From assembly GCF_000092425.1 (NCBI RefSeq), contig NC_014221.1, positions 1,865,001 to 1,929,000 on the forward strand: DNA of 64,000 nucleotides, read 5' to 3'. Shown here piece after piece: positions 1 through 64,000 of this stretch; the stretch's first letter is position 1, and each line of letters opens with the position of its first letter. Source of the DNA: Truepera radiovictrix DSM 17093 (GTDB taxonomy: Bacteria; Deinococcota; Deinococci; Deinococcales; Trueperaceae). Position numbers and translations under genes: made by a program. The notes below the pieces were generated by a model. It saw only the letters and a program-made list of their open reading frames with translations. It ran no database searches and had not been told where the DNA came from.

Positions 1-318
1 GCGACCACCGAGGGCCAGGTCAGCATGCTGCGCAACCAGGGGCTCGTCCCCTCGTACCTCCCCGCTCTGGAGGACCCCTACGTCCAGGAGCCGGTTCCTT
101 ACTGGGGCGACCAACCCATCTGGCAGGACATCCTGGCGACCCTGGGTGAAATCCCGCAGGCGCGCGGGACCCAGTACTTCCAGGAAGCGCGGCAGATCGT
201 CACCAACACCCTGTCGCAGTACCTGACACAAAACGCCTACGAGGACGCCCAAGCCGCCATGGACGACGCGGCGCAGCAGATCTCGGCCGCGGTCGGCCTG
301 CCGATCGCCGGGCAGTAA
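1..318 (+). CDS. Sugar ABC transporter substrate-binding protein, C-terminal end (partial)
   Basis: The reading frame is open from base 1, so only the last 105 residues are present and the start lies outside the window. The tail (YWGDQPIWQDILATLGEI, then a helical stretch ending in AAQQISAAVG) resembles the C-terminal helices of family-1 sugar-binding lipoproteins, where an alanine- and glutamine-rich helix closes the fold. Two MalF/MalG-type permease genes follow on the same strand, which supports the role: an extracytoplasmic protein delivering a sugar or oligosaccharide to that permease pair. The substrate cannot be read from this fragment. Family assignment rests mainly on context. Confidence 0.75.
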   Translation, partial: ATTEGQVSMLRNQGLVPSYLPALEDPYVQEPVPYWGDQPIWQDILATLGEIPQARGTQYFQEARQIVTNTLSQYLTQNAYEDAQAAMDDAAQQISAAVGLPIAGQ

Positions 319-355
319 CGCCCCCCGGACGCCTAGACGCTACGAGAACGACACG

Positions 356-383
356 CCAAGAGGCGGCGCGCGCCGCCTCTTGG
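356..383. terminator. Perfect 28-nt palindrome after the binding-protein gene
   Basis: CCAAGAGGCGGC-GCGC-GCCGCCTCTTGG forms a 12-bp stem closed by four bases, 38 bases after the binding-protein stop. No T-tract follows, so it is more likely a partial terminator or 3' stabilising hairpin. In sugar ABC operons such elements keep binding-protein mRNA more abundant than permease mRNA. That role is inferred. Confidence 0.6.
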
Positions 384-490
384 CCTTGACCCACCCCCTC
401 GACGCGCCGCTGAGATGGCACGGAGCGCGGCACCCCGGAGCGCGCTAGGCGTCCCAAGTCACCCTGACACGTACCTGCCACGGAGTCCCC

Positions 491-1348
491 ATGCAGCGTA
501 ACCGGCTCGTCCCCTACTCTTTTCTGCTCCCCTATCTTGCGGTCTTTGTACTCTTTTGGGCGTGGCCCATCCTCTACTCGTTCTACCTGTCGTTTTTGGA
601 CACGCGCGGCTTCCCCTGGTCGCTCCAACCGGGCGTCAACTGGGGCCGCATCTTAAGCGACCCCTTTTTTAGGCAAGCGCTACGCAACACCCTGCTCATC
701 CTGCTCGTGCAGGTGCCCATCATGCTCACCCTGGCGACCGGCCTCGCGGTCGGGCTCAACTCGCCCCTTTTAAAGCTCCGCGGCTTTTACCGCTTCGCTT
801 TCTTCGCGCCCGTGGTGGTCGGCGCGGTCGCCTACTCGGCGGTCTTCCGGCTGCTCTTTAACACCCAAAACGGCGCGGTCAACGTCGCCCTGACCGGTTT
901 GGGGCTGCCGCGCGTCGACTGGCTCAACGCCCCCGTCCCCGCGCTCGTGCTCATCATCCTGACTGTCACCTGGCGCTGGACCGGCTACAACGCCATCATC
1001 ATCCTAGCGGGGTTGCAAAACGTCCCCGGTGAGCTCTACGAAGCCGCCAAGATCGACGGCGCCAACCCCTGGCAGCAGTTCTGGGGCATCACCTTACCCC
1101 TGCTGCGCCCCATTTTGCTCTTCGCCCTCGTCTTGTCGGTAATCGGCACCCTGCAGCTCTTTACCGAACCCTTTTTGATCACCGGCGGCGGCCCCGGCAA
1201 CGCCACCTTGACCCTCGGGGTCTACCTCTACCAGCAGGGCTTCCGCTCGTTCAACTTCGGCTACGCCTCGGCCATCGGCTACGCGATCGCGCTTTTAGCG
1301 GTGCTCTTTTCGCTCATCCAGCTGCGCCTTTTCGGGAGGGACGCGTGA
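491..1348 (+). CDS. Sugar ABC transporter permease, MalF/UgpA type
   Basis: A 285-residue inner-membrane protein with about six hydrophobic segments, starting with LVPYSFLLPYLAVFVLF. The cytoplasmic EAA loop that docks the ATPase is visible near residues 177-200 (ELYEAAKIDGANPWQQFWGI, followed by a proline-rich TLPLLRP). It forms a heterodimer with the next gene and imports the sugar bound by the upstream binding protein. The ATG at 491 is preceded by a weak CGGAGT. The end overlaps the next start by four bases (GTGA). No ATPase gene is adjacent; many such systems share a common MsmX/UgpC-type ATPase encoded elsewhere. Confidence 0.93.
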   Translation: MQRNRLVPYSFLLPYLAVFVLFWAWPILYSFYLSFLDTRGFPWSLQPGVNWGRILSDPFFRQALRNTLLILLVQVPIMLTLATGLAVGLNSPLLKLRGFYRFAFFAPVVVGAVAYSAVFRLLFNTQNGAVNVALTGLGLPRVDWLNAPVPALVLIILTVTWRWTGYNAIIILAGLQNVPGELYEAAKIDGANPWQQFWGITLPLLRPILLFALVLSVIGTLQLFTEPFLITGGGPGNATLTLGVYLYQQGFRSFNFGYASAIGYAIALLAVLFSLIQLRLFGRDA

Positions 1349-2175
1349 ACCGCGGCCGCTTCTGGGGGCGCCTATGGCTGCACGTGCTGATGACCCCCCT
1401 CGCCCTGCTCTGGCTCGCCCCCCTCTGGCTGATGTTGGTCTTTTCGACCGTCCCCGAGCGCGAGATCTTTAGCGTGCCCGTGCCGCTCATCCCGGGGGAC
1501 CACTTTTTGGAGAACTTCCGCGACCTCCAAGCCGACACGAACTTTTTGCGGACGCTCTGGAATAGCGTCGCGGTCTCCGGCATCTACACGCTGTTGTCGC
1601 TTTTGCTAACCAGCATGGCGGGCTACGCCTTCGCCCGCTTTCGCTTTTTCGGGCGCGGCGCGGTCTTTACGCTGGTGATCGCCACCTTGACCATCCCCTA
1701 CTTCGTCGTGGTGATCCCGCAGTACATCCTCGTGGCGCGCGAATTTGGTCTCACCAACTCGTACGTCGGGGTGGTGCTCCCGCTGCTGGCGAGCTCGCTC
1801 GGCATCTTTTTTATGCGGCAAAACTTCCTGTCGCTGCCCCAGAGCCTCCTAGACGCCGCCCGGGTCGACGGCGCGGGCGAATACCGCATCTTTTTCCAGA
1901 TCGCGCTGCCTTTAGTCTCCTCGGCGATGGCGGCCCTTGGCATCATCCTCTTTCTCACCGCCTGGAACGACTACCTCTGGCCGCTTTTGATCCTCACCCA
2001 GCGCGACATGTACACCGCACCGGTCGCCTTGGGGACGCTTTTGGGGCTCACGCGCGTGTCGTGGGGCGGCATCATGGTCGGGGCGGTCCTGATGACCGTG
2101 CCCTTTTTGGTGCTCTTCCTCTTTTTGCAGCGCTTTTTCGTCGCGGGGATCACGGCGGGGGCGGTCAAGGACTAG
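1345..2175 (+). CDS. Sugar ABC transporter permease, MalG/UgpE type
   Basis: A 276-residue membrane protein and partner of the preceding permease. It starts at GTG 1345, overlapping the upstream stop as GTGA, so the two are translationally coupled. The EAA loop reads SLLDAARVDGAGEYRIFFQI followed by ALPLVSS, at about residues 168-195. Six hydrophobic stretches and a length near 275 fit the MalG class. The conserved C-terminal tail ends in FVAGITAGAVKD. It forms half of the translocation pore. The last gene of the operon, it is followed at once by a strong hairpin. Confidence 0.93.
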   Translation: MNRGRFWGRLWLHVLMTPLALLWLAPLWLMLVFSTVPEREIFSVPVPLIPGDHFLENFRDLQADTNFLRTLWNSVAVSGIYTLLSLLLTSMAGYAFARFRFFGRGAVFTLVIATLTIPYFVVVIPQYILVAREFGLTNSYVGVVLPLLASSLGIFFMRQNFLSLPQSLLDAARVDGAGEYRIFFQIALPLVSSAMAALGIILFLTAWNDYLWPLLILTQRDMYTAPVALGTLLGLTRVSWGGIMVGAVLMTVPFLVLFLFLQRFFVAGITAGAVKD

Positions 2176-2176
2176 C

Positions 2177-2210
2177 GCGCCGCGCTCCCTAAAGGTAGGG
2201 ACCGCGGCGC
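2177..2210. terminator. Long hairpin ending the sugar ABC operon
   Basis: Arms GCGCCGCG-C-TCCCTA and TAGGGA-C-CGCGGCGC pair over 14 bp with one C:C mismatch and an AAGG loop. It begins right after the permease stop. No U-tract follows. The remaining bases up to the next gene at 2471 hold no gene that I can support. Confidence 0.6.
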
Positions 2211-2470
2211 TCGGCGGACGGTCTTCGGCGCCGCGGGTTAAGATGGGCCGTGTCAGCGTCTTAGCCCATAGCCGCAGGTGTCGTCTGGTCGGGGGGTACG
2301 GAGCTGCGCGAAGCGGCGCCCTGGTTATGAAAAGCGCCTCCCGACACGCACCTTCCGAGAGGCTACCGGTAGCCAAGAGACGTGCTACCGGCCGCACGGG
2401 CGAACGCACAACGACGCTCCCGCGCCCGGGCGTTCGCCACCACCTTCAAGACGCGATGGCGAGGTGACCG

Positions 2471-3229
2471 TTGAAACGCATTCGCTACCGAGACCAACAC
2501 GGCGTGAGCTGGGGCGACTTAAGGGGGGGCACCGTCTACCCGACCGACATGTGGGGCAAGCGCAGCGGCGGCGCGACCACGCTCTCCGAGGTCACGCTGC
2601 TCGCCCCCTGCGAACCCAAAAACATCGTTTGTGTCGGCAAAAACTACGCCAAGCACATCGCCGAGATGGGCGGCAGCGCCGACGACCTGCCCAAAGAGCC
2701 GGGGCTCTTTCTCAAGGGGCTGAGCGCGCTCTCCAACCCCGGCGACCCCATCGTCTACCCGAGCTGGACCCAGGAGCTGCACTACGAAGGCGAGCTCGCC
2801 GTCGTCATCGGGCAGCGCCTGCGCAACGTGAGCGAGAGCGAGGCGCTAGACGCCGTTCTCGGTTACACCTGCGCCCTTGACGTCACCGCGCGCGACAAGC
2901 AGCGCAGCGACCTGCAGTGGGTGCGGGGCAAGTCGGCCGACGGCTTCTGCCCGGTCGGGCCGTGGCTCGAGACCGACCTAGACCCCCACGACGTGCGCGT
3001 GCAGACCCTCGTCAACGGCGAGCTGAAGCAAGACGGCCACACGCGCGACCTCATCTTCGGCGTGCCGGTGATCCTGGCCTATATCAGCAGCTTTATGACC
3101 CTAGAGCCGGGCGACCTCGTGCTGACCGGCACCCCCGACGGCGTGGGGCCCCTAAAGGTCGGCGACGAGGTCACGGTGCGCGTCGAGGGCGTCGGCGACC
3201 TCACCAACACCGTGGAGGCAGACCGATGA
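2471..3229 (+). CDS. Fumarylacetoacetate hydrolase (FAH) family protein
   Basis: A 252-residue protein of the FAH superfamily, divalent-metal enzymes that hydrolyse or decarboxylate C-C bonds in beta-keto acids (family knowledge). Signatures present are NIVCVGKNYAKHIAEMGG (about 52-69), the metal-binding EGELAVVIG (about 98-106), YTCALDVTARD followed by LQWVRGKSADGFCPVGPWL, and the C-terminal GDLVLTGTPDGVGPL. The start is TTG at 2471, with a GAGGTGA ribosome site just upstream; no better start exists. It overlaps the next hydrolase gene by four bases (ATGA), suggesting a two-gene catabolic operon. The exact substrate is not determinable. Confidence 0.92.
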   Translation: MKRIRYRDQHGVSWGDLRGGTVYPTDMWGKRSGGATTLSEVTLLAPCEPKNIVCVGKNYAKHIAEMGGSADDLPKEPGLFLKGLSALSNPGDPIVYPSWTQELHYEGELAVVIGQRLRNVSESEALDAVLGYTCALDVTARDKQRSDLQWVRGKSADGFCPVGPWLETDLDPHDVRVQTLVNGELKQDGHTRDLIFGVPVILAYISSFMTLEPGDLVLTGTPDGVGPLKVGDEVTVRVEGVGDLTNTVEADR

Positions 3230-4206
3230 AAGCGCCAGGAGAAGGCGGCGCCGCAGACCATCGCCCCGTCACCGTGCCGCGCGTGCAGGAGCTCGGCGGC
3301 GTCTTTTTGCTCGACACCCAGCACATGGGCTACCACGGCACCGTCGGGGTGTTCGTGCTGCCGGGGCCGGGGGGCACCTTCGCGCTCATCGAGTCGGGGC
3401 CGGGGTCGACCTTGGAGACCGTGTTGACGGGGATCCGCGAGGCGGGGTTTGAACCCGAAAAGCTCGCCGCCGTGCTCGTCACCCACATCCACCTCGACCA
3501 CGCGGGCGCCGCCGGGGCGCTCGCGCGGCGCTTCGACGCCGAGGTGTACGTCCACGAAAACGGCGCGGGGCACCTCCTCGAGCCGGAGCGGCTCCTGGCG
3601 AGCGCCGCGCGCATCTACGGCGACCAGATGGAGGCGCTCTGGGGCGTGATGGAGGGGACTCCGCAGGGGCTCTTGCGGCCGGTGCGCGACGGCGAACCCT
3701 TGGAGATCCTCGGGCACCGCCTCGACGTCCTCTACACCCCCGGCCACGCCTCGCACCACGTGAGCTACCTCCTCGACAAGGCGCTCCTCTTTACCGGCGA
3801 CGCCGCCGGCGTGCGGCTGCCGGGTTCGTCGGTGGTGCGCCCCGCGCTCCCCCCGCCCGAGGTGGATTTGGAGAGCTGGTCGCGCTCGATCCAGGCGATG
3901 CGGCAGCTGCACCCGCAGGCGCTCCTCTTGACGCACTTCGGGCGGGTCGACGACCCGGAGGCACACTTTCGCGAGCTCGAGCACTGGCACCAGGTGTGGT
4001 CCGAGAGCGTTTTGGAAGGGATGCGCGCGGGCGAGGACGACGCGGCCTTAGCGGCGCGGATTAACCGCCTGAGCCGCGACGCCCTCGCCGCCGACGGCGC
4101 GTCGGCGGACACTATTGAGCGCCACCGCGTCACCAGCAACGACGAGATGACGGTGATGGGCCTCAAGCGCTACTGGCAGAAAAAGCACCCGGAGCGGCTC
4201 TCCTAG
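3226..4206 (+). CDS. Metallo-beta-lactamase-fold hydrolase
   Basis: A 326-residue cytoplasmic metal-dependent hydrolase. The HxHxDH motif appears as VTHIHLDHAGAAGAL at about residues 84-98. Further metal ligands are likely in YTPGHASHHVSYLL (about 171-184), LLFTGDAAG (about 188-196) and LLTHFG. I chose ATG 3226, which overlaps the upstream stop as ATGA; the frame is open further upstream but that part is antisense-like noise. The beta-lactamase fold covers glyoxalase II, lactonase and other hydrolases. Coupling with an FAH-family gene suggests a ring- or acid-degradation step, but the substrate is unknown. Confidence 0.9.
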   Translation: MKAPGEGGAADHRPVTVPRVQELGGVFLLDTQHMGYHGTVGVFVLPGPGGTFALIESGPGSTLETVLTGIREAGFEPEKLAAVLVTHIHLDHAGAAGALARRFDAEVYVHENGAGHLLEPERLLASAARIYGDQMEALWGVMEGTPQGLLRPVRDGEPLEILGHRLDVLYTPGHASHHVSYLLDKALLFTGDAAGVRLPGSSVVRPALPPPEVDLESWSRSIQAMRQLHPQALLLTHFGRVDDPEAHFRELEHWHQVWSESVLEGMRAGEDDAALAARINRLSRDALAADGASADTIERHRVTSNDEMTVMGLKRYWQKKHPERLS

Positions 4207-4265
4207 GGGTCGCGTAACGGTGTGGTGGGGGCACCGGGTTTGACGCGGCGCACCGGCCGTCAGGT

Positions 4266-5975
4266 TTACGGCAGCCAACGCCGCGCCGCCCAGCGCCGCG
4301 TCAGCGCGACGAGGGCCGTCACGAGAAAGAGCGCGCCCACGAGCAGCACCCCGAGCGCCGCCGCTTGGTTGGTGTAGCCGCCCTGCTCGAGCCCGAACAC
4401 CAACCAACCGAGCGTCTCGGTCCCTGAGCCCGCGAGGAGGGCCGAGAGCGTCAGCTCGGCAAACGCCTGCAAAAAGACGAGCAGCGCGGCCGCTACGAGC
4501 GACGGGGCCATCAGGGGCGCCAGCACGAAGCGGAAGGTCTGGCCCAAGCTCGCCCCGTCGACGCGCGCCGCCTCCTCCAAGCTGGGGTCGAGCTGCCGCC
4601 AAGCGGCGCCGATGGGCTGCAGCGCAAAGGCCAAAAAGCGCCCCACGTAGGCGATGAGCAGAAGCCAAAGCGTGCCGTAGAGGCTGACGCCGGGGAGCGG
4701 TGAGGGGAGCCAGACGAGAATCAGCGCGAGCGCGAAGATCAGCCCTGGCAGCGCGTAGGGCAGCTCGACGACGAGGCGCAGCGCGACGACGCTGCGGCCC
4801 CGCAGCCGCTGCAGCAAGTAGCCGAGGAGAAACGCGAGGCACGCGGCGATCACGGCTGCCCCCGCGCTCAGCACGAGGCTGTGCACCGCCGCGCGGCGCG
4901 CGCGGTCGAGCTCCCAGATAAAACGGAGGTGATCGGTCGTCAGGTTGTCCCACGCCAGCGGCAGCCCGTAGGCGCGCAGGAGCGCGGTCGCCGTCATGGC
5001 CGCGAGCGGCCCCACGACGAGCAGCAAAGTCAGCAGCAGCAGGAGGGCGCTAACAAACAGGCGCCACCGACCGAGCGGGGTCGCCCGCAGCTCCCGTTCG
5101 CCACCCAGCGCGCGGGTCTCGCTCCGCGCCACCACGCGCCCCTGAAGCCATAGCGCCATAAGCGCCGGGAGGCCAAAAAGCAGCGCCAGGGCCGCCGCGC
5201 GCCCCAAACCGCCGCTTGAAAACGCCAGCACCTCCTGGTAGAGCAAGGTCGGCAGGGTGCTGTAGCGCGCGGGGATCGCCAGCAGCGCCGGGATCCCGAA
5301 GTTGCCGAGCGCCCCCAAAAAACAGAGCAGCGTCGCCGCCGAGAGGTGCGGGCGCAGCAGCGGCAGCAGGACGAAGCGCCAACGCTGCGGCGCCGAAGCG
5401 CCGTCGAGAGCGGCCGCCTCCAGAGCGTCGCGGCCGATCCCACGAAGGCCAGCCGAAAGCGTGAGGAGCGCGACGGGCAACACGAAAAGCGCGAGGAGCA
5501 GGGTGACGCCACCCGGACCGTGAAGGCTCCAAAGGCGGCCCTGGAGCCCCAACGCGCTCCGCACCCCCCCCTGCAGGTAGCCGACCGGCCCCGCCCACTG
5601 CAGCCACGCTAGCGCCAGCACCTGCGGCGGGATCACCAGCGGCGTGAGAAACGCCAGCTGCACGGCGCGGCGCCCCCACAAGTCGGTGGTGAGCAGCAGC
5701 GCGAGCAGCAGACCGCCCGTGACGGCGAGCGCGGTCGCCCCGCTCGAGACGAGCAGGCTGTGCCCGAGCGCCCCCCGCACCCGCTCGGAGCCGAGCCAAC
5801 GCAGGTTCCCTAGCGAGAGCTGCCCCTCGACCGACAGGGCGCGCCAGAAGAGCTCCGCGAGCGGGTAGAGGTTCGTGAGCAGCAAAACGCCCCCGACGAG
5901 GGCGACGTAGGGCACCAGGGGGTGCCGCAAGCGCGGCGGCCGGGGGCGGCACGTTAGAGGTTGCGAGCGTTGCAT
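4266..5975 (-). CDS. Iron(III)/thiamine-type ABC transporter permease, fused two-domain
   Basis: A 569-residue membrane protein made of two homologous permease halves, as in FbpB/ThiP. Each half carries an EAA loop: LEAAALDGASAPQRWRFVLL near residue 190 and LEEAARVDGASLGQTFRFVL near residue 470. About twelve hydrophobic segments are spread over the protein. It lies downstream of an FbpA-like binding protein on the same strand, so both probably serve uptake of ferric iron or a similar ligand. No ATP-binding gene follows; the next gene downstream is on the opposite strand. The ATPase must be encoded elsewhere or shared. Confidence 0.92.
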   Translation of the reverse strand: MQRSQPLTCRPRPPRLRHPLVPYVALVGGVLLLTNLYPLAELFWRALSVEGQLSLGNLRWLGSERVRGALGHSLLVSSGATALAVTGGLLLALLLTTDLWGRRAVQLAFLTPLVIPPQVLALAWLQWAGPVGYLQGGVRSALGLQGRLWSLHGPGGVTLLLALFVLPVALLTLSAGLRGIGRDALEAAALDGASAPQRWRFVLLPLLRPHLSAATLLCFLGALGNFGIPALLAIPARYSTLPTLLYQEVLAFSSGGLGRAAALALLFGLPALMALWLQGRVVARSETRALGGERELRATPLGRWRLFVSALLLLLTLLLVVGPLAAMTATALLRAYGLPLAWDNLTTDHLRFIWELDRARRAAVHSLVLSAGAAVIAACLAFLLGYLLQRLRGRSVVALRLVVELPYALPGLIFALALILVWLPSPLPGVSLYGTLWLLLIAYVGRFLAFALQPIGAAWRQLDPSLEEAARVDGASLGQTFRFVLAPLMAPSLVAAALLVFLQAFAELTLSALLAGSGTETLGWLVFGLEQGGYTNQAAALGVLLVGALFLVTALVALTRRWAARRWLP

Positions 5976-6043
5976 GGGGCGACCTTAGGGGGCGCTGCTG
6001 AGACGGGGCGGCGGCTTAACGGGCGCTTCGAGGCGAAGACAGC

Positions 6044-6067
6044 GGGCGGCACCCTTTGGCGCCGCCC
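6044..6067. terminator. Small hairpin between binding protein and permease
   Basis: GGGCGGC and GCCGCCC pair across a ten-base loop in the 99-base gap between the minus-strand binding protein and its permease. It is a plausible intercistronic stabilising or attenuating hairpin. There is no T-tract. Confidence 0.35.
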
Positions 6068-6074
6068 GGGTCGC

Positions 6075-7040
6075 TCACTCGCCGAAAAGGGTGCGAAAGC
6101 GCTCCTTGTCGGCGTCGCGGGTCTCGGCGAGTTCGGCGGGGTCGGCGCTCAAGACCACGAGCTCACCGAGGGGCGGGAAGCCCGCGGGCGCCGCGACGTC
6201 GCGGCGCAGCGGTTGGTAACCGATCTCGGCGGCCACCTCCTGGCCCCGTTGCGAGAGGAGAAAGTCGACGAACGCCTCCGCCGCCTCGCGGTTCGGCGTG
6301 CCCGCGACGATGCCGACGGGCTCGGTGATCACCGGCACCCCCTCCTCCGGGTAGACGACCTCGACCGGCGACCCCTCCTCGCGGGCGCGGATGGCGAGAA
6401 AGTCCACCACCACGCCGTAGGGGTTTTCCCCCGAGGCGACGTTGCGGGCGACCGCGCCGTTGCCCTGCGTCAGGACGGTGCCGTTCTCCTCGAGCGCCTC
6501 GTACCACGCGAAGCCGATGCCGGGGGTTCGCACGAAGACCCCGAGGTTGTAGGCTGCCGCCCCCGAGTACGACGGGCTCGGCATGATGAGCTGGCCCGCG
6601 GGCACCTCCGTGAGCTCGGCCCACGACGTCACCGGCTCGGCCAGGGTGGGGTTATACGCGATCACGGTCGCGAGCACCTTGGTCCCGAAGTAGGTGCAGT
6701 CGGGGTCGTAAAAAGCGTCGTCGATCGCCGCGGCTTCCGGCGAGCAGTAGGGCGCGAGCAGGTCGCGCGCTTTAAGCAGCTCGAAGGTCGGCGCGTCGGC
6801 GACGAGGAGCACGTCGGCTTGGGGGGCGCCGGACTCGGCCTCGAGCAGAAAGCGGCTGATGACCTCCTCCGTACCGGAGCGAAAGAGGCGCACCTCGACG
6901 TCGGGGTAGCGCTCCCGAAACGCCTCGACGGTCCGCGCGGCGTCCTCGTCGGGTTGCGAGGTGTAGAGCCGCAAGGTGCCGCTCGGTTGCGCCAGCGCGG
7001 CGCCGGCGAAGAGCACAACAGCAAAGGTGAGTAAGCGCAT
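6075..7040 (-). CDS. Iron(III)-type ABC transporter substrate-binding protein
   Basis: A 321-residue secreted binding protein of the FbpA/AfuA type. The start is ATG at 7040, preceded by GGGAGGA; a GTG 12 bases upstream is open but lies before the ribosome site. The N-terminus MRLLTFAVVLFAGAALA is a signal peptide cleaved near AQPSG. The mature part opens with GTLRLYTSQPDEDA, the first beta strand typical of this class, and contains ADVLLVADAPTFELLK and GEPVGIVAGTPN-like segments. It probably feeds the two-domain permease downstream. The ligand could be ferric iron, phosphonate or another anion. Confidence 0.9.
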   Translation of the reverse strand: MRLLTFAVVLFAGAALAQPSGTLRLYTSQPDEDAARTVEAFRERYPDVEVRLFRSGTEEVISRFLLEAESGAPQADVLLVADAPTFELLKARDLLAPYCSPEAAAIDDAFYDPDCTYFGTKVLATVIAYNPTLAEPVTSWAELTEVPAGQLIMPSPSYSGAAAYNLGVFVRTPGIGFAWYEALEENGTVLTQGNGAVARNVASGENPYGVVVDFLAIRAREEGSPVEVVYPEEGVPVITEPVGIVAGTPNREAAEAFVDFLLSQRGQEVAAEIGYQPLRRDVAAPAGFPPLGELVVLSADPAELAETRDADKERFRTLFGE

Positions 7041-7115
7041 GGTTCCTCCCACCGCGAGGCTACGGCGCTTTCGTCAGGGTGCGGTCAGCTCGGGGACGCC
7101 GCCGCGCGAGGGCCG

Positions 7116-8030
7116 CTAGTCGCCCTCCCCCGCAAAGGCCGCCTCGAGCGCCGCCGCTGCGGGTTCGCCCGCCGCCGTCGTGACCCCCTCGGCCCAGCGC
7201 GTCACGGTCTGAAGGTTCGCTTCGAGCCACGTCCGCGCGACCTCCGCCGGGTCGCGGTTTTGCCGGCCGTAGCCGTCGATCCACGCGCCTTGGTCCTCGA
7301 GCGAGATGCGAAACTGCGCCAAGAGGCGCGCCAGGTTCGGGTTCTCCTCCAGAAAGCGGGTGTTGGCGACCGTCGCCACGAACCCCTCGCCGCCCCAGAT
7401 GTCCTCGGGGTCGTCGAGGTAGGCGATGTCGAAAGCGTTATTCATCCAGTGGGGGCGCCACCCCGAAAAGACGATCCAGTCGCCCCGCGAGGTCGCGCGC
7501 TCGACCATCTGCAGCATGCCCTGCTCGGAGCTCTCGACGAGCTGCCAACCCGAGAGCCCGTAGGTGTCCGTCTCGATCGCCCGGCGCATGATCTCGTTGC
7601 CGTCGTTGCCGGGTTCGATACCGTAGTAGCGCCGCCCGAAGGCGCCCGCGTGCGCGGCGAGGTCGGCGAGCGAGGTCACGCCGGCCTCGTAGACGTACGT
7701 CGGCACCGCCGAGCGGTAGAGCGTGCCCTCTAGGTTGCGGGCGCTCATCGTCACCGTGCCCTCCTCGAGGTACGGCGTGATCATGCTCTCCATGCTCGGC
7801 AGCCAGACCTCGACGAACACGTCGAGGTCGCCCGTCGCGACCCCCCGGAACACCAGCGGCAAGCTGAGCGAATGCATGGTGGTCTCGTAACCCAGCGCCT
7901 CGACGACGCTCGCGACCACGTGGGTTTTCACCACCGCTTCGGGCCACTCGACGTAACCGAAAGCGACCTCCTGAGCCGCTCCTGAAGTCCAAGAAAGGGC
8001 CGCCAAAAGGCCCAGCACAGCGCGTTTCAT
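7116..8030 (-). CDS. Glycine betaine/proline-type ABC substrate-binding protein
   Basis: A 304-residue OpuAC/ProX-family protein. An N-terminal signal peptide (MKRAVLGLLAALSWTSGAAQ) precedes EVAFGYVEWPEAVVKTHVVA, the typical first domain of quaternary-amine binders. Aromatic residues in IVFSGWRPHWMNNAFDI (about 196-212) fit the tryptophan cage that holds betaine in this family, and the C-terminal region IDGYGRQNRDPAEVARTWL is standard. The ribosome site GGAAGGAAGG lies upstream, as does a TATACT -10-like box. The ATPase and permease genes are divergent at 8192, so the system is split across a shared intergenic region, suggesting joint osmotic control. Confidence 0.92.
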   Translation of the reverse strand: MKRAVLGLLAALSWTSGAAQEVAFGYVEWPEAVVKTHVVASVVEALGYETTMHSLSLPLVFRGVATGDLDVFVEVWLPSMESMITPYLEEGTVTMSARNLEGTLYRSAVPTYVYEAGVTSLADLAAHAGAFGRRYYGIEPGNDGNEIMRRAIETDTYGLSGWQLVESSEQGMLQMVERATSRGDWIVFSGWRPHWMNNAFDIAYLDDPEDIWGGEGFVATVANTRFLEENPNLARLLAQFRISLEDQGAWIDGYGRQNRDPAEVARTWLEANLQTVTRWAEGVTTAAGEPAAAALEAAFAGEGD

Positions 8031-8134
8031 AGGTTTCAGCCTTCCTTCCTAGGCCAGTATAGCCTTGCGTTAAGGCGGTTGCGGCGGTGCAGCGCTAAGG
8101 CAGCTGCAGACCAAACCGCACGCCGCAGCCGTGT

Positions 8135-8140
8135 TAAGCT
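8135..8140 (+). promoter_or_regulatory. -10 box (TAAGCT) for the proV-type operon
   Basis: TAAGCT lies five bases before a GTG that opens a short leader ORF. The position fits a transcript starting at or near that GTG. Several other genes in the window have a TANNNT box 5-8 bases before the first codon. Confidence 0.5.
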
Positions 8141-8145
8141 AGCCC

Positions 8146-8202
8146 GTGCAGGTTTGTCGTCTTCTGGCTCAGCACCCATACCCTCGGCGCCATGATGGCT
8201 AA
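8146..8202 (+). CDS. Leader mini-ORF before the betaine ABC ATPase
   Basis: An 18-codon ORF (MQVCRLLAQHPYPRRHDG) begins with GTG five bases after TAAGCT and ends with TAA inside the second and third codons of the ATPase gene, overlapping it by 11 bases. The ATPase start has no recognisable ribosome site of its own. Ribosomes loading on a leaderless mini-ORF and restarting at the overlapping ATG would explain its translation. Existence as a peptide is unproven. Confidence 0.4.
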   Translation: MQVCRLLAQHPYPRRHDG

Positions 8203-9211
8203 GCCGATCGTCTTAGAGGGGGTCTCTAAGCTCTACGCGCCGCGGCCCGCGCAGGCCCTCAGGCGTTTCTACAGCTCGGGGCGCCTGCAACCGGGGGAGC
8301 ACCTCGGCGTCCTAGGCGTCTCGCTCCACGTCGAACCGGGCGAGACGTTCGTCCTGATGGGGCACTCGGGCTCCGGCAAGTCGACCTTGCTGCGCCTTTT
8401 AAACGGCCTCTACCGCCCCACCGCCGGGCGCGTGACGGTGATGGGGACCGACCTCGGGCAGCTTAACCGAACGCAGCTCGTGCGCTTGCGCCGCCGCGTG
8501 TTCTGCGGGATGGTCTTTCAGGGGTTTGCGCTGCTGCCCCACCGCAGCGCGCTCGAGAACGTCGCGTTCGGTCTCGAGCTCCAGGGGGTGCCGCGGCCGG
8601 TGCGGCTAGAGCGCGCCCGCGAGGCGCTCGCTTTGGTCGGCCTAGGAGAGCGCGAGCGGGCGCTGCCCGCCGCGCTCTCCGGCGGGCAGCAGCAGCGCCT
8701 CGGGCTCGCCCGCGCGCTCGTCATGGACGGCGACGTACTGCTCATGGACGAACCCTTTAGCGCGCTCGACCCCGTCACCCGCCGCGAACTCCAGGGCGAG
8801 CTGCTGCGGCTGCGCGCGCGCGTGCGCAAGACCATCGTCTTCGTCACCCACGACCTGAGCGAAGCGCTCCGCTTAGGCGACCGCATCGCGCTCCTCAAGG
8901 AGGGGCGGGTGCAGCAGATCGGCCGCCCCGAGGAGATCGTGGCGAAACCGGCCAACGCCTACGTCGCCGACTTCGTCGCGGGGGCCGACCGGCAGGCGGT
9001 GCTGCGCGCGCGCAGCATCATGACCCCTCCGGAGGCGGTGGGCGGCGCCGCGCTCGCCGGAGCCCGCACCGTCGCCGCCGACGCCCCCCTCTCGGAGGTC
9101 GCCCGCTTGGCCGCGACGGGCGGCGTCCTCTCGGTCGTCGGCGACGCCGGGCAGCCGCTCGGCGTGATCACGCAGCGCGACGTGCTGCTCGCGCTCGCGG
9201 GGGGCGCGTGA
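8192..9211 (+). CDS. Glycine betaine/proline-type ABC transporter ATP-binding protein with CBS region
   Basis: A 339-residue ATPase of the ProV/OpuAA class. Walker A is GHSGSGKST (about 54-62), the signature is LSGGQQQRLGLARAL, Walker B is VLLMDEPFSALDP, and the switch histidine is in VFVTHDLSEAL. Unlike generic ABC ATPases it has about 75 extra C-terminal residues (ARSIMTPPEAV through LGVITQRDVLLALAG) that match a CBS-type sensory region, which in OpuA senses ionic strength. The first ATG is used here; a second ATG follows at once. It overlaps the permease gene by four bases (GTGA). Confidence 0.93.
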   Translation: MMAKPIVLEGVSKLYAPRPAQALRRFYSSGRLQPGEHLGVLGVSLHVEPGETFVLMGHSGSGKSTLLRLLNGLYRPTAGRVTVMGTDLGQLNRTQLVRLRRRVFCGMVFQGFALLPHRSALENVAFGLELQGVPRPVRLERAREALALVGLGERERALPAALSGGQQQRLGLARALVMDGDVLLMDEPFSALDPVTRRELQGELLRLRARVRKTIVFVTHDLSEALRLGDRIALLKEGRVQQIGRPEEIVAKPANAYVADFVAGADRQAVLRARSIMTPPEAVGGAALAGARTVAADAPLSEVARLAATGGVLSVVGDAGQPLGVITQRDVLLALAGGA

Positions 9212-10110
9212 GCGCCCCTTGGCCCAGAGTGCCGCTCGGGGCGTGGGTGGAGGTGGGGGTGCGCTACCTCGAGCGCACCTTCGCCCCGAGCTTCGGCGCC
9301 TTTAGCAGCGGCGCCGACGCCCTCGTCGGCGGGCTCGGCGCGCTCCTCGCGGCCCCGCCCGCGTGGCTGCTCATCGCCGCGGTCGCCGCCGCGCTCTGGC
9401 GCTTGAGCGGCCTCCGGACGAGCCTGCTGTGCGCGCTCGCGCTCCTCTTGGTCGTCAACCTGGGGCTCTGGGACGCGTTTATCCTGACGCTGACGCTGGT
9501 GCTCGCTGCTGAAGCGCTCGTGGTGCTCCTCGGGGTGCCGCTAGGAATCCTGATGGCTTTGAGCGACGCCGCGCAGCGGGCGCTCACCCCGCTGCTCGAC
9601 GCGATGCAGACGATGCCCTCGTTTGTCTACCTGATCCCGGCGGTGACCTTTTTCGGGTTGGGGTTGGTGCCGGGGGTCGTCGCGACGGTCGTCTTCGCTC
9701 TGCCGCCGCTCGTGCGGCTCACCAACCTGGGGCTGCGGCAGGTCCCTAAAGACATCGTCGAGGCCGCCGAGGCGTTCGGGGGGACGCGCTGGCAGCGGCT
9801 ACGCAAGGTCGAGCTGCCCGCCGCGCGGCCCATGCTGCTCGCGGGGGTCAACCAGTCGATCATGCTCTCGCTCTCGATGGTGGTGATCGCCGCGCTGATC
9901 GGCGCCGGCGGGCTCGGCCAGGAGGTCATCCGCGGTATGAACACGCTCGACATCGCCCTCGGTTTCGAGGCGGGGCTGGCGATCGTTATCATGGCCGTGG
10001 TGCTCGACCGCCTCACCCAACCCCGCCGACACCCTCGCGGGCAGCTCTTTAGCGGGCGGTCGGCGCGGCGCGCTTGGGGGGGGCGCGGCACCAAACCGGA
10101 GGCGCCGTAA
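9208..10110 (+). CDS. Glycine betaine/proline-type ABC transporter permease
   Basis: A 300-residue membrane protein of the ProW/OpuAB class. Hydrophobic segments begin near residue 50 (WLLIAAVAAALW). The conserved region DAMQTMPSFVYLIPAVTFFG and the docking loop PKDIVEAAEAFGGTRWQRLR (about 180-200) are typical. It starts at GTG 9208 in a GTGA overlap with the ATPase stop, so ATPase and permease are coupled. It completes the betaine importer with the binding protein at 7116-8030. The basic tail after residue 270 is atypical but not disruptive. Confidence 0.93.
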   Translation: MSAPWPRVPLGAWVEVGVRYLERTFAPSFGAFSSGADALVGGLGALLAAPPAWLLIAAVAAALWRLSGLRTSLLCALALLLVVNLGLWDAFILTLTLVLAAEALVVLLGVPLGILMALSDAAQRALTPLLDAMQTMPSFVYLIPAVTFFGLGLVPGVVATVVFALPPLVRLTNLGLRQVPKDIVEAAEAFGGTRWQRLRKVELPAARPMLLAGVNQSIMLSLSMVVIAALIGAGGLGQEVIRGMNTLDIALGFEAGLAIVIMAVVLDRLTQPRRHPRGQLFSGRSARRAWGGRGTKPEAP

Positions 10111-10128
10111 GGGGCGTGGAGGTGGCGC

Positions 10129-10172
10129 GTGGCGGGTGGCCTGTAGACCACGAGCTACGAGCCACCCGCCAC
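10129..10172. terminator. Perfect 12-bp hairpin between convergent genes
   Basis: GTGGCGGGTGGC and GCCACCCGCCAC pair perfectly around a 20-base loop containing the words CTGTAG and CTACGAG. It lies between the convergent permease and glycosidase stops, so it can end both. It belongs to the hairpin-repeat family noted in the findings. Confidence 0.7.
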
Positions 10173-10179
10173 ACACCTC

Positions 10180-12642
10180 CTAGAACTCGAGCACGTGCTC
10201 CTTGCCGTCGTCCTCAAAGCGCACCCGCACGGCGCCGCCGCGCACCTCCGCTGCGACCTCGCGCCCGTCCAGCGTGACCCGCTCCGGAGCGTCGGGGGCG
10301 AGACGCTCGAGCACCACCGTCCGCGGGTGCGGCGTAAAGCCCCCCTCGCGCGCGCCGAGCGTCACGCGAACGCCCCCCGAGGTGTCCCCGCGCGGGCTCA
10401 CGCGCACGGGCGTCCTGGCGACCTCGCCGCGCTCGAAGCCGAAGCCGTCGCCCGCGTCCTCGACGAGGGTAAAGCCCCCCTCGGCGCCGTAGACGCGCAG
10501 CGTCAGCTCCGTCAGCGGCGCTGATGTCGAAGCGCGGACGTTGCCCAAAGGCAGCACCGACCCGCCGCGCACGAACACCGGCAGGCGCTCCAAGGGCGCC
10601 TCGACGACGCTGTGCCCCGCGCGCACGCGCGCCCCCGTCCAGAAGTCGTACCAGGCGCCCTCGGGGAGGTAGAGGGCGCGCTGCCGCACGCCGGGGCGGG
10701 TCACGGGGGCGACCAGGAGCTGCGGTCCCACCATCGCCTGGTCGCCGATGTGCCGCGCCGTCTCGTCGTCCGGAAAGTCGTACACCAGGGGCCGAAAGAG
10801 CGGCGCGCCGCGTTCAAACGCCTCGAAAGCCAGCGTGTAGAGGTACGGCAGCAGCCGGTAGCGCAGCCGGATGGCGTCCCGGGCCACGGCCTCGACCTCG
10901 GGCCCGAACGACCAGGGCTCCTGGTCGCGGGTGCCGGCGCAGGTGTGGGTGCGCATAAAGGGGTAGAGGGCGCCGAGCGCTATCCAACGGGCGTAGAGCT
11001 CGGGGTTGCTGTTCTCGAAAAAGCCGCCGATGTCGACCCCGCTCCAGGCCACCCCCAACAGGCTCATGCTGGCCAGTTGCGCCACGCTCATCTCGAGGTG
11101 CTCCCACCACGACGAGTTGTCGCCCATCCACGAGGCGGCGTAGCGCTGGGTACCGACGAAGGCGCTCCGGGTCAGCACCCAGGGGCGCGCGTCCGGGCGA
11201 CCGCGTTTAAGGCCCTCATAGGTCGCCCGCGACATCAGGTGCCCGTAAAGGTTATGCACCTCCGCGTGAACCGTCCTCTCCCCGGCCTCGCCCTGCGGGT
11301 TGCCGAGCGGCATCGGCGCCTGCTGCGAGATCCCCTCGCTAAAGGGCCGGTCGAAGATGGCCGGTTCGTTCATGTCCGTCCAGATGCCCGCCACGCCGGT
11401 GTCAACGTGGCTCTCCTTAAGCTGATCGCCCCACCAGCGGCGCACCGCCTCGCGCGTAAAGTCGGGGAACAGGGCCGCGTCGGGCCAGCAGTAGCCGGTA
11501 AAGCGCGAACCGTCGGGGTTTTTGATGAAGACGTCCTTGGCCACCCCGTCGTCGGCGGCCGCGTAGCCCGCCCCTAGGTCCTCCTTGACGCCGGGGTCGA
11601 GGATGGTGACGGCCCGCACGCCCTGACGTTTAAGGTCGTCCAGCAGTTTTTTGGGCTCCGGGAAGCGCTCCGGGTCCCAGGTGAAGTCGCGGTAGCCGCG
11701 CATGTAGTCGATGTCGAAGTGCAGCACGTCGAGCGGGATGTCGCGCTCGCGAAAGGCGCGCACGAGCTCGCGCATCTCCCCCTCGGTCTTGTACCCCCAG
11801 CGCGACTGGTGGTAGCCCAGCGCCCAGAGGGGCGGCAGCAGCGGGCGGCCGGTGAGGCGGGTGAGCTGCTCGACGACCGCCGCCGGGGTCGGGCCGGTGA
11901 AGAGGTAGTAGTCGAGCTCGCCGCCGTGCACCGTCACGCGCAGGGTGTCCCAATCGGTGTAGCCCACGTCGAACTGGCTGTAGTAGGTGACGTTGACGAA
12001 CATCCCCCAGGCGAGGCCGCGGCGCACCGCCACGAAAGCGGGGTGCGCCTGGTAGAGGTTCGATTGGTGCCGCCCGTGCCCCCAGTCGGGGTCGAAGGTC
12101 CAGTTGGTAAAGAGCCGCCCGCGCCGCTCGAGCATCCCCGTGCGCTGCCCGAAGCCGTAGTACGACTCGTCCGGCAGGAGGCGTTTGAAAAGCTGCAGCT
12201 CGAGGCTCGCGGGCCCCTCCGGCAAGGCGTCGCCCTCGCGGACCCGCATGGTCGAGGCGTCCAAGCTGGCCGCCGCCCAACCGGTCGGCGCGGCGTCCTC
12301 GGCGAAGCGCGCGCCGTCCTTTTCAAAGCTCAGGGTGCCGTCGCGGGCGAGGTGGGCCGTGACGAAAGGCAGCGCCAAGCGAAAGCCCTCAGCCGTCTCG
12401 GAGACAGCGAAGTCGGGCGCCTCAAAGGCGTCGTCGGGCTCCGTGACCGCCCACGAGCGGCGCGGGGCGAAGCGCGCTTGCGGGGTGAAGCGCACCCGCA
12501 GAATGCCGTCGGCGACGCTGCGGAGCTCGAGGCGGCCGCGCCCGAAGGCCGCCCGAAAGACGCGCCCCGATGCCTCGTGGGACTCGAGCGCACCGGGCCG
12601 GGTGAGCGCGTCCGTGTGGATGTTGTACTCGAGGGTGTCCAT
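10180..12642 (-). CDS. Glycoside hydrolase family 31 (alpha-glucosidase/alpha-xylosidase type)
   Basis: An 820-residue retaining glycosidase acting on alpha-linked glucosides or xylosides. The N-terminal beta domain includes YYGFGQRTGMLERRG. The catalytic barrel shows DIDYMRGYRDFTWD, the nucleophile motif GIWTDMNEPAIF, and the acid/base region WMGDNSSWWEHL. C-terminal beta domains follow from RPGVRQRALYLPEGAWYDFW. The start is ATG 12642, seven bases after TAGCGT, a leaderless layout; the frame continues upstream but without a plausible start. No secretion signal is visible, so it is probably cytoplasmic. It may process sugars from a transporter such as the one at 1-2175. Confidence 0.94.
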   Translation of the reverse strand: MDTLEYNIHTDALTRPGALESHEASGRVFRAAFGRGRLELRSVADGILRVRFTPQARFAPRRSWAVTEPDDAFEAPDFAVSETAEGFRLALPFVTAHLARDGTLSFEKDGARFAEDAAPTGWAAASLDASTMRVREGDALPEGPASLELQLFKRLLPDESYYGFGQRTGMLERRGRLFTNWTFDPDWGHGRHQSNLYQAHPAFVAVRRGLAWGMFVNVTYYSQFDVGYTDWDTLRVTVHGGELDYYLFTGPTPAAVVEQLTRLTGRPLLPPLWALGYHQSRWGYKTEGEMRELVRAFRERDIPLDVLHFDIDYMRGYRDFTWDPERFPEPKKLLDDLKRQGVRAVTILDPGVKEDLGAGYAAADDGVAKDVFIKNPDGSRFTGYCWPDAALFPDFTREAVRRWWGDQLKESHVDTGVAGIWTDMNEPAIFDRPFSEGISQQAPMPLGNPQGEAGERTVHAEVHNLYGHLMSRATYEGLKRGRPDARPWVLTRSAFVGTQRYAASWMGDNSSWWEHLEMSVAQLASMSLLGVAWSGVDIGGFFENSNPELYARWIALGALYPFMRTHTCAGTRDQEPWSFGPEVEAVARDAIRLRYRLLPYLYTLAFEAFERGAPLFRPLVYDFPDDETARHIGDQAMVGPQLLVAPVTRPGVRQRALYLPEGAWYDFWTGARVRAGHSVVEAPLERLPVFVRGGSVLPLGNVRASTSAPLTELTLRVYGAEGGFTLVEDAGDGFGFERGEVARTPVRVSPRGDTSGGVRVTLGAREGGFTPHPRTVVLERLAPDAPERVTLDGREVAAEVRGGAVRVRFEDDGKEHVLEF

Positions 12643-12777
12643 GAGGGCGACGCTATCACACCGCCCGAGCGTGTCACACTCGGGGGACGCGCCGCGCAGA
12701 GGGCCGGACGCGTCGACCTCGGCGGGTACGTGTGGGTGCCCCTGTCGGAGGCCTAGCGGTCGGCGCTGCACGGGCGG

Positions 12778-13536
12778 CTAAAACCGAACCACGTTGGGCT
12801 CGAGGGTCCCCCCGGTGACCTCGAGCACCAGAAACTCGCGCGCAGCGAGCGCGTCCACCATCGCAAAGCCGTGCTCTCGGTCGACGTGCACCCCCTTGGG
12901 CATCACCGTGTGCCCGTAGACGCCGAAGCGGTGGCCCGTCTGGCGGGCCAGCTCGGGTTTGTCGCGCCACCAGCGCTTGGTGTCGGGGTCGCCGTAGAAA
13001 AAGTCGTCGTAGTGGCTCATCCCCGGGAGCGGCCCGGCGTGCGCGAAGTGCACGTCGGCGAGCGCGAGGGTGCGGGGGAAAGTCGCGAACCAGGCGGCTA
13101 ATTCGTCCGGCAGCGGCAACCCGCCCACCTCGGGACAGAACTCGCGGTGCTCGAGGCCGCCGCGCGTACCGAGCACGTAGCGCCCCGTGATGACCGCCTC
13201 GTCGTGGTTGCCCAAGATGACGCGGACGTGCCCCGCGGAGCGCTCGGCGTAGGCTTTGAAGCGGTGCAGTTCGCGGATCTGCGTGCGGGCCGCGCGCCTT
13301 AAGTGCTTGGGGTCGGACGCGTCGAAGCGCTCGGTCCCCGCCGCCAGGGCGTAGCTCTCGGCGTCCTTGTAGTGCACCAAGTCGCCGCTCAGCACGACCT
13401 GCAGACCCCCTCGGCGCACCGCCGGCGTGGGCTCGCAGGTCGCGTCGGCGGCGCCAGCAGCGCGCAGCGCCGCCCAGACCCTAGCCCACTGACCGTGAAC
13501 GTCCCCCAGAGCCACGATGCGCAGGGGCGACGCCAT
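12778..13536 (-). CDS. Metallophosphoesterase (calcineurin-like)
   Basis: A 252-residue phosphoesterase. The dimetal motifs are ordered as in the family: ALGDVHGQW (about 10-18), VVLSGDLVHYKDAE (about 48-61), VILGNHDEA (about 106-114), and a late histidine in FGVYGHTVMPKGVHVD. Substrates in the family range from phosphoproteins to nucleotides; the target is unknown here. It begins seven bases after the stop of the Rad52/DdrA-like gene and is probably co-transcribed with it. That makes a role in nucleic-acid end processing or signalling possible, though this is only inference from position. Confidence 0.9.
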   Translation of the reverse strand: MASPLRIVALGDVHGQWARVWAALRAAGAADATCEPTPAVRRGGLQVVLSGDLVHYKDAESYALAAGTERFDASDPKHLRRAARTQIRELHRFKAYAERSAGHVRVILGNHDEAVITGRYVLGTRGGLEHREFCPEVGGLPLPDELAAWFATFPRTLALADVHFAHAGPLPGMSHYDDFFYGDPDTKRWWRDKPELARQTGHRFGVYGHTVMPKGVHVDREHGFAMVDALAAREFLVLEVTGGTLEPNVVRF

Positions 13537-13542
13537 CCCCGC

Positions 13543-14238
13543 TTACGCCGCCTCGTCCGGGTTGGAGCGGTCGAGCAGGAGGCTGCGGAGCTGCGCGTAG
13601 AACTCCCTGGCGGTCGCCGGGTCGTTGCCGTAACCGCCGTAGCGCACCACGAGCTCGGCGACCGCGCGGCCCTTCCCTTCCGCCCTCAAGCGGTCGATCA
13701 ACCGGTCGATGGCCCTTTGGCCGGCGGGTTTTTCGCGCGGCGCCTCCGGCACCCTCGGCGCATCCGCCCGCGGGGGGGCGGGGGCTGCGGACGCCTCGCT
13801 CGCGTCGCTCAAGGTAGCGAGGTCCGGTTCAAAGAGGATCTCGCCCGCTTCGGGGTTGTAGTCGACCCACGGGCGGTGCGCGGGCGACACGGGTGGGCGC
13901 ATCCCGAGCGCCTCGGCGGCGTAGACGAAGGCGCTCTCGGCGGTGCTCTCCGGGTCCCCCTGCGGCGCGCGCGCGGCGACCGCCGAACGGTGCAGCGTCC
14001 AACCCGCGACTTGGCAGCTCAGCGTGCAGGCGATCGCCCCCTCCCCGACACCCGCAAAGGCGTTCGACCAACCCGCCGCCCCGAACACCGCGTCGAGCCG
14101 CTCCCGCACCGCCCCCAACCGTAGCTGCGGCCGCACCTGCGCGCTCAGCCGGTCGGGCGACAGGCGCACCACGCGCCACTCGAGCGCCTGCAGCGGAAAG
14201 GGGGCGGCGAGCCTTTCGAGAGCTTCAGCAGGGTTCAC
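13543..14238 (-). CDS. Rad52/DdrA-like single-strand DNA annealing or end-protection protein
   Basis: A 231-residue protein. Residues 1-110 look like the Rad52/22-type fold of Deinococcus DdrA: LERLAAPFPLQALEWRVV, then VRERLDAVFGAAGWSNAF and AEDALGM-type helix (AESAFVYAAEALGM). A proline- and alanine-rich linker follows, then a C-terminal helical region from about 165 (GQRAIDRLIDRLRAEGKG). DdrA binds 3' single-strand DNA ends and protects them after radiation damage (family knowledge). The start is GTG 14238, seven bases after TATACT, so a leaderless mRNA is likely. It heads an operon with a phosphoesterase. Assignment is by motif likeness only. Confidence 0.72.
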   Translation of the reverse strand: MNPAEALERLAAPFPLQALEWRVVRLSPDRLSAQVRPQLRLGAVRERLDAVFGAAGWSNAFAGVGEGAIACTLSCQVAGWTLHRSAVAARAPQGDPESTAESAFVYAAEALGMRPPVSPAHRPWVDYNPEAGEILFEPDLATLSDASEASAAPAPPRADAPRVPEAPREKPAGQRAIDRLIDRLRAEGKGRAVAELVVRYGGYGNDPATAREFYAQLRSLLLDRSNPDEAA

Positions 14239-14245
14239 GGAGCTG

Positions 14246-14251
14246 AGTATA
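14246..14251 (-). promoter_or_regulatory. -10 box (TATACT) of the Rad52/DdrA-like gene
   Basis: TATACT on the minus strand ends seven bases before the GTG start, which predicts a transcript with no 5' leader. I saw no copy of the Deinococcus radiation-response palindrome near it. Confidence 0.5.
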
Positions 14252-14365
14252 GCGCCTCGCGGTGCGCGCCCGTAGGCCATTTGTCGCTTTTCGAGGGCCC
14301 GGGTGCTGCGCGCGAGGCGGCCGGTGGGCTTTCGAGGCTCAGAAAAAAGCCACCGCTGGGCCGCA

Positions 14366-14371
14366 TATAAT
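14366..14371 (+). promoter_or_regulatory. -10 box (TATAAT)
   Basis: A consensus TATAAT lies six bases before the ATG of a 14-codon leader ORF and 44 bases before the main gene start at 14416. Confidence 0.55.
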
Positions 14372-14377
14372 ACGCTG

Positions 14378-14422
14378 ATGTGCGCTACGCCCTCTTTCTC
14401 TCCGGAAGGCATCCCATGTTGA
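14378..14422 (+). CDS. Leader mini-ORF before the large membrane protein
   Basis: A 14-codon ORF (MCATPSFSPEGIPC) starts with ATG six bases after TATAAT and ends with a TGA two bases downstream of the main gene's ATG, overlapping it by seven bases. The main gene does have a ribosome site (GGAAGG) located inside this ORF. It may be a leaderless coupled leader peptide or chance. Confidence 0.35.
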   Translation: MCATPSFSPEGIPC

Positions 14423-16923
14423 GTGACCGACCCGCACCGAGCCGCAGCACGCCGGCGCGCGCCAAGCGCCCCGGGTGGGCTCGGTTGGCCGTTGCCTGCT
14501 TCTGGCTCTCCGTCGCCGCCCCGCTAGCGTTCGCGGAGGTCGCGACCGCCACCCTCCAACCCCCTTTCGGCAGCCCGCTCACCCTGCTCGAGCCAGCCGA
14601 GCCCCCACCAGACGACCCCCAACCGGACGCGGCGCAACCGAACGAAGGCCAGCAAAATGCCACGGAGCCGGGCACGACGGACCCAGAGGGGGCGGCCCGA
14701 GGGCCCGCCGAAAACGCTCCCGAGGCGCAGGGTGCGACGGGTCAAGGGGGGGCTCCTGAGGAAGCCCCCACCGACGCCCCCCAGACGCCTGAGGCCCCCG
14801 ACGCGGGCGCTCCAACGCCGACGCCCCCGACGCCTTTAGACGGTGCGGATGGCGCTACGGGCGCCGAGCCCACCGACGACGGCGCTCCGGACGCCACGCC
14901 CGAGGGCGCCGAGCCCACCGAGGCGGGCGCCACCGGAGCGCTCGACGTCGCGCTGCGGGGGGGCGGGGTCGAGGCGCGCGCCGGCAACCGGACGCTCTGG
15001 CGCCTCGAGTTCCCCGCGGGCAGCGGCAGCACGACCGAACCGCTCCTCACCGACGACCGCCTCTACCTAGGGCACGGCAACAGCTTGCTCGAGCTCGACC
15101 CGCAGAGCGGCGTGGTGCAGCGGCGCTGGCCCCTTTCGGGGCCCCTCGAGCGCGTCGAAGCGCTCGACGCCGAGACGGTCGCCGCCACCGTGCGCCACGC
15201 GTCGGGGCCGACCGAGCGCTTTTTGCTGCGAGACGGCGCCCTGCAGGAGGCGGTCCACTTCGGGCTCGAACCGGAGATGTTCGGCTACCTCCGCGCCGAA
15301 GCGCAGGTCCCCGACCCCGCCGCCCGGCTCGAGCGCGACCCCACCAACCCTTGGCTCTACCTCGCGGTCGGTCTGGAGGAGGCGAACCAGGAGGCGGCGC
15401 GCGAGCTCTTGAGACAGGGTGTCGAGGCGGGCGCGACCTTTTACGACCTCGCCGGGCTCGCCCAGGCGTTGGAGGAAAACGGCCACACCGACCTCGCCGA
15501 AACCGCTCTCGACGCCGCCCTCGCCGACTTCGCCGCGCGCGGCTACGACCCGCGCCTGCTTACCGACCCGGCGCTCGAGGCGGTCTACAACTTCCCCCTG
15601 ACGCCGCTGCGGCGCGCCCTCGACGCCGGCGACGCGGCGAGCGCGGCCTTTTGGGCGCCCTACCTGGCGCTCGCCGCCCCCAACGTGCCGGGAGCGAACG
15701 AGGCCTTTTCGCGCTACGCCGCGATGCTCGGCGCCGACGCCCCCGCGGAGGAGGTCGCGCAGTGGCGCGCGCTCGCGCTCCCGCGCGCGAGCGGGAGCGT
15801 GGGGGGGCTCGACCGGATCGCGAGCGCCCTGGGCCGCGTCGGGTGGTACGCCGACCTCGCCATCTTGGTCGCGATCTTGGGGCTGCACCTGACGCTCATC
15901 GCCAAGTACTGGCGGCCGCAGAGCGACGACCTCAAACGCATCCACGCGCAGCGCGGGTACGTCACCCCCGTCGCGCGCCTTTTCGCCCTGCGCTACTACA
16001 CGGTCTCCGAAAAGCTGGTGCTCGTCGTGATGTTCGCGGCCGTCCTGGCGCTCGCCGCGCTCGCGGACTGGTACGGCAACGCCGCGGCGCCGCCGACCGC
16101 CGTTCGCTCGGGGACGCTCGTGAGCCGCGAAGCGCAGGACTACCTGGCGGCCGCCGAGCTCACCGGCCCGCGCGGGGCCTTTATCCGCGGGTACGCCGCG
16201 CACATGGGCGGCGACGAGGGGGCGCGGGCGCTCTACGAGGCCGCCGGCGCTTTCCCCCCGGCGCTCAACAACCTGGGCGCTCTAACGGGTGATCCCGGCC
16301 TCTTTGAACGGGCGCTCGAGCTCGAGCCCGGCAGCTTGGAGGCGCGTTACAACCTCGGTGAGGCGCCGGAGGCCTTCCCCTTCCACGCGCGCTATCGCCC
16401 CGACGAACCGGTCCTCGCGGTGCCGACCGAGACGGACTTTCAAAACGCGCTCGCCGGGCCCTGGCGCGCCGCGCTCGCCGAAGCCTTCACCAACCCCTTG
16501 CGCACGCTCCAGCACCCCGCACCTTTTGGCTTTAACCAAGAGCTGTGGACCGTTTTCAGGGTGCTCTTGCTGCTGCTCACGCTGCTGACGATCGCTTTTC
16601 TCTTCGTGCCGCGCCCCCGCAGCGCCCGCAACGCGCCGCGCACCCTCCTCTACCACGTCCTCGCGCTCTTGATCCCCGGCAGCGGCCTCGCCGACGAGGC
16701 GTGGGGGCTGCTGCTCATCCTCCCCTGGGCGCTCGTCGGCCTCGACGTCATCACCCAGCGCGCCGGCTGGCCCTTCGGCCTCGGGCTCAGCCTGAACGCG
16801 GGGTACGCGGTGCTGGGCGCGATCTACCTGGTCAACACGGTCGCCTTCTTTGTAGAGCTGGCTTCGTACCGGCAGCGGATGCGCGAACGTGCCGCCCCGC
16901 GCGTCGTGGTCAAGGAGGCGTGA
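14416..16923 (+). CDS. Large multi-segment membrane protein with Pro-rich linker and TPR-like helices
   Basis: An 835-residue protein I cannot assign to a named family. ATG 14416 is preserved with GGAAGG upstream. After a signal or anchor segment (ARLAVACFWLSVAAPLAFA, about 22-40) comes about 120 residues dominated by P, A, E, D, T and G. Next is a short beta-propeller-like stretch (DDRLYLGHGNSLLELDPQSG), then repeat-like helices from about 290 to 450. Hydrophobic segments sit near 480, 540, 710, 745 and 800. A second TPR-like piece (ALNNLGALTGDPGLFERALE) lies between membrane segments. A role in envelope assembly or protein interaction is plausible but not shown. Confidence 0.8.
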   Translation: MLSDRPAPSRSTPARAKRPGWARLAVACFWLSVAAPLAFAEVATATLQPPFGSPLTLLEPAEPPPDDPQPDAAQPNEGQQNATEPGTTDPEGAARGPAENAPEAQGATGQGGAPEEAPTDAPQTPEAPDAGAPTPTPPTPLDGADGATGAEPTDDGAPDATPEGAEPTEAGATGALDVALRGGGVEARAGNRTLWRLEFPAGSGSTTEPLLTDDRLYLGHGNSLLELDPQSGVVQRRWPLSGPLERVEALDAETVAATVRHASGPTERFLLRDGALQEAVHFGLEPEMFGYLRAEAQVPDPAARLERDPTNPWLYLAVGLEEANQEAARELLRQGVEAGATFYDLAGLAQALEENGHTDLAETALDAALADFAARGYDPRLLTDPALEAVYNFPLTPLRRALDAGDAASAAFWAPYLALAAPNVPGANEAFSRYAAMLGADAPAEEVAQWRALALPRASGSVGGLDRIASALGRVGWYADLAILVAILGLHLTLIAKYWRPQSDDLKRIHAQRGYVTPVARLFALRYYTVSEKLVLVVMFAAVLALAALADWYGNAAAPPTAVRSGTLVSREAQDYLAAAELTGPRGAFIRGYAAHMGGDEGARALYEAAGAFPPALNNLGALTGDPGLFERALELEPGSLEARYNLGEAPEAFPFHARYRPDEPVLAVPTETDFQNALAGPWRAALAEAFTNPLRTLQHPAPFGFNQELWTVFRVLLLLLTLLTIAFLFVPRPRSARNAPRTLLYHVLALLIPGSGLADEAWGLLLILPWALVGLDVITQRAGWPFGLGLSLNAGYAVLGAIYLVNTVAFFVELASYRQRMRERAAPRVVVKEA

Positions 16924-17007
16924 GCACCCCGCGAGCGTAAGGGGAGGCGCGGTGTCCCCCGCTAGGGTGCGTTAAGGTGCTCTAAACGCACCCCAAAGGA
17001 GGCTCAC

Positions 17008-17295
17008 ATGCCTAAAGCCGAGTTTCGCGGCGTCACCCTCGCCGAGAGCGCGCACACCGAGGTGGTCGAGGGCAACCACTACTTCCCGCGTGAAGCGGTC
17101 GCCATGGCGCTCCTTGAGCCCAGCGCGACCCGCTACACCTGTCCCTGGAAGGGCGAGGCCGAGTACTTTCACCTCACGGTCGCGGGCGAGCGCGTCGACG
17201 ACGCGGCGTGGTCGTACCCGCACCCCAAAGCGGCCGCTAAGAGAATCGCCAATCACCTCGCCTTCGACACGAGCAAGGGGATCCGCGTCGCATAG
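17008..17295 (+). CDS. DUF427 family protein
   Basis: A 95-residue protein covering the whole DUF427 domain: GVTLAESAHTEVVEGNHYFP, then TRYTCPWKGEAEYFHLTV and the terminal AAWSYPHPKAAAKRIANHLA. An AAAGGAGG site sits seven bases upstream. The family is a small beta-barrel of unknown function. It stands alone and is followed by a strong convergent terminator. Confidence 0.9.
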   Translation: MPKAEFRGVTLAESAHTEVVEGNHYFPREAVAMALLEPSATRYTCPWKGEAEYFHLTVAGERVDDAAWSYPHPKAAAKRIANHLAFDTSKGIRVA

Positions 17296-17365
17296 GTTTG
17301 CTAGGTTGTGTTGCATCGTCCCCTCGGCTTCCGCGTGGAGCGTTCTAAAAGGGGTTGGTAGCCGG

Positions 17366-17396
17366 TAGCCTGGCCCGTGGTTCACGGGCCAGGCTA
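17366..17396. terminator. Perfect 14-bp hairpin between convergent units
   Basis: TAGCCTGGCCCGTG and CACGGGCCAGGCTA pair around a GTT loop. It separates the DUF427 gene from the end of the antiporter operon. It shares the words TAGCC and GGCCCGTGG with other hairpins in this window. Confidence 0.75.
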
Positions 17397-17468
17397 CACC
17401 CTCTCTGGACGCTCACGTACGGGTCGGGCAGCGCACGAAAGCCCAAGAGCCAGCTTGTGCACGCCCGG

Positions 17469-17975
17469 CTATGCGAGCCACGCCTCCTCTTTAAACATGC
17501 GCGCGACGCGCGCCTCGAGGCGGCGCAGATCCCGCTCGCTCACCTCGGTGTCTTGGCCGCGGTCGAGCAGATGCAGCACCAAGCGGTCCGCGACAAGCTC
17601 CACCCCCGCCGTTCCCGGGATGAGGTTCGCCGCCCAGACGAACGCGATGCGCGCGACTTGGGTGCGTAGCCGCAGCTCCAGGGTAAGAAACCCCGGCGTC
17701 ACCGACATCTTGGGGCTGAGGGCGTGGCGCGCCACGTCGAGACCGCTCACGAGCGACCCCCACAGGAAAAAGGGGATAAACTGCAGCACCCCGAGGGGCC
17801 GCAGCCGGCCGTAACCCAGCGCCGGGGGGAGGAGCAGGAGGCTCGCGGCGGTCGCGAGGAGCGCAAACAGCAGCACGAGGGGGAGGTCCTCGAGCGCCCC
17901 TTCGCTCAGCACCCACCAGAGAAAGACGAAGCCGCCTAGACGCAGCGGCGCCGCCCTCAAAAGGCGCCACGTCAT
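17469..17975 (-). CDS. mnhE: Mrp-type Na+/H+ antiporter subunit E
   Basis: A 168-residue membrane protein and the last gene of the antiporter operon. Hydrophobic N-terminal segments (LGGFVFLWWVLSEGA; LPLVLLFALLATAASLLLLP) precede the MrpE signature region around FFLWGSLVSGLDVARHALSP and the C-terminal domain with VAFVWAANLIPGTAGVEL-type sequence ending in LDRGQDTEVSERDLRRLEAR. It overlaps the end of mnhD by four bases. MrpE is needed for assembly or full activity of the complex. Confidence 0.9.
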   Translation of the reverse strand: MTWRLLRAAPLRLGGFVFLWWVLSEGALEDLPLVLLFALLATAASLLLLPPALGYGRLRPLGVLQFIPFFLWGSLVSGLDVARHALSPKMSVTPGFLTLELRLRTQVARIAFVWAANLIPGTAGVELVADRLVLHLLDRGQDTEVSERDLRRLEARVARMFKEEAWLA

Positions 17976-19420
17976 CCGCGCACCTCAAAAAAGCGCAGCA
18001 GCGCACCGTAGGGCAGCGTCCCGAAGAGGGCGGCGAGGAGCGCGAGCCCCAGCGGGATCAGCTCCAGGCGCTTCGGCACGCGCCCCGTCGGTCGCCCCCC
18101 CCCGCCCGCGCGCCGCCCGACGAGCGGCCGCAGCGCCAGGGCCAAGTAGACCGCCGCTAAGAGCGACCCGGCGCGGAGCACCCACCCCCACCACGCCTGG
18201 TCGCTGGCGAGCGCCGCCGCTAAGAGCAGCTCCTTGGAGAGGTAGCCGGCGCTCGGCGGCAAGCCGAGCAGCGTCCAGATGCCGAGCAGCAGCGCGAGCG
18301 CCGAGAGCGGCCGCTGCCGCGCCGCGCCCGCCAGTTCGGCCAGCGTCGTACCGCCGCGCAGCAGCGTCAGCGCGCCGGCCACCATAAAGAGCGCCGCTTT
18401 GGCGAGCGCGTGGGCGAGCACGTGCATCAGCCCCGCCGTGGGGGCCCCCAAGGGGAAGCCCAAAAAGAGGTAGCCGAGCTGCGCCACCGTCGAGTAGGCG
18501 ATAAGCCGTTTGAGCTGGGTCTGGCGAATGGCCCTCAGCGACCCCCAGAGGATCGCCACCGCCCCCAGAGCGCCGAGCACCTGCCACGCCAGCGCGGGCA
18601 GGTGCTCAGGGAAGACCCCGAACCAGAGCCGCAGCACGAGGTAGAAGGGCGCTTTGACGACGAGCGCCGACAGAAGCGCGCTCACGGGCGCCGCGGCGCT
18701 CGCGTGCGCGGGGGGTAGCCAGACGTGAAAGGGCCAGAGCGCCGCCTTGACGAGCAACCCGACCGTCATCAGCGCGAGCGCCACCCACGTCGCGGCGCCC
18801 GGCACCAGCAGGGGCGGCAGCGCCTCCATGGCGAGGGTGCCGTAGCGGGCGTACAGGAGCGCGACGCCAAAGAGGTAGAAAAGCGACCCGGTGAGCGCCA
18901 TGAGCAGGTAGCGCATCCCCGCCGCGAGCGACACCGCGCTGCCCGTTAGGATCACGAGCCCCACCGCGGCGAGCGTCATCAGCTCGAGCGTGACGTAGAG
19001 GTTGAAGAGGTCGGCGGAGAGGTAAAGGGCGTTCATCGCCCCCCAGAGCAGGAGCCAGAGCGGCCAGAAGCTGTCGGCCTCGAGCCACCCCCGCGCCCCC
19101 CCAGCCGAGCCCCGGTGCGACCAGTAAAGGAGCGCGTAGAGGCTCACGGCAGTCCCGACGACCGCGTTAAGGAGCAGCATCGCGGCGCTGAGGCCGTCGG
19201 CGCGCAGCTCGATACCGAGGGGGGCGGCCCAACCGGAGACCGCGTAGCGCTGCACCCCCCCTTGCAGCACGCGCTGCGCGAGCGCGAGCGCGGTAGCGAG
19301 CACACCTGCTGCCCCCAAGAGCCCGATGACCGACGCGCCGCGGCGCCCGAACGCCGCGGCGAGCAGCCCCGCCACGACCGGCACGAGCACCCCGAGGGCG
19401 AGCGGAGAAGGTGGCGTCAC
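17972..19420 (-). CDS. mnhD: Mrp-type antiporter subunit D (proton-translocating NuoN/NuoM-like)
   Basis: A 482-residue polytopic protein of the proton-conducting transporter family. Key regions are the antiporter-like core with KAALWPFHVWLPPAHASAAA (about 223-242), the lysine-containing segment LKRLIAYSTVAQLGYLFLG, and HVLAHALAKAALFMVAGAL. The start is GTG 19420, one base after the stop of mnhC; an upstream in-frame extension is not supported. In this operon it is the only large ion-translocating subunit, because no mnhA-type NuoL-like subunit is present. The ion specificity cannot be read. Confidence 0.92.
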   Translation of the reverse strand: MTPPSPLALGVLVPVVAGLLAAAFGRRGASVIGLLGAAGVLATALALAQRVLQGGVQRYAVSGWAAPLGIELRADGLSAAMLLLNAVVGTAVSLYALLYWSHRGSAGGARGWLEADSFWPLWLLLWGAMNALYLSADLFNLYVTLELMTLAAVGLVILTGSAVSLAAGMRYLLMALTGSLFYLFGVALLYARYGTLAMEALPPLLVPGAATWVALALMTVGLLVKAALWPFHVWLPPAHASAAAPVSALLSALVVKAPFYLVLRLWFGVFPEHLPALAWQVLGALGAVAILWGSLRAIRQTQLKRLIAYSTVAQLGYLFLGFPLGAPTAGLMHVLAHALAKAALFMVAGALTLLRGGTTLAELAGAARQRPLSALALLLGIWTLLGLPPSAGYLSKELLLAAALASDQAWWGWVLRAGSLLAAVYLALALRPLVGRRAGGGGRPTGRVPKRLELIPLGLALLAALFGTLPYGALLRFFEVRG

Positions 19421-19421
19421 C

Positions 19422-19727
19422 TTAGTCCCGGTCCTCGGGCAGCTCGGTGCGGCCGGTCTGGGCGTGCAGGCGCCGCACCAGGGCGAGCGCAAAGGCCGTC
19501 GCGCTGACCGCGACCACGATCCCGGTCAGCACCAGCGCGTGCGCCACGGGGTCGGGCAGCCCCTGCGGCGCGCGGCGCGCTTCGCTCACCAGAAACAAGA
19601 ACACCGCGCTCCCCATGACATTCAGAGCGAGCACCTTGCGCAGCAGGTGCGGCTGGCTGAGCAGGGTGTAGAGCCCGCCGGCAAAGAGCAGCGCGCTCGC
19701 CGCGAGGTAGAGCGTCAGGGGCGTCAC
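19422..19727 (-). CDS. mnhC: Mrp-type antiporter subunit C (NuoK-like)
   Basis: A 101-residue protein with three membrane helices. Conserved NuoK-like segments are HLLRKVLALNVMGSAVFLFL and DPVAHALVLTGIVVAVSATA, the latter matching the DPxxQALxLTAIVI motif with H replacing Q. The start is GTG 19727, with GGAGG upstream, overlapping the mnhB stop as GTGA. The upstream in-frame extension lacks a start supported by a ribosome site. Confidence 0.92.
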   Translation of the reverse strand: MTPLTLYLAASALLFAGGLYTLLSQPHLLRKVLALNVMGSAVFLFLVSEARRAPQGLPDPVAHALVLTGIVVAVSATAFALALVRRLHAQTGRTELPEDRD

Positions 19728-20440
19728 GCCTCCCCCTCCGCTTCGGCCCGCCGCGGCGCGCGCACGACCAACACGCGCTTGATCGGCGGCCGCGCCGCGA
19801 CCACCAAGAGCATCAGCGTCCCCCCGACCGAAAAGGCCAGCAGCGTCTCGAGCAGCAGGATAAAGGTCGCCGTCCCCTGCGCCGGAAAGCTGAGGAGCGC
19901 TGCACCCTGCGCGAGGCGCAGCGTCCCGAAAAGGGCAAAAGCGGCGGGCCCCAAAAGCAGCCACGCGTAGAGCGCCGCGCGGTTTAGCCCCCTTAGGGCC
20001 GTGAGGCCGGAGAGCTGCAGCAAAAGCCCCGCCGCCCCCAAGACGACCCCCGCCTGAAACGCCCCCCCCGGCGCCGCCTTGCCGAGCCACAGCAAGTAGC
20101 CGCCCACGATGATCATCACCGGGACGAGCAGGCGCACCGTGAGCGCCAAGGGGGCGCTCGCGGGGGCCTCGCGGGGCAGCGCGCGCAGGTCGCGCGAGCG
20201 CCCGAGCGCGAGCGCGGCGAGCGCGGCGAGCAGCAAGACCACCACCTCGAGCCAGGTGTCGTACCCCCGGAAGTTCATCAGCACCGCCGTCACCGGGTGC
20301 TCCACGCCGCTCGCGGCCAGGTGGCGCAGCACCTCGTCGCGCAACCCGGCCGCCTCCACGGGCAGCTCAGCCATCGCCGCCAGCAGCGCCGCGCCGACCC
20401 CAGCGGCGAGCGCCAGCTTCGGCCACCGCGCCCAGCTCAC
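19724..20440 (-). CDS. Fused MbhE-like/MrpB antiporter subunit
   Basis: A 238-residue protein, clearly longer than the roughly 140 residues of stand-alone MrpB. Residues 1-80 resemble MbhE or the C-terminal end of MrpA (LMNFRGYDTWLEVVVLLLAAL matches the FRGxDTxxE element). Residues from about 95 onward are MrpB: RLLVPVMIIVGGYLLWLGKA, then PGGAFQAGVVLGAAGLLLQL. The two parts, separate genes or a piece of MrpA in other organisms, are joined here. GTGA overlaps bind it to both neighbours. Confidence 0.85.
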   Translation of the reverse strand: MSWARWPKLALAAGVGAALLAAMAELPVEAAGLRDEVLRHLAASGVEHPVTAVLMNFRGYDTWLEVVVLLLAALAALALGRSRDLRALPREAPASAPLALTVRLLVPVMIIVGGYLLWLGKAAPGGAFQAGVVLGAAGLLLQLSGLTALRGLNRAALYAWLLLGPAAFALFGTLRLAQGAALLSFPAQGTATFILLLETLLAFSVGGTLMLLVVAARPPIKRVLVVRAPRRAEAEGEA

Positions 20441-20712
20441 CGGCGCGGCGCCTTTCGTCGCGGCTCAGCGTGCGCGTCGCGGCCGAGCTGCGCCGCCGCA
20501 TCGAGGAGCAGCACGCCCGTCAGCCCCGCCCCGACGGCGGCCTCCGCGAGGGCGATGTCGGGCGCCCCCAAACGCACCCAGGCGAGCGCCATCACGAGCC
20601 CGTAGGCGATAAAGAGCACGACCGCCGTAAAGAGCTCGCGCCCCCGCAGCGCCCCCCAGGCCAGCATCAACAGCCCCACGACGATGAGGACGTCGAACAC
20701 CCACTCAACCAT
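20437..20712 (-). CDS. MbhD-like subunit (DUF4040), corresponding to part of MrpA
   Basis: A 91-residue protein with three membrane helices. The first is VFDVLIVVGLLMLAWGALRG; the second includes AVVLFIAYGLVMALAWVRLG. The family hallmark is the stretch APDIALAEAAVGAGLTGVLL. I place the start at ATG 20712 (MVEWVFDV); the frame stays open upstream through the tandem repeat of the mnhG 3' end but without sense. It overlaps mnhG by eight bases and the fused MrpB gene by four. Confidence 0.88.
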   Translation of the reverse strand: MVEWVFDVLIVVGLLMLAWGALRGRELFTAVVLFIAYGLVMALAWVRLGAPDIALAEAAVGAGLTGVLLLDAAAQLGRDAHAEPRRKAPRR

Positions 20713-21106
20713 GGGGCGCCTCACCGTAAGGCGTGCCGCTGTAGGACGTGCCACCGTAGGACGTGCCGCTGTAGGGCGCGCCACCGTGGGGCGTGCCAAC
20801 ATAGGGCGCCCCCTCGCGGAGGGCCGCCTCACGCCGCCGCGCGCTCTGCGCGATGAGGTAGCTGTTGGTCGCCCCGGCGAGGAGCGACAGCAGCCAGATA
20901 AAGATGAGCTTGAAAACGAGCGCCAGCGTCGGCGCGCGCAAACATAGCCCCAGAACGATCAGTCCCAGTCCCAGCGTGTCCGCTTTGGTGAGCGCGTGCA
21001 GGCGGCTGTAGGCGTCGGGAAAGCGCAGCAACCCCAGGGTGCCCGTCCAGAAAAACCCCGCGCCCAGCGCCACGCACACGGCGGCGGCGGCGTCGAGCGC
21101 GCTCAC
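20705..21106 (-). CDS. mnhG: Mrp-type antiporter subunit G with pentapeptide-repeat tail
   Basis: A 133-residue protein. The conserved part (about 1-97) has three helices and the motif LLRFPDAYSRLHALTKADTLG with SLLAGATNSYLIAQSARRR. The last ~30 residues are a tail of five-residue repeats (YSGTS/YGGTS/YSGTP) encoded by 15-bp tandem repeats, not part of the family. The start is GTG 21106, overlapping the mnhF stop as GTGA. Confidence 0.9.
   Translation of the reverse strand: MSALDAAAAVCVALGAGFFWTGTLGLLRFPDAYSRLHALTKADTLGLGLIVLGLCLRAPTLALVFKLIFIWLLSLLAGATNSYLIAQSARRREAALREGAPYVGTPHGGAPYSGTSYGGTSYSGTPYGEAPHG
20724..20813. repeat. 15-bp tandem repeat in the 3' end of mnhG
   Basis: About six imperfect units of the type GTAGGACGTGCCRCC run through the 3' end of mnhG. 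They read as pentapeptides in the mnhG frame and remain open in other frames, which explains the open extension upstream of the MbhD-like gene. Confidence 0.8.
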
Positions 21107-21393
21107 AGCGTCCCCCCCGAGGTGCCGCTCTGCGCCGCCGGCAGCGTGCGCGCGTGCTTGACAAAGGCCGTGACCGCGAGCACCGCTAGAAGCGCAAAGA
21201 CGAGCGCGACGTTGCGCAAGGGCGGGCTCGAGGCCACCTCCGCCAAGAGCAGCAAGATGGCGACGCCCGCCGTGCCGAAGAGCTGCGCCGCTAGCATCCG
21301 GTCGATCGCCGAGGGGCCGTGGAGCACCCGCAGCAGTCCGATCAAGATGTCGCCGAAGAGCAAAAGCGCAACCACCAAAAAGAAGGTCGTCAC
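21103..21393 (-). CDS. mnhF: Mrp-type antiporter subunit F
   Basis: A 96-residue protein with three membrane helices. The family element is GLLRVLHGPSAIDRMLAAQL followed by AGVAILLLLAEV and LRNVALVFALLAVLAVTAFV. The start is GTG 21393 and overlaps the stop of a 13-codon leader ORF by GTGA. It is the first structural gene of the F-G-D-(E+B)-C-D-E operon. Confidence 0.9.
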   Translation of the reverse strand: MTTFFLVVALLLFGDILIGLLRVLHGPSAIDRMLAAQLFGTAGVAILLLLAEVASSPPLRNVALVFALLAVLAVTAFVKHARTLPAAQSGTSGGTL

Positions 21394-21431
21394 AGCCGCG
21401 CACCACCTCTGACGCTAACGTCGATGAGCAT
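21390..21431 (-). CDS. Leader mini-ORF before mnhF
   Basis: A 13-codon ORF (MLIDVSVRGGARL) starts with ATG five bases after a near-perfect AAGGAGG and ends in a GTGA overlap with mnhF. The strong ribosome site serves this ORF, not mnhF, so entry to the operon should pass through it. It may be a coupling leader or the remnant of an upstream subunit gene. Confidence 0.5.
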   Translation of the reverse strand: MLIDVSVRGGARL

Positions 21432-21439
21432 AGAAGCCT

Positions 21440-21569
21440 CCTTATAAAAACCTAGGGCCCACAATCGGCTGCCCCCCATAGCCGCCGCTTGGCCCTAACC
21501 GCTGATGCGTCACGGGATGTCGAACCCGCCCGGGCACCCCGGCCCGGTAACACGTTTGTCGTCAGTCTA
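21440..21569 (-). promoter_or_regulatory. Structured leader with terminator-like hairpin upstream of the antiporter operon
   Basis: On the minus strand a TAGACT -10-like box (21564-21569) is followed by hairpin CCGGGC-N6-GCCCGG (21530-21547). Then comes a small CGGG-TTCGACAT-CCCG hairpin and a composite stem with outer arms TAGGGCC/GGCCCTA (21453-21497) and inner arms CGGCT/AGCCG. The last stem runs into TTTTTAT and then AAGGAGG, so it can act as terminator or ribosome-site switch. The arrangement fits a riboswitch or attenuator, possibly ion-sensing. The class is not identified. Confidence 0.5.
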
Positions 21570-21629
21570 CCCCGCCCGCCCCCCAAGCGGCGTGCCCACG
21601 CGCTTTGCAACGCACGGTAAAACGCGCAG

Positions 21630-21635
21630 TAAGCT
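21630..21635 (+). promoter_or_regulatory. -10 box (TAAGCT) of the EamA gene
   Basis: TAAGCT ends six bases before the GTG start, predicting a leaderless transcript. A TTGCAA lies 19 bases further upstream. Confidence 0.45.
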
Positions 21636-21641
21636 GCGAGG

Positions 21642-22520
21642 GTGAACGGTTACCTACTCGTCTTCGCCGCAGCCGTCCTGTGGGGGCTCATCGGCGTGTT
21701 TTCACAGGGCATTCTAGACGCCGGGGTCGGGGCGCTCGAGATCGCCTTCTGGCGAGCGGCGCTCGCCGGGGCGCTCTTCGCCGCGCACGCCCGCCTGACC
21801 GGGCAGCTCAAGCTCGCCGGGGCGCGCGACTTCGGGGCGCTAGCGGCCTTCGCGGGGGTCGGCGTGACGCTCTTTTACGCCGCGTACACCCTGGCGGTGC
21901 AAACCGGCGGCGTGAGCCTGGCCTCGCTCCTCCTCTACAGCGCCCCTGCCTTCGTCGCCCTCGCGGCGTGGGCGCTCCTCGGCGAGGCGCTCACCCTTAG
22001 CAAACTCGGGCTCTTGGCGCTGACGCTCGTCGGCGTCGCGCTCGTGTCCCAAGGGGGCGGCGAGGGGGTGCGGGTGGGGCCAGCGTCGCTCTTCTGGGGG
22101 CTTGTCGCGGCGCTCGCCTACGCCTCGTACTACATCTTCGGCAAGTGGGTGCTCGCGCGCTACGCGCCCGTGACGATCTACGCCGTCGTCTTGCCCATCG
22201 GCGCGCTCGGGCTGCTGCCCTTGGTGACCTTCGCCCCCAAAACCCCGAGCGTTTGGGGGCTCTTGCTGCTCCTCGCGGCCGTCTCGACCTACGCCGCGTA
22301 CGGGCTCTACTACACCGGCCTCAAACGGGTCGAAGCCTCGAGGGCGGTCCTGGTCGCCAGCGTCGAACCCGTCGTCGCCGCGCTCTTGGCCGCCCTGCTC
22401 TTCGGGGAGCGCTTGGGCGCGTGGGGTCTCTTGGGGGGTGCGGCGATCCTCGGCGCGGCGGTGCTCGCGAGCTTGCCGGCTCGCGCCGCCCGCAGCCCCC
22501 AACCCGGGGACCTCGCTTGA
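21642..22520 (+). CDS. EamA/DMT-family transporter
   Basis: A 292-residue protein with ten hydrophobic segments arranged as two EamA repeats. The first repeat opens with YLLVFAAAVLWGLIGVFSQG and ends near LLGEALTLSKLGLLALTLVG. The second begins at FWGLVAALAYASYYIFGKWV and ends with LVASVEPVVAALLAALLFGERLGAWGLLGG-type sequence, the typical ExxxA/GE element. Such proteins export or exchange small metabolites in the inner membrane. Its location before the arginine genes does not establish a substrate. Confidence 0.92.
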   Translation: MNGYLLVFAAAVLWGLIGVFSQGILDAGVGALEIAFWRAALAGALFAAHARLTGQLKLAGARDFGALAAFAGVGVTLFYAAYTLAVQTGGVSLASLLLYSAPAFVALAAWALLGEALTLSKLGLLALTLVGVALVSQGGGEGVRVGPASLFWGLVAALAYASYYIFGKWVLARYAPVTIYAVVLPIGALGLLPLVTFAPKTPSVWGLLLLLAAVSTYAAYGLYYTGLKRVEASRAVLVASVEPVVAALLAALLFGERLGAWGLLGGAAILGAAVLASLPARAARSPQPGDLA

Positions 22521-22607
22521 CCCTGGGCGGAGCGCGTGTTAGAGTCTGCAAGGTTATTGCCCGCGCTGCATTTGTATAGAGGGGCGCGAGCACACCACGA
22601 CACCGCC

Positions 22608-22640
22608 ATGCCGAACCCTACCCGCCGCGTCCGACGTTAG
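22608..22640 (+). CDS. Arginine-rich leader peptide upstream of argG
   Basis: A ten-codon ORF reads MPNPTRRVRR, four of its last five codons being arginine (CGC CGC GTC CGA CGT). It lies about 115 bases before argG, just ahead of hairpins and a T6 run. An Arg-dense leader is what ribosome-mediated attenuation of an arginine gene would need. The ATG lacks an obvious ribosome site. Confidence 0.55.
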   Translation: MPNPTRRVRR

Positions 22641-22695
22641 CGACCGCTCCAGAGGAGCGGAGGCCGTCGCGCGCCCTTTCGGGTGAGGGTTTTTT
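22641..22695 (+). promoter_or_regulatory. Candidate argG transcription attenuator
   Basis: After the leader peptide lies hairpin CCGCTCC-AGA-GGAGCGG (22644-22660). GGGTGAGGG (22681-22689) then precedes T6 (22690-22695). That GGGTGAGGGTT can pair locally with CCCT (22674-22677), or over a longer range with AACCCTACCC inside the leader ORF (22614-22623, one bulge). These alternatives could switch with ribosome position. Confidence 0.5.
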
Positions 22696-22755
22696 GCTGT
22701 TGTCGTGCCCCGCTCCCCCGCCCGCAAACCACACCCGACCCACTTAAGGAGCCCC

Positions 22756-24048
22756 ATGTCAGCGCAACAGGCAGCTCACGGCGCACGAAATCGCGCCGCC
22801 ACCCCCATCAAAAAAGCCCAAAAGGTCGTGCTCGCCTACTCCGGCGGCCTGGACACCTCGGTCATCTTGGCGTGGCTTCGCGAGGTCTACGGCGCGGAGG
22901 TCGTCGCCTTCACCGCCGACATCGGCCAGGGCGAAGAGGTCGCCGAGGCGAAGGAGAAGGCCCTCCGAACGGGCGCCGTGCAAGCTTATGCGGTCGACCT
23001 GCAGCGCGAGTTCGTCCAAGACTTTGTCTTTCCGGTGCTGCGCTCGGGCGCCCTCTACGAGGGCTACTATCTGCTCGGCACCTCGTTCGCGCGCCCCCTC
23101 ATCGCCAAAAAGATGGTCGAGATCGCCGAGGCCGAGGGCGCGGACGCGGTCGCCCACGGCGCCACGGGTAAGGGCAACGACCAGGTCCGCTTCGAGCTCT
23201 CGGCGTACGCGCTCAAACCCGACATCACGGTGATCGCGCCGTGGCGCGAGTGGACCCTACGGGGCCGCGAGGACTGCGTGCGCTACGCCCGCGAGCGGGG
23301 CATCCCGGTGGGCGTCACGAAGGAAAAACCCTACTCGGTGGACGCCAACCTCTACCACATCTCCTACGAGGGGGGCATCTTGGAGGACCCCTGGGCCGCC
23401 CCGCCCAAGGACATGTGGCGCCTCACGACCGACCCGATCGCGGCGCCGGACACCCCCGAGACGGTCGAGGTGACCTTCGAGGCGGGCGACCCGGTGGCGA
23501 TCAACGGCGAGCGCTTGGACCCCGTGGCGCTCTTACGCCGAGCGAACGACTTGGGCGGCAAACACGGCGTCGGCCGCGTCGACATCGTGGAGAACCGCTT
23601 TGTCGGGATGAAGTCGCGCGGCTGCTACGAGACGCCGGGGGGCACGCTGCTCTTTCACGCGCACCGGGCGGTCGAGTCGCTGACCCTAGACCGCCAGGTG
23701 ATGCAGCTGCGCGACGAACTCATGCCCAAGTACGCGGGGATGGTCTACAACGGTTTTTGGTTCGCGCCGGAGCGCGTGGCGCTGCAGGGGTTCATCGACG
23801 AGATCCAGAAGCCGGTGACGGGCACCGCGCGCTTAGAGCTCTACAAGGGCAGCGTCACCATCACCGGCCGCAAGTCGCCCAACTCGTTCTACCGCCAAGA
23901 CGTGGTCACCTTTGAAGAGGACGCGGTGTACGACCAGGCCGACGCGGACGGGTTTATCAAACTCAACGCCCTGAGGCTGCGCATCGCCGCCCAACTCGCC
24001 GCGAAGACCACCGCCGCGCCCCTCAAGATCCCGCAGTACACCGAATGA
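22756..24048 (+). CDS. argG: Argininosuccinate synthase
   Basis: A 430-residue enzyme that condenses citrulline and aspartate with ATP in arginine synthesis. The ATP-binding motif [15 protein letters not shown] (about 24-38) and the conserved [15 protein letters not shown] (about 132-146) are intact. The start is ATG 22756, six bases after AAGGAG; it gives a hydrophilic N-terminal extension of about 20 residues ([13 protein letters not shown]) before the usual start point. The stop overlaps the next gene. An Arg-rich leader and terminator-like element precede it. Confidence 0.97.
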
Positions 24049-24503
24049 TGGCCACGCTCACCTCAGCGCCCACGGCGAAGCTGCGCGCCGCTACGCACGC
24101 TGATGTCGGCGCGTTGGCGGCGCTCTACCGGAGCGCTTGGGAGGACGAGACGGAGGACGAGGCGACGGTCGCGAGCTGGCTCGAGCGGGGCGGGGCGCTG
24201 CTCTTTGCCGCAGGTGACACCGTCGTCTGCGCGCTGCGCTGGCGCGAAGCGCCCTACGGCTGGGAGGTCGGGCGGCTCGCCACGCTCCCCGCGTACCGCG
24301 CCCAGGGTTTCGGGCGCTGGCTGATGACGCGGCTCGAAGCCCTCGCCATCCAACACAGCGTCCCCGAGCTGCGGCTCACGCTGAGCGACGCGCAGCGCGA
24401 GCTCCTGCCCTACTACACGCGCATGGGCTACCGCCCGTGCCGTCCGGAGGACCCCCTGACGCTCTGCAAACGCGTCGGGGGGGTGTGGCAGCGGCAGGGA
24501 TGA
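24045..24503 (+). CDS. GNAT-family acetyltransferase
   Basis: A 152-residue GNAT protein whose ATG overlaps the argG stop by four bases. The acetyl-CoA pyrophosphate loop is visible in [20 protein letters not shown] (about 84-103; R/Q-x-x-G-x-G/A type). The C-terminal part ends with [20 protein letters not shown]. It acetylates an amine by family. Its coupling to argG hints at a role near amino-acid metabolism, but no substrate is indicated. Confidence 0.88.
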
Positions 24504-24519
24504 CGATGACGAGGTGGTG

Positions 24520-24984
24520 TTATGGCGTCTCGCCGCGCTCGAGCGCTTCTACATCGGCCAGATCCTTTTTTCTGCCGCTCGCGCGCTTGTTCCGCAAAAG
24601 CGCCTCACGGTCTAGAAAAGGTAGCGGTAAACCGTCTACGGTCTGTGTCACGCGGTTTTCCCAGGCCTCGGAAAACCCGACGCCGCTGATCTCGGTGAGG
24701 AGGTCGATGCGCCGCGGCGGAAGCCCGAGCTGGATCACGAGACCGGGTTTCACAAGGTCTTCTCGGGAAACGCCCAGCGCAGCGGTAGGAGCACCGAAGC
24801 GCTGCAGAGCACGCCACACGCGCTCAGCGTTCTCTTCACGCGACTCGAGCCAGATATCGATGTCACCCGTTGCGCGAGGTATGCCGTGAAGCGCAAGCGC
24901 GTAGGCACCGACGACCAAAAATCGTGCCTCTTCCGCGAGCAGCGCCTCGAGAAAGTCCCGAAAGTCTTCATTCAGGACGTTCAC
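24520..24984 (-). CDS. Nucleotidyltransferase-fold protein (DUF6036/AbiEii-like)
   Basis: A 154-residue protein with a nucleotidyltransferase-type core: RFLVVGAYALALHGIPRATG followed by DIDIWLE (about 27-53), that is the G-G/A-x-A-L-x-x-H-G and DxD elements. It ends with LDREALLRNKRASGRKKDLA, a helix common to these proteins. The start is GTG 24984 in a GTGA overlap with the small gene upstream. Proteins of this fold act as antitoxins or nucleotide-transferring toxins in some two-gene systems. Here the function is unproven. Confidence 0.8.
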   Translation of the reverse strand: MNVLNEDFRDFLEALLAEEARFLVVGAYALALHGIPRATGDIDIWLESREENAERVWRALQRFGAPTAALGVSREDLVKPGLVIQLGLPPRRIDLLTEISGVGFSEAWENRVTQTVDGLPLPFLDREALLRNKRASGRKKDLADVEALERGETP

Positions 24985-25223
24985 GTAACGCGCGTGACGG
25001 TGACCGGGAGGTGAGCGCGGTCGTAAGTCGGCAAGGAACCCGCCGCGAGCCCCCAGGCCGTCAGGGCGAGCGGCCACATCATCGCGAGCCGCGCTTCGGG
25101 CGACGTCGCACCGCTGAGGTCCTCGTTCTCCCCCCCCAACGGAACGACCCGCACGGCGAGCGCTGCTCTCGCCTCCCCTCGGGCGCGCCTCGCAGCGTCG
25201 CAAACGTCCACTTCACCGTTCAT
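24981..25223 (-). CDS. Small partner protein of the nucleotidyltransferase
   Basis: An 80-residue protein whose C-terminal half (ARLAMMWPLALTAWGLAAGS, then LPTYDRAHLPVTVTRVT) resembles small conserved proteins often found directly before DUF6036-type genes. The ATG start lies six bases after TAGACT, a leaderless pattern, and its TGA overlaps the next GTG, so both are one coupled unit. It might be one half of a toxin-antitoxin-like pair; neither role is demonstrated. Codon use is like the surroundings. Confidence 0.7.
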   Translation of the reverse strand: MNGEVDVCDAARRARGEARAALAVRVVPLGGENEDLSGATSPEARLAMMWPLALTAWGLAAGSLPTYDRAHLPVTVTRVT

Positions 25224-25257
25224 GGGTTTAGTCTACAAGGCGTAAGGGAGTAGCGCG

Positions 25258-26661
25258 GTGGCTTCTAAAACTGGGGAACAGAAACGCATGTGGGGCGGGC
25301 GCTTCTCTGAAAGCACCGATGAGCTGGTGCAGCGCTTTAACGCCTCCGTAGACTTCGACCGGCGCCTTGCGCTGCACGACCTTGCGGGCTCGGTCGCCCA
25401 CGCCACCATGCTGGGCGAGACGGGTATCCTGACCCAGGACGAGGCGGCGCAGATCATCGCGGGGCTCAAGAACCTGAAGCAGGAGGTCGAGGCGGGGACG
25501 TTCGAATGGCGCGTTGACCTCGAGGACGTCCATATGAACCTCGAGCACGCCCTGACGGAGCGCATCGGCCCCATCGGCGGCAAGCTCCACACCGCCCGGA
25601 GCCGCAACGACCAGGTCGCTACCGACTTCCGGCTCTGGCTGAGAGACGAGACGCACGCGCTCATCGGCCTTTTGCGCGAGGTGCAGGGCGCTCTCGTCGC
25701 GGCCGCCGAGCGCCACTTGGGGCTCATCATGCCGGGCTACACCCACCTGCAGGTCGCGCAACCGGTGCTCTTTAGCCACCACCTGCTCGCCTACTATGAG
25801 ATGTTCGCGCGCGACGAGGGGCGGCTCACAGACTCCCTCAAACGCCTCAACATCTCGCCGCTGGGCGCCGGGGCGCTCGCCGGTACGGGCTTCCCCATCG
25901 ACCGCGCGCGCACCGCCCAGCTGTTGGGGTTTGAGGGCGTCGCCCGCAACTCGCTCGACGCGGTGTCCGACCGCGACTTCGCCGTCGAGTTTCTGGCGGC
26001 CGCCAGCCTCATCATGATGCACCTCTCGAGGCTCTCGGAGGAGCTCATCTTGTGGTCGAGCCAGGAGTTCGGCTTCGTAACGCTCCCCGACTCGCACACA
26101 ACGGGGTCGTCGATCATGCCGCAGAAAAAGAACCCCGACGTCTCCGAGCTCACGCGCGGCAAGACGGGGCGCGTCTACGGGCACCTGCTGGGGCTCTTGA
26201 CGACCCTTAAAGGCTTGCCGCTGGCCTACAACAAGGACCTGCAGGAGGACAAAGAGGGGGTGTTCGACACCGCCGACACGCTGCGCGTGTGCCTTACGCT
26301 CACCGCCGACCTGCTGCCCAAACTCGTCCCCAACGCCTCACGCATGCGTGAGGCGGCGGGCCGCGCCTACTCGAACGCGACCGACCTGGCCGACTACCTG
26401 GCGCGCCAGGGTCTGCCCTTCCGCGAGGCGCACGAGGTCGTGGGCAAGCTCGTCGCGCGCGCCCTACGCGAGGGCAAAGACCTCCAGGAGCTCACGCTCG
26501 CCGAGATGCGAGCGGCGTGCGCGCTTATCGGCGAGGAGGTCTTCGAGGTGCTCCGACTGGAGAGCGTCGTCAATGCCCGCTCGAGCTACGGCGGCACCGC
26601 GCTTGACGCGGTGCGGGCGCAGCTCGCGGCCGCCAAGGCGCGGCTGGAGGGGCAGGGATGA
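25258..26661 (+). CDS. argH: Argininosuccinate lyase
   Basis: A 467-residue enzyme of the fumarase/aspartase superfamily that cleaves argininosuccinate to arginine and fumarate. Visible signatures are KMWGGRF-like [13 protein letters not shown] at the N-terminus, [20 protein letters not shown] (about 111-130), the catalytic-loop [20 protein letters not shown] (about 282-301). GTG 25258 follows AAGGGAG. It overlaps the next gene (ATGA). Confidence 0.97.
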
Positions 26662-27218
26662 CGGCGGTCGCCGCGCAACCTCCCGCGCCCGCCGCGCTGA
26701 CGGTGCGCCCCGCGCGCGCGGAGGACGTCACGGCTATTTTCGAGACCATCGGCTACTGGGCGGCGCAGGGGAAGATGCTCGTGCGGCCCATGCAGAACAT
26801 TTTCGAGAACCTGCGCGACTTTTTCGTCGCGGAGGTCGGCGGAGAGTTCGCCGGCTGCGGCGCGCTGCATATCCTCTGGGGGGACATCGCCGAGGTGCGC
26901 GGGCTCGCGGTGCGCCCCGAGGTGCAGGCCAAGGGGGTCGGGCGGGCGCTCGTCGCGGCGTGCGAGGCCGAGGCGCGCCGCCTAGGCATCCCCGTGCTGT
27001 TCGCCTGGACCTACTCGGTGGGCTTTTTCGAGCGCTGCGGCTTTCACCTCATCGACAAGTCCAAAGAGCTGCACCCGCGCGTCTGGTCGGAGTGCCTACG
27101 CTGCCCCTTTTTCGTGGGGTGCAACGAAAACGGCATGCTTAAGCACCTAGAGGGGGTGCCCATGCCCCGCAACCTCCCCGAACCGCCCCCGACGCAGGTG
27201 CCGCCCGGCATCCGTTAG
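26658..27218 (+). CDS. GNAT N-acetyltransferase, ArgA-type (N-acetylglutamate synthase candidate)
   Basis: A 186-residue GNAT protein coupled to argH by an ATGA overlap. The acetyl-CoA motif is [20 protein letters not shown] (about 81-100). The preceding strand ([20 protein letters not shown]) and the following [21 protein letters not shown] match short, stand-alone ArgA-type acetyltransferases. Those make N-acetylglutamate, the first intermediate of arginine synthesis. A cysteine cluster at [13 protein letters not shown] may bind metal or be structural. The position after argH supports the assignment. Confidence 0.85.
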
Positions 27219-27276
27219 GCTCGGCCCGTGACCTGTGCTCTCACCCGTGGCCCGCGGCGCGCGGTTTGGGGCGCAC

Positions 27277-29334
27277 CTAGACCACGCGGTTTTTGCCCGC
27301 GCGCTTGGCCCTATAGAGGTTGTCGTCGGCGAGCGCGAGGAGCTTTTCGTGGTCTTTGACGCTGAGGTCATCCGCGAGCCCGATGCTGACCGTGACCTGC
27401 AGCTCGGGGTGCAGCTCCCACCAGGGATACTGTTCGATCGCCTCGCGGATGCGCTCGCACACCGCGCGCGCCCCCTGGAGGTCGGTCTGCGGCATCACCA
27501 ACACGAACTCCTCGCCGCCGTAGCGCGCCACGATGTCGACGGTGCGGGTAAAGCGGGCGAAGACCTCCGCCGCCGCGCGCAGCACCCCGTCGCCTATCTG
27601 GTGCGACAGCGTGTCGTTAACCCCCTTGAAGTTGTCGAGGTCGATGAGCGCCACGCTTAGCGGGTGGCGGTAGCGCTGGGCCGCCGCGAACGCCTCGCGC
27701 AGGACCTCTTCGAGGTGGCGCCGGTTGTAGAGGCCCGTCAGGGCGTCCTCGCGGGTCTGCTGCTCGAGCCGTTCGGCCTGCTCGCGCAGCTGCGCGAGCA
27801 GCGCCGCCTTCTCCTCTAGGGTGCGCTCGAGCGCCGCGTTCATCTCGGCGAGCTCGACGTTGCGCAAGCGCTCGATCTCGGCGTCGCGGGCGAGCTTTTC
27901 GAGCTCAAACTGAGCCGTCAGGCGCCTCGTTTTGTCGGCCGCACGCTCCCCGAGGAGCGCTTTTTCGAGCTCGTGCCCCCGCTTGTAGTGCTCGAGCGCC
28001 TCCTCGAGGCGACCCTGGCGCTCGTAGACCTCGGAGAGGGCCGCGTAGACCCCCCTTTCGAGGCGGCGCAACCTCAGCTCCTGGGCGAGCTCCAGAGCCC
28101 GCCTCAGATGCGCGTGGGCGGCGACGAGGTCGCCGTGCGCGGCGAGCGAACGCCCGAGGTTGAGGCGCAGCTCGGTCTCAGCGGCGCGGTTTTGGGTGCG
28201 CTGCGCCAATTCGAGCCCCTGCGCGTAGCGCGCCAGCGAGGCCTCCTTGTCCCCCTGGCGGCAGAGCAGCTGCGCCAACCTGGCGAGGATGAAGACGCGC
28301 GTCTCGACCTCGCCGATGGCCTCGCTGAGCGCGAGCGCCCGCTCGGCGTAGGCGCGCGCCTGCGCGTCGTCGCGGGCGGCCATCGCGATCCCCGCGAGCG
28401 TGTCGAGGGCGTTGACCTGCTCGCGTTTGCGCCCTAGCGTTTCGGTGAGCCGCAGCACCTCGAGGGCGTAGCGCGTCGCCCGCGCGAAGTCGCCGAGTTC
28501 GCGCAGCGTCTCCGCGAGGTTGGCGAGCAGCGTCAGGCGCGCACCGGCGTTGCCGAGCCTCTCAGCGCGCCTAAGCCCCTCGAGGTAGGCTTCGAGCGCG
28601 CGGTCGTCGGCGCCGCTCGCCGCGTGGTAGCTCCCCAGGTTGTTGAGCGCCGAAACCTGTCCCATCACGTCGCCCAAACGCTCCTTGAGTTCAAGCGCCT
28701 CCTGGTTGGCCCGCAACGACGCGGTGTAGTTGCCGTAGTAGGACTCGACGATCGCCCACATGAGAAGCCCCTGGGCACGCCCCTCGAGGTCGCCGAGCGC
28801 GGCGTAGCGCTCTAGGCTCTCGCCGACGAGGGTGCGCGCCTCCGCAAACGCGCCGCGGTCGATGTGCGCCCCCGCCGCAAAGAGCAGCGCGTCGGTCTCG
28901 CCCAAACGGTCGCCGAGCGCGGCGAAGCGCTCGCGGCTCCGGTCGTGCGCCGCGAGCGCCGCCTCAAAGTCCCCCAGACGGGTGTGCAAAAACCCCCGCA
29001 CGAAGTCGGCGCGGGCGGCGGCGTGGCGCAGCCCGGCGGTGTCGGCGGCCTGCGCAGCCCGCTCGAGGAACGCCTGCGCTTGGGTGAACTCGAGGCGGTC
29101 GACCGCACAGAACGCGAGCGTCAGCCCGCTGTACGCGAGCCCTCTGGGGTAACCCAGGTGCTCCGAGCGCGCGCACGCCTCTTGCGCGAGCGCCCACGCG
29201 CCATCGGGATCGACGCGCCTAAGCGACCAGGCGCGTTCGTTAAGCCGGTCGATGGGCGCTTCGGGGGGCTCTTCGGGGGATGAGGTCATATCACACAGTT
29301 CACCGGGCGCTGCGCCCGTCTTCTCTAGCGTCAT
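27277..29334 (-). CDS. TPR-repeat diguanylate cyclase (GGDEF)
   Basis: A 685-residue cytoplasmic protein. Residues ~20-480 consist of tetratricopeptide-type helical pairs (for example ALNNLGSYHAASGADDRALE, ALDTLAGIAMAARDDAQARA). A long coiled coil follows (LAEMNAALERTLEEKAALLA). The C-terminal GGDEF domain begins at TREDALTGLYNRRHLEEVLR and has the catalytic loop YGGEEFVLVMPQ, expected to make cyclic di-GMP. There is no transmembrane segment. I take ATG 29334 as start; it overlaps a mini-ORF stop as ATGA. The TPR part is presumably the input or partner-binding module. Confidence 0.93.
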   Translation of the reverse strand: MTLEKTGAAPGELCDMTSSPEEPPEAPIDRLNERAWSLRRVDPDGAWALAQEACARSEHLGYPRGLAYSGLTLAFCAVDRLEFTQAQAFLERAAQAADTAGLRHAAARADFVRGFLHTRLGDFEAALAAHDRSRERFAALGDRLGETDALLFAAGAHIDRGAFAEARTLVGESLERYAALGDLEGRAQGLLMWAIVESYYGNYTASLRANQEALELKERLGDVMGQVSALNNLGSYHAASGADDRALEAYLEGLRRAERLGNAGARLTLLANLAETLRELGDFARATRYALEVLRLTETLGRKREQVNALDTLAGIAMAARDDAQARAYAERALALSEAIGEVETRVFILARLAQLLCRQGDKEASLARYAQGLELAQRTQNRAAETELRLNLGRSLAAHGDLVAAHAHLRRALELAQELRLRRLERGVYAALSEVYERQGRLEEALEHYKRGHELEKALLGERAADKTRRLTAQFELEKLARDAEIERLRNVELAEMNAALERTLEEKAALLAQLREQAERLEQQTREDALTGLYNRRHLEEVLREAFAAAQRYRHPLSVALIDLDNFKGVNDTLSHQIGDGVLRAAAEVFARFTRTVDIVARYGGEEFVLVMPQTDLQGARAVCERIREAIEQYPWWELHPELQVTVSIGLADDLSVKDHEKLLALADDNLYRAKRAGKNRVV

Positions 29335-29375
29335 CTCGCCACCGCCTTTAACCTCCGCTGCACCTCGCGGTGCAC
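29331..29375 (-). CDS. Leader mini-ORF before the GGDEF gene
   Basis: A 14-codon ORF (MHREVQRRLKAVAR) starts with GTG seven bases after CATAAT and ends in an ATGA overlap with the GGDEF gene, which has only a weak ribosome site. The layout repeats that of the leader ORFs before proC and mnhF. Confidence 0.4.
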   Translation of the reverse strand: MHREVQRRLKAVAR

Positions 29376-29596
29376 TGGCGGTATTATGGCCGCGCGGGTC
29401 TTGCAAGATTCTTACACCCCTTTAAAGCGCGGTTCAATCCCAAGTTACGGCACAACCGGACGCGCGTGGCGGGGGTGGGTCTTAAGCACCAACACCCGCG
29501 CAGCTTCGGGGAGCGGGTCGCGGGTCGCAACCAAGCGACCCCCACGACGCCCCCGGTTCGCGCCGCCAGAGCGCCAAAAACGCCACGGGGTACACC

Positions 29597-30685
29597 ATGC
29601 CGACGATACCGACAACGCCCGCACACGCCGACTTGCAGGGGAAGAGCACGCGCAAAGCCGTCTGTGTCGTCTATACGGGCGGCACCATCGGGATGATCGG
29701 CGCCGCTTTCGGTGCGAGCGGCTACCGACCGGCCCCCGGCGACCTCGAGGCGCGCCTCACCGCGCTTCCGGAGCTGAGCGCCCCCGAGATGCCGCGCGTG
29801 GTGTTTCGCGAGCTCTCACCGCTTTTAGACTCCGCCGAACTCGCGCCGCGCGACTGGGAGCGTATCGGCCGCGAGATCGCGGCGCACGACGCAGCCTGCG
29901 ACGGGTTTGTCGTGCTGCACGGCACCGACACGATGGCCTACACCGCCTCCGCCCTCTCCTTTATGCTCGAGGGGCTCGCCAAACCGGTGATCCTCACCGG
30001 CTCGCAGCTGCCCTTCGCGCACCTGCGCAGCGACGCCCGCGACAACCTCATCACCGCCCTGCTGCTCGCCGCCCACACCCCTTTGTGCGAGGTCGGCATC
30101 TACTTTCGCGGCGTGCTGCTCCGCGGCAACCGCGCGCGCAAGGTCTCCTCGAGCGGCTTCGGCGCCTTTGCGTCGCCCAACGCGCCGCCGCTCGCCACCG
30201 TCGGCGTTGAGGTCGCGCTGCACCCCGCCGCGCGCCGCACCCCCTACCTCGCCGGCCCCTTGCGTTTGCAGCGCCTCGCCGACGTTCAGGTCGGCGCGCT
30301 GCGCCTTTTCCCGGGTATCGATCAGCGCTTTCTCCACAACGTGCTGCAAGAGCCCCTGCAGGGGCTCGTCCTCGAAACCTACGGCAGCGGCAACGCGCCC
30401 CGCGACCCCGGCTTTCTGCGCGTTTTGGCGCGCGCCACAGAGCGCGGGGTGGTCATCGTCAACTGCACGCAGTGCTTTAGCGGCGGGGTCGATATGGAAA
30501 GCTACGCGACGGGGCAGGCGCTGCGCGACGCCGGGCTGACGAGCGGCGCCGACCTCACCCCCGAAGCGGCGCTGACCAAGCTCGTCTACCTCTTTAGCAA
30601 AGGCCACACCCCGGAGGAGGTGCGCGCGCTCATCACGACCGACCTGCGCGGGGAGCTGACGCCGAGGAGCGGACGCGTCACGTAG
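29597..30685 (+). CDS. L-asparaginase, type I/II family
   Basis: A 362-residue amidohydrolase converting asparagine to aspartate and ammonia. The first catalytic threonine lies in VVYTGGTIGMIG (about 19-30), the second in VLHGTDTMAYTASALSFML (about 106-124). LTGSQLPFAHLRSDARDNL follows. C-terminal EAALTKLVYLFSKGHTPEEV is typical. No signal peptide is visible, so it resembles cytoplasmic type I. It stands alone, with the start at ATG 29597 preceded by a weak ACGGGG. Confidence 0.94.
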   Translation: MPTIPTTPAHADLQGKSTRKAVCVVYTGGTIGMIGAAFGASGYRPAPGDLEARLTALPELSAPEMPRVVFRELSPLLDSAELAPRDWERIGREIAAHDAACDGFVVLHGTDTMAYTASALSFMLEGLAKPVILTGSQLPFAHLRSDARDNLITALLLAAHTPLCEVGIYFRGVLLRGNRARKVSSSGFGAFASPNAPPLATVGVEVALHPAARRTPYLAGPLRLQRLADVQVGALRLFPGIDQRFLHNVLQEPLQGLVLETYGSGNAPRDPGFLRVLARATERGVVIVNCTQCFSGGVDMESYATGQALRDAGLTSGADLTPEAALTKLVYLFSKGHTPEEVRALITTDLRGELTPRSGRVT

Positions 30686-30728
30686 GTCTGGCGTGACCCG
30701 CGACCACCCCCGAGCCCGGCGCCCCCCC

Positions 30729-31703
30729 CTAGCCGCCCCCGCCGTCGTCGACGGACGACCACACGACCCGTTCGTCCTCGAGCCGGAAGTAGGTCACCGC
30801 CGCGTTGTTGTCGTAGTCGAGCTCTTCAATCCGCCTCTCGGGGTTCGTCGTCACGACCACGGCGTAGGAGCCGCTCGGCGCGTCCGTGAGGTCGAGGTCT
30901 TGCTCCAAGAGGAGGGAGAGGTACTCGTCACCCCAACCGACCGAGATCCCCTGCACGTCCTCGCGGCACCCCGCGTAGACGGGCCCACCCGGCACCTCGA
31001 TAAGGCCGCTTTCGAGGTGCGTGAGGTTGCTCGCCATGTGCTTGATGTCCATGAGGCAAAAGCCGACCTTGGCGTTTTCGGCGATCAGCTCCACGAGCTC
31101 GCCCCCCTCGCCGACGCGCCAGAGCCCGTAGTGCGCGAAGCCGTCGAAGTGCAGGTGCCCGTGGCGGTGCTCGTAATTGAAGGTGCCGACCCACCGCCCC
31201 TGCTCGGCGCGCAGCTCGGGGAACGTGCCCCCCGTTTGCGCCCCGCCGGTCTGCAAGGCCGCGGGCGACGCACCGGCGCTCGCGGCCTCCCCCACGCGGC
31301 GGTAGACGTACTGGTAGACCTCGAGCTCGCCGGTCTCGGGGTTGCGCGCGCCGCGCGTCTCCAAGGGCCCTAGCCCCGCGTTCCAGATGAGCGTCGTAAA
31401 CTTGAGGCGTAAGTTCCCCTCGGCGCGGCTGCCAACTGTCGAGAGGTCGCTGGGCTCGAGCGGCACGAGGTCGGGCAAAAGGCGTTCGGGGAGCGTTTCG
31501 CGCGTGTAACTCGGTGCGGCCCCGGTCGCGGCGACGTGCTGCAACCCCGCGCGGTTGCGCGCCTCGATCTCGGCGAGGTTCCACGACGCCATCGGCAACG
31601 CCCCCTCGGCGCGCCCCCGCTCCTCATGGGTCATCGTTAGCGGGCCGAGCAACACGTAGGCGACGAGCACCCCCACAGCCCCCCGGCGAACAGTCCGTCG
31701 CAA
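30729..31703 (-). CDS. Lysyl-oxidase-like copper protein
   Basis: A 324-residue protein with an N-terminal hydrophobic segment (GAVGVLVAYVLLGPLT), so exported or anchored. The lysyl-oxidase core is recognisable: LRLKFTTLIWNAGLGPLE, then the copper-site histidines in HRHGHLHFDGFAHYGLW (about 185-201), KVGFCLMDIKHM, QGISVGWGDEY, and NPERRIEELDYDNNAA. Eukaryotic lysyl oxidases deaminate lysine in matrix proteins; the role of bacterial homologues is mostly unknown. It starts at TTG 31703 with GGAGGTGA five bases away, and a TATAAA box lies upstream. Confidence 0.85.
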   Translation of the reverse strand: MRRTVRRGAVGVLVAYVLLGPLTMTHEERGRAEGALPMASWNLAEIEARNRAGLQHVAATGAAPSYTRETLPERLLPDLVPLEPSDLSTVGSRAEGNLRLKFTTLIWNAGLGPLETRGARNPETGELEVYQYVYRRVGEAASAGASPAALQTGGAQTGGTFPELRAEQGRWVGTFNYEHRHGHLHFDGFAHYGLWRVGEGGELVELIAENAKVGFCLMDIKHMASNLTHLESGLIEVPGGPVYAGCREDVQGISVGWGDEYLSLLLEQDLDLTDAPSGSYAVVVTTNPERRIEELDYDNNAAVTYFRLEDERVVWSSVDDGGGG

Positions 31704-31907
31704 GCGTCACCTCCACCGTTTCATCAAGGTAGTTTATAACGGTTCCGGGCGCCTTTGCACATGTGCAGTAACAGTCGCATCTGGGTAGCAGCAGGCAGCT
31801 ACCCACGCGTCGGCTACGGGCGCTCGCACATGCGCCACCCGGCGGCGCAACGCGCCGACACGACCGCGCAGCCGTCGCCGGGGGCTTCAAAGCGTGTATT
31901 CTGGAGC

Positions 31908-32237
31908 ATGGACTACGTGGACCTGGCGGAACAGCGGAAGTTCGACGAAGCGGCGATGCAGAAGATCCCCGTGTTCTCCTCCGACAAGCTGCTCTTCGAT
32001 CAGTACTGCTTGCTGCCGGGGCAACAGCAGCGCACGCACACGCACGAGGCCGAGGACAAGGTGTACGTCGTCCTTCAAGGGGAGGCGCTCTTCGACATCG
32101 GCGGCGAACGGGAGATGCTCGCCGAGGGAACGGCGGTGATCGCCCGCGCCGGGGTGCCGCACGGCGTGCGCAACGAATCCGACTCGGCGCTCGTGCTCCT
32201 CGTGGCGATGGCGCCCAAACCCGCTAACGCTTCATGA
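31908..32237 (+). CDS. Cupin-domain protein
   Basis: A 109-residue single-domain cupin. Metal-binding histidines sit in QQQRTHTHEAEDKVYVVLQG (about 42-61), matching motif 1 (G-x5-H-x-H-x3,4-E-x6-G), and motif 2 includes AGVPHGVRNES. It may be a metal-dependent enzyme or a sensor; no substrate is evident. The ATG at 31908 follows TATTCT by five bases, suggesting a leaderless start. It overlaps the epimerase gene by four bases (ATGA). Confidence 0.88.
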   Translation: MDYVDLAEQRKFDEAAMQKIPVFSSDKLLFDQYCLLPGQQQRTHTHEAEDKVYVVLQGEALFDIGGEREMLAEGTAVIARAGVPHGVRNESDSALVLLVAMAPKPANAS

Positions 32238-32668
32238 GCCTACCGCACCCGCTTAAAGACCTCCCGCTCGACCACATCGGCGTCGCCACCCCCGACCTCG
32301 ACGCCGCGAGCGCCCCCTTTGAGCTGCTGGGCCTCCCCCGCGACGGCGACGACGAAGAGCTGTCCCACCAAGGGGTGCGCGTGCGCGCCTTTCGGAGCGG
32401 TGAGAGCCTCGTCGAGCTGCTCGAGCCCACCACGCCGGAGAGCCCCATCCGCAGCTTTTTGGAGCGGCGCGGGCCGGGGTTGCACCACCTCGCGCTGCGC
32501 GTCACCCGGCTCGAGGCGGAGGTCGCGCGGCTCAAGGCGGCCGGCGCGCGCTTTGTCTCGGACGCGCCCCGCGGGGGCCGACACGGTACCCGCGTCGTCT
32601 TTTTGCACCCGAAGTGGGCGGGCGGGGTGCTCGTCGAGTTGGTCGAACACCCCACCCACACCCCTTGA
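32234..32668 (+). CDS. mce: Methylmalonyl-CoA epimerase-like VOC protein
   Basis: A 144-residue vicinal-oxygen-chelate protein with two beta-alpha-beta-beta modules. Metal ligands are expected in LDHIGVATPDLDAA (about 11-24), GPGLHHLALRVTRL (about 79-92) and the glutamate in GVLVELVEHP near the C-terminus. The spacing fits methylmalonyl-CoA epimerase, which interconverts R and S forms in propionate metabolism. It lies between cupin and VanZ-like genes, both joined by stop-start overlaps. Confidence 0.88.
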   Translation: MSLPHPLKDLPLDHIGVATPDLDAASAPFELLGLPRDGDDEELSHQGVRVRAFRSGESLVELLEPTTPESPIRSFLERRGPGLHHLALRVTRLEAEVARLKAAGARFVSDAPRGGRHGTRVVFLHPKWAGGVLVELVEHPTHTP

Positions 32669-33030
32669 ACCGCCCCCTCTGGTGGCTCGCCGCCCTTGCG
32701 TGGGCGGGTCTCACCTTCTGGTTCTCGAGCTCCCCCGACGCCCAGGGGGCCGCCGGTTGGCTCGACCTCTCGCCGCCGCGCGACAAGCTCTTTCACGCCG
32801 CTAACTTCGGCGTTTTGGGGCTGCTGATCTTGTTCGCGAGCGGCCGCCCCCTGCTCGCCGTGCTCCTCGCCTCGCTCTACGGCGCCGTCGATGAGCTGCA
32901 CCAGGCCACCGTCCCCGGGCGGAGCGCCGACGTCGCCGACTGGGTCGCCGACACGCTCGGGGCAGCTTTCGCCGTGACGCTCGCGGTGCTCTGGCAGCGG
33001 CAGCGCGCGCGCGATAGACTAGCGCGGTGA
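32665..33030 (+). CDS. VanZ-like membrane protein
   Basis: A 121-residue protein starting at TTG 32665, overlapping the epimerase stop as TTGA. Four hydrophobic helices are present. The VanZ-type features are DKLFHAANFGVLGLLILFAS (about 40-59) and YGAVDELHQATVPGRSADVADWVADTLGA-type sequence near 75-100. The family is loosely linked to glycopeptide tolerance, but function is unknown here. A TAGACT box for the following unit lies in its last codons. Confidence 0.85.
   Translation: MNRPLWWLAALAWAGLTFWFSSSPDAQGAAGWLDLSPPRDKLFHAANFGVLGLLILFASGRPLLAVLLASLYGAVDELHQATVPGRSADVADWVADTLGAAFAVTLAVLWQRQRARDRLAR
33015..33020 (+). promoter_or_regulatory. -10 box (TAGACT) inside the VanZ-like gene end
   Basis: TAGACT ends six bases before GTG 33027, which opens the mini-ORF preceding proC. 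It would give proC an internal promoter and a leaderless start. Confidence 0.5.
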
Positions 33031-33074
33031 ACCGCTCTTGCGAACATCGGGCCCACAAAGGGCAGAGCGCGTGA
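33027..33074 (+). CDS. Leader mini-ORF before proC
   Basis: A 15-codon ORF (MNRSCEHRAHKGQSA) begins at GTG in a GTGA overlap with the VanZ-like stop, six bases after TAGACT. It ends in a second GTGA overlap with proC. It contains no proline codon, so proline-dependent attenuation is unlikely; coupling is the better guess. Confidence 0.45.
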   Translation: MNRSCEHRAHKGQSA

Positions 33075-33859
33075 AGCTCGCGCTCGTCGGCGCGGGCAAG
33101 ATGGGGGGCGCCGTGCTCACGGGGGCGCTGCGCGCGGGCGTCTTGGACGCGGCCGAGGTCGGTATCTACCATCCGGACGAGGCGCGGCGCACCGCGCTCG
33201 CCGCGCAGTACGGCGTCACCCCCTTTACCGACGACGACATCCACGCCGCCGAAAGGGTGCTCATCGCCGTCAAACCGCAGTCGTTCGACGAGGTCGCGCC
33301 CCTAATCGCGCAGCGCAGCGCCGCCTACATCTCGCTGATGGCCGGGGTCAGCGCCGAGACGATCGCCCGGCGGGTCGGGTCGGCGCGGGTGGTGCGCGCC
33401 ATGCCCAACTTGGGCGCGCGCGTCGGGCTCTCGGCGACCGCGCTCGCGCACCTGCCGCAGGCCGAGGGCGAGGACGTCGCCTTTGCCGAACGGCTGTTCT
33501 GCGCGGTGGGCACGGTTTACCGCATCCCCGAGCGGCTGTTCGACGCCTTTACCGGCCTCGCGGGCTCCGGCCCCGCCTTCGCGGCGGTCTTCGCCGAGGC
33601 GCTCGCCGACGGCGGCGTGCGGGTCGGCTTTTCGCGCGAGGTGGCGCAGGGTCTCGCCAAACAGGTGCTGTTGGCGAGCGCTACCCTGCTAGGCGCCGAG
33701 AGCCCCGGCAACCTTAAAGACGAGGTCGCGAGCGCGGGCGGTACGGCGATCGCCGGGGTGATGGCCCTAGAGCAGCACGGGTTGCGCTACGCGGCGATGC
33801 AGGCCGTCGAGATGGCCGCCAAGCGCGCGGCCGAGCTGAGCCGCGCCGACGAGCGCTAA
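33071..33859 (+). CDS. proC: Pyrroline-5-carboxylate reductase
   Basis: A 262-residue enzyme reducing pyrroline-5-carboxylate to proline with NAD(P)H. The Rossmann motif is LALVGAGKMGGAVLTG at residues 3-18. RVVRAMPNLGARVGLSATAL and the C-terminal signature around SPGNLKDEVASAGGTAIAGV (about 212-231) are typical. I place the start at GTG 33071, in overlap with the mini-ORF; the frame is open 33 bases further upstream but those residues precede the universal start position. Confidence 0.95.
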   Translation: MKLALVGAGKMGGAVLTGALRAGVLDAAEVGIYHPDEARRTALAAQYGVTPFTDDDIHAAERVLIAVKPQSFDEVAPLIAQRSAAYISLMAGVSAETIARRVGSARVVRAMPNLGARVGLSATALAHLPQAEGEDVAFAERLFCAVGTVYRIPERLFDAFTGLAGSGPAFAAVFAEALADGGVRVGFSREVAQGLAKQVLLASATLLGAESPGNLKDEVASAGGTAIAGVMALEQHGLRYAAMQAVEMAAKRAAELSRADER

Positions 33860-33872
33860 CGCGGCGCGCAAA

Positions 33873-33895
33873 CGGCCTGGGGGGTCCCCAGGCCG
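33873..33895. terminator. Perfect 10-bp hairpin between convergent genes
   Basis: CGGCCTGGGG and CCCCAGGCCG pair around GGT, just after the proC stop and facing the end of the small membrane-protein gene. Confidence 0.7.
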
Positions 33896-33928
33896 CCTCG
33901 AGCCCCGAGCGGGGGACGCGCTACAGCG

Positions 33929-34147
33929 CTACAGGATGCCCCCGCCCAAAAAGAGCCGCACCGTCGAAAAGATCAAGACGATGATGTTGAAGTTGCGCCC
34001 GCCGCGGCGCACGTCGAACTGCCCGATGATGAGGCCGACCAAAGCGATAGGGATCGCCAACCAGTTGAGCCACCCCAAAAGCGGGAAAAAGCCGATCAGC
34101 GCGACGATCAGCGCAATGATACCAACCAGGATCGAGATGACGTTCAT
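33929..34147 (-). CDS. Small membrane protein
   Basis: A 72-residue protein with two hydrophobic helices (ISILVGIIALIVALIGFFPLL and LAIPIALVGLIIGQF) and a third weaker one at the end (FNIIVLIFSTVRLFLGG). A GGAGG site lies upstream of ATG 34147. It resembles small conserved membrane proteins of unknown function. GC content is lower than its neighbours because of isoleucine-rich helices. Confidence 0.8.
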   Translation of the reverse strand: MNVISILVGIIALIVALIGFFPLLGWLNWLAIPIALVGLIIGQFDVRRGGRNFNIIVLIFSTVRLFLGGGIL

Positions 34148-34209
34148 GCTACCTCCACGGCTAGTTTAAGCGCTCCGGCGCCGCAGCGGCCCGCTTCGCA
34201 CGCCACACA

Positions 34210-34235
34210 CCCGTGGCGGCGCGCGCCGCCACGGG
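34210..34235. terminator. Perfect 11-bp hairpin after tgt
   Basis: CCCGTGGCGGC and GCCGCCACGGG pair around GCGC, four bases beyond the minus-strand tgt stop. Confidence 0.7.
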
Positions 34236-34238
34236 TGC

Positions 34239-35489
34239 TTAGACGCCAAGCCCTACCGGCTCGAGCCACGACCGTTTGAGCGCGTCAAAGGTCCCCGCCG
34301 CCAAGCTCTCCCGGATCTGCGCCATGAGCCGCGCCATAAAGCGCAGGTTGTGCAGCGTTGCGAGGCGCTGCCCGAGCTGCTCGTCGGCCTTAAAGAGGTG
34401 GCGCACGTACGCCCGCGAAAAACGCGTGCAGGTGTAGCAGTCGCATCCCTCCTCCAGGGGCCGCGGGTCGCGGGCGTAGCGGGCGTTGCGGATATTCAGG
34501 CGGAACCTGGGCAGCGGCTGCTCCCCGTCGAAGCGCGCGAGCACCCCGCCGTTACGGGCGTTGCGCGTCGGCGAGACGCAGTCGAAGGTGTCGCAACCGC
34601 GCTCAACCGCCCCGAAGATGTCCTCGACCTCGCCGATCCCCAGAAGGTGGCGGGGTTTTTCGCGCGGGAGCTCCGGCGTGGTCCACTCCAACACCTGCCG
34701 CATCTGCGCTTTCGTCTTGCCCAAGTTGCCGCCGATGGCGAGGCCGTGAAAGTCCATCCCCGCGACCGTGCGGGCGCTCGCCTTGCGCACCCTCTCGAAC
34801 GCCCCCCCCTGCACGATGCCGTAGAGCGCTTGCGGGTAGGGGTGCACGGCGGGGTGGTCCTGAAAAAAGCGCAGCGACCGCTCCGCCCAGCGGTGGGTGC
34901 GCTCAGCACTCCTAGCCGTATACGCCTCGTCGTGTAGCGGGCTCGTGCACTCGTCAAAAGCGAGGATAATGTCCGCCCCCAACGCGCGCTGCACGGCGAT
35001 CGAGGTCTCCGGGGTAAAGGTGTGCAACGTGCCGTCGATGTGGCTTTTAAAGCGCACGCCGTCTTCTGAAACCTTCATAAGGGGTCTAGCGGTCCTCACG
35101 GGGGCGCCGGCCAGGACCCCTCCGGCTTCGCCCGGGAAGATGTTGGCGACCTTGCCGACGCCGTGCTCGAGCCCCGCACCGAGCGAAAACACCTGGAAGC
35201 CCCCCGAGTCGGTCATTACGGGTGCGCCCCAGCCCATAAAGCGGTGCACCCCCCCGAAAGCGGCGACGAGGTCGTGGCCGGGGCGCAGGTAGAGGTGATA
35301 GGTGTTGGTGAAGATCACCTGCGCGCCCGTGGCGAGGACCTCTTCGGGGGTGAGCGTCTTGACCGCCGCCTGGGTGCCGACGGCGACGAACGCGGGGGTG
35401 TCGATCGTCCCGTGCGGCGTCACGAGGCGACCGAGCCGCGCGGCGCCGCGTTCTTGCGTGATGGTGAACGAAAAGTCGGGGTAGGTCAT
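34239..35489 (-). CDS. tgt: Queuine tRNA-ribosyltransferase (tRNA-guanine transglycosylase)
   Basis: A 416-residue enzyme exchanging guanine-34 of GUN-anticodon tRNAs for preQ1. The catalytic pocket appears as PVMTDSGGFQVFSLG (about 90-104) and GCDTFDCVSPTRNARNG (about 277-293), containing the nucleophilic aspartate. Zinc ligands are in EGCDCYTCTRFSRAYVRHL (about 328-346). The N-terminus is the usual FSFTITQERGAARLGRLVTP. An internal segment near 130-150 is slightly longer than usual. The ATG 35489 has no ribosome site and overlaps a mini-ORF stop (ATGA). Confidence 0.96.
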   Translation of the reverse strand: MTYPDFSFTITQERGAARLGRLVTPHGTIDTPAFVAVGTQAAVKTLTPEEVLATGAQVIFTNTYHLYLRPGHDLVAAFGGVHRFMGWGAPVMTDSGGFQVFSLGAGLEHGVGKVANIFPGEAGGVLAGAPVRTARPLMKVSEDGVRFKSHIDGTLHTFTPETSIAVQRALGADIILAFDECTSPLHDEAYTARSAERTHRWAERSLRFFQDHPAVHPYPQALYGIVQGGAFERVRKASARTVAGMDFHGLAIGGNLGKTKAQMRQVLEWTTPELPREKPRHLLGIGEVEDIFGAVERGCDTFDCVSPTRNARNGGVLARFDGEQPLPRFRLNIRNARYARDPRPLEEGCDCYTCTRFSRAYVRHLFKADEQLGQRLATLHNLRFMARLMAQIRESLAAGTFDALKRSWLEPVGLGV

Positions 35490-35548
35490 GGGAAGGTCAC
35501 GAGTGCCCGACCATGAGCCATGGGAAAGGGCTTGACCCCCATGCTCAC
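35486..35548 (-). CDS. Possible leader mini-ORF before tgt
   Basis: A 20-codon ORF starting at GTG 35548 (or 18 codons from ATG 35542) ends in an ATGA overlap with tgt. A TATAGT box lies at 35565-35570, so the transcript would begin about ten bases before it. Its sequence lies within CATGGCTCATGG-type repeat, so chance openness is a real alternative. Confidence 0.3.
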   Translation of the reverse strand: MSMGVKPFPMAHGRALVTFP

Positions 35549-35599
35549 GGCTTGTAGCCCCCCCACTATACCCCTACGCCCTTCTTAAACGCCGCCACC

Positions 35600-35611
35600 T
35601 TAGCATGCTAA
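35600..35611. promoter_or_regulatory. 12-bp palindrome overlapping the ATPase -10 box
   Basis: TTAGCATGCTAA is a perfect palindrome whose end is part of the TAAGCT -10 box (35609-35614). That box lies six bases before the GTG start at 35621. A repressor bound here would block the promoter. Confidence 0.4.
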
Positions 35612-35620
35612 GCTCAGCTG

Positions 35621-36595
35621 GTGCCGCTACCGCCCCTTTCCGAACTGGTCCCACCCCCCCGCTTCGGCCACACCCGCTTTGCCGACTACGAACCGCAGCA
35701 CCCCAGCCAGACGGCCGCGCTCGTGCAGGTGCAAGCTTTCGTCGACGAGATCGCCGAACCGCAAACGGGCGCGTTTCGCTGGCCTTGGCAGCGCCGCGCG
35801 CAGCCCCAGGGGCGCGGGCTCTACCTAGACGGCGGCTTCGGGGTCGGCAAGACGCACCTGCTGGCGGCGGCGTATCACGCCTCAAAGCTGTCTAAAAAGG
35901 CGTACCTGTCTTTTCAGGAGCTCGTCTACGTCATCGGGGTGCGCGGGACCGCGCGGGCCAAGGCCGAGCTCGGCGACCTGCAGCTTCTATGCATCGACGA
36001 GTTCGAGCTCGACGACCCCGGCAACACGCTCATCGTCAAGACCTTTTTGGCGCACCTTTTCGAGCAGGGCGGCGCGGTGATCACCACCTCGAACACGCCA
36101 CCGGAGGCGCAGGGTCAGGGCCGCTTCAACGCGGGCGACTTTCAGCGCGAGATCCAGAGCGTCGCCGAACGCTTCGAGGTGCTGCCCATCGAGGGCCCCG
36201 ACTTTCGCCACCGCGACCACCTGGCAGGGCTCCTCTCGGCCTCGGAGCTCGAGCACCGCTTCAAGACCGAAGGGGCGCCGGAACCCAAAGAGCGGCTTGC
36301 GTGGCCCGCCTTTTTGGAGCTGCTCGGCAAACACCACCCCATCCGCTACCGCGAGCTTCTGGGCGCCGTCGGCACGCTCTACCTCGAGGACGCGCAGACC
36401 CTAGCGACGCAGAACGACGCGCTGCGCTTCGTGCACTTTATCGACAAGCTCTACGACCTCAAGAAGGGCCTGCGCCTTTCCGGTACGGTCGCGCTTCGTG
36501 ACCTCTTCGACCCGTCGTACCGCGAGAGCGCCTACGCCAAAAAGCACCACCGCTGTTTGTCGCGGCTTTCAGAACTGCTCGAGGAGCGCTTTTAG
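35621..36595 (+). CDS. zapE: AFG1/ZapE-type ATPase
   Basis: A 324-residue P-loop ATPase. Walker A is GGFGVGKTHLLAAAYH (about 70-85), Walker B is LLCIDEFELDDPGNTLIVKT (about 124-143), and sensor residues follow in VITTSNTPPEA. The family includes mitochondrial AFG1/LACE1 and bacterial ZapE, linked to division and membrane protein quality. At 324 residues it is near the bacterial norm. The GTG start follows TAAGCT by six bases. No neighbour gives a more specific clue. Confidence 0.88.
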   Translation: MPLPPLSELVPPPRFGHTRFADYEPQHPSQTAALVQVQAFVDEIAEPQTGAFRWPWQRRAQPQGRGLYLDGGFGVGKTHLLAAAYHASKLSKKAYLSFQELVYVIGVRGTARAKAELGDLQLLCIDEFELDDPGNTLIVKTFLAHLFEQGGAVITTSNTPPEAQGQGRFNAGDFQREIQSVAERFEVLPIEGPDFRHRDHLAGLLSASELEHRFKTEGAPEPKERLAWPAFLELLGKHHPIRYRELLGAVGTLYLEDAQTLATQNDALRFVHFIDKLYDLKKGLRLSGTVALRDLFDPSYRESAYAKKHHRCLSRLSELLEERF

Positions 36596-36616
36596 GGTCT
36601 TTAGCGGGCCTCGACC

Positions 36617-37143
36617 TTACGGCTCGACAAACGCGACCTCTACGGGTTCACCGGACGCGCCGTTGGGTGGGGCGCCGCTTTCGGGTTCGTAGTAGAGGTG
36701 CGGCCCTAGCGGCAGCCCCCCAGGTTCGCTGAGCGTCAAGGTCATCGTGTGCCTGAAGGTCTGCGGCTCGCCCCGCCGCATCGTGACGCCCCTGACTTCG
36801 GTGAGGTAGCTCGAGCCGTCTAGGAGTTGGTAACTAGGGGACAGGGAGTGCGTATAGGGGTGACAAAGACCTTCGCGGTTGTTTGGCCCACCTTCGGCAC
36901 GGGCAAAACAAACACCGTGTTGGTGTTTAGGAGAGTGACTTCAGGGAAGTTGCTCTCTGCGTCCAACACCAGCGTCGCTGCGACATCAACCGTAAGCGGT
37001 TCTCCTAAGCCTATCTCACTCGGCTGGACGACCATACGCGTGGGGTTGGTGGGAACGTGATAGATGATGTCATGAACGCTGCGTATCTCGCTCGTACATG
37101 CGCTTACCAGGGGGGTTATGAGTCCAAAAAGGCGTCGCTTCAT
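36617..37143 (-). pseudogene. Lipoprotein paralogue A, frameshifted
   Basis: The first 107 residues run from MKRRLFGLITPLVSACTSE, a lipoprotein signal with lipobox LVSAC, to a stop at 36820. Just before the stop, in a C-rich run, a one-base shift opens the other frame, which continues SYQLLDGSSYLTEV, GEPQTFRHTMTLTLSEPGG and ends at 36617. This second part matches paralogue B almost motif for motif, so the gene is a frameshifted copy (one base lost) or a sequencing error. The function of the family is unknown. Confidence 0.75.
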
Positions 37144-37189
37144 GACTGAGCCCTACCTAACCCGTCATGACGCAGGATGGACAAAACGC

Positions 37190-37732
37190 TCAAAAACCGC
37201 TCACGGCCTCGGCTTCGAAAAAGGAGACGCGAGCAGGTTCGCCACTTACGCTGACGGCGGGAACGCTCACTTCCGGCTCTACAAAAAGGTGAGGTGTGAG
37301 AACGAGCTCTCCAGGTTCACTGAGCGTAAAGGTCATTGAGTGTCTAAACGTTTGCGGCTCCCCCCTTGTCATGACGGCCTCGTCTGTCTCCGTGAGATAG
37401 GAGCCCTCCAGTAAGCGGTAAGTCGCGGGCAATGGGTTGACATGTGGGTCACAGAACCCAGCTTCGCTGGGTGGCTCGTTGGCGACGTCAGTGAAGCACA
37501 CACCGATGCGGACGAGAGAGAGATCGAGGTGAGCGAATCAGCTCTTGGGGTCTAACGCCAACGTCCCGGTGACCTCAACCTGCACCGGCTCTCCAACCTC
37601 GGCACGAGCGGGTTGCACCGTAACCCTCATGGGATCGGTAGGTACGGGATGCAGCTTATCGTAGAGGCCGCGGCTCTCGTTGGGACAGGCGCTTAGTAGG
37701 GGCGCCAAGAGCAGGAGCAAAAACCGTTTCAC
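37190..37732 (-). pseudogene. Lipoprotein paralogue B, interrupted by an in-frame TGA
   Basis: The N-terminus MKRFLLLLLAPLLSACPNES has a lipobox (LLSAC). Reading runs to a TGA at 37538-37540 and then continues in the same frame (FAHLDLSLVRIGVCF) through TYRLLEGSYLTETDEAV and GEPQTFRHSMTFTLSEPGE to the stop at 37190. Full length would be 180 codons. Paralogue A has Asn at the TGA position, so a nonsense mutation is more likely than recoding. Lower GC than neighbours suggests acquired DNA. Confidence 0.75.
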
Positions 37733-37862
37733 CGCTCACACCACCCTTTTCACCGCTCGGAGGGCTCTCTCGAGTTTCCGTAGGCTTAGAGGCTCAGTAT
37801 TGCACGGCGTCACGCTCCCGCACCGCTAAAGGCTATAGTGACCTCAGCAAAAGGAGGGCACC

Positions 37863-38987
37863 ATGAACCCACTTAAAGCGCTTCACACCTTCGGCCAGTC
37901 GCCCTGGCTCGACGACCTGCGCCGCAAGCTGGTGCGGGGCGGAGAGCTGCAGCGGCTCATCGACGAGGACGGCGTGCGCGGGCTCACCTCGAACCCCGCG
38001 ATTTTTGAAAAAGCCATCGCCCAGAGCAGCGACTACGACGACGCTATTCGCGAGCTGAGCGCGCAGGGCAGAAGCGTCACGGAGATCTACGAAGCGCTCA
38101 CCATCGAGGACGTGCAGGCCGCCGCCGACCTTTTCAGGCCCCTTTACGACGAGAGCGGCGGCGAGCACGGCTTCGTCTCCTACGAGGTGTCGCCGCACCT
38201 CGCGCTCGACACCGAGGGGACGCTAGCCGAGGCCAGAGACCTCTGGAAACGCATTGCGCGGCCCAACGTGATGATCAAGGTGCCCGCGACCGAACCGGGG
38301 CTCCCCGCCATCCGCACGCTTATTAGCGAGGGGATCAACGTCAACGTGACGCTGATCTTCGGGCTGCCGCGCTACCGCAAGGTCGCCGAGGCGTACCTTG
38401 CGGGGCTCCAGGACCGCGCCGAGCGGGGCGAGAGCGTCGCCGGCATCGCTTCGGTCGCGTCGTTTTTCCTGAGCCGCATCGACGTCCTTTTCGACCCCAT
38501 GCTCCAAGAGATCGCCTCGGAGGGGGGCGAGCGCGGCGAGCGGGCGCGTAGGATCGTCGGCGAGGTCGCCATCGCCAGCGCCAAGGTCGCCTACGAGATG
38601 TACGGCGAGCTCTTCGGGGCGCCGTTTGAGGCGCTGCGCGCTCAGGGCGCCAAACCGCAGCGCCTCTTGTGGGCCAGCACCGGCACCAAAAACCCCGAGT
38701 ACAGCCGCGTGAAGTACGTCGAGCCGCTCATTGGCCCGGACACCATCAACACCATGCCGCAAGAGACGCTTGAAGCCTACCGCGAGGAGGGCCAGCCCGC
38801 CGCCCGCTTGACCGAGGGGCTCGACGAGGCGCACCGCGTGTTGGACGACCTCAAAGCGCTCGGTCTAAGCTTGGACGAGGGGGCGCAGCGGCTCGAGGAC
38901 GAGGGCATCACGAAGTTCACCGGCCCCTTCGACAGCCTCATGGAGACGCTCGCCAAAGCGCGGGAGGAGGCGCTGGCGAAGGTGTAA
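37863..38987 (+). CDS. tal: Transaldolase, long type
   Basis: A 374-residue pentose-phosphate enzyme transferring dihydroxyacetone between sugar phosphates. The Schiff-base lysine is in NVMIKVPATEPGLPAIRTLI (about 136-155). GVRGLTSNPAIFEKAIAQSS is the usual N-terminal signature. The length matches the long subfamily found in actinobacteria and deinococci. A TATAGT box lies upstream, and AAGGAGG precedes the ATG. It is followed by a complex hairpin. Confidence 0.95.
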   Translation: MNPLKALHTFGQSPWLDDLRRKLVRGGELQRLIDEDGVRGLTSNPAIFEKAIAQSSDYDDAIRELSAQGRSVTEIYEALTIEDVQAAADLFRPLYDESGGEHGFVSYEVSPHLALDTEGTLAEARDLWKRIARPNVMIKVPATEPGLPAIRTLISEGINVNVTLIFGLPRYRKVAEAYLAGLQDRAERGESVAGIASVASFFLSRIDVLFDPMLQEIASEGGERGERARRIVGEVAIASAKVAYEMYGELFGAPFEALRAQGAKPQRLLWASTGTKNPEYSRVKYVEPLIGPDTINTMPQETLEAYREEGQPAARLTEGLDEAHRVLDDLKALGLSLDEGAQRLEDEGITKFTGPFDSLMETLAKAREEALAKV

Positions 38988-39002
38988 GTGCTGGGCCCCG
39001 TC

Positions 39003-39059
39003 GGTTCGTGGATTGTCGCTCGTAGTGAGGGGTGCTCCCCGGGCTACGGGCCACGAACC
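39003..39059. terminator. Three-tier hairpin after transaldolase
   Basis: Nested arms GGTTCGTGG/CCACGAACC, CGTAG/CTACG and GGGG/CCCC close around TGCT. It uses the CGTGG, CTACGGGCCACG vocabulary shared by other intergenic hairpins in this window. Confidence 0.65.
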
Positions 39060-39169
39060 TTAAAGGGCGGAAATACCCGGCCTCGACGTCCTCAGGGACG
39101 TCCCACCGCGCGTGCGCGCTGCCGCTGACAGCCCCCGCGCGGCGTTTTAGCATGGACGTCGGAGGCCCC

Positions 39170-39520
39170 TTGAAACGCACGATGATCCTCACACTCACCC
39201 TGCTCGCGGCCTGTGCGCCGGCGGCGCGCCCCGAGAACAACGTCCGGCCGACCCTCGTCTCCGCGACCGCGCCCCAACAGGTCGGCGGCCGGCTCGTACT
39301 GCAGGGCCGCTACTTCGGCGACGGCGCGGGAGGCGCCGCCGAAGGCTCTTACGTCCTCGTCGCGGCCGACGCGAGCGGCGCGGGGGGCGCGCGGGCGCAG
39401 GTCGAGAGCTGGGCGCCTGACCGCATCACCCTGCTCGTCCCCGAGGGGGTGGGCTACGGGTACGTCTTCGTGGTCGTAGACGGCGTGCAGAGCAACGGGT
39501 TGCCGGTGAATGCGCCTTAG
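39170..39520 (+). CDS. Small IPT/TIG-like lipoprotein
   Basis: A 116-residue protein. TTG 39170, four bases after GGAGG, gives MKRTMILTLTLLAACAPAAR with lipobox LLAAC; an ATG 18 bases upstream or one nine bases downstream is also possible. The mature part (RPTLVSATAPQQVGGRLVLQ, then GRYFGD, WAPDRITLLVPEGVGYGYVF) looks like one IPT/TIG immunoglobulin-like domain. It is presumably a periplasmic or surface-exposed lipoprotein of unknown role. It stands alone between hairpins. Confidence 0.75.
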   Translation: MKRTMILTLTLLAACAPAARPENNVRPTLVSATAPQQVGGRLVLQGRYFGDGAGGAAEGSYVLVAADASGAGGARAQVESWAPDRITLLVPEGVGYGYVFVVVDGVQSNGLPVNAP

Positions 39521-39525
39521 CGGCA

Positions 39526-39590
39526 ATGAGTGCTGAGCAACGAGCCACGAGTTGCTGTCCGACACTCATGGCTCGTTGCTCGTTACTCAT
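39526..39590. repeat. Long-stem intergenic repeat hairpin
   Basis: GAGCAACGAGCC (39535-39546) pairs perfectly with GGCTCGTTGCTC (39570-39581). The stem extends outward as ATGAGT/ACTCAT after a three-base mismatch. Flanking words CATGGCTCATGG recur near 35490-35545. Confidence 0.65.
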
Positions 39591-39632
39591 GGCTCATGGC
39601 CCCCTAACTCATTGCTCCTTTTTGTCCCGTGC

Positions 39633-39638
39633 TACACT
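39633..39638 (+). promoter_or_regulatory. -10 box (TACACT) of the hisS operon
   Basis: TACACT ends eight bases before the hisS ATG, a leaderless-type spacing; there is no ribosome site. Confidence 0.5.
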
Positions 39639-39646
39639 CTCTAGTC

Positions 39647-40930
39647 ATGAAGCTAAGGGCCGTTAAGGGCACGTTCGACATCCTCCCCGAAGACCAGCGT
39701 TTGAGGCGCCACGTCCTCAGCACCGCTGAGCGCGTCCTCGAGCACGCGGGCGTCTTGGAGCTGACGCCGCCCATCTTCGAGCACACCGAGGTCTTTACCA
39801 AGTCGGTCGGCGCGTCCTCCGATCTGGTCGTGCAGCACGAGATGTACACCTTTACCGACCGCGGCGAGCGCTCGCTGACGCTGCGCCCGGAGTTTACCGC
39901 CGGGGTGCTGCGCGCGTACATCGAGAACGGCCTGATCGTCTGGCCCACACCCGTCAAGCTCTGGAGCTACGGCCCCATCTTCCGCGCCGAGAACCCCCAA
40001 CGGGGCCGGTTTCGGCAGTTTCATCAGGTGAACTGCGAGTTTTTAGGGCTCGACACCCCGCTCTTGGACGCCGAAGCCATCGCGCTGCTCTACACGGTGC
40101 TGAGCGCGTGCGGCCTAGAGGGGCTTACCGTGCGACTCGGTTCGGTCGGCGACCCGGAGGACGCAGCAGCCTATAACGCCTACTTGCGGCGCGAGTTGGG
40201 GGCGCGCCAGAGCGAACTCTCCGAGACCAGCCGCGAGCGTTTGCGTCTCAACCCCATGCGCGTTTTAGACAGCAAGGACGCGGGCGACCAGGCGGTCATC
40301 GCCACCCTCAAGCGGCCGCTCGACTTTCTCAACCCGGACGCCAGGGCGCACTTCGAGGGCGTGCAGGCGTTTTTAACGACCTGGGGGATCCCTTTTGAGG
40401 TCGACGACAGCATCGTGCGCGGGCTCGACTACTATCGCCGCACCGCCTTTGAAATCCACGCCGCGGGCATCGGCGCGCAGTCGGCGCTCTGCGGCGGGGG
40501 GCGCTACGACGGCCTCGTCGCCGCCCTGGGCGGCCCCGAGACCCCCGGCGTCGGCTGGGCGTTCGGCCTCGAGCGGGTCTTAGACGCGCTCCGCGAGGCC
40601 GGGGTGCGCGCGCCCGAGGCGGCGCGTCCGGCGCTCTTTTTAGTGCCGATGGACGACGAGGCGGTCGCCGAGGTGGCCGCGCTCGCTTTCAGGCTCCGCC
40701 AAAACCTCACGGTGCTCCACGCCTACGCCAAGCGCAACCTCGGCAAGGGCTTTAAGGAGGCCGAGCGCGCGGGGGCGCGGTTTGCGGGGCTGCGCGGCGC
40801 GCGCGAGCGCGAGCGCGGCGTCTACGCGCTTAAAGACCTCGCCACGGGCGAGCAGCTCGAGCTCCCCGAAGGCGAGCTCGCGGGGTTTTTGCACGAACGC
40901 CTCGAGCGCCCCTTGGCGAGCTCCCTATGA
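39647..40930 (+). CDS. hisS: Histidyl-tRNA synthetase
   Basis: A 427-residue class II synthetase. Motif 2 is in [20 protein letters not shown] (about 108-127), the histidine-specific loops include [16 protein letters not shown] and [20 protein letters not shown] (about 283-302), and the anticodon domain follows. I start at ATG 39647; a TTG 18 bases earlier precedes the predicted transcript start. It overlaps aspS by four bases (ATGA), so both are co-expressed. Confidence 0.97.
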
Positions 40931-42759
40931 CCCGAGCGCACACCTCCCCCCCTTCCGCCGCCCGCACCCCCTGCGGGACCCTCCGCGAGGCGCACGTCGG
41001 GCAGGACGTTACCCTCAAGGGGTGGGTCAACCGCCGCCGCGACCTCGGCGGGCTCGTGTTCTTCGACCTGCGCGACCGCAGCGGTTTGGTGCAGGTCGTC
41101 GTGGAACCAGGCAGCGGCGCGTTCGGAACCGCCGAGCGGCTGCGGAGCGAGTTCGTCGTCGAGGTCACGGGCCGGGTGCGCGCGCGCCCCGAGGGGCAGC
41201 GCAGCGACCGCCTACAGACCGGCGCGGTCGAGGTCGTAGCGCGCGGCGTCACGGTGCTCTCCGAGGCCAAGACACCCCCCTTTCTGGTCGACGGCTCCGT
41301 CGACGCGGGCGAGGTCAGCGAGGAGCTGCGCCTCAAGTACCGCTACCTCGACCTGAGGCGCCCCGAGGCCCTAAGGCCCCTTCTGGTCCGCCATAAAGTC
41401 ATCAAAGCCATCTGGGACTTTCTGGACGCCGAGGGCTTCGTGCAGGTCGAGACGCCCCTCTTGACCCTCTCGACCCCCGAGGGGGCGCGCGACTTCGTCG
41501 TACCCTCGCGGACGCAGCCGGGGAGCTTCTACGCGCTCCCGCAGTCGCCGCAGCTCTTTAAGCAGCTCCTGATGATGGCGGGCGTCGAGCGCTACTTCCA
41601 GATCGCCCGCTGCTTTCGCGACGAGGACCTGCGCGCCGACCGCCAACCCGACTTTACCCAGCTCGACCTCGAGATGTCGTTCGTCACCCAAGACGAGCTT
41701 TTAGACCTCAACGAGAGGCTCATGCGCGCGGTTGCCAAAGCGGCGCTCGGCATCGACCTCACCCTCCCCTTTACGCGCCTCACCTACGAGGACGCGATGA
41801 ACCGCTTTGGTTCGGACAAACCCGACGTGCGGTTTGCGCTCGAGCTACAAGACCTCTCCGAGACCTTCGCAGAGACCGACTTTCGCGGCTTTCGCGGGGT
41901 TCTAGAGGCGGGCGGGCGCGTCAAAGCGCTCCCGCTTACCGCGGAGCACGCTGCCGAGCTTAGCCGCAAACGCTTGGGCGAGCTCGAGGCGCACGCCAAA
42001 ACGCACGGCGCCAAGGGTATGGCGTGGCTGCGACGCGAAGGCGACGGTTTCGCGGGCCCTATCGCCAAGTTTTTGTCGGCCGCGGAGACGGCCGAGCTCG
42101 CGGCGCACGCCCCTGAGACCGGCGACCTGCTGCTGATCGTCGCGGACGCGTGGCGCGTCGCCTGCGAGGCGCTCGGCGCGGTACGCGCTAGACTCGGCCA
42201 CGAGCTGGGGCTCATCCCAGGGGGTACCTACCGCTTCCTCTGGGTCGTCGACTTCCCGCTGTTAGAACGCGACGATGAGACGGGCGGCTACACCTACATG
42301 CACCACCCCTTCACCCGCCCCCGCGAGGAGGACCTGCCGCTACTGGAGACCGACCCCGGACGGGTGCGGGCGTGGGCGTACGACCTCGTCTTAAACGGCT
42401 TCGAGGTCGGCGGCGGGTCGCTGCGCATCTACGACCAGGCGACGCAGCTCAAGATGTTCGCCGCGCTCGGCATCTCCGAACGGGAGGCGCGCGAGCGCTT
42501 CGGCTTCTTCGTCGACGCCCTCGCCTACGGGGCGCCGCCGCACGGCGGGGTGGCCTGGGGTTTGGACCGCTTGGTCATGCTCTTCGCGGGGGCGCAGAGC
42601 CTGCGCGACGTGATCGCTTTTCCCAAAAACCAGCGCGGCGGCGACCCCCTCACCGGCGCCCCCGCCCCCTTAAGCGCGGCGCAGCTCGCCGAGCTGTCGC
42701 TGTCGGTGACGGCTGCGGACGGGACCACAGCCGAGGCTCGAGGCGGCGGCGGCGCGTGA
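40927..42759 (+). CDS. aspS: Aspartyl-tRNA synthetase, bacterial type
   Basis: A 610-residue class IIb synthetase with N-terminal OB fold ([20 protein letters not shown]), motif 2 around [20 protein letters not shown] (about 218-237), a GAD insertion domain in the middle, and motif 3 in [20 protein letters not shown] (about 537-556). The length matches the long bacterial form. The presence of a separate asnS nearby is compatible with a discriminating enzyme. Its stop overlaps the HAD gene start (GTGA). Confidence 0.97.
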
Positions 42760-43562
42760 TCCCGCTCGTCCTGCTGGACCTCGACGGCACGGTTATCGGC
42801 TCGAGCGGGCAAGCCGCGCCGTGCGTCTGGGAGGCGGTCGAGCGGGTTCAGGAGGCGGGGATGCGCCTCGCGGTCTGCACCGGCCGCCCCCGCGTGGGGG
42901 TCGCCAAACGGATCGCCGAGCGCTTGGGGCCGTCGACCCCGCACATCTTTCAAAACGGCGCCATGACCGTCTACGCCGACGGCGAGGTGGTGCAGCTCCA
43001 CGCCCTCAAGGAGGCGAGCACGCGCGCTCTCATTGCCCACGCGCGAGCGTACAACCTGGTGCTCGAGGTCTACACCCCGACCTCGCTCTACGTCGAGCGC
43101 CGCACCCCCCTCTCCGAAGCGCACGCCGCCATGCTCGGCACGACCGCCATCGTCCGCAACCTCGAGGAGGTCGCCGAGAACGAACCCGTGGTGCGCGCGC
43201 AGTGGGTGGTGCCCCCCGAAAAGGAGGGGCTGGCCACCTCGTGCGCGGTCGAGGGGGTGCAGCTCGCCACCGCCGTCTCCCCCGCCCTCAAGAACACGCT
43301 CTTTATCTCCATTACCAAACACGGCGTCTCAAAGGGCTCGGCGGTGCGCTCGCTCATCGCCAGCCTCAAACTCAAACCGGAGAACGTCATGGCGGTCGGC
43401 GACTCCATCGGCGACCTACCGATGCTCGAGGCCGTCGGGCACCCCGTGGTGATGGCCGAGGCGCCCAGCGCGCTGCGCGAGCGCTTCTTTAGCGTCGGCA
43501 AGGTCGACGAGTGCGGCGTGGTGGAGGCGCTCGAGCGGGCGCTCGAGCTTAAAACCGTCTAG
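42756..43562 (+). CDS. HAD-superfamily phosphatase, Cof type
   Basis: A 268-residue hydrolase. Motif I is [13 protein letters not shown] (about 5-17) with the nucleophilic aspartate, motif III lysine is in [15 protein letters not shown], and motif IV is [16 protein letters not shown] (about 209-224). A C2-type cap lies between. Such enzymes dephosphorylate sugar phosphates or flavin precursors. GTG 42756 overlaps the aspS stop as GTGA, which shows transcriptional linkage, not function. Confidence 0.92.
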
Positions 43563-43595
43563 CCGCGGCCGAAACGGCAGACCCGCCGAACGCGT

Positions 43596-43601
43596 TAGAC
43601 T
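43596..43601 (+). promoter_or_regulatory. -10 box (TAGACT) of asnS
   Basis: TAGACT ends seven bases before the asnS ATG; no ribosome site is present, so a leaderless transcript is predicted. Confidence 0.5.
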
Positions 43602-43608
43602 GCTCCTT

Positions 43609-44919
<1,311 letters not shown>

Positions 44920-44927
44920 ACCAAACC

Positions 44928-44965
44928 ACGACCACCCCTACTAAAGGCTAGGCAGGGGTGGTCGT
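44928..44965. terminator. 12-bp hairpin after asnS
   Basis: ACGACCACCCCT and AGGGGTGGTCGT pair perfectly around 14 bases. It closes the asnS unit and marks the border to the lower-GC stretch. Confidence 0.7.
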
Positions 44966-44993
44966 TACGCTTACGTGAATTCGAGCGCGCTCT

Positions 44994-45569
44994 TTACCAA
45001 ACGAAATCTTTAACGATGGGAGCGTCTGTATAACAGATCCTACCAAAGGGATCGTTAGGCCCTATGTTGTAGTCTTCATGACACCACAAACTTGCGGGTA
45101 CACCGTTAACCTCACCGTTTCGCGTAGCAAGGCTGTCGGGATCATCTCGCACTTTTGTGATCGTAACGTTCGAACCGGCTGCACTTTCGAAGGTCTTCGA
45201 TGTGCCTACAGGACCACTTCTTATCCCGACGATGTCGATGTCTGCGTAGACAAGCTGAGACCTGTAAAACTCTGCCAGTTTAGGGCTAGCCAAAAACGCC
45301 TCTTCGGACAGGTTGTTATCTGCGAGGTAGGTTTTGAGGCTGTCCTCACCTGTGAGGAATAGGGTGAGGGGGTAGTCATCGCGCCCAAGCTCGCTCACGA
45401 TGCCGGAAGCTTTGACAGCTTGGGCCTCAAAGTCTCCCCTGGACGCCTCTCTGTTGATCGTCTCTTCTACAGAGAACATGGGGATATCCACCTCAGGTTT
45501 AGCGTTGCAAGCGACAACATTTAAGCTTAGGGCGAGTAGGCTCACGGCAAGCAAAAAATATTTATACAC
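44994..45569 (-). CDS. Lipoprotein of unknown function, partner of the astacin protease
   Basis: A 191-residue lipoprotein. The signal is MYKYFLLAVSLLALSLNVVAC with the cysteine at 21. The mature part has alternating charged and hydrophobic stretches (ASGIVSELGRDDYPLTLFLT, AFLASPKLAEFYRSQLVYAD) and two cysteines near the end (LWCHEDYN, RICYTD). It begins eight bases after the protease stop with AGGAGAG upstream. I recognise no family. It could be an inhibitor or partner of the protease; this is inferred only from pairing. GC is far below the neighbourhood. Confidence 0.75.
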   Translation of the reverse strand: MYKYFLLAVSLLALSLNVVACNAKPEVDIPMFSVEETINREASRGDFEAQAVKASGIVSELGRDDYPLTLFLTGEDSLKTYLADNNLSEEAFLASPKLAEFYRSQLVYADIDIVGIRSGPVGTSKTFESAAGSNVTITKVRDDPDSLATRNGEVNGVPASLWCHEDYNIGPNDPFGRICYTDAPIVKDFVW

Positions 45570-45577
45570 TTTCTCTC

Positions 45578-46630
45578 CTAACGGTAGCGTGTGTTGATGG
45601 CCTGGATGTCTCGGGAACTTAAAGTATCACCGCCTACAATCCCGTCATAGCTGCCGATAATAGTAAACATAGGTTCTAGTGTGCTTCTTACAAAGTCGGA
45701 AGAACCGTTGCGGCGGTAATGCATGACTGAAGCATAATCGTAGGTTGTGCGAGACTCGTGTTCAAACTTCCTTTCAAACTGTCCTCTACCCTTACTTGTC
45801 AGGTTGCTCCAGTTCACCACGATAAAAGCGTCTCTATCGGTGCGCTGGTGTTCGTGCATAAGTCCTAAAGCGTGCCCAAACTCGTGCATGATAGTTCTTG
45901 GGGTGAAACATCCAGGACCCAGATTAAGGTTTTGCGGCTGACTGCTGCTGCGACCAGGAACGGCGTAGCAACCGTCGTTGCGGTTGGTCAGCATGACTCG
46001 GTCCCCTGTAGTCCGGTATCCGACTCGGATGTTTGTTCGTCTATCAAGGTCAGCAAGTGTATTTTTAATGAGGGTCTGCTGCGACGAAGTGAAAATTCGC
46101 AGCGAATTCGTATCGACCCAGAGAATATGATCGGGCCAGCCACCACCCCAGCGCTCACCGCAGATAACTAAAAACCCGCTCGCGCAGTACGGTTTATACA
46201 TCGCGCCTTGAGGTGATAAGGTATTAGATGCTCCGCTCAGTTGGGCTTCGTATGCCGCGAAATCAGCCTGAAGCTGTGTAGTGGTTCCTAAGATAACATC
46301 GGCGTCGAAAACGATACCCTTATAGGCGGTGTACGTATACGTTTCACCGTTGCTAAAGGTATGAGTGCGAATTTGTACCTGATCGGGTCCCATGCTGCTC
46401 TGTGTCGAGATAGCTTGGTCCCGGTCTAGGGCTTCCAAGGCCTCCGCAAGGGTGGCATAATGAGGGTCTTTGGAGAAATCTTCCACCACCTCAACCGTTT
46501 CAGCCCCTGGCATAAAAGTTTCAAAACCCCTAACACTATACGCAGGCATAGCAGAAACTTTCGGTGAAGGGTTACTACAGCCCGTCCAAACAAATAGACC
46601 TAGAAGCGCCCACAAAACTTGAAGTTTCAT
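45578..46630 (-). CDS. Secreted astacin-type zinc metalloprotease (M12A)
   Basis: A 350-residue exported protease. The N-terminus MKLQVLWALLGLFVWTGCSN carries a lipobox-like WTGC, so membrane anchoring is likely. The catalytic motif is TIMHEFGHALGLMHEHQRTD (about 239-258), the HExxHxxGxxHE pattern of astacins, and the Met-turn candidate is YDYASVMHYRR (about 294-304). Upstream residues up to ~150 form a propeptide-like region. Lower GC suggests acquisition. It heads a two-gene unit with the lipoprotein. Confidence 0.9.
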   Translation of the reverse strand: MKLQVLWALLGLFVWTGCSNPSPKVSAMPAYSVRGFETFMPGAETVEVVEDFSKDPHYATLAEALEALDRDQAISTQSSMGPDQVQIRTHTFSNGETYTYTAYKGIVFDADVILGTTTQLQADFAAYEAQLSGASNTLSPQGAMYKPYCASGFLVICGERWGGGWPDHILWVDTNSLRIFTSSQQTLIKNTLADLDRRTNIRVGYRTTGDRVMLTNRNDGCYAVPGRSSSQPQNLNLGPGCFTPRTIMHEFGHALGLMHEHQRTDRDAFIVVNWSNLTSKGRGQFERKFEHESRTTYDYASVMHYRRNGSSDFVRSTLEPMFTIIGSYDGIVGGDTLSSRDIQAINTRYR

Positions 46631-46950
46631 TCTGCCCCCCTACGCTCGTAGCTATGAAGTGCATCTAGACCTTAGTTACAAGATTATCTATAGCCAAATC
46701 AATGATGGCCTTACAAAAACTGCTAGCAAGCCTTCAAGTTTCAAAAGTCGAAAATTCATCGTTAGCCGTATCGTTGGAATATTAGAGCTTTGCAGAGCCT
46801 TTGTCAAGAGTTTCGTGCGGGACATGAAGCGATGGCAGGCATTGTGTACGTCGGCAGCCCCGTGTGCCCCGACGACACAGTGAGCGTGACGCTGCCGCCC
46901 TCGCCATACGGGTAGCAGATGTTGCCTCCTGAACCCGGCGGCTCAGCATC
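46631..46950. other. Intergenic debris region
   Basis: No intact gene is supported. AT-rich sequence upstream of the protease likely includes its promoter. On the minus strand at about 46800-46945 a short stretch encodes GNICYPYGEGGSVTLTV without start, which looks like the end of a lost beta-sandwich secreted protein. Confidence 0.4.
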
Positions 46951-47080
46951 CTAAACTTTGATGCTTAGGCGCTCCGCCGTCTCCTCCCACGCCGCCATCG
47001 CCGCCAAAAGCGCCGCCTCGGCCTCCGCGTGACGCGTACCGAGCTCGAAGAGCGCCTCCGGCGAGACCCCTCGGGGTGCT
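46951..47080 (-). pseudogene. Decayed copy of the 3' end of an ABC-F (uup) gene
   Basis: The minus strand encodes SPEALFELGTRHAEAEAALL and AAMAAWEETAERLSIKV followed by a stop. It closely matches the C-terminus of the intact ABC-F gene at 47893-49788 (SPEALVELGTRHAEAEAALL). Further upstream a one-base deletion breaks the frame around LEHPEG. It is a remnant or partial duplication, with the toxin-antitoxin genes lying between it and the intact gene. Confidence 0.75.
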
Positions 47081-47108
47081 CGAGACCCTTGGCTGCCTCC
47101 GCAAGCCC

Positions 47109-47137
47109 TTGCGATTCTAACCAAGGTTGACCATAAT
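47109..47137 (+). promoter_or_regulatory. Promoter of the toxin-antitoxin pair
   Basis: TTGCGA, 17 bases, then CATAAT form a reasonable -35/-10 pair, about 20 bases before the antitoxin start. Confidence 0.45.
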
Positions 47138-47156
47138 AGCTTTAGAGGTGTTCAAG

Positions 47157-47402
47157 ATGCCGATGACGAACGTTGCAGAGGCCAAAGCGCAACTGTCTTC
47201 GCTGATCGAAAAGGCGCTGGCCGGTGAAGAGGTGATCATCAGCAAGCACGGGAAGCCGATGGTCAGGCTCGTCCCCTACGAACGGGATGCGAGCCCCCGT
47301 GACATGAGCGTCCGCATCTGGGAGGGTGAGGTGCGCCTTGCGGACGACTTCGACGAGCTGCCGGCGGAGTTGATGACGGCGTTTAGCGGTGACGCTCATT
47401 AG
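47157..47402 (+). CDS. Phd/YefM-type antitoxin
   Basis: An 81-residue DNA-binding antitoxin. The Phd/YefM N-terminal fold is clear: MTNVAEAKAQLSSLIEKALA then GEEVIISKHGKPMVRLVP. The C-terminal part (RIWEGEVRLADDFDELPAEL) would wrap the toxin. The start is ATG 47157 with AGAGGTG upstream; a TTG ten codons earlier is open but overlaps the promoter. It should neutralise the PIN toxin downstream and repress the operon, by family. Confidence 0.9.
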   Translation: MPMTNVAEAKAQLSSLIEKALAGEEVIISKHGKPMVRLVPYERDASPRDMSVRIWEGEVRLADDFDELPAELMTAFSGDAH

Positions 47403-47498
47403 CAGGTGTCATCCGGTCGGCAGCGCTCCCCATCACAAAAGCTTGACCGGCAAGCACGCGCCGAGCCGATACCGGGAAGCAAGTCACAAAACTGCCGC

Positions 47499-47876
47499 AT
47501 GAAGCTCCTACTTGATACGCATGTCCTCATCTGGGTGTTTGATGGTAGCGCGGACCTAGCCACAACGGCCAAAGAGGTGATCGCAGATGGAAGAAACGAG
47601 GTGTTCGTCAGTGCCGTCACGGCGTGGGAAATTGCGATCAAACGCAGCTTGGGCAAGCTCGAGCTACGCGGTGATTATCAGCGCGGCCTGACGCTCTACC
47701 GCTTTACCCCCCTAGCCATCAGCACCGAACACGCGCTCGCAACCGAGACCTTGCCGCCCCACCACGCCGACCCCTTCGACCGGCTTCTCATCGCTCAGGC
47801 GACCCTAGAGGGCCTGACCATCATCTCCCGTGACGCGCGGTTTGCCGACTACGGCGTAGAACTCATCAAGGCGTAG
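47499..47876 (+). CDS. PIN-domain ribonuclease toxin (VapC-like)
   Basis: A 125-residue PIN nuclease. Acidic residues are in MKLLLDTHVLIWVFDGS (D6), SAVTAWEIAIKRSLGKLEL (E44 region) and HHADPFDRLLIAQATLEGL (D88, D91), with a final ISRDARFADYGVELI. The expected activity is cleavage of RNA. The frame is open upstream for 93 bases, but ATG 47499 gives the standard length. The 96-base gap to the antitoxin is larger than usual; these pairs normally touch or overlap. Confidence 0.9.
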   Translation: MKLLLDTHVLIWVFDGSADLATTAKEVIADGRNEVFVSAVTAWEIAIKRSLGKLELRGDYQRGLTLYRFTPLAISTEHALATETLPPHHADPFDRLLIAQATLEGLTIISRDARFADYGVELIKA

Positions 47877-47892
47877 CGCGCAGGCTCAGCGC

Positions 47893-49788
47893 TTAAGCCT
47901 TGACGCGCAAAAGCTCCGCCGTCTCCTCCCACGCCGCCATCGCCGCCAAAAGCGCCGCCTCGGCCTCCGCGTGGCGCGTGCCGAGCTCAACCAGCGCCTC
48001 CGGCGAGAGCCCTTCGGGGTGCTCGAGCCTACCCGCGAGTTCCGCGAGCTCCGCCTCGAGCTCGCCAACGCGCGCTTCTAGGGCCTCGAGGTCGCGCTCC
48101 AGCTGCCACTTGGAGGGGGTCTTAGCGCCGCTCTGCTTGGGCGGCGCCGGCGCCTTGGCCTCGGGTGCGGCGGCTGCCTGGGGCGCCGCGCGCTCCTGGC
48201 GTTTGCGGGTGTAGAAGTCCCAATCACCCTCAAACGCCGTAAAGCGGCCCTCACGCACCTCCCACACGAGGTTCGTGGTCGCGGCGACGAAACGCCGGTC
48301 GTGCGAGACGACGAGCAGGGTGCCCTCAAACGCGGCCAGGGCGGCCTCGAGCGCCTCGATCATCTCGAGGTCTAGGTGGTTGGTCGGTTCGTCGAGCACC
48401 AGGAAGTTGTATGCGCCCAGGGTGAGCTTGAGGAGCGCCAAACGCGCCCGCTCGCCGCCGGAGAGGTCCGCCACGCGCTTAAACTGCGCTTCATAGGGGA
48501 ACAGAAAGCGCCCCAGGAGGTTGTGCGCCTCGCGGTCGCCGACGAGCTTGATCACTTCGTCTAAGAGCGTCGCCTCGGGGTCGGCGCCGCGCAGCTCCTG
48601 GTCGTAGTAGCCGACGCGCACGCGGGCGCCGAAACGCAAGAGGGCGCGCGGGTCGTCGCTCTCGAGTTCGCCCAAAAGAAGCTTTAGCAGCGTGGACTTG
48701 CCCGCCCCGTTGGGGCCGACCAGCGCGACGCGCTCCCCGTAGCGGAGGGTAAAGCCGACGCCTTCAAAGAGCGTCTTGCCCTGGAACGCCTTGGAGAGGC
48801 TCTGCGCCTGCAAGACGATCTCGCCGGAGGGCTCGCTAGGGAAGGCGAAGCGGACGGTGCGCCCCTCGGGGTCGGCATCGGGCAGCATCTCGGCGGCGTA
48901 GCGCTCCGCGCGGCGCTCCATGGCCTTCGCGCGGCGGTGGAGCTTTTCGCTCTGCCCCGCCCAGCGCTTCATCTGCGTGGCGGCGGCCTCCAAGCGGGCG
49001 TGCTCTTTGTGTTGGTTCGCCCTTGTCGCCGCCTCGATACGCGCCTGTTCGGCTCGCGCCGCGCGGTAGCGGCTCGGGATGGCGTCCAGGGTGCGCAGCG
49101 TCCCGAGGGCGATCTCGGCCGTCGAGGTGCTCGCGGCGTCCAAAAAGGCGCGGTCGTGCGACACGAGCACGACCGCGCCGGGGTAACGGCCCAAGTAGCT
49201 CTCCAACCAGGCGCGCATCTCCATGTCGAGGTGGTTCGTCGGCTCGTCTAAAAGCAGCACGTCGGGCTGCGCCATCAGGAGGCGCGCCAGACCCAGGCGC
49301 GTCTTCTCGCCGCCGGAGAGGTGCGCCGCGACCTCCGCTTCGCGGCCGCGAAAACCGAGGGCGTAGAGGACGGCGTCGCGGCGGGCGCGGCGCTCGTAGC
49401 CGCCACGGCGCGCGAAGACCTCGTGCACCCCCTCCCACCGCGCATAGACCTCGGGGTCGTCCAGACCCTCGGCCTCGAGCGCCGCCAGGCGCCCCTCCAG
49501 CGCATCGAGGTCCGCAAAGGCGCGCTCGGCGAGCTCGAGCACGCTCACGCCGGGGGGAATCTCGGGGTCTTGCTCCAGCATCGCCACGGTGACGCCCTCG
49601 CGCCGGAAGACCGCGCCGCCGTCGGGCGCCTCGAGCCCCATGAGAAGCCGCAAGATGGTGGACTTACCCGCCCCGTTGCGGCCGATTAAAGCGACCCGCG
49701 AGGCGTCTCGCAGCTCGAGCGTCACGCCGTCTAAGACGACCTGTTCGCCGTAGAACTTGTCCACCCCCTGAAGCGCCGCGAGCAGCAT
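47893..49788 (-). CDS. uup: ABC-F ATPase, Uup subfamily
   Basis: A 631-residue soluble protein with two ABC domains and no membrane part. Walker A motifs are ALIGRNGAGKSTILR (about 34-48) and ALVGPNGAGKSTLLK. Signatures are LSGGEKTRLGLARLL and LSGGERARLALLKL, each followed by VLLLDEPTNHLDMEM and VLDEPTNHLDLEM. The C-terminal ~90 residues form a coiled coil (LEALEARVGELEAELAELAG), typical of Uup. ABC-F proteins act on ribosomes or translation. ATG 49788 follows TATAGT by seven bases, so it is leaderless. Confidence 0.94.
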   Translation of the reverse strand: MLLAALQGVDKFYGEQVVLDGVTLELRDASRVALIGRNGAGKSTILRLLMGLEAPDGGAVFRREGVTVAMLEQDPEIPPGVSVLELAERAFADLDALEGRLAALEAEGLDDPEVYARWEGVHEVFARRGGYERRARRDAVLYALGFRGREAEVAAHLSGGEKTRLGLARLLMAQPDVLLLDEPTNHLDMEMRAWLESYLGRYPGAVVLVSHDRAFLDAASTSTAEIALGTLRTLDAIPSRYRAARAEQARIEAATRANQHKEHARLEAAATQMKRWAGQSEKLHRRAKAMERRAERYAAEMLPDADPEGRTVRFAFPSEPSGEIVLQAQSLSKAFQGKTLFEGVGFTLRYGERVALVGPNGAGKSTLLKLLLGELESDDPRALLRFGARVRVGYYDQELRGADPEATLLDEVIKLVGDREAHNLLGRFLFPYEAQFKRVADLSGGERARLALLKLTLGAYNFLVLDEPTNHLDLEMIEALEAALAAFEGTLLVVSHDRRFVAATTNLVWEVREGRFTAFEGDWDFYTRKRQERAAPQAAAAPEAKAPAPPKQSGAKTPSKWQLERDLEALEARVGELEAELAELAGRLEHPEGLSPEALVELGTRHAEAEAALLAAMAAWEETAELLRVKA

Positions 49789-49795
49789 AGGGGTC

Positions 49796-49801
49796 ACTAT
49801 A
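49796..49801 (-). promoter_or_regulatory. -10 box (TATAGT) of uup
   Basis: TATAGT on the minus strand ends seven bases before the ATG. Confidence 0.5.
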
Positions 49802-49825
49802 ACGCTTTGCCGGGGGCGCTGAAAC

Positions 49826-50362
49826 TCAAACCTCAAGCGCCGCACGCCCTTGGCCGCTTCCGGCGAGCGCGTCGGCGACCCCGTTCGCCCAAGCCGTGAT
49901 GGCTTCCCAGTCACGAAAGTCCCCCCGCACGCCCCGCAGCGACGGATAGCGCCACCAATCCCCGACGCTTAAGCGTCTCGGCTCGAGGCGGCCCCCGAAG
50001 ACCGCGTGGCCCTGCGGTTGGAGCTCGGCGAAGAGCGAGGTCAGCAGCCGTGGGTGCGTCCAGCCCTGCATCGTCTCGGTCGGTGCGGCGCCCGCCGTGC
50101 CGCTCGAAAAACACCAGAGCGGCCGCTGCGCCAACTCGGGCGCAAAGCGTCGGACGAAGTCGCTCGCCTCTACAAGCCAGTCGCCCTCATAGACGGCGCT
50201 GCCGAGCACCACCGCGCGGTAGGGCGCGAGCGCCTCCACCGCTTCGGCGGGGCAACAGTGAACCGCCAACCCGCGCGCCTCCAACACTCGAGCGACAGCC
50301 TCCGCGATCTCCCGCGTCGCCCCGTAACGACTTGCGTAGGCGACCAGCACCGGCTCTTTCAT
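49826..50362 (-). CDS. Flavodoxin-domain protein (HemG-like), copy 1
   Basis: A 178-residue flavodoxin-fold protein. The FMN phosphate loop is VLVAYASRYGATREIAEAVA (about 5-24). YRAVVLGSAVYEGDWLVEAS and LWCFSSGTAG complete the FMN site. It is related to protoporphyrinogen-oxidase-type flavodoxins and to the paralogue at 55258-55758. ATG 50362 follows GGAGG. It may shuttle electrons during stress; the partner is not known. It stands alone on the minus strand. Confidence 0.88.
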   Translation of the reverse strand: MKEPVLVAYASRYGATREIAEAVARVLEARGLAVHCCPAEAVEALAPYRAVVLGSAVYEGDWLVEASDFVRRFAPELAQRPLWCFSSGTAGAAPTETMQGWTHPRLLTSLFAELQPQGHAVFGGRLEPRRLSVGDWWRYPSLRGVRGDFRDWEAITAWANGVADALAGSGQGRAALEV

Positions 50363-50574
50363 CCTGCCTCCTAACGGCGCTAGCAGGTACGTAAAGACGG
50401 TACCAGCAGCGATCCGCGAACCTGCTGCACAAAGCTCCTCACCCCGCGCTCCCATCCTCAACTCTAGCCCCCCCCCGCCCCCGCGCGCCGTCGGCGCGTC
50501 TCGGGCCCCGTGTAGGACTTTGGCCGACATCAGCCGGAAACACCGCCCCACACGAGGTGCGAACGCCGAAGCGA

Positions 50575-50602
50575 ACACCGAGGGCAGGAGCGCCCTCGGT
50601 GT
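50575..50602. terminator. 11-bp hairpin after the Ig-like lipoprotein gene
   Basis: ACACCGAGGGC and GCCCTCGGTGT pair around AGGAGC, in the 302-base gap between the lipoprotein stop and the flavodoxin start. The rest of that gap holds nothing else I can support. Confidence 0.65.
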
Positions 50603-50664
50603 CGTAACGGTGTGGGGGCCGTGGCGGCTACTCACGCCGCCCATGGCCCTTGGTCACGAGAACG

Positions 50665-52086
50665 TCAGTCGACCGGCGCGACGTTCTCGATCAGGTACAT
50701 GTTGTCGTTGAAGTCGCAGTTGGCCAGCGGAGTCTCCATGCAGTCGCCAGTCGAGACGTAGTCTTGCGCGGCGATGTAGGTCCCCGGGATGACCTCACCT
50801 TCGCGGTCTTTGGCGGGCCAGAGGCGGAACCCGAAGCGGCCGCCACCCGCCCCCAGGCTCGGGTCGGTGCTGTAGTTCGCCGAACGCATCTCAAAGGGGC
50901 CACTCGGCTCGAACTCGGCGCGCGCGACCTCGTCTGTGCCCTCGGCGAGCGGGAAGATCGTCTGGCTGTAGGCACCGTCGTTGCGGAACGAGACGAGCGG
51001 CGTCGAGGCGCCCTGTTCAAAGGCCTCAAAGGTGTCCCCTTGAGTGCAGCAAGAGTGAAAGGCCGCGATCTGCGTGACGCGCACGGGCAGGCTCGCGTCC
51101 AGCGGTCTCCAGTACGCCGAACGCACCTCGTCGCCGGCCAAGGGCGCGTCGGGCCCCGTGCTCGTCAACCCGCCCCGCGCATCGGTACCGAGCTCGGTCG
51201 TGTAGCCAAAGCCGCGGACGATCCCCTCGAGGAAGATCTCGCGGTTCCCTTCGGGGCGCAGCTGATAGATCCCCGCCAGCTCGATCTGGGTGCTCGCGCC
51301 GCGCGCGTCTTGGAGCTCCAGATAGCTTTCGATGATGCCCATCTCGTCGCCGGCGTGGATGAACTGCACGGTCAGGTCGTAGCTCTCCCCCGGATCCAAG
51401 ACGAGCTCGCTCTCGCCGCCCGGTAAGGTAAAGTCAGCCGGTGAGGAGAGGGTCAGGGTGAGCTCCAAGGGGGCCTCGCCGGTGTTCTCGAGCTGCAACA
51501 CGCCGGTGTCGACGTACACCAAATCAGCCCACGGCTCGGCCTCGGCGTCACAACCCGGGTCGTCCGGCGGCCAGCACAAGTTGCCGCTCGTGTCGTTGAT
51601 GCGGTGCAGCACCAAGCGGTCATCGAAGGGGATCTCCAGGGGGTTGCGAACCGTCAGCGTCCCAACGTCACCGAGCGCCTCGTCGGTCGTCGAGAAGGTG
51701 CTCGTAAAGGCCTCGAAGGGGGTACCGACCTCATCGCGCAAAGCGCTCGTGACGCTGAAGCGGTAGGTCGTCGCGGGTTGCAGGGGCGCTTCTGGGCTCA
51801 CGACGAGGGTGCTCCCGCCGTCCTCCAGGGTGCGCGTCGCGGCGACCGGAGCGCCGCTCTCTTCGGTCAGCGTCACCGACGCTTCCGAGAGCGTGGTCAG
51901 GTCGACCGCTCCCCCCGGCAGGTTGAGCTCGGCGCGCAGCGCGGCGTCTAGCGGCACTTGCGACGCGCCGTTGGGCGGGTCTATGGTGACGACTTGCGGC
52001 GCGTCGGCGGTCAGCTCGAGCGGGTCTAAAAGCGTGCACGCCGAGAGCCCAGCGAGCACCAAAGAGGCCGCGGCGAGGCGCTTCAC
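50665..52086 (-). CDS. Large Ig-like surface lipoprotein
   Basis: A 473-residue exported protein. GTG 52086, with GGGTGGTGG upstream, gives VKRLAAASLVLAGLSACTLL with lipobox LSAC. An SbsA-like Ig domain follows (VVTIDPPNGASQVPLDAALR through TYRFSVTSALRDEVG, about 28-130). A second beta-rich part includes GGESELVLDPGESYDLTVQF, like abnormal-spindle/ASH-type domains. The C-terminal third is unassigned and ends in CDFNDNMYLIENVAPVD with paired cysteines. Probably surface-exposed; the function is unknown. Confidence 0.85.
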   Translation of the reverse strand: MKRLAAASLVLAGLSACTLLDPLELTADAPQVVTIDPPNGASQVPLDAALRAELNLPGGAVDLTTLSEASVTLTEESGAPVAATRTLEDGGSTLVVSPEAPLQPATTYRFSVTSALRDEVGTPFEAFTSTFSTTDEALGDVGTLTVRNPLEIPFDDRLVLHRINDTSGNLCWPPDDPGCDAEAEPWADLVYVDTGVLQLENTGEAPLELTLTLSSPADFTLPGGESELVLDPGESYDLTVQFIHAGDEMGIIESYLELQDARGASTQIELAGIYQLRPEGNREIFLEGIVRGFGYTTELGTDARGGLTSTGPDAPLAGDEVRSAYWRPLDASLPVRVTQIAAFHSCCTQGDTFEAFEQGASTPLVSFRNDGAYSQTIFPLAEGTDEVARAEFEPSGPFEMRSANYSTDPSLGAGGGRFGFRLWPAKDREGEVIPGTYIAAQDYVSTGDCMETPLANCDFNDNMYLIENVAPVD

Positions 52087-52558
52087 GCCACCACCCGTAC
52101 GCCTGAAGCGTCGGCCGCCAAAGCACTTTTCAAGCCGTCGGCGCATGTCGTTGGCGAAAATCGGGAGATCGTTGCACGCTCACAAAAGACCATAAAAGAC
52201 CATCCTCTGAAGTCGAAACTCGGCTTAAGGGGTATGGCGGTTACGTTGGCTTGGGGTGAGTCAACTCTGCACAACTCTGACGAACGCAACACCACCTGCA
52301 GACGTTTCCTACCCTAGTCCCGACCCCTATGAGACTTGTGTGATGGCGCCCACGCTTTTCCCGCACCCACGGCTTCGTTCACGCCTTTGGCAACCACCCG
52401 CCAGCGGGTTCTCACCGCATCCCCACGAACCAACCCCAAACGATGGGGGTGCGGGTCGCGAAGGGCAGACCGACGCGACGGGTCACGGCGCCGACGACGC
52501 AACGCTGGCAAGTCGCGCAGCTGGCAAGTGGTGCAGCCGGCTCGCCGCGGCGTGCAGC
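52087..52558. other. Long intergenic region upstream of the lipoprotein gene
   Basis: No gene is supported. Short repeats are present: AACTCT twice within ten bases near 52262-52281, ACCATAAAAGACCAT near 52188, and an imperfect 16-bp repeat of CTGGCAAGT near 52505-52536. They may belong to the lipoprotein promoter or be debris. Confidence 0.5.
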
Positions 52559-53194
52559 TCACTCGATGAGCCCGTGCTGCAACGCGTAGCGCACCAACTC
52601 GGCGCGCGTCTTGAGGCCCAGCTTCTCCGCCGCGCGCTCGCGGTAGGTCGCCACCGTCTTGTCGCTGATGCCGAGCTCTTCGGCGATCTCCTTGTAGGTG
52701 CACCCCTGCGCGATACGCGCGAGGACGCTCCGCTCCCGTTCGGTCAGCCTTACGTGGCGGTAGGGGCCGCTCTCGGAGAGGTCGCGGGCGAGCTCGGCGA
52801 GCAGCCTCGCGGGCGCGTAGTACTCCCCCCGCGACACCGCTCTGATGGCGTCTAGCAGCTGCGTCTCAAGGGCGCTTTTGGGGACGTAGCCGTTGCCGCC
52901 CGCCTCGAGAAAGCCCCGCACGTACTCCGGGTCCTCGTGCATCGACAGCGCGATAAGCCGCACGCTCGGCAGGCGCGCCTTGAGCGACCTGGCGGTCTCG
53001 ATCCCGTTCATCCCGGGGAGGGTGAGGTCCAAGAGGACGATGTCGGGCGCGAGCTCGGGGACGCGCTCGAGCGCCGCCTCGCCGCTGTCGGCCTCCCCGA
53101 CGACGAGGGCGCCGCCGTGCGCCTCGAGGAGCAGGCGGATCCCCGAACGCACCACCGCGTGGTCATCGACGAGAAACAGACGAGGTTGTGCCAC
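52559..53194 (-). CDS. NarL/LuxR-type response regulator
   Basis: A 211-residue two-component regulator. The receiver domain has acidic DD in LFLVDDHAVVRSG (about 6-18), the phospho-aspartate in DIVLLDLTLPGMNG (about 51-64), and the conserved lysine in GYVPKSA. The C-terminal LuxR-type helix-turn-helix is LTERERSVLARIAQGCTYKE followed by IAEELGISDKTVATYRERAA (about 150-190). GTG 53194 follows GGAGGG. It is a candidate regulator of the stress genes that follow upstream; a kinase of the matching type lies at 62500-64000. Confidence 0.94.
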   Translation of the reverse strand: MAQPRLFLVDDHAVVRSGIRLLLEAHGGALVVGEADSGEAALERVPELAPDIVLLDLTLPGMNGIETARSLKARLPSVRLIALSMHEDPEYVRGFLEAGGNGYVPKSALETQLLDAIRAVSRGEYYAPARLLAELARDLSESGPYRHVRLTERERSVLARIAQGCTYKEIAEELGISDKTVATYRERAAEKLGLKTRAELVRYALQHGLIE

Positions 53195-53274
53195 GTCCCT
53201 CCCTACGCTCTACCGTACCCCATCGCAGCCGGGTTCTGGTGACTTAATCCCTTTGGGCTTCCGCATAGCCGTCG

Positions 53275-53335
53275 AGGGGGTCGTGGCCTGTAGCCTGTAG
53301 CTTGTGGCCCGTGGATCACGACGAGGCACGCGCGC
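53275..53335. repeat. Degenerate intergenic repeat
   Basis: GTGGCCTGTAGCCTGTAGC, CTTGTGGCCCGTGGATCACG and related words make a repeat-rich stretch like those at 10120-10170 and 17355-17396, but without one perfect stem. Confidence 0.4.
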
Positions 53336-53405
53336 TTGCCAGGCGTCAGACCAACGGTCGGACTGAGCATCACGAACCTAGACGTCGCACCTCACCCCCT
53401 CCGCC

Positions 53406-54128
53406 CTAGACCACCTGACGTACCGGGAGGCGCGGCGGGTAGACGGGCAGCTCGAGCAGCGTCCCCCCCTCCCCCGACAGCGCCGCCGCCACGAACGCCC
53501 GCGCCAAGGCGTCGGGGTGGATGAGGTGCCGCGCCGCCTCCTCCGAGAGCCGCGCGCGGTTGGTGCGCGTGTCGACGGTGCCCATCGGGAAGATGATCCC
53601 GACTCCCACATGGCTGCCCTGCAGCTCCGCGTCGAGCGCGCGCAAAAAGCTCGCCACGGCGCCCTTGGCCGCCGCGAAGAGGCTGCGGCCCGCCGCCCGC
53701 TCCCCGTACGCCTCCCCCGCGGCGATGCCGGCGATAAAGGCCTCCTCGCGCCTCCTCAGGGCGGGCAACACGGCCTTGACGGTGTAAAAGAGCGTCTGCA
53801 CGTTCGTCGCAAAAGCGCGCTCAAAGTCGGCCTCGTGCACCTCGTCGACGCGCCCCATCACCACCTCGCCGACGAGGTGCACGAGGCCGTCGACGCGCCC
53901 GAACTGCGCTTCAGCCTGTGCGACGACCGCTTGGGCGCTCCCAAAGCTGCTGAGGTCGGCTTCGAAAGCGGGGGTGTTAAAGCTGTGGGCCCGCCCCGTG
54001 ACGCGCACCGCCTCGCGGTCGATGAGCACGAGCTGCGCGCCCTCGCGGCGAAAGGCAGCTTCGACCGCCCCAGCCACGGTCCCCCCCGCGCCGGTTATCA
54101 AGATCACCTTGTCTCGCAGTGTGCGCAT
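53406..54128 (-). CDS. Short-chain dehydrogenase/reductase
   Basis: A 240-residue Rossmann enzyme. The cofactor motif is VILITGAGGTVAGAVEAAF (about 8-26), a TGxxxxxG variant, and the D that prefers NAD(H) follows in LVLIDREAV. The usual YxxxK catalytic pair is not evident: the region reads EAYGERAAGRSLFAAAKGAV, with Y and K not at the standard spacing, so activity is uncertain. ATG 54128 follows AAGGAGGTG. Upstream lie a 12-bp palindrome and a copy of the 17-bp inverted repeat. Confidence 0.85.
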   Translation of the reverse strand: MRTLRDKVILITGAGGTVAGAVEAAFRREGAQLVLIDREAVRVTGRAHSFNTPAFEADLSSFGSAQAVVAQAEAQFGRVDGLVHLVGEVVMGRVDEVHEADFERAFATNVQTLFYTVKAVLPALRRREEAFIAGIAAGEAYGERAAGRSLFAAAKGAVASFLRALDAELQGSHVGVGIIFPMGTVDTRTNRARLSEEAARHLIHPDALARAFVAAALSGEGGTLLELPVYPPRLPVRQVV

Positions 54129-54144
54129 GCCGCACCTCCTTATG

Positions 54145-54156
54145 CTCATGCATGAG
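54145..54156. promoter_or_regulatory. 12-bp palindrome upstream of the dehydrogenase
   Basis: CTCATGCATGAG is a perfect palindrome 17 bases before the start codon. It could be an operator. Confidence 0.35.
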
Positions 54157-54312
54157 TTCACCCAATGCCGATGCTGAAACCGTGCCTAGCGCCGAGCGGT
54201 GACACCTCGAGAGGGGAGGTGACCCCAGCTTCAGCCGCTTGACGTACCTGTAGCCACGCCTCATGCTAACGGGCGACCGGGGGGCTGGGGTGCGCGAAAC
54301 CTTGACGCGGTT

Positions 54313-54329
54313 GTCGGGAAAAAGCTGAC
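54313..54329. promoter_or_regulatory. 17-bp inverted repeat, copy 1
   Basis: On the minus strand GTCAGCTTTTTCCCGAC, 185 bases before the dehydrogenase start. It has the same length and outer half-sites as copies at 60860 and 62443. Confidence 0.5.
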
Positions 54330-54417
54330 GCAGCCGCGCGTGCGCTACGAGGCTCTGAGGGGCGCTTGTGAGGATTTGACGCCTCACGAACGCGCGGTCG
54401 GGGCGCGCACCGCCTTT

Positions 54418-55248
54418 TCACCGTCCTCGGCGCGTCGCCCGCTCACCCCACAAAGACGCCCGCACGTCGACGTTGTAAACCACCTCCTCGACCTGCCACC
54501 GCGCCCAGGGCGCGCCGTCACCGAACCAGGTGAGCGCGCTCTTTGTCAGCACCGTGCGGCCCGCGAGCGCCTCCCAAACGAGCGCTTCGCATAGCCAGAG
54601 GGTTTTTGCGGCGTCCGCAGCCCCTTTGTAGCGCATCGCCTCCAAGAGGTGCAACAGGCCCGTCTCAGGATGAAAACGCGCCACGAAGCGCTCCTCGAGC
54701 CCGCCGAAGGGCACCACCAAGAGCGCCGTGGCCTCGTCGACCGCCTCCCAACGCACGCGCGGGTCGGTAATGAAAAGCGCGGGGAACCAGACGGCTTCGG
54801 CCCACCCCCCCAAGTTGGCGGCCTGGTCCACTTTGGGCCCCTCTACGACGCCAAAGGGCAGCTCGAGCCGGCTCGTGCCATCTACGTAGCGCTCCCTGAG
54901 GCGCACCACGGGGCGGCCGAAGAGCGTCACCTCGAGGTCGTGCCGGTAGCCCCGCCCCACGGCGTGGGTGAAGCGGAAGCGCGCTGGGAAGACGAGGCCG
55001 CCCAGGCGCAGCTTGGCCCGGCCCGTGACGACCGCCGAGGTGATCACCGGCACCCGCTCCCCGTAGAGGCGCCGGTAGAAGCGCGCTACGGGGGCGGGCA
55101 GCCCTTCCGGCAAGGGGACGGTGCCGAGCGCCGGCTCCGCCTCGGGGTAGGGCGGGAAGGGGGCGGGTCTGACCCGCAAACCGAGCGCACCGGCGGCGAG
55201 CGGGAGCGCGGCTACGCCGAGCGCGGTGAGGAGGCCCTTACGCGGCAC
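54418..55248 (-). CDS. DUF6544/DUF6920-like protein
   Basis: A 276-residue protein. An N-terminal hydrophobic segment (LLTALGVAALPLAAGALGL) precedes a beta-rich body: VARFYRRLYGERVPVITSAV, FPARFRFTHAVGRGYRHDLE, then RWEAVDEATALLVVPFGGLE. This looks like conserved membrane-anchored proteins of unknown function (DUF6544/6920-type). GTG 55248 lies nine bases after the upstream flavodoxin stop, so it is the last gene of a three-gene unit. Confidence 0.7.
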   Translation of the reverse strand: MPRKGLLTALGVAALPLAAGALGLRVRPAPFPPYPEAEPALGTVPLPEGLPAPVARFYRRLYGERVPVITSAVVTGRAKLRLGGLVFPARFRFTHAVGRGYRHDLEVTLFGRPVVRLRERYVDGTSRLELPFGVVEGPKVDQAANLGGWAEAVWFPALFITDPRVRWEAVDEATALLVVPFGGLEERFVARFHPETGLLHLLEAMRYKGAADAAKTLWLCEALVWEALAGRTVLTKSALTWFGDGAPWARWQVEEVVYNVDVRASLWGERATRRGR

Positions 55249-55257
55249 GGCGCGCCC

Positions 55258-55758
55258 CTATCGGGTGCCGGGGGCGCTCAGCGCGGCGGCGATCTCCCGC
55301 GCCCAGCCGCGAACCGCCTCCCAATCCCGAAAGTCGCCCTCGGGCGCCCCCACGACGCGCGCGATGAGCCGCTCGCCCCACCCCAAACCCCGCCGCTCGA
55401 GCTTGCCGACAAACACGCGGTGGTCGCGCACAAAGACCCCCTCGAGGGGCGCAGCGAGCCGCGCCGGGTCGTTGTCGGGTTGCGGGTCCGCCCCCAAGGG
55501 GCCGCTGCTAAAGACCCACACGGGCCGCGCGGAGAGCGCCTCGTGCTGCGCTTCGGCGAAGCGTTTGGCCTCCGGCAGCCAAGCCCCCATATAGATGGCG
55601 CTGCCCAGGACCACCGCGTCATACGGCGTTACGCTCACGTCACCCGCTGCCCCCTTGACCTCGGCGGTGTGCCCCGCCAGAGCAAGCTCTTCCGCCACGA
55701 CCTCGGCGATCTCCTGCGTGCTGCCGTGCTTGCTGGCGACAACCACCAAAACCTTCAT
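55258..55758 (-). CDS. Flavodoxin-domain protein (HemG-like), copy 2
   Basis: A 166-residue flavodoxin. The FMN loop is VLVVVASKHGSTQEIAEVVA (about 3-22), followed by YDAVVLGSAIYMGAWLPEAK and VWVFSSGPLG. It shares these motifs and the C-terminal GDFRDWEAVRGWA with the protein at 49826-50362, so they are paralogues. ATG 55758 follows GGAGG and overlaps the upstream membrane-protein stop by four bases. The cluster context suggests redox function in stress. Confidence 0.9.
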   Translation of the reverse strand: MKVLVVVASKHGSTQEIAEVVAEELALAGHTAEVKGAAGDVSVTPYDAVVLGSAIYMGAWLPEAKRFAEAQHEALSARPVWVFSSGPLGADPQPDNDPARLAAPLEGVFVRDHRVFVGKLERRGLGWGERLIARVVGAPEGDFRDWEAVRGWAREIAAALSAPGTR

Positions 55759-56153
55759 GTGCGCCTCCTGCTGGGCTCGGGCTGCTTTGCAGCCTCGGCG
55801 TTGCCGAACAAAAGCCCCGTAAAGACGATGCCGGCCCACGCCCAGTGCTCATGGGTGAGACGCTCGAGCCCCTTGAGAACCCCAAACGTCGGCCTCGACC
55901 ATAGGGCCCAGATGATCAACAGCGGGAACAGACCCAGAACGCTGAAGAGAATCAGCCCTGGAATGAGAAAGTCGGCAAAAAGGCTGCCCTCAAGCAGGCT
56001 AACGGGCATCCCTAACCCGCCTCCCGACGGGTCGGCGAGGAGGCTGTAGCCGCCAAAGAGGGCGTTCGCACTTAGCAAGAGCAGCAGCGCCATGAGCACG
56101 TAGACGCTAGCAGGGCGAGCCTTAGCGGCAGGTGCGCGGTTAGTGTTAGCCAT
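55755..56153 (-). CDS. Small membrane protein coupled to flavodoxin
   Basis: A 132-residue protein with about four hydrophobic segments (VYVLMALLLLLSANALFGG, FADFLIPGLILFSVLGLFPL, LIIWALWSRP, WAWAGIVFTGLLFG). ATG 56153 has GAGG six bases upstream; ATG two codons earlier is also possible. The stop overlaps the flavodoxin start as ATGA. No function is recognised. Confidence 0.75.
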   Translation of the reverse strand: MANTNRAPAAKARPASVYVLMALLLLLSANALFGGYSLLADPSGGGLGMPVSLLEGSLFADFLIPGLILFSVLGLFPLLIIWALWSRPTFGVLKGLERLTHEHWAWAGIVFTGLLFGNAEAAKQPEPSRRRT

Positions 56154-56455
56154 AACCATCCTCGTTCTCGTGGGCAGCACCGTCTCGCAGCGTCTCTAAG
56201 GGGTGCCGCACGGCTGTGCTCCACTTCGGTAGAGCACAGGAGAGCGGAAGCGCGCTCGAAGGCGTCAGCACGATGTTCCAGAGGAGCCTCTACCGACTGT
56301 AGAACACGCTTTAAAAGGGCGCGAGAAGGTGGAGCTGCGGCGGAGGCGCAGCAGCCCCTCGTCGGTAGGGTGTTGGGGCGACGAGAGGGGGTGGAGCTTG
56401 ACGACCACCCTCACCGCCGACACCTTCATAGACCGTACCCTCACGGCGTGCTCAA
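56154..56455. other. Intergenic region
   Basis: About 300 bases without a supported gene. It holds an inverted repeat CTCGTCG/CGACGAG with 14 bases between arms near 56358-56385, possibly regulatory. Nothing else stands out. Confidence 0.5.
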
Positions 56456-56728
56456 CTAGGTTTTGAAACGCGTCCCCCTTTCCGAACTAGCGAGGTCGCG
56501 CGTGCGCCGCCGACCCCAGGCGAAATAGGCGAGGGGACCGACGACGTTGACAAAGACCGCCACGCTCCAAAAGCTCCGCCGCCCCCGGATCTGCGCCGCA
56601 CGGCGGTGCGAAAGGTCCCAGAGGGCCGAGCTCAGCAGCGCGAGCTGCACGCCAGCCCCCAGGATCGTCGCGGTCTGCTCGCCGAGCGAGAGGTCTCGCC
56701 AGCTTTTGCGTCCTTTGGCAGGTATCAT
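56456..56728 (-). CDS. PLDc_N-type small membrane protein
   Basis: A 90-residue protein with two hydrophobic helices: GAGVQLALLSSALWDLSHR and FWSVAVFVNVVGPLAYFAWG, followed by RRR. This matches the phospholipase-D-nuclease N-terminal (PLDc_N) domain found in stand-alone small proteins. The role is unknown. Confidence 0.8.
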   Translation of the reverse strand: MIPAKGRKSWRDLSLGEQTATILGAGVQLALLSSALWDLSHRRAAQIRGRRSFWSVAVFVNVVGPLAYFAWGRRRTRDLASSERGTRFKT

Positions 56729-56839
56729 CTGGTCAGCGACGCTCTCACGTTAAAAAGAGACGTTCTGCTCGCACATTCTAAGATGAAATCCCGCTACCCC
56801 GTTGGGGTGAGACCGGCAGCGACGTTTCGTAAAACTGCC

Positions 56840-57367
56840 CTACCCGTCATCACTCACCTCCCCGTCGGGTTTAGGGGTGCTCAAGGGCGCGCTGAGCGGT
56901 TCTGCGGCGCCCGCTTGCGTCCCCTCGGTCCCGACGACACCTAGCGTCTCACCAACCTTGACCACGAACGTGTCCGCCAACTTGTCGTGCCAACCTTGGC
57001 GGTTGGCGTCAAAAAGCGCCCAGAGCCAACCGAGCCCGAAGGCGAGCCCGTTAAGCACGTAACCGAGGTAGCGCAGCACGGCGTCGGCGTCCGTGAGCGC
57101 ACCCCCGTCCACCTTGACCACCCGCAGGTTAAGCAGCATCTTGCCGGGTGTCTGGCCCTGATGGCGCGTCAGGAAGTACCACTGGTAGGCTAGGCCGAGA
57201 GCGAAACCGAGGGCGCCGCCGAGGCGCGAGTCGGAGCGGAAGAGAAGGCCGCTGACGACACCCAAGAGGAGGCCGTCGAGGATCAGCGCGATCAGGCGCT
57301 CCCCAATCCCAGCTAGGGTCTGTCTGACAGAAGGGCTGACTGATGTTTTAGGGTAAAGGCATGGCAC
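56840..57367 (-). pseudogene. RDD-family membrane protein, 5' end displaced by an insertion sequence
   Basis: From AGIGERLIALILDGLLLGVV the frame is a standard RDD protein: GLAYQWYFLTRHQGQTPGKM (the RDD-like motif TPGKMLLNLRVV) and RYLGYVLNGLAFGLGWLWAL. The IS interrupts it at 57316. On the far side, minus-strand 58266-58240 encodes MTTATTRTD, which joins exactly in frame through one CTAG, so the original protein had 167 residues. The remaining 3' part is open into the IS end, giving a possible hybrid start ([17 protein letters not shown]). Confidence 0.85.
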
Positions 57368-57735
57368 GGACGGACTTAAGCGAGAAACAGTGGCGAGCGT
57401 TAAAAGCGCATTTACCTGCGAATCCCCAACGCGGCCACGCCTACGTTGACCATCGCCGAGTTATCAACGGCATTTTGTGGCGGCTCAAGACTGGAGCACC
57501 TTGGCGAGATGTTCCTGAGCGCTACGGAGCCTGGCAAACCTGCTGGGACCGGTTCACGAGGTGGGAACGTAGCGGTGACTGGCAGCGCATCCTACAAGCC
57601 CTTCAAGCGCATGCCGACGCCACAGGCGATATTGACTGGGACGGAGCGGCCTTGGACAGCAGTCACATCAAAGCCCACCGGAGCGCTGCAGGTGCGAGAA
57701 AGCGGCCCGCCGAGGGCGAAAAAAGGGGGGCTTGA
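57361..57735 (+). CDS. IS5-family transposase, N-terminal frame
   Basis: A 124-residue first frame with DUF4096-type N-terminus: [20 protein letters not shown], then [20 protein letters not shown] and [17 protein letters not shown]. The first catalytic aspartate is in [15 protein letters not shown]. Near its end a run A6G6 (57719-57730) would allow a -1 slip into the second frame. Confidence 0.93.
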
Positions 57736-58220
57736 CAGATGAGTGGTTAGGCCACTCGCGTGGCGGGCATACCAGCAAAGTTCATGTCTGTGCTGATGGG
57801 AAGGTTCGCCCCCTGTCCCTTGTCGTGACCGCCGGGCAACGCAACGATGCCGCTTGGTTGGAGCGGGTGCTCGACGAGATACACGTACCACGTTTAGGTA
57901 GAGGGCGACCCCGAAAGCGCCCCTCACAGCTCCGCTTGGACCGGGCTTACAGCTTTAAGAAGCAGCGCCAAGGGTTGAGGCGACGGAACATTCGCTGTAT
58001 CAGCCCTGAGCGAGAAGACGCCAAAAAGCACCGGCTCGCCAAGGGCTCCAAAGGTGGGCGTCCACCTGCTTTTGATACCAAGGCGTACAAGGGGCGCAAC
58101 GTCATTGAGCGCTGCATCAACCGACTTAAAGACTTTCGTGCTGTAGCAACCCGCTATGACAAGCGGGGTCGGAACTACCTCGCGGGCGTGCTTGTCGCCT
58201 CCATTATCCTCTGGCTCTAA
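57732..58220 (+). CDS. IS5-family transposase, C-terminal frame
   Basis: A 162-residue second frame, expected as part of a frameshift fusion. It carries [20 protein letters not shown], the second aspartate in LRLDRAYS, and the glutamate motif [20 protein letters not shown] (the Y(2)R(3)E(6)R-like region). It is in the -1 frame to the first part across A6G6. Confidence 0.92.
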
Positions 58221-58314
58221 TCAGTCAGACAGACCCTAGGTCGGTTCGCGTTGTGGCGGTCGTCATGATGTGTCCCCTTTTGTCGAAACGAGGTTACAGC
58301 TTACGTTTTAGGTC

Positions 58315-59196
58315 TCAGCCGCCTCGCTCCACGGTGATGGCGCCCACCCCGCCGCGGACGCGCAGGTCCACGCGGTGCTCGGCGGTGTCGTAGTCCGGCG
58401 ACCGGTAGAGGTCGCCGTCGCGAACAAAGTCCCCCCGCACGCTCACCGCCCCGATACCCCGCGACACCTCGAGCCGCACCGCCACCCCCTCGGGGATGCG
58501 CACCGTCGCCGCCCCGACGCCCGTATCGAGCGCCGCCTCGTAGCGCCCGCGGCGCGGCAGCGTCAGCACCGTCTCCCCCACCCCGGTCGAGACCTCGAGC
58601 CCGGAGAGCTGCGCCTCCCTTAGCTCGAGGACGGCGCGCCCGACCCCCGTATCCAGGCTGAGCCTCACCGGCACGGACGGGTTGAGGGACAGCCGCCACG
58701 GCTGCCCGCCCCCCCGGACGCTCAGGCCGCGCTGCGCAGCGCTCTGCAGCGTAAAGACGGCTACCCCGCCGCGCTCCGCAAAGCGCTGCGTGACGCGCTC
58801 GTTGGGCCCGAGCGGCAACGTACCCGAGACCAAAAGACCGGGTTCGGCGGCGGTGTCGAGGTGCAAGGCGCTCACCCCGGTCTGAAGGTGCACCTCCGCC
58901 GAGCGCGCCCCCCCGAGCGGTTGCGCGACGCGCTCGAGGGTCGCGGCGCGCCCGAGCCACGCCGCGCCACCCCCGCTCGCGAGCACCGCCCCTAGCGCGA
59001 GCGCGCCGAGCACCACGGCGAGGCGGTAGCGCCCCCCCAGCAAGAGGTCCACCCCGGCGGCGATCAGCGCGAGCGGCCAGAGGTTGAGGAGCGCCCACCC
59101 GTCCACGCGCAACCAGCCCACACCGTTTAAGAAGAGGAGCAACCCCAGGCCGATGAGCACGAGCGGCAGGGGCCGCTGACGAACGCGCGACGTCAC
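58315..59196 (-). CDS. LiaF/DUF5668-like membrane protein with beta-repeat domain
   Basis: A 293-residue protein. Two or three hydrophobic helices come first (LPLVLIGLGLLLFLNGVGWL, LALIAAGVDLLLGG, LAVVLGALALGAVLA). The rest is a repetitive beta structure with strand pairs like LSLDTGVGRAVLELREAQLS, LEVSTGVGETVLTLP, LDTGVGAATVRIPEGVAVRL, as in LiaF/toast-rack domains. LiaF-type proteins sense or repress envelope stress systems. GTG 59196 lies three bases after the stop of the next upstream gene. Confidence 0.82.
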   Translation of the reverse strand: MTSRVRQRPLPLVLIGLGLLLFLNGVGWLRVDGWALLNLWPLALIAAGVDLLLGGRYRLAVVLGALALGAVLASGGGAAWLGRAATLERVAQPLGGARSAEVHLQTGVSALHLDTAAEPGLLVSGTLPLGPNERVTQRFAERGGVAVFTLQSAAQRGLSVRGGGQPWRLSLNPSVPVRLSLDTGVGRAVLELREAQLSGLEVSTGVGETVLTLPRRGRYEAALDTGVGAATVRIPEGVAVRLEVSRGIGAVSVRGDFVRDGDLYRSPDYDTAEHRVDLRVRGGVGAITVERGG

Positions 59197-59199
59197 GGT

Positions 59200-59868
59200 C
59201 TACACCCCCTTGGACCCCGGCCCCTCGGTCGGGGGCGGGAGGCGTCGCCCGCGCCAGAGGAGGAGGGCGCCGAGGGCGATGAGTAGAAGCGGCAGCGCGG
59301 GGCCGCCCCCACCGCTGGCGAGCAGCACGAAGAGCGCCAGCGCGAGCAAGCCGAGCGCCGGGAAGAGCGCCCAGCGCTGTTTGCCCTCCCCCTCCGGCAG
59401 CCTGTAGAGCACCCCGAAGGTCGCCGCGAGGCCGAGGAAGAGCGCGGCGCCCGCGTCCACCCCCAGCGCTGCCCCGAGAGCCGAAGCGTCAAGCCACGCG
59501 ACGACACCCAGCGTCAGGAGCACACCAGCCGGGATGAGCGCCCACCAGCGCCGCCGATCGTCGCGGTAGAGCGCGGCAAACCCCACCCCGATGAGCCCCA
59601 GGAAAAGGCCACCCGACGCCGCTCCTGGGACGAGCGTCGCGAGACCGAGGGCGAAGAGGGCAAACGCCGGCAACAGCGCCCACCAACGGGTGCGGTCCTC
59701 GCGGTAGACGAGCCAGAACGCCGCCCCGAGCCCGAGGAAGAGAAGCGCCCAGAGCCAAGCGCTCGCCCAAGCGAGCAGACCGAGGTTGGCCGCGAGAAAG
59801 AGGACGCCGACGCCGATGAGCAGTGCGGCGAGGCGCCGTGAGTGGGTGGGTGACCGGGGGGCGTGCAT
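59200..59868 (-). CDS. Polytopic membrane protein with internal threefold repeat
   Basis: A 222-residue membrane protein. Three repeats of about 50 residues share the pattern FLGLGAAFWLVYREDRTRWW, GLIGVGFAALYRDDRRRWWA, LGLAATFGVLYRLPEGEGKQ followed by ALxPAxxLLALGL. ATG 59868 has GGAGG. It lies directly before the LiaF-like gene with three bases between, so the two are probably co-translated. I recognise no named family beyond DUF5668-like helices. Confidence 0.8.
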   Translation of the reverse strand: MHAPRSPTHSRRLAALLIGVGVLFLAANLGLLAWASAWLWALLFLGLGAAFWLVYREDRTRWWALLPAFALFALGLATLVPGAASGGLFLGLIGVGFAALYRDDRRRWWALIPAGVLLTLGVVAWLDASALGAALGVDAGAALFLGLAATFGVLYRLPEGEGKQRWALFPALGLLALALFVLLASGGGGPALPLLLIALGALLLWRGRRLPPPTEGPGSKGV

Positions 59869-59904
59869 GATGTCCTCCGAAAAAATCCCGTAGCGCAGCG
59901 TTGG

Positions 59905-60333
59905 CTAGCGCGTAGGGGGTTCGCCGCGTTCCGCCGCCTCGCGGACGACCTCGAGCTTGACCTTACCGACGAGCGCCGCGAGCGCCCCCAAAGCGGCCAG
60001 CAGGGGCGCGGCCAGCGTGAGGATGCCCCCCGCCACCACCCCTAGGGTCAGCGGCACGCTGAGGAGCTCCTTGCCACCCCGCTTGATCAACACCCGCTTG
60101 GCGCTGTTTTCCTGTAACAGCGCCTCTATGCGTTCCACCAGCCCGCGCCCCGCGACCTCGACCTCCTCGACCCACGTGCGCTTCTTCGCCCCTGCAGCGC
60201 CGGTCGTCTGGGTGGTGGCCTGGGTCGTAGCCCCCGTGCTGCTCTGCTTGGTGTCCTGTGCGGTGCTCTGCGTGGTACCCGGTGTTCCGGTCTCGTTGGC
60301 CCTCCCCGTCGTTTCGTCCGCCTGCGTGTTCAC
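59905..60333 (-). CDS. DUF4342 family protein
   Basis: A 142-residue protein. The first ~50 residues are low-complexity (T, Q, G, A-rich). The DUF4342 domain covers about 52-135: WVEEVEVAGRGLVERIEALL, AKRVLIKRGGKELLSVPLTL, then a hydrophobic hairpin GVVAGGILTLAAPLLAALGA. The family is a small membrane-associated domain of unknown function often found with phage-shock or stress genes. Confidence 0.88.
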   Translation of the reverse strand: MNTQADETTGRANETGTPGTTQSTAQDTKQSSTGATTQATTQTTGAAGAKKRTWVEEVEVAGRGLVERIEALLQENSAKRVLIKRGGKELLSVPLTLGVVAGGILTLAAPLLAALGALAALVGKVKLEVVREAAERGEPPTR

Positions 60334-60372
60334 CGTCGCCTCCTCTGCCTTCGTCCGACCCCGCCGCTGGCG

Positions 60373-60789
60373 CTACGGCGTCCCCTGGTCGATGATGCGC
60401 GCGACCGCCGAGAGCTCGAGCCCGATCAAATAGAGCACGTCGTCGAGAGTAAAAAATCCCGACAGCTGGCCGTAGCGGTCCACCACCGGAAAGCGCCGCA
60501 CGCCGCGGTCTTTCATGATCTCGAGCGCCTCGAAGAGCCCGAGCTCCTCCTCTAACACCGTCGGGCGGGGGGTCATCACCTCCTCGACGGCAGTCGTTTT
60601 CGGATCGCGCCCGGCGGCGACGACCCTGAGCGCGATGTCGCGGTCCGTGAGGATGCCGCAGGGCTTCCCCCCTTCGACGACCACCAGGCAACCGACGTTG
60701 CGCGCCCTTAAAAGCTCCGCCGCCTCGAGGACGCTCGCGCGCAACCCCGTCGTCACGACCTCCTCGCGGGCAAAATTAAGCAAACTCAT
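60373..60789 (-). CDS. CBS-domain pair protein
   Basis: A 138-residue protein made of two CBS domains. The first ends in PCGILTDRDIALRVVAAGRD, the second in LSGFFTLDDVLYLIGLEL; VEEVMTPRPTVLEEELGLFE starts the second. Such pairs bind adenine nucleotides and sense energy state. ATG 60789 follows AAGGAGG by eight bases. A copy of the 17-bp inverted repeat lies 71 bases upstream. Confidence 0.93.
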   Translation of the reverse strand: MSLLNFAREEVVTTGLRASVLEAAELLRARNVGCLVVVEGGKPCGILTDRDIALRVVAAGRDPKTTAVEEVMTPRPTVLEEELGLFEALEIMKDRGVRRFPVVDRYGQLSGFFTLDDVLYLIGLELSAVARIIDQGTP

Positions 60790-60859
60790 CGTCCGCACCT
60801 CCTTAAGCCACGCTACGGCTTCCGGGGGGCGGCCGCATCCTCAGGGATGCCGACGGGGT

Positions 60860-60876
60860 GTCGGAGTTTTACCGAC
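60860..60876. promoter_or_regulatory. 17-bp inverted repeat, copy 2
   Basis: On the minus strand GTCGGTAAAACTCCGAC, a perfect 5-7-5 inverted repeat, 71 bases before the CBS gene start. Another GTCGG half-site follows four bases after the A at the end. Confidence 0.6.
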
Positions 60877-60891
60877 GCCCTGCGCGCGGGC

Positions 60892-61893
60892 TCAGGACGC
60901 GGGCAGCAGCACCGCCGAACCCTCGAGGGTCCCCGCCCGCAGCGCCTCGAGCGCTTCGTTGGCCTGCGCCAGCGCGAACGCCTGCACGTGGGGGCGTAAG
61001 GCGAGGGTGGGGAGGAGGGCGAAAAACGCGCGCGCGTCGTCGCGCGTCAAGTTGGCGACCGAGCGCACGGTGCGCTCCTCCCAGAGGAGCCGGTAGGGAA
61101 AGCTCGGGATGTCGCTCATGTGGATGCCGCCACAGACCACCGTGCCCCCCTTGCGCACCGCCGCTAGCGCGCGCACCACGAGCGGCCCGGCGGGCGCGAA
61201 GATGATCGCGGCGTCGAGCGGCTCCGGCGGCGCCTCGTCCGAACCCCCCGCCCAGGCCGCCCCGAGAGAGAGCGCGAAGCGCTGCCCCGCGGCGTCGCCG
61301 GGCCGGGTAAAGGCGTAGACCTCCCCCCCTTGGGCGCGCACGACTTGGGTGAGGATGTGCGCGGCGGAGCCGAAGCCGTAGAGCCCCAGGCGCTCTGCGG
61401 GACCCGCCAAGCGGAGCGCGCGGTAACCGATGAGCCCCGCGCAGAGTAGCGGCGCGGCCTCGAGGTCCGTAAAGCCCTCGGGCAGCGGAAAGCAGAAACG
61501 GTGGTCGGCGAGCGCGTACTCGGCGTAGCCGCCGTCTATGTCGTAACCGGTAAAGCGCGCGCGGTCACAGAGATTCTCCTGCCCCGCGCGGCAGTAGCGG
61601 CAGCCCCCGCAGGTCCACCCGAGCCAGGGCACCCCGACGCGCGCGCCGAGCTCGAGCCCGCGCACCTCCTCGCCGCACGCGCTGACCTCGCCGACGATCT
61701 GGTGGCCGAGCACGAGCGGCAGCTTAGGACGCGGCAGCTCCCCGTCAAGGATGTGCAGATCGGTGCGGCACACCCCGCAGGCGCGCACCTTGAGGAGCAC
61801 CTGGTGGGGCCCCGGCTGCGGGCGCGGCCGCTCTTGCAGCGCGAGTGGCGCGCGCGGCCGCTCGAGCACGGCCGCGCGCATGGTCTTTTCCAC
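60892..61893 (-). CDS. Zinc-dependent alcohol dehydrogenase
   Basis: A 333-residue medium-chain dehydrogenase. Catalytic zinc ligands are in RACGVCRTDLHILDG (about 37-51) and LVLGHQIVGEV (GHQ instead of the usual GHE). The structural zinc cluster is CGGCRYCRAGQENLC (about 95-109). The cofactor motif is reduced (LGLYGFGSAAHILTQVV). It resembles AdhA-like proteins of hypoxia regulons. GTG 61893 follows AAGGG; ATG four codons on is possible. It lies 14 bases after the stress-protein gene. Confidence 0.92.
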   Translation of the reverse strand: MEKTMRAAVLERPRAPLALQERPRPQPGPHQVLLKVRACGVCRTDLHILDGELPRPKLPLVLGHQIVGEVSACGEEVRGLELGARVGVPWLGWTCGGCRYCRAGQENLCDRARFTGYDIDGGYAEYALADHRFCFPLPEGFTDLEAAPLLCAGLIGYRALRLAGPAERLGLYGFGSAAHILTQVVRAQGGEVYAFTRPGDAAGQRFALSLGAAWAGGSDEAPPEPLDAAIIFAPAGPLVVRALAAVRKGGTVVCGGIHMSDIPSFPYRLLWEERTVRSVANLTRDDARAFFALLPTLALRPHVQAFALAQANEALEALRAGTLEGSAVLLPAS

Positions 61894-61907
61894 GAGACCC
61901 TTTTACC

Positions 61908-62354
61908 TTACGCCCCGTCCTCGGGGTGCCGGATCATCAGGTAGGGCTTTTTGGCCCGCCGCAGCGCCCCCTCGGCGACCGAGCCGAACACGAAGCGGTT
62001 AAACCCGCGCCGCCCGTGCGTCCCCATCACCACCAGGTCGTGCGCGTCTTCGGCCTTGTGAATCGCCTCCACGGGGTGCTGCCGCTCGGCGAGCTGCACC
62101 TGGCAGGGGACCCCCGCCTCCTGCGCGAGCACCTGCGCGCGCGCGAGCGCCTCCTCGGCGGCGCGCTTGAGGTCCTCGTAGAGCTGCGGTTCGTAGGCGA
62201 GCGCCCCGGGGGTGGCGTACATCGGCAGCGCGGGGTCCTCCAGGGCGTACAAAAAGGTGACGGTCGCGCCCAAGGCTTTGGCGAGCGTCAGGCCCTGCCG
62301 GATCGCCGCCTCGCTGCACGCACTCCCGTCGGTCGGCATCAGCATGCGCTTCAT
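61908..62354 (-). CDS. Universal stress protein
   Basis: A 148-residue UspA-fold protein. MKRMLMPTDGSACSEAAIRQ opens the fold, and the ATP-binding pattern G-2x-G-9x-G(S/T) appears as VVMGTHGRRGFNRFVFGSVA (about 110-129). It is expected to bind ATP. ATG 62354 is the start. A copy of the 17-bp repeat lies 89 bases upstream. It probably forms an operon with the dehydrogenase. Confidence 0.95.
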   Translation of the reverse strand: MKRMLMPTDGSACSEAAIRQGLTLAKALGATVTFLYALEDPALPMYATPGALAYEPQLYEDLKRAAEEALARAQVLAQEAGVPCQVQLAERQHPVEAIHKAEDAHDLVVMGTHGRRGFNRFVFGSVAEGALRRAKKPYLMIRHPEDGA

Positions 62355-62430
62355 CGCTTCTCCTCTCTTGAGCTCACGTAATGCTTAGGCACAGCTTAGG
62401 GAGCCCCCAGGGGGGCGTCAAGCCGGAAAG

Positions 62431-62448
62431 CCCGACGCCGCTGTCGGG
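62431..62448. terminator. Hairpin CCCGAC/GTCGGG with T5 on the plus strand
   Basis: CCCGAC-GCCGCT-GTCGGG is followed by GTTTTT on the plus strand. On the minus strand it lies just past the kinase stop. It overlaps the 17-bp repeat, so the hairpin may partly be a by-product of that motif. Confidence 0.4.
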
Positions 62449-62459
62449 GTTTTTACGAC
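62443..62459. promoter_or_regulatory. 17-bp inverted repeat, copy 3
   Basis: On the minus strand GTCGTAAAAACCCCGAC, 89 bases before the stress-protein start, with one mismatch in the palindrome. An additional GTCGGG follows six bases after the A at the end, as in copy 2. Confidence 0.55.
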
Positions 62460-62499
62460 GCCTGTTGACAGGAGGCTTCGGGGCGCGCTTCGGGGCACG

Positions 62500-64000
62500 T
62501 CACGTCCGCGCGTCACGGCCCCCGAGCGGCAGCCGCGCGCTCAAGGTGGTCCCGCGCCCGGGAGCGCTCTCGAGGCGCAAGGAGCCGCCCAAAAGCTCGA
62601 GCCGCTCGCGCATCCCCAGCAGGCCGACGTGCCCGTCCGTGGGGGGGCGGCTGGTGTCGAAGCCGACGCCGTCGTCCTCGACGGTGAGCTGCACCCGCGC
62701 GCGCGTCGCGGTGAGCACCACCGACGCGTGCGCCGCGCGCGCGTGCCGCACGACGTTGTTGAGCGCCTCCTGGAGCACGCGGTAGACCACGATCTCCTGC
62801 TGGCGCGTGAGGCGCTCCGGCAGGTGCACGAGCAGGTCGACCCTCACCCCCGAGCTCTCGGCGAGCTCGCGGACGAAGCGCCGCGCGGCCGCCTCGAGCC
62901 CCAACTCGTCTAAGAGCGCCGGGCGCAGGTCGCGCGAGATGCGCCGCACGTCCTCCAAGGTCTCGGCGACGAGCCGCCTAAGCGCCCCGAGCGCCTCCGG
63001 GGTGGGGTTGTCGAGCGCGGCGTTGAGCCCCAGACCGAGCGCCGTCAGGGCTTGGCCGACCCCGTCGTGCAGGTCGCGCGAGATGCGCGCCCGCTCCTCC
63101 TCTTGGGCGCTCAACAGGGCCTCGAGCGCCCGCTGCCGCGCGGTCACGTCCATCACCAGAGCGGCCCCCCGCGTGGCGCGCCCCGCCTCGTCGGTGAGCA
63201 GCACGCTCGACCACTCGCAGAGCAGCAGGCGCCCGTCTTTGGTGCGGTTCCGGAAGGTGCCGCGCTCCCCCGTGGGCGCCACTTGGCCGGCCAGGAGCGC
63301 CCGCAACGCGGGGTCGTCGTCGACGAGCAGCTGCTCGGCGCGCAGCTTGCCGACGGCCTCGTCGGCGGTGTAGCCGAAAAGCCGCTCCGCCGCCGGGTTC
63401 CAAGCCAGCAGCAGACCGTCCGGCAAGCGCCACTCGAGCACCGCCAGGGGGGTCTTTTCGACGTGGAGCGCGGCGCGTTGGGCGCTCTCGCGCAGCGCCT
63501 GCTGCGCCCGCACCCGCTCGCTGATGTCGAGCGCGACGGCGACGAACACGCCCGCATCCTCCGCCTCGAGGCAGGTCTCGGGGTGCGCGCCCTCGGGGCG
63601 GTACTGCAGGTGCACCTCGACGGGGTAGGTACTCCCGTCCTTGCGGCGGTGCAGCGTCTGCAGCTGCGCGCTGCGCCGCGCGCCCGCGCGCAGAGGGGCG
63701 AGCAGCGCCCTTAGCTCCGCGTGGCTTAGGGGCGTGAGGTCTAGGAGCGTGCGCACCCGCAGCTCTTCGGTGGTGTAGCCGAGGTTGCGGCGCGCCCCCT
63801 CGTTGACGAAAGTAAAGCGCAGCGAGCGGGCGTCGAAGAGGTAGATCTCGTTTAACGACGCCTCGAGCACCCCCCCCAGACGCGCGAGCTCCGCCGCCGA
63901 GCGTTTGCGCTCGCGCAGGTCGCGTATCGCCGCCACCACCAGGTCGCCTTCGGCGGCCCTAAGGGGCGTCAAGCTGATCTCGACGGGGATCTCCGCGCCG
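62500..64000 (-). CDS. PAS-domain sensor histidine kinase, NarL-partner type (partial)
   Basis: At least 500 residues; the frame is open to the window edge (EIPVEISLTPLRAAEGDLVV is the end of a PAS domain), so the true start lies outside. Two more PAS domains follow (IYLFDARSLRFTFVNEGARR and LAVLEWRLPDGLLLAWNPAA). The kinase core is HisKA_3: EEERARISRDLHDGVGQALT with the phospho-histidine, then HATPase with NNVVRHARAAHASV and VEDDGVGFDTSRP. Such kinases pair with LuxR-type regulators; the one at 52559-53194 is a candidate partner. Confidence 0.93.
   Translation of the reverse strand, partial: GAEIPVEISLTPLRAAEGDLVVAAIRDLRERKRSAAELARLGGVLEASLNEIYLFDARSLRFTFVNEGARRNLGYTTEELRVRTLLDLTPLSHAELRALLAPLRAGARRSAQLQTLHRRKDGSTYPVEVHLQYRPEGAHPETCLEAEDAGVFVAVALDISERVRAQQALRESAQRAALHVEKTPLAVLEWRLPDGLLLAWNPAAERLFGYTADEAVGKLRAEQLLVDDDPALRALLAGQVAPTGERGTFRNRTKDGRLLLCEWSSVLLTDEAGRATRGAALVMDVTARQRALEALLSAQEEERARISRDLHDGVGQALTALGLGLNAALDNPTPEALGALRRLVAETLEDVRRISRDLRPALLDELGLEAAARRFVRELAESSGVRVDLLVHLPERLTRQQEIVVYRVLQEALNNVVRHARAAHASVVLTATRARVQLTVEDDGVGFDTSRPPTDGHVGLLGMRERLELLGGSLRLESAPGRGTTLSARLPLGGRDART

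Follow-up and report, generated by a model that had tools for sequence, protein, structure and literature searches.

Bacterial control of arginine synthesis is usually attributed to the ArgR repressor, and attenuation by a translated leader is a classic form of control for other amino acids. Classical attenuators (trp, his, leu, ilv, thr and pheA) combine a short leader ORF rich in codons for the end product with a terminator hairpin and U-run ahead of a biosynthetic gene. The region upstream of argG in Truepera radiovictrix resembles them in all of these respects, but differs in that the amino acid is arginine, the leader ORF has no Shine-Dalgarno sequence, and the Trueperaceae leader ORF itself supplies the terminator's 5′ arm and a separate antiterminator is not evident. 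Leaders that sense arginine have been described elsewhere. The speF leader orf34 (speFL) of Salmonella and E. coli uses consecutive Arg codons to sense arginine and alter downstream RNA structure, but it targets ornithine decarboxylase, has 34 codons, relies on Rho and RNase G, and encodes an unrelated peptide (PMC6386406); its HIRRT core was not found in the leaders studied here, which are 8–23 aa long and precede argG, not speF. In Staphylococcus aureus, slow Arg codons in the rbfL leader ORF sense arginine limitation, but stalling there blocks the rbf ribosome site and so represses, with neither a biosynthetic gene nor a terminator involved (PMC13009471). The LEU element of Actinobacteria, in which leader codons pair with the Shine-Dalgarno sequence of a biosynthetic gene, is similar to those forms of our leader that lack a T-run (as in genus g16), but concerns leucine and leuA and contains a pseudoknot (PMC1262725). 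The uORFC-8-2 motif of Rhodobacterales is likewise a computationally found upstream ORF with tandem codons for the relevant amino acid, but this is cysteine and the gene, cysS, encodes a tRNA synthetase (PMC8632094). Searches against Rfam, T-box included, gave no match at the gathering threshold in the window (by which we mean the whole 64,000-nt stretch of DNA analyzed) and none at E ≤ 0.5 for L001, L104, L120 and L132. The literature searched, in which subscription papers were thinly covered, yielded no report of an arginine attenuator acting on a biosynthetic gene, which is not in itself proof of novelty. The argG leader is apparently a conserved, undescribed case of a classic bacterial type of control.

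The T. radiovictrix type-strain chromosome is a single contig of 3,260,398 bases (PMC3072082). In the window, argG (argininosuccinate synthase; Pfam PF00764 and PF20979) occupies 22756..24048 on the + strand, as do all features given here, and is followed by a GNAT acetyltransferase gene (24045..24503, from a Pfam search) that overlaps the argG stop codon and, given this position, is likely cotranscribed with it. Next in order on the same strand come argH (argininosuccinate lyase, 25258..26661; PF00206 and PF14698), which may belong to the same regulated unit, and a second GNAT gene. Upstream, a scan for sigma-70-like patterns gave a single match in 5 kb, the promoter-like site TTGACC-N17-TAGAGT at 22517..22545, with a TG ahead of the −10; a TTGAC...TGCTAnnnT layout is also seen in relatives, as judged by eye. 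Between this site and the leader ORF lies a candidate ArgR operator, the degenerate CTGCATTTGTATAG at 22566..22579, proposed from comparison of upstream sequences; relatives carry clearer palindromes at the same place, TGCATA-NNN-TTGCA or TATGCA (e.g. L112 and L093; also L088). Palindromes of this type stand downstream of the promoter and before the leader ATG in most Trueperaceae, and are probable ArgR operators. Since ArgR is also encoded in 37 of 39 Trueperaceae genomes, that of T. radiovictrix among them, argG is probably under dual control by the leader and ArgR. The same two observations, ArgR and operator-like palindromes past the promoter, would also suit a simpler account, in which the hairpin merely terminates transcription of the upstream neighbor, an EamA transporter gene, the ORF is accidental, and argG answers to ArgR alone. 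However, the promoter-like site sits between the end of the EamA gene and the hairpin, and the leader ORF is kept in frame across families, so we regard this account as highly improbable.

The leader ORF itself, MPNPTRRVRR, spans 22608..22640, with its ATG at 22608-22610, 10 codons, and a TAG stop at 22638-22640. Four of its last five codons specify arginine, CGC CGC GTC CGA CGT (R R V R R, 22623..22637), and we assign these as the control codons from the alignment block they form and the conservation of CGA. A sequence-only reading of this DNA had drawn attention to this arginine-rich end, to a T6 run downstream, and to pairing of part of the ORF with the terminator arm, all of which stand: T6 lies at 22690..22695, and the helix base is formed by AACCCTACCCG (22614-22624, codons 3-6; the predicted 5′ arm as a whole is at about 22613..22624) with CGGGTGAGGGTT (22680-22691), with one bulge. 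Its estimate of about 60 bases from T6 to the argG ribosome site needs correction, as the gap to the Shine-Dalgarno sequence AAGGAG (22746..22751) is 50 nt. The predicted 3′ arm, CGGGTGAGGGTTT (22680..22692), runs directly into T6, and since the 5′ arm lies within the leader ORF, the ORF itself is half of the terminator. The segment 22605-22700 folds as a single long hairpin at −48 kcal/mol, compared with −35.9 ± 3.5 for shuffled sequences (z = −3.43), and none of 200 shuffles folded equally well. Local hairpins of 5–6 bp at T6 were also considered as the terminator and set aside, their number being no better than chance (5 sites per 5 kb, with 3.0 ± 1.9 expected). In these folding predictions, it is the long-range helix, with the leader ORF as part of it, that makes the strong terminator. 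A further hairpin just past the stop, CCGCTCC-AGA-GGAGCGG (22644..22660), whose form is kept in much of Trueperaceae, is a candidate pause hairpin.

From this arrangement and from the comparisons below, we consider it highly likely that the leader acts on argG as a ribosome-mediated attenuator, with charged tRNA-Arg as the signal; transcription and translation of the leader, its response to arginine and the direction of that response are what we infer here. Transcription would start near 22552 and yield an mRNA encoding the short peptide that lacks a Shine-Dalgarno sequence. With ample Arg-tRNA, the ribosome would pass CGC CGC GTC CGA CGT and be released at UAG, and the freed codons AACCCUACCCG would pair with CGGGUGAGGGUU to form the strong terminator before U6, so that RNA polymerase would not enter argG. 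Under a shortage of Arg-tRNA, the ribosome would stall on the Arg codons, slowest at CGA, with its body over the 5′ arm, leaving only weaker downstream hairpins and allowing RNA polymerase to continue into argG. With the usual footprint assumed, the entire 5′ arm would lie under a ribosome positioned at the first Arg codons, while one at the stop would cover about 3 of its 11 bases. The sequence-only reading had also spoken of competing hairpins. With the ORF masked, the energy model leaves weaker alternative folds, at −16 to −27 kcal/mol against −46, but a separate antiterminator of the classical type is not evident in Truepera, where a stalled ribosome would instead sit over the 5′ arm itself. 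Even with a ribosome at the Arg codons, the model retains a hairpin (−16 kcal/mol) that reaches the U-run, and one masked-state fold pairs the U-run with GGAGGCC; this residual structure could thus act as an antiterminator, or could leave some termination in place.

Conservation of the Arg codons upstream of argG, which the sequence-only reading had suggested checking, is found both within Trueperaceae and in four other families of Deinococcota. Of 39 Trueperaceae genomes, 36 gave an ArgG match, and 31 of these have readable upstream DNA. A mini-ORF that starts with ATG and closes with a cluster of Arg codons is present in 28 of these 31 (L001, L082-L088, L090, L092-L097, L099-L110 and L112) and absent from L089, L091 and L111. 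Examples include MPIPATRPQRRARRR, MSDKKPVTRRVRRR, MNLLTHRVRR, MHNRTATQTRARRR and MATPATPLLPRRARRP. Under a strict rule (an ATG mini-ORF of 8–22 codons with at least four Arg among the last seven), 22 of 29 Trueperaceae argG upstream regions qualify, as compared to 2 of 1862 background 300-nt windows (0.1%) and 13 of 2900 shuffled sequences. The Arg-ended mini-ORF before argG is therefore beyond chance. When the 28 Trueperaceae leaders are joined by 14 argG loci of the four other families, the reading frame is distinctive: all 42 leaders have an ATG in frame, within 20 codons of CGACG and with no intervening stop (the other two frames give 1 and 4), and 40 of 42 have a stop within four codons past CGACG (1 and 5), a result that is supportive but not fully independent because Arg-rich ends had helped to identify these leaders. 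Each of the three stop codons occurs. Frame, start and stop are kept across the leaders, and sequence and structure diverge.

Codon choice within these leaders is also conserved. Our alignment of the leaders (A1) contains an invariant CGC-NNN-CGACG block, and the final Arg pair begins with CGA in 27 of 28 Trueperaceae leaders and with AGA in one, its second codon being CGC or CGT. CGA makes up 3.7% of Arg codons in 33 genes of the window. In a his attenuator assay in Salmonella, de-attenuation was greatest for Arg pairs that included CGA (PMC4046918), and we infer that CGA serves here as the slow codon expected of a sensitive tRNA-Arg sensor. In genus g4, Arg is constant at residue 7 and its codon changes synonymously among AGA, CGC and CGA. 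Arginine accounts for 34% of residues in the 28 leaders versus 8.7% in the window genes. This enrichment, the CGA bias and the specific link to argG are left unexplained if leader translation as such, whether translation-coupled or Rho-sensitive, is what matters, with any translated ORF disrupting the terminator and no tuning to arginine. Such an explanation finds some footing in the placement of the ORF within the 5′ arm, so that any ribosome would disturb the terminator, and in the absence of a T-run from many relatives. However, direct inspection in T. radiovictrix revealed no Arg leader upstream of argF-argC, a second argC homologue or carA, and we judge the explanation very unlikely. A search of the same genome for more Arg leaders with a loose 15-mer pattern was uninformative: it gave 248 matches, and those inspected were not leader ORFs.

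In Trueperaceae, Ala or Val almost always separates the Arg pairs, and the motif adjoins the stop codon. Both features would suit a short R-[AV]-R-R nascent peptide that itself arrests the ribosome near the stop, perhaps in response to arginine or another metabolite bound in the tunnel, in place of stalling through a lack of charged tRNA-Arg; the arginine/ornithine-responsive speFL/orf34 leader of E. coli and Salmonella is a precedent (PMC6386406). However, the distance from motif to stop varies among leaders (usually 0–3 codons, but far more in L130 and L131), the peptides have only 8–23 aa, and the identity of the CGA codon is conserved beyond what a peptide signal needs. We thus consider peptide arrest unlikely, and ribosome-mediated attenuation through tRNA-Arg remains the reading that the cross-genome comparison supports, with one refinement concerning its output.

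Pairing between the ORF and a downstream arm recurs in most Trueperaceae members with differing sequences, for example GACCCGACCCC/GGGGTCGGGTC (L104), AACCCAGACCC/GTCTGGGTC-TTTTT (L097) and CCCACGAAC/GTTCGTGGG (L106). Fold z-scores of the Trueperaceae leaders average −2.3 and fall below −2 in 17 of 28. Because the MAFFT cross-genus alignment was too poor in the hairpin, pairing was assessed by permutation of duplexes across genera in place of a covariance model. Arms from the same genome pair better than arms combined across genera: with the whole ORF, 10 of 20000 permutations did as well, and with just the 26 nt ahead of the control codons, 103 of 50000 did; in six loci (L085, L090, L092, L094, L102 and L110) the helix was no better than cross-genus pairs by this test. 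Within genus g4, 88.5% of cells in the helix are paired, against 32–47% when it is slid, with none of 500 shuffles equaling it, and double-sided changes occur at two base pairs.

A T-run of at least four past the 3′ arm is present in about 7 of 28 leaders (L001, L082, L083, L088, L097, L110 and L112), so that Truepera and about six other genomes have a terminator hairpin with U-run between the leader ORF and argG. In several leaders without a T-run, the 3′ arm adjoins the argG ribosome site, and the same helix would probably mask that site. In our energy calculations, masking the leader eases opening of the site by 2–8 kcal/mol in L093, L096, L099, L101, L104, L105, L108 and L109, all T-less, and brings no gain in the T-run leaders L001, L082, L083 and L097; the exceptions to this pattern are L103 and L107, which are T-less, and L110, which has a T-run and yet gains. 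In many T-less relatives, control by the leader seems to fall on the argG ribosome site, which looks like a translational output, and we read the masking results as pointing to one sensor with two outputs, termination and ribosome-site masking.

The 14 argG loci outside Trueperaceae have related leader ORFs with a CGA-CGN pair: MPTMLYRSDRR and MNPFTCRR in family f2; MTTLRTRRPN and MTINRRPS in f3; MKRRARRLH, MKLRARRLK and MWGEERRPQ in f4; and, in f5, MERRVRRPRA and MEGRVRRLCA (g28) and MLRRRPHHH... (g27). The f4 leaders (L120-L123 and L129) show mutually exclusive hairpins of the classical kind, CAAGCGCC/GGGGCTTG versus GGTGGGG/CCCCACC-TTTCTTCT, and differ in layout from those of Trueperaceae. 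No leader ORF was found in the sampled f5 genera g29, g30 and g31 or in the f4 genus g26, and the Arg-ORF rule gave 0 of 80 argG loci in a scan of genome contigs, which came almost entirely from other phyla (an exception, L005, belongs to a Meiothermus). Some of these genera have other features at argG. The Meiothermus-like g29 (L005, L134-L139, L149 and L150) has no Arg ORF and carries a different conserved block upstream of argG, TTTGGCGGTACTGTATGGCTTTGTGTGGGG and variants, while g30, probably Thermus (L140-L148), has a short conserved hairpin, CCCCCTCGAGGGGG-TAGACT, directly past the −10 of argG and no leader peptide. In g26 (L124-L128), which has no leader ORF, the argG ATG lies about 8 bases past a TATATT −10-like box, and argG itself appears to be leaderless.

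How the leader is translated may also differ between families. Nearly all leaders lack a recognizable Shine-Dalgarno sequence, the best pairing being −5.7 kcal/mol in L105. About 60 bases separate the −10 from the leader ATG in Trueperaceae, with the ArgR-box-like palindromes inside. In f4 and f5, the −10 (TATACT or TATAGT) ends 7–10 bases ahead of the leader ATG, and this short gap suggests that the transcript is leaderless or nearly so; genes of the leaderless kind are common in Deinococcus (PMC9031893). Taken jointly, these features would fit a broader reading, which we offer as tentative and somewhat doubtful: an ancient, Deinococcota-wide arginine attenuator of argG with a slow CGA-CGN sensor, its output switching among genera, and its mRNA leaderless in Thermaceae-like families, where the leader AUG would be at or next to the transcription start.

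The absence of a Shine-Dalgarno sequence, or the possible use of leaderless mRNA, would make this leader ORF a case for studying how reading occurs in time to control RNA polymerase. If the attenuator is phylum-wide, a fixed rare codon pair combined with divergent RNA structures would show that tRNA-Arg is sensed on top of ArgR, and the family would offer a natural series for following attenuator shifts between transcriptional and translational output.
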